A model generated the notes under the pieces. That model ran no database searches and was not told where the DNA came from. It was given only the letters and a program-made list of their open reading frames with translations. Below are positions 1-7,252 of a stretch of 7,252 bases of DNA, in pieces (position 1 is the stretch's first letter; each line of letters opens with the position of its first letter). The DNA comes from Gammaproteobacteria bacterium (lineage in GTDB: Bacteria > Pseudomonadota > Gammaproteobacteria > SZUA-229), in assembly GCA_021768055.1 (NCBI GenBank), contig JAASSE010000047.1, forward strand, positions 1-7,252. The letters are read 5' to 3'. Both the position numbers and the translations under genes were made by a program.

Positions 1-186
1 CGCGCGGTAAGCCTTGTTAAAAGCTTCCTGGGCAACATCCTGCACATCGGCAGGATTTCGTCCAAAGCGGGCGATCAACTTGGCAATGCGTACCTGGTAC
101 TTCTGTACCAGCAAATCAAATGCCTTGCTGTCACCTTTTTGTACGCGCTCAACCAGCGCTTGATCAGCATCTTTTTCAGTGCCCAT
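1..186 (-). CDS. rpoE: RNA polymerase sigma factor RpoE (sigma-E/sigma-24), N-terminal part, cut by window edge
   Basis: This is the extracytoplasmic-function sigma factor that directs RNA polymerase to envelope-stress genes; in the family it is held inactive by the inner-membrane anti-sigma factor RseA. The 62 visible codons contain the region-2 start: DQALVERVQKGDSKAFDLLV followed by QKYQVRIAKLIARF and VQDVAQEAFNKAYRA, closely matching the E. coli RpoE N-terminus. The rest (end of region 2, linker, region 4) and any rseABC genes lie beyond position 1. I chose the ATG at 186-184 because GGAGGA at 201-196 stands 9 nt upstream. An in-frame ATG at 195-193 directly abuts that Shine-Dalgarno and so is less likely; it would add MAW. 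The divergent nadB neighbour is the classical gammaproteobacterial context and supports the identity. No defect is visible in the part seen. Confidence 0.93.
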   Translation of the reverse strand, partial: MGTEKDADQALVERVQKGDSKAFDLLVQKYQVRIAKLIARFGRNPADVQDVAQEAFNKAYRA

Positions 187-195
187 CCAGGCCAT

Positions 196-201
196 TCCTC
201 C
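196..201 (-). promoter_or_regulatory. Ribosome binding site of rpoE
   Basis: Read on the minus strand the sequence is GGAGGA, a strong Shine-Dalgarno, ending 9 nt before the ATG at 186-184. It decides between two in-frame ATG codons, because the other one (195-193) would leave no spacer. Confidence 0.75.
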
Positions 202-225
202 AGTGACAGTCCGTTGCCTGATGTG

Positions 226-252
226 TGTGACAAGTAATTCCAGTTATAGTTC
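226..252 (-). promoter_or_regulatory. Putative sigma-E-type promoter for rpoE (autoregulation)
   Basis: On the minus strand, GAACTA (252-247) is followed after exactly 16 nt by TCACA (230-226). The family consensus is GAACTT, 16-17 nt, then TCTGA or TCAAA, so the -35 matches at 5 of 6 positions and the -10 partly. Transcription would start near 219-220, giving a leader of about 33 nt that keeps the GGAGGA ribosome site. Autoactivation of rpoE by its own product is established in E. coli; its operation here is inferred from motif and position only. Confidence 0.5.
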
Positions 253-256
253 AGGT

Positions 257-271
257 ACCCTCTGCGAGGGT
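257..271. repeat. Short perfect inverted repeat in the rpoE-nadB control region
   Basis: ACCCTC, three bases (TGC), then GAGGGT form a perfect 6-bp-arm palindrome. It lies just upstream of the putative sigma-E -35 element and downstream of the TATAAT-like element on the rpoE side. It could be a regulator's operator or a small hairpin in a longer rpoE leader. No T-run follows on either strand, so it does not look like an intrinsic terminator. I do not recognise it as the site of a known NAD regulator. Confidence 0.4.
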
Positions 272-282
272 GCAATCCGCCG

Positions 283-311
283 ATTATACAAGTACAATCA
301 AGGTATTACAG
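283..311 (-). promoter_or_regulatory. Possible housekeeping (sigma-70) promoter towards rpoE
   Basis: On the minus strand a perfect TATAAT (288-283) has CTGTAA (311-306) 17 nt upstream, a weak -35 (3 of 6 matches to TTGACA). Transcription would start near 276 and run through the palindrome at 257-271. Multiple rpoE promoters are usual in relatives. The same AT-rich stretch also holds a plus-strand TACAAT (293-298) that could serve nadB, but without a good -35, so I see no secure nadB promoter. Confidence 0.35.
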
Positions 312-355
312 CATTGATATTGCCATTACCCGAATACTTGCCCTGATACCTGCCA

Positions 356-1996
356 ATGTCCATTTCACACCAGCATGATGTCCTGATTATCGGCAGCGGC
401 GCCGCCGGGCTCAGTCTTGCCCTGAGACTGGCCGCAAACGGATCCGTCGCGATCATCAGCAAGGGACCCATCAACAACGGCAGCACACACTTTGCCCAGG
501 GTGGTATTTCCGCCGTGCTTGCAGAAGAAGACTCGTTTGAATCTCATATCAATGACACCATGAACGCCGGCGCCGGATTATGCCAGCGCGAAGCCGTGCG
601 CTTTACTATCGAGCATGGCCCGGAGAACATTCGATGGCTAAACCAGCTGGGAGTTCCATTCAGCAAGGATATGGCTCCGAACGGTAGCCGTTTACTTCAC
701 CTGACCCGGGAAGGTGGCCACAGCTTCCGGCGTGTCGTCCACGCTGAAGACGCCACCGGGCATGCACTGTCGAACACGCTGGTTAACCATGTACGCGAAC
801 ACACCTCGATCGATGTCTATGAAGACCATATCGCCGTCGACCTGATAACTGGCGGCAAACTAGGTCTGGACCACAACCGCTGTGTCGGTGCCTATGTACT
901 GAATAAAAATACCGACCATGTTGAAACCTTCCTGGCCAAAAACATCGTGCTTGCCACCGGCGGCGCTAGCAAGGTCTACCTGTATACCACCAACCCGGAT
1001 ACCTCCACCGGTGATGGCATTGCAATGGCATGGCGCGCAGGTTGCCGTGTCGGCAATATGGAGTTCAACCAGTTCCATCCAACCTGTTTGTATCATCCTG
1101 AAGCCAAGTCATTCCTGATCTCCGAAGCCGTACGCGGTGAAGGCGGCAAGCTGCTGTTGCCAAATGGTGAACGCTTCATGGACAGGTTTGATGAGCGCGC
1201 CGAACTGGCACCACGCGACATAGTGGCGCGTGCCATCGACCACGAAATGAAACGCCTCGGCGAAGAATGCATGTTCCTGGATATCAGCCATCGTTCCGAT
1301 GCATTTATCGCATCGCATTTTCCGACCATTCATGCACGCTGCCTGGAGCTCGGCATTGATATGACCAAGGAACCGATCCCGGTGGTACCGGCAGCACACT
1401 ATACCTGTGGTGGCATACTCACTGACCTTGAAGGCCATACCGATATCGAGTGCCTGTATGCAATCGGCGAAACCGCTTTCACGCACCTGCATGGCGCCAA
1501 TCGCATGGCCAGCAATTCCTTGCTCGAATGCCTGGTGTTCGCCGAATCTGCCAGCAAGGCAATATTGCAGAACCTGGAACAGATACCTGAACCGGATAAA
1601 GCACCGCCGTGGGATGAAAGCCGTGTCACCGATTCGGACGAGGAAGTTGTGGTTACACATAACTGGGACGAGTTGCGGCGCTTCATGTGGGACTACGTCG
1701 GTATTGTGCGAACCAATAAACGACTTGAACGCGCGATGCGAAGAATACATTTACTGGAACACGAAATTCATGAGTACTACAGCAATTTCCGCATCAGCAG
1801 CGACCTTATCGAGTTGCGTAACCTGGCACAGGTATCCGAATTGATCGTGCGCTGCGCGATGGAACGCAAAGAAAGCCGCGGCCTGCACTTCTCGCTGGAT
1901 TATCCGAAAACGATGGATGACAGCGCCGCCAAAGACACCGTATTACAGCCCGAAAAAAGCAAAGCCGACAAGCAGCAGATCAAAGTTATTAAATGA
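356..1996 (+). CDS. nadB: L-aspartate oxidase NadB
   Basis: This FAD-dependent cytosolic enzyme oxidises L-aspartate to iminoaspartate, the first step of de novo NAD synthesis; NadA then makes quinolinate. In this family either oxygen or fumarate can reoxidise the flavin. The 546-residue protein (E. coli: 540) has the dinucleotide-binding GSGAAG at residues 13-18, the HLTREGGHS segment at 115-123, and TGGASKVY at 201-208. The residues equivalent to E. coli catalytic Glu121, His244, Arg290, His351 and Arg386 are all present as E119, H241, R287, H348 and R383. The C-terminal helical domain (about 435-515) is also conserved ([10 protein letters not shown]). A Lys-rich, poorly conserved tail follows residue 518. 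An in-frame TGA at 344-346 fixes ATG 356 as the start, although no clear Shine-Dalgarno precedes it. The gene is divergent from rpoE and overlaps the sulfurtransferase gene by 4 bp. Confidence 0.97.
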
Positions 1997-2817
1997 CAGA
2001 ACCGGTCACATTCGATCCGGGCCTGTTTATCGAGCCGGAACAGCTCGAAGCGCTGCTGGACGATCCCACCATCGTCATCGTCGACCTGTGCAAAAAGAAG
2101 CAATACAGGCGTGGACACATTCCTGGCGCACACTTTGTTAACTACGCAGACATTATTCATGTCGACAAACCCGTGATGGGCCTGCTGCCTTCTGCGGAAA
2201 AATTTTCCAGTCTGTTATCCAGTTTTGGCGTTACTGCCGATAAACATATCATTGCCTATGATGATGAAGGCGGTGGTTGCGCAGCACGACTGGTGTGGAC
2301 CTTGCATGTTTTCGGGCATTACAAGGCTTCTATCCTCAATGGTGGACTGCATAGCTGGGCCAATGAGGGCCACCCGCTTACAACTGACATACCGGAAAGA
2401 ACACCCAGCGACTATACCCTGACGAACACCGGTAATCATGTCGTCGATCGCGCGTACGTTCTCGAGCACCTGAACAATGACAACATCGTGCTGCTCGATG
2501 CACGCGGCCTTGTTGAATACAATGGCACCAAGAAGTTCGCCGAGCGCGCCGGACATATTCCCGGTGCGCGACATTATGAATGGACAGAGGCAATGGATAA
2601 AACTCGCAACCTGCGCATGCTCCCCACCGATACCATTCAGCACAGACTCGACCAGCTCGGTATCAGCAAAGACAAGGAAGTGATCGTGTACTGCCAGTCA
2701 CACCACCGTTCCGCCTATTCGTATGCAGTATTGCGTTACCTGGGTTATGAGAATGTAAAGGGTTACCCGGGATCATGGTCGGACTGGGGCAACCAGCCAG
2801 ATACACCGGTCGAATAG
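1993..2817 (+). CDS. Two-domain rhodanese-type sulfurtransferase (RhdA-like)
   Basis: The enzyme moves sulfane sulfur from a donor such as thiosulfate, through a cysteine persulfide, to a thiophilic acceptor; the physiological donor and acceptor are unknown. The 274 residues form two rhodanese domains. Domain 1 (about 13-127) has [11 protein letters not shown] but Asp90 in YDDEGGG instead of a catalytic cysteine, as expected for the inactive half. Domain 2 (about 152-268) has [17 protein letters not shown] and the active loop CQSHHRS with Cys234. That loop resembles CQTHHR of Azotobacter vinelandii RhdA rather than the CRKGVT of animal rhodanese or the CGSGVT of mercaptopyruvate sulfurtransferases. 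No signal peptide is seen, so it should be cytosolic. Its ATG overlaps the nadB stop (ATGA), which implies translational coupling and cotranscription. I give no symbol because several similar paralogues exist in this family. Confidence 0.92.
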
Positions 2818-2819
2818 AA

Positions 2820-5800
2820 TCAGCCGGTCGCCAGTATCCTGTCGATGCGCTTTTGCATTACGGCATAATAAACCACGGGAATTACCAGCAGCGTTAATAT
2901 TGTTGAAACCAGGATTCCCGAAATCAGCGACACTGCCAGTCCTGAAAAGATCGGGTCATCGAGAATAAAAAATGCGCCCGCCATTGCGGCGACACCGGTC
3001 AGAATAATCGGCTTGGCGCGTACTGCCGCGGAACGTATCACCGCCTGTTCGAATGAAACCCCGGCACGCAGCTCCTGGTTTATGAAATCCACCAGCAGGA
3101 TGGAATTGCGAACGATGATCCCGGCCAGTGCGATCATGCCGATCATCGAGGTTGCGGTGAACTGCTTGTCAGCAATAGCATGGCCCGGGAGAATACCGAT
3201 GATCGTCAGCGGTATCGGCGCCATGATAATCAGCGGGACAACATAGGACTTGAACTGCGCGACCACGAGCAGGTAAATCAACAGCAGGCCGACCGAGTAG
3301 GCAATACCCATATCGCGGAAAGTTTCATAAGTAATTTGCCACTCGCCGTCCCATTTGAAACTGTATTCATACGGATTTTGCGGCGTGTTAACAAAATACT
3401 GCGGCATGCCGATCGCCTGTTCTGCCTTTGTCGCAATATCGAACAGCCCGTACAGGGGACTGTCGGTCTCGCCCGCCATGTCGCCAGTGACGTAAACCAC
3501 GGGTAGCAGGTTCTTATGATAAATGCTGCGTTCCCGCTTGCCTGAGCGCAACGTTACAACTTCAGACAACGGCACCAACGAACCGCTTTGCGAACGCAGC
3601 TCAAGCGACAGTACCTGTTCAATATCCGCCTTGTCCGCTTCCGTATACTCGACTCGAACGGGAACCGCATATTTCGCATCATCCAGGTGCATGTAGGTAA
3701 CATCTTCACTATCCAGTACCGTTGCCAGCGCATCGGTTATCTTTTGCTGCGAGAGACCCAGCAATGCCGCACGACTGCGGTCAATTTCAACGAGTATTTT
3801 CCTTGAAGGCACTTCAACGGAGTCATCGATATCAACTATGTCTGCCGTGCCTTTGAATACCTCGACAAGGCGCTTTGCCTTGTCGATCTGACCTTCATAA
3901 TTTCCGCCGTAAACTTCCGCCACCAGCGGCGCCATGACCGGCGGGCCGGGCGGTACTTCCACGATCCTGGCATTACCCTGGTAACGTTCAGCGATTGACT
4001 GCACAGGCTCTCGTACTGCTAACGCAATCTCGTGGCTCTTGCGGTCACGGTGCTTTTTGTCGACAAGATTGACCTGGATATCGCCAAGGTGATCGTCTTC
4101 GCGCAGGTAATACTGTCGCACCAGCCCGTTAAAGCTGATCGGCGCTGACGTGCCTGAATAAACCTGGTAGTCAACGACTTCGGGTACGGTTGCAAGGTAC
4201 TGGCCGATCTCCTGCAATACGCGCGTTGTCTGCTCAAGGCTGGTGCCTTCTGGCATGTCGAGCACAACCTGGAACTCCGACTTGTTATCGAACGGCAGCA
4301 TTTTCAGGATGACCATACGCCCGGCGATCAGCAGCAGTGACAATGTAATCAATAGCAAGATTGCAGCGAGCAGCCAGCGTCGATTGACGACACCGCTGCG
4401 GCCCGACAGGAACGGCTTGAACACGCCGGAAGCGAACCTGAACAGCCTGTTGTCATCTTCACTTTCATGCTGTGAAGCCTGTGTTTCATGTTCGTGTGCA
4501 ACACCGCTCAGCATGCTGTTGGTCAGCCAGGGGGTGAATACGAATGCAACGGCGAGTGAGATAATCATGCCAAGCGATGCATTGATCGGGATCGGGCTCA
4601 TGTACGGTCCCATCAGTCCGGTGACGAAAGCCATCGGCAGCAAGGCGGCGATAACCGTCAGTGTTGCAAGAATGGTCGGGCCGCCGACTTCATCCACGGC
4701 CGCGGGTATGGCATCGAGCAGGTTTTTAGCACCCATGGTGAGATGGCGGTGAATGTTTTCAACCACAACGATTGCATCATCGACAAGAATACCGATGGAA
4801 AATATCAACGCGAATAATGAAACGCGGTTCAGAGTGAAACCCCAGGCCCAGGATGCAAACAGTGTCATTGCAAGCGTAACAACGATAGCGGCACCAACAA
4901 TAATCGCTTCACGCCAGCCAAGCGCCAATAATACCAGCAGCACCACCGACGCCGTGGCGAACACGAGCTTGTTGATCAGTTTCTTTGCTTTCGAATCGGC
5001 TGTTTCACCATAGTTTCGGGTGATGCTGACATTGATGTTGTCCGGAATATAAATGCCGCGAAGCTGTTCAAACCGCGTTATCACCCGCTGGGCAATTTCG
5101 ACCGCATTGGTTCCGGCCTGCTTGGCAATTGAAATCGTAACCGCTGGCCGTTCATGCACCTGTTCAGCTGAAGAATTATTGATCCCCTGGCCATAATGCA
5201 CGTATTGCGACGGCTGTACGGGTCCATCGATTATGGTCGCGACATCGCTTAAATAAACCGGTCGTCCATCATGAACTGCGACCACAAGCTCAGCAACATC
5301 TTCGGCTGTACAGAAAAATGTCCCGGCTTTGACAAGGATTTCATTATTATCCGCGGTGAAATCCAGCGGGTTTTGTACCTGGTTGCCCGTTTGCAAGGCG
5401 TATCGAAGGCTGTCGATGTCAATTTGATAAGCAGACATGGCTTGTGGGTCGAGTAGTACACGAACTGCGCGCGGTGTGTCCCCGACTGTGGATATATCAC
5501 GCGTACCCTTGACGCGTTTCAACTCGGCCTCAATGGAATGCGCTATCTGCCCCAGTTCATACATGCCGACATCGTCGTCGTCCGACCACAATGTTGCCGT
5601 CACGATCGGCACGTCATCGATACCCTTCGGCTTGATCAGAGGTTGTGCAACACCAAGGTTCGGCGGAAACCAGTCGCTGTTGAGATAAATCTTGTTATAC
5701 AGGCGAACGATGGCCGCGGTCCGGTCTTCCCCCACCTCGAACTGAACAGTCAGGATGGCAAGGCCCGGTTTTGACGTGGAGTAAACATGCTTGACGCCTT

Positions 5801-6053
5801 CAATTTCAGAAAGTACCTGTTCGGCCGGCCCTGCAATCAGGCTTTCAACCTCGGCAGCACTGGCGCCCGGAAACGCAATAAAGACATTTGCAAAGGTAAC
5901 GTTAATCTGCGGCTCTTCTTCACGCGGAGTGATTAAAACCGCGAACACGCCCAGCAAAAAACCGACCAGTGCCAGCAGCGGTGTAATTTCTGTTGTCAGG
6001 AATTGCCTGGCAATGCGCCCGGAAAACCCGACTGAAGCGGAACTGTCATCCAT
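2820..6053 (-). CDS. RND-family efflux permease (AcrB-like inner-membrane pump subunit)
   Basis: This is a proton-driven inner-membrane transporter that captures substrates from the periplasm or membrane and passes them outward via an adaptor and an outer-membrane channel. At 1077 residues it is slightly longer than AcrB (1049). It has TM1 at about 24-41, then TPREEEPQI, a large periplasmic loop to about 360, a TM2-6 bundle (about 362-515), TM7 at about 560-580, a second periplasmic loop with PPGPPVMAPL (701-710), and TM8-12 (about 915-1065). The proton-relay aspartates in TM4 are present (GILVDDAIVV, D425-D426). The AcrB Lys940 position in TM10 is Arg982 (GIIVRNSILLVDF). An acidic, His-containing cytoplasmic linker lies at about 519-535. 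The REEEPQI signature marks a subfamily of uncharacterised AcrB-like pumps, and the substrate cannot be inferred. The start lies 3 bp after the adaptor stop with no strong Shine-Dalgarno, suggesting coupling. Its stop is 2 bp from the convergent sulfurtransferase stop. Confidence 0.95.
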   Translation of the reverse strand: MDDSSASVGFSGRIARQFLTTEITPLLALVGFLLGVFAVLITPREEEPQINVTFANVFIAFPGASAAEVESLIAGPAEQVLSEIEGVKHVYSTSKPGLAILTVQFEVGEDRTAAIVRLYNKIYLNSDWFPPNLGVAQPLIKPKGIDDVPIVTATLWSDDDDVGMYELGQIAHSIEAELKRVKGTRDISTVGDTPRAVRVLLDPQAMSAYQIDIDSLRYALQTGNQVQNPLDFTADNNEILVKAGTFFCTAEDVAELVVAVHDGRPVYLSDVATIIDGPVQPSQYVHYGQGINNSSAEQVHERPAVTISIAKQAGTNAVEIAQRVITRFEQLRGIYIPDNINVSITRNYGETADSKAKKLINKLVFATASVVLLVLLALGWREAIIVGAAIVVTLAMTLFASWAWGFTLNRVSLFALIFSIGILVDDAIVVVENIHRHLTMGAKNLLDAIPAAVDEVGGPTILATLTVIAALLPMAFVTGLMGPYMSPIPINASLGMIISLAVAFVFTPWLTNSMLSGVAHEHETQASQHESEDDNRLFRFASGVFKPFLSGRSGVVNRRWLLAAILLLITLSLLLIAGRMVILKMLPFDNKSEFQVVLDMPEGTSLEQTTRVLQEIGQYLATVPEVVDYQVYSGTSAPISFNGLVRQYYLREDDHLGDIQVNLVDKKHRDRKSHEIALAVREPVQSIAERYQGNARIVEVPPGPPVMAPLVAEVYGGNYEGQIDKAKRLVEVFKGTADIVDIDDSVEVPSRKILVEIDRSRAALLGLSQQKITDALATVLDSEDVTYMHLDDAKYAVPVRVEYTEADKADIEQVLSLELRSQSGSLVPLSEVVTLRSGKRERSIYHKNLLPVVYVTGDMAGETDSPLYGLFDIATKAEQAIGMPQYFVNTPQNPYEYSFKWDGEWQITYETFRDMGIAYSVGLLLIYLLVVAQFKSYVVPLIIMAPIPLTIIGILPGHAIADKQFTATSMIGMIALAGIIVRNSILLVDFINQELRAGVSFEQAVIRSAAVRAKPIILTGVAAMAGAFFILDDPIFSGLAVSLISGILVSTILTLLVIPVVYYAVMQKRIDRILATG

Positions 6054-6056
6054 GCT

Positions 6057-6974
6057 TTAATTGGAACGCTGTTTTGAATTCTGCTGTTTCAGCAAGGCGC
6101 CGGCAGCAACGGGGTCCAGTGCAACCCGTTCGCCGCTCTGCAAACCGGAAAGCACAATGGTTTGCCCCTCTGGTAGATTTCGTCCCTTGCGGATCGCACG
6201 CATACTTACCTTGCCTTCCGGCGTTACAACGTAAACAGCAGTAATCTCTGAACGCCTAACGATCGATTCAGCGGGCACCGTCAGTACCTCGCGGCTGCCC
6301 ACTTCAAACACTGCTTTTACAAACATGCCAGGAAACAGCTTCACACTGTCACCGGTGAAATCGAGACGCACGCGGAAGGTATGGCTGGCCGGTTCTGCGT
6401 ATGGAAAAACGGTTTTACGGTTGACCGGAACAATGGTTCCGTCAGGCGCTTCAACACTGGCGGTTGCTGCCTCTCGAACTGCATTGATCATGCTTTGTGG
6501 CACATCGACGTTGACCCTGAGTTCTTCCAGCGACAGTCCACTGATAAGTTTTTTCCCCGGTTGTGCAGTTTCACCCACCTCGACGAAGCGTCCTGTCATG
6601 ATGCCCGAGTAAGGCGCCCGCACTCGCGTGTACTCGAGATTCTCCTGTGCCTGCTCCAGTCCTGCACGGGCTGAATCCAGCTTGGCACGTGCCGCCTTCA
6701 ACGATGCCTCGGCAGCGTCCATTGCTTTTTTTGATACCGCTTTTTTCTCGTAAACGTCTTTTACCCGCTGATGCTCTGCTTCCGCTTCATTGAGCCGTGC
6801 TTCCGCTTCCTTCAACGCAGCCTGGGCCTGTTTCAGTTTTGCGGCGGGATGCTTGTCATTGAGCTGAACAACAATTTCACCTTTTTCGACGTAATCATCG
6901 ACATCAAACAGTATCGCTTCCACCTGTCCGCTGATTTGCGCAGACACGGTTGTTTTCCTGACTGCTTCTATCAC
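6057..6974 (-). CDS. RND efflux periplasmic adaptor (membrane fusion protein), N-terminus missing
   Basis: The protein links the RND permease to an outer-membrane channel across the periplasm. Visible are the first lipoyl half-motif (about 11-40, SAQISGQV and [11 protein letters not shown]), a long Ala/Glu/Lys-rich coiled-coil hairpin (about 43-115), the second lipoyl half (about 115-145, [16 protein letters not shown]), the beta-barrel (about 147-225) and a membrane-proximal domain to the end. Residue numbers count from GTG 6974, which has no ribosome site and is probably not the real start. Adaptor-like coding continues upstream as PRQYRLDGV to about 6998 before an in-frame TGA at 7007-7005. 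A signal peptide plus about 10-15 mature residues are therefore absent. Neither other minus-strand frame beyond 7000 restores them, so a simple frameshift is unlikely. The missing piece resembles what is encoded on the opposite strand from 7138. The 3' end is intact and lies 3 bp from the permease start. Confidence 0.88.
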
Positions 6975-6997
6975 ACCGTCAAGACGGTACTGGCGCG

Positions 6998-7002
6998 GCG
7001 AT
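6998..7002. other. Probable inverted junction (breakpoint) between opposite-strand genes
   Basis: To the left, adaptor coding runs on the minus strand and loses homology at codons CGC-CCG (about 6998, reading PRQYR downstream). To the right, from about 7002, a coherent plus-strand reading frame begins in mid-gene. Both genes are truncated at the same place and face each other head to head, which is the signature of a join between two inverted segments. The exact base is uncertain because GCGCGGCG (6993-7000) may be shared by both partners as microhomology. Whether it is biological or an amplification/assembly artefact cannot be told from the sequence. Confidence 0.6.
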
Positions 7003-7118
7003 GGTCACCGGAAGTGGCAGATGGCTTTATCAAGGAATCGACCCACCTTGCTATGGATGACATCAAGGATTCGATTGCAGAATTGAAGTATTATCGCGAG
7101 AAGATGTTATCGATATAA
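7002..7118 (+). pseudogene. 3' fragment of an unidentified gene, 5' end lost at the junction
   Basis: The 38 codons before TAA 7116-7118 read as a plausible protein C-terminus, beginning [13 protein letters not shown] and ending [14 protein letters not shown]. They are charged and helix-forming, with no membrane segment. The frame stays open to the left only because it runs antisense through the adaptor gene; there the translation is Phe/Cys-rich and does not look like protein. No start with a ribosome site is visible, although ATG 7053 would give a 21-residue peptide. I do not recognise the family. A local regulator gene preceding an adaptor-permease operon (TetR-type, for example) would fit the position, but no motif here proves it. 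The next gene starts 19 bp after the stop, so the two are probably cotranscribed. Confidence 0.5.
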
Positions 7119-7127
7119 GTCTGCACC

Positions 7128-7130
7128 AGG
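7128..7130 (+). promoter_or_regulatory. Weak ribosome binding site for the gene starting at 7138
   Basis: AGG (within CACCAGG) lies 7 nt before ATG 7138-7140 and 10 nt before the next in-frame ATG at 7141-7143. Either start is possible, and the difference is a single Met. Confidence 0.4.
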
Positions 7131-7137
7131 TTCTCAC

Positions 7138-7252
7138 ATGATGCGAACAACAATCATACGCGTATTTGCTATCGTAACGATTTCATTTAGCGCGTTCTCC
7201 TTAATACAAGCTGCCGAACTCGAAGTGGCTGAAGTTTCATCGAAGATGGCGC
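7138..7252 (+). CDS. N-terminus of an exported protein, probably an RND periplasmic adaptor, cut by window edge
   Basis: Thirty-eight codons are visible. They start MMRTTIIRV, with a positively charged n-region (two Arg), followed by a hydrophobic core (FAIVTISFSAFSLI) and a likely signal peptidase I site after IQAA. The mature protein would begin near AELEVAEVSSKMA. A short mature segment of this sort (a beta strand of the form E-x-x-V-A-E-V) normally precedes the RLDGVIEAV strand in membrane fusion proteins, which is exactly the part lacking in the minus-strand adaptor ending at about 6998. If the two are the same gene, the next residues beyond the window should be PRQYRLDGV. The last bases (GCGC) are compatible with this. 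Alternatives are a paralogous adaptor or an unrelated periplasmic protein. The export signal is clear; the adaptor assignment is inference. Confidence 0.6.
   Translation, partial: MMRTTIIRVFAIVTISFSAFSLIQAAELEVAEVSSKMA

What the first reader, a model, noticed from the sequence alone, without database searches (positions are those of the whole stretch)
6960..7140. Head-to-head truncation of two genes at one point: a fold-back or inversion junction
Seen: the minus-strand adaptor loses its start and signal peptide at about 6998. From about 7002 the plus strand carries the 3' end of another gene whose own start is missing, followed 19 bp later by an exported protein's start. Both genes break at the same few bases and the orientation flips. 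Inference: the native order is [unknown gene]-[adaptor]-[RND], and an inverted copy was joined across a loop of about 250 bp (7002-7252). That geometry is typical of multiple-displacement-amplification or assembly chimeras, but a true inverted duplication would look the same. If it is an artefact, annotations of this locus in databases would inherit a false truncated adaptor.
Basis: partly seen in the sequence, partly recalled or inferred. Interest (0 to 1): 0.75.

Follow-up and report, generated by a model that had tools for sequence, protein, structure and literature searches.

The report
Assembly fold-back at a contig end
The last 250 bases of this bacterial contig run backwards relative to five related genomes, splitting two ordinary genes at a 12-base stretch that they nearly share, so the two broken genes are most likely a copying or assembly artefact and not a real feature of the organism.

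Summary
The window is a whole 7252-bp contig (G000:C19) of an incomplete 347-contig assembly. The "unknown gene" at 7002-7118 is the 3' end of orn (oligoribonuclease); the "exported protein" at 7138 is the truncated efflux adaptor's own missing N-terminus. Four of six congeners carry orn > adaptor > RND collinearly; a fifth contig begins in orn's last nine codons with the same order; in the sixth neither gene was found. None is inverted. Contig C340 of the same assembly holds orn residues 1-170, running natively across the break (87/91 identical). The break lies in 12 nt nearly shared by both genes (11/12). Residue counts close exactly: 12 at the contig end plus 3 from 6998 equals the 15 of five relatives, so the contig stops where a fold-back would re-enter itself. 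An in-vitro snap-back chimera carried into the assembly fits best. A natural inversion or inverted duplication is not excluded without reads. No biological novelty; useful as an annotation warning.

The parts
6057..6998 (-). Body of an RND efflux periplasmic adaptor, lacking the signal peptide and first 38 codons
   Evidence: Open frame; TIGR01730 217.4 bits vs cut-off 94.9; Pfam HlyD_D23; orthologues 67-78% identical in five congeners
6989..7000 (.). Junction: 12-nt stretch nearly shared by the adaptor (antisense) and orn (sense); 11/12 identical to orn on contig C340
   Evidence: alignments to G002 from both sides overlap at 6990-7001; >=11/12 at a fixed register in 2 of 400,000 random pairs
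7001..7118 (+). 3' end of orn (oligoribonuclease), with THLAMDD at 7041-7061; the 5' part lies on contig C340
   Evidence: orn matches in G000 are C340 (residues 1-170), C19 (residues 140-182) and one weak partial hit on C156; C340 part 274.8 bits as oligoribonuclease vs cut-off 106
7138..7252 (+). Start of the adaptor gene: signal-peptide-like segment and first 38 codons, running off the contig end
   Evidence: Aligned with the N-termini of five congeners' adaptors, where the shared part is mainly the ELE motif; ELE-to-YRLDG spacing 12 + 3 = 15, as in all five
7250..7252 (.). Contig end; its last 3 bases are the reverse complement of 6998-7000, so a fold-back arm would begin here
6771..7118 (+). 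Spurious 115-aa ORF: antisense of the adaptor fused to the orn tail
   Evidence: upstream of the junction orn continues differently on C340
2820..6053 (-). RND permease gene next to the adaptor, frame intact
   Evidence: Pfam ACR_tran; collinear with the adaptor in relatives

Best explanation
The end of this contig carries a strand-flip junction, where the 250-bp stretch that joins orn to the efflux-adaptor gene runs opposite to its direction in related genomes, and most likely this is a fold-back made in the test tube, not in the cell. Shown: the order in congeners is orn > adaptor > RND permease; the window joins the antisense adaptor to the sense end of orn at a nearly shared 12-nt sequence; the sense strand then runs into the adaptor's true start and stops exactly where it would re-enter the adaptor body. 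Inferred: a strand end annealed through this 12-nt inverted pair, about 250 nt apart, and was extended back over the adaptor (either the antisense-adaptor end priming at orn, or the orn end snapping back onto the adaptor; both give the same double strand), during amplification or library end repair. Inferred: the assembler followed the chimeric branch and stopped when the path met its own, already used, reverse complement.
For: Order orn > adaptor > RND in G002, G003, G004, G006 and in G001, whose contig begins in the last nine codons of orn: 5 of 6 congeners informative, 0 inverted; G005 shows neither gene. Contig C340 of the same assembly carries orn residues 1-170 and crosses the junction point in native order, 87/91 identical. 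Junction stretch 11/12 against C340, with identity ending at its left edge. Spacing 12 + 3 = 15 residues, as in five of five relatives. Orn Ala codon to adaptor Pro codon: 259 bases in the window if the Pro codon starts at 7252 (my arithmetic), against 265 and 261 in the two of five relatives the script could measure. Published MDA chimeras: 406 of 475 inverted, 337 of these within 10 kb, priming at complementary stretches of up to 21 nt (PMC1855051, parts 1-2 of 4 read). Library chimeras at natural near-perfect inverted repeats (PMC10908179, passages).
Against: No reads, coverage or sample history were available, so a natural rearrangement is not excluded, and whether the sample was amplified is unknown. 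No other fold-back was seen in the 19 other own contigs with more than one piece aligned to G002 (42 of 347 contigs examined, 26 aligned, 20 with more than one piece; 58% of G002 taken). C340 differs at 4 of 91 positions, 3 synonymous, so it may come from another strain and does not prove the order in the strain of C19. The native loop-to-adaptor join is on no own contig. A DNA comparison of 6980-7252 with five relatives matched only the orn part, in four of them; the N-terminus rests on the ELE motif and spacing. Lasken and Stockwell exclude hairpin self-priming as a major MDA route, so one of my two strand versions is the less usual there. A plain de Bruijn contig should share more than 3 nt at such an end (recalled); no exact end overlaps of 15-250 nt occur among the 42 contigs, so ends may be trimmed.
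Confidence: 0.77

Rival explanations
1. A true inverted duplication in some cells: the chromosome snapped back at the 12-nt inverted pair and copied the adaptor-RND segment in reverse, so that an intact adaptor follows the contig end.
For: Same geometry and same junction sequence. Fold-back inverted duplications in human genomes and palindrome-driven ones in E. coli are described (search listing only). The cell would keep an intact adaptor.
Against: Loop 7080-7252 and the close adaptor orthologue occur once in the assembly, though an assembler would collapse a second copy, so this is weak. Not seen in congeners. Orn would be whole only if a native copy is kept as well.
Confidence: 0.06
2. A true small inversion of about 250 bp between the two 12-nt inverted stretches, fixed or flipping in the population; antisense 5' orn would follow the contig end.
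For: Both break points fall in the nearly shared 12 nt (inferred).
Against: It would cut the last 40 or so residues from Orn, with THLAMDD, which holds a catalytic His and Asp in DEDDh nucleases (recalled), and cut the adaptor from its signal peptide. No recombinase among the ten proteins scanned. Congeners lack it. Twelve nt is short for a site-specific switch (recalled).
Confidence: 0.05
3. A pure assembly or gap-closing error without any chimeric molecule: a 250-bp piece was placed in reverse by a 12-nt overlap.
For: The piece begins and ends within a few bases of the break points; contig ends lack overlaps.
Against: A 12-nt overlap is below the k-mer sizes of usual assemblers (recalled), so a read across the junction would normally be needed.
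Confidence: 0.12

Closest known systems
Inverted chimeras of multiple displacement amplification (Lasken and Stockwell 2007, PMC1855051; parts 1-2 of 4 read)
   Same: Inverted join of two segments under 10 kb apart with the stretch between skipped, at a short complementary sequence within the published 2-21 nt
   Different: Whether this sample was amplified is unknown; no further fold-back in the contigs that could show one
Library-preparation chimeras at natural inverted repeats (PDSM model, PMC10908179; passages read)
   Same: Near-perfect short inverted repeat (their finder asks for 8 bp or more) with the sequence between the repeats appearing reverse-complemented
   Different: Described there as low-frequency reads in human libraries, not as the path taken in a bacterial assembly
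Natural fold-back or palindrome-driven inverted duplications (search listing only)
   Same: Fold-back geometry around a short inverted repeat
   Different: No second arm is held on the contig; congeners and contig C340 show the native order

Membership tests
In-vitro snap-back / MDA inverted chimera | Two nearby segments joined in opposite orientation | tested here: met
   Opposite orientation on G002, about 140 bp between the aligned pieces
In-vitro snap-back / MDA inverted chimera | Short complementary sequence at the junction | tested here: met
   11/12 identical at 6989-7000 against C340
In-vitro snap-back / MDA inverted chimera | Native order exists in relatives or in the same data | tested here: met
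   5 of 6 congeners; orn side on C340; the native loop-to-adaptor join is on no own contig
In-vitro snap-back / MDA inverted chimera | Further chimeras elsewhere in the assembly | tested here: inconclusive
   None in the 19 other own contigs with more than one aligned piece; 42 of 347 contigs examined, 58% of the reference taken
In-vitro snap-back / MDA inverted chimera | Amplified sample; chimeric reads in the minority | not testable with these tools
   No reads or sample record
Invertible DNA switch | Substantial inverted repeats and a recombinase nearby | tested here: not met
   Similarity of the two break points ends at the left edge of the 12-nt stretch; no recombinase among the ten proteins scanned
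Natural inverted duplication | Second arm present after the loop | tested here: inconclusive
   Contig ends 3 nt into the would-be arm
RND periplasmic adaptor (TIGR01730) | Curated score cut-off | tested here: met
   217.4 bits against 94.9, body only
Oligoribonuclease (Orn) | Curated score cut-off, C340 part | tested here: met
   274.8 bits against 106

The most novel reading that the evidence does not exclude
A living subpopulation carries this 250-bp inversion, so that a 12-nt inverted pair between an RNase gene and an efflux operon switches both genes off at once.
Probability: 0.05. Interest if true: 0.5.

Novelty: not a real feature. Interest (0 to 1): 0.12.

Why it matters
It warns that the truncated adaptor, the 115-aa ORF at 6771-7118 and the headless orn of this assembly should not be read as biology. 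It also gives a general check: a contig end that lands exactly on a strand-flip break point, at a short nearly shared sequence, points to a fold-back.

Tried and rejected
Invertible switch: no suitable repeats, no recombinase among the proteins scanned. Decay of the adaptor gene: rejected, because its N-terminus lies 140 bp away on the other strand and the residue count closes. The 115-aa plus-strand ORF as a real fusion protein: rejected, since orn continues differently on C340. Strand folding of 6900-7252: no better than shuffles, z 0.53; this is the window's arrangement, not the native one, so it says little. Self-complementary stretches in 42 own contigs: single palindromes of 25-39 nt in eight contigs and spaced short pairs in C23 and C28; none is like this junction. 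Of the 42 contigs, 16 had no match to the G002 stretches; five distant order breaks were not followed. Base composition, a tRNA scan and a defence-gene scan gave nothing that bears on the question. A paper search for such errors in metagenome assemblies listed two papers, neither on the subject by title and abstract start.

Full report
What the window is. The window is the whole contig C19 (7252 bp) of an assembly of 1,640,888 bp in 347 contigs, listed as 69.7% complete. It is unnamed. The five closest named relatives by the adaptor are titled as metagenome-assembled Gammaproteobacteria, one as Thiotrichales. Genes: start of an rpoE-like gene (named by resemblance, not tested), nadB, a rhodanese with two matched stretches, then on the minus strand an RND permease and its adaptor.

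The observation. The adaptor's minus-strand frame begins abruptly at 6998 with PRQYRLDG. From the same few bases the plus strand carries the end of another protein up to a stop at 7116-7118 and, 19 bp later, a signal-peptide-like start at 7138 that runs off the contig.

Identity of the pieces. The plus-strand tail is oligoribonuclease (orn). Contig C340 of the same assembly holds orn residues 1-170 and overlaps window 6989-7079 with 87 of 91 bases identical; that part scores 274.8 bits as oligoribonuclease against a cut-off of 106, and the full Orn of congener G004 matches solved oligoribonucleases. Of the four differences three are synonymous and one is Ile/Thr, as between strains; one of the synonymous ones lies in the 12-nt junction stretch and may reflect the adaptor's base. 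The start at 7138 is the adaptor's own N-terminus. In the alignment with five congeners the shared part is mainly the ELE motif, and a DNA comparison of 6980-7252 matched only the orn part, in four of five relatives. What decides is spacing: from ELE to YRLDG all five have 15 residues, and the window has 12 up to the contig end and 3 from 6998. So nothing is missing between 7252 and 6998.

Native order. One search covered 58 relatives, six of the same genus. G002, G003, G004 and G006 have rsgA, pcd, a small exported protein with CxxCH and an M48 protease facing away from orn > adaptor > RND. G001's contig starts in the last nine codons of orn (read by eye) and continues adaptor > RND; no other orn was found there. 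In G005 neither orn nor a close adaptor was found. None of the informative congeners is inverted.

The junction. Against G002 the two sides align in opposite orientations and overlap at 6990-7001. That is the stretch ACTGGCGCGGCG, 11 of 12 identical to orn on C340. At a fixed register 2 of 400,000 random pairs are as alike. Three such pairs, this one included, exist between window 6057-7000 and the C340 part of orn, so such pairs are not rare here; but the junction sits exactly on one. The last three bases of the contig are the reverse complement of 6998-7000. That the adaptor's own sequence extends through the stretch is inferred from the conserved residues of the relatives and from these last three bases.

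Mechanism (inferred). A strand end annealing through this inverted pair and extended back would join antisense adaptor to sense orn, read through the loop into the adaptor start, and then re-enter the adaptor body exactly at 7252, where the contig stops. This matches the published form of MDA chimeras (PMC1855051, parts 1-2 of 4 read) and of library chimeras at inverted repeats (PMC10908179, passages). The first paper excludes hairpin self-priming as a major MDA route and favours priming on nearby displaced strands. Which route operated, or whether a gap-closing step misplaced the piece, cannot be told.

Why not natural. An inversion would cost Orn about its last 40 residues, with THLAMDD at 7041-7061, which holds a catalytic His and Asp in this family (recalled), and the adaptor its signal peptide. 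An inverted duplication would keep one adaptor; no second copy is in the assembly, but a second copy would be collapsed by an assembler, so this is weak. Reads would decide.

Results against. This is the only fold-back found: 42 of 347 own contigs examined, 26 aligned to the 1,618,000 bases of G002 taken, 20 with more than one piece, 32 of 84 contig ends covered within 150 bp. A general amplification problem is therefore not shown. C340 may be from another strain. The near-absence of overlap at the contig end is unusual for a plain de Bruijn contig (recalled); none of the 42 contigs share exact end overlaps of 15-250 nt.

Odds. The artefact readings together (in-vitro chimera 0.77, pure assembly error 0.12) are 0.89.

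Noticed in passing
L003 (G000:C340) 3201-3291 vs window 6989-7079: Two versions of the orn tail in one assembly, 4 differences in 91 bases, three synonymous: probably a strain mixture.
   Followed up: partly
L035 (G001:C36), 3219 bp: A congener's contig also ends in the last codons of orn, about 166 bp upstream of the adaptor body: another assembly break near the same spot.
   Followed up: no
L036, L037, L038, L039: Shared gene order in the genus: rsgA, pcd, small exported CxxCH protein, M48 protease facing away from orn-adaptor-RND; orn lies upstream in only 4 of 73 adaptor loci, each with at most about 3 kb upstream.
   Followed up: partly
L039 8333-9331: In G006 about 1 kb lies between the RND gene and nadB, with no match to the window's rhodanese.
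   Followed up: no
window 2820-6053: The RND permease scores high on Pfam ACR_tran but below the cut-off of each of the 15 NCBIfam models listed for it, so its subfamily and substrate are open.
   Followed up: no
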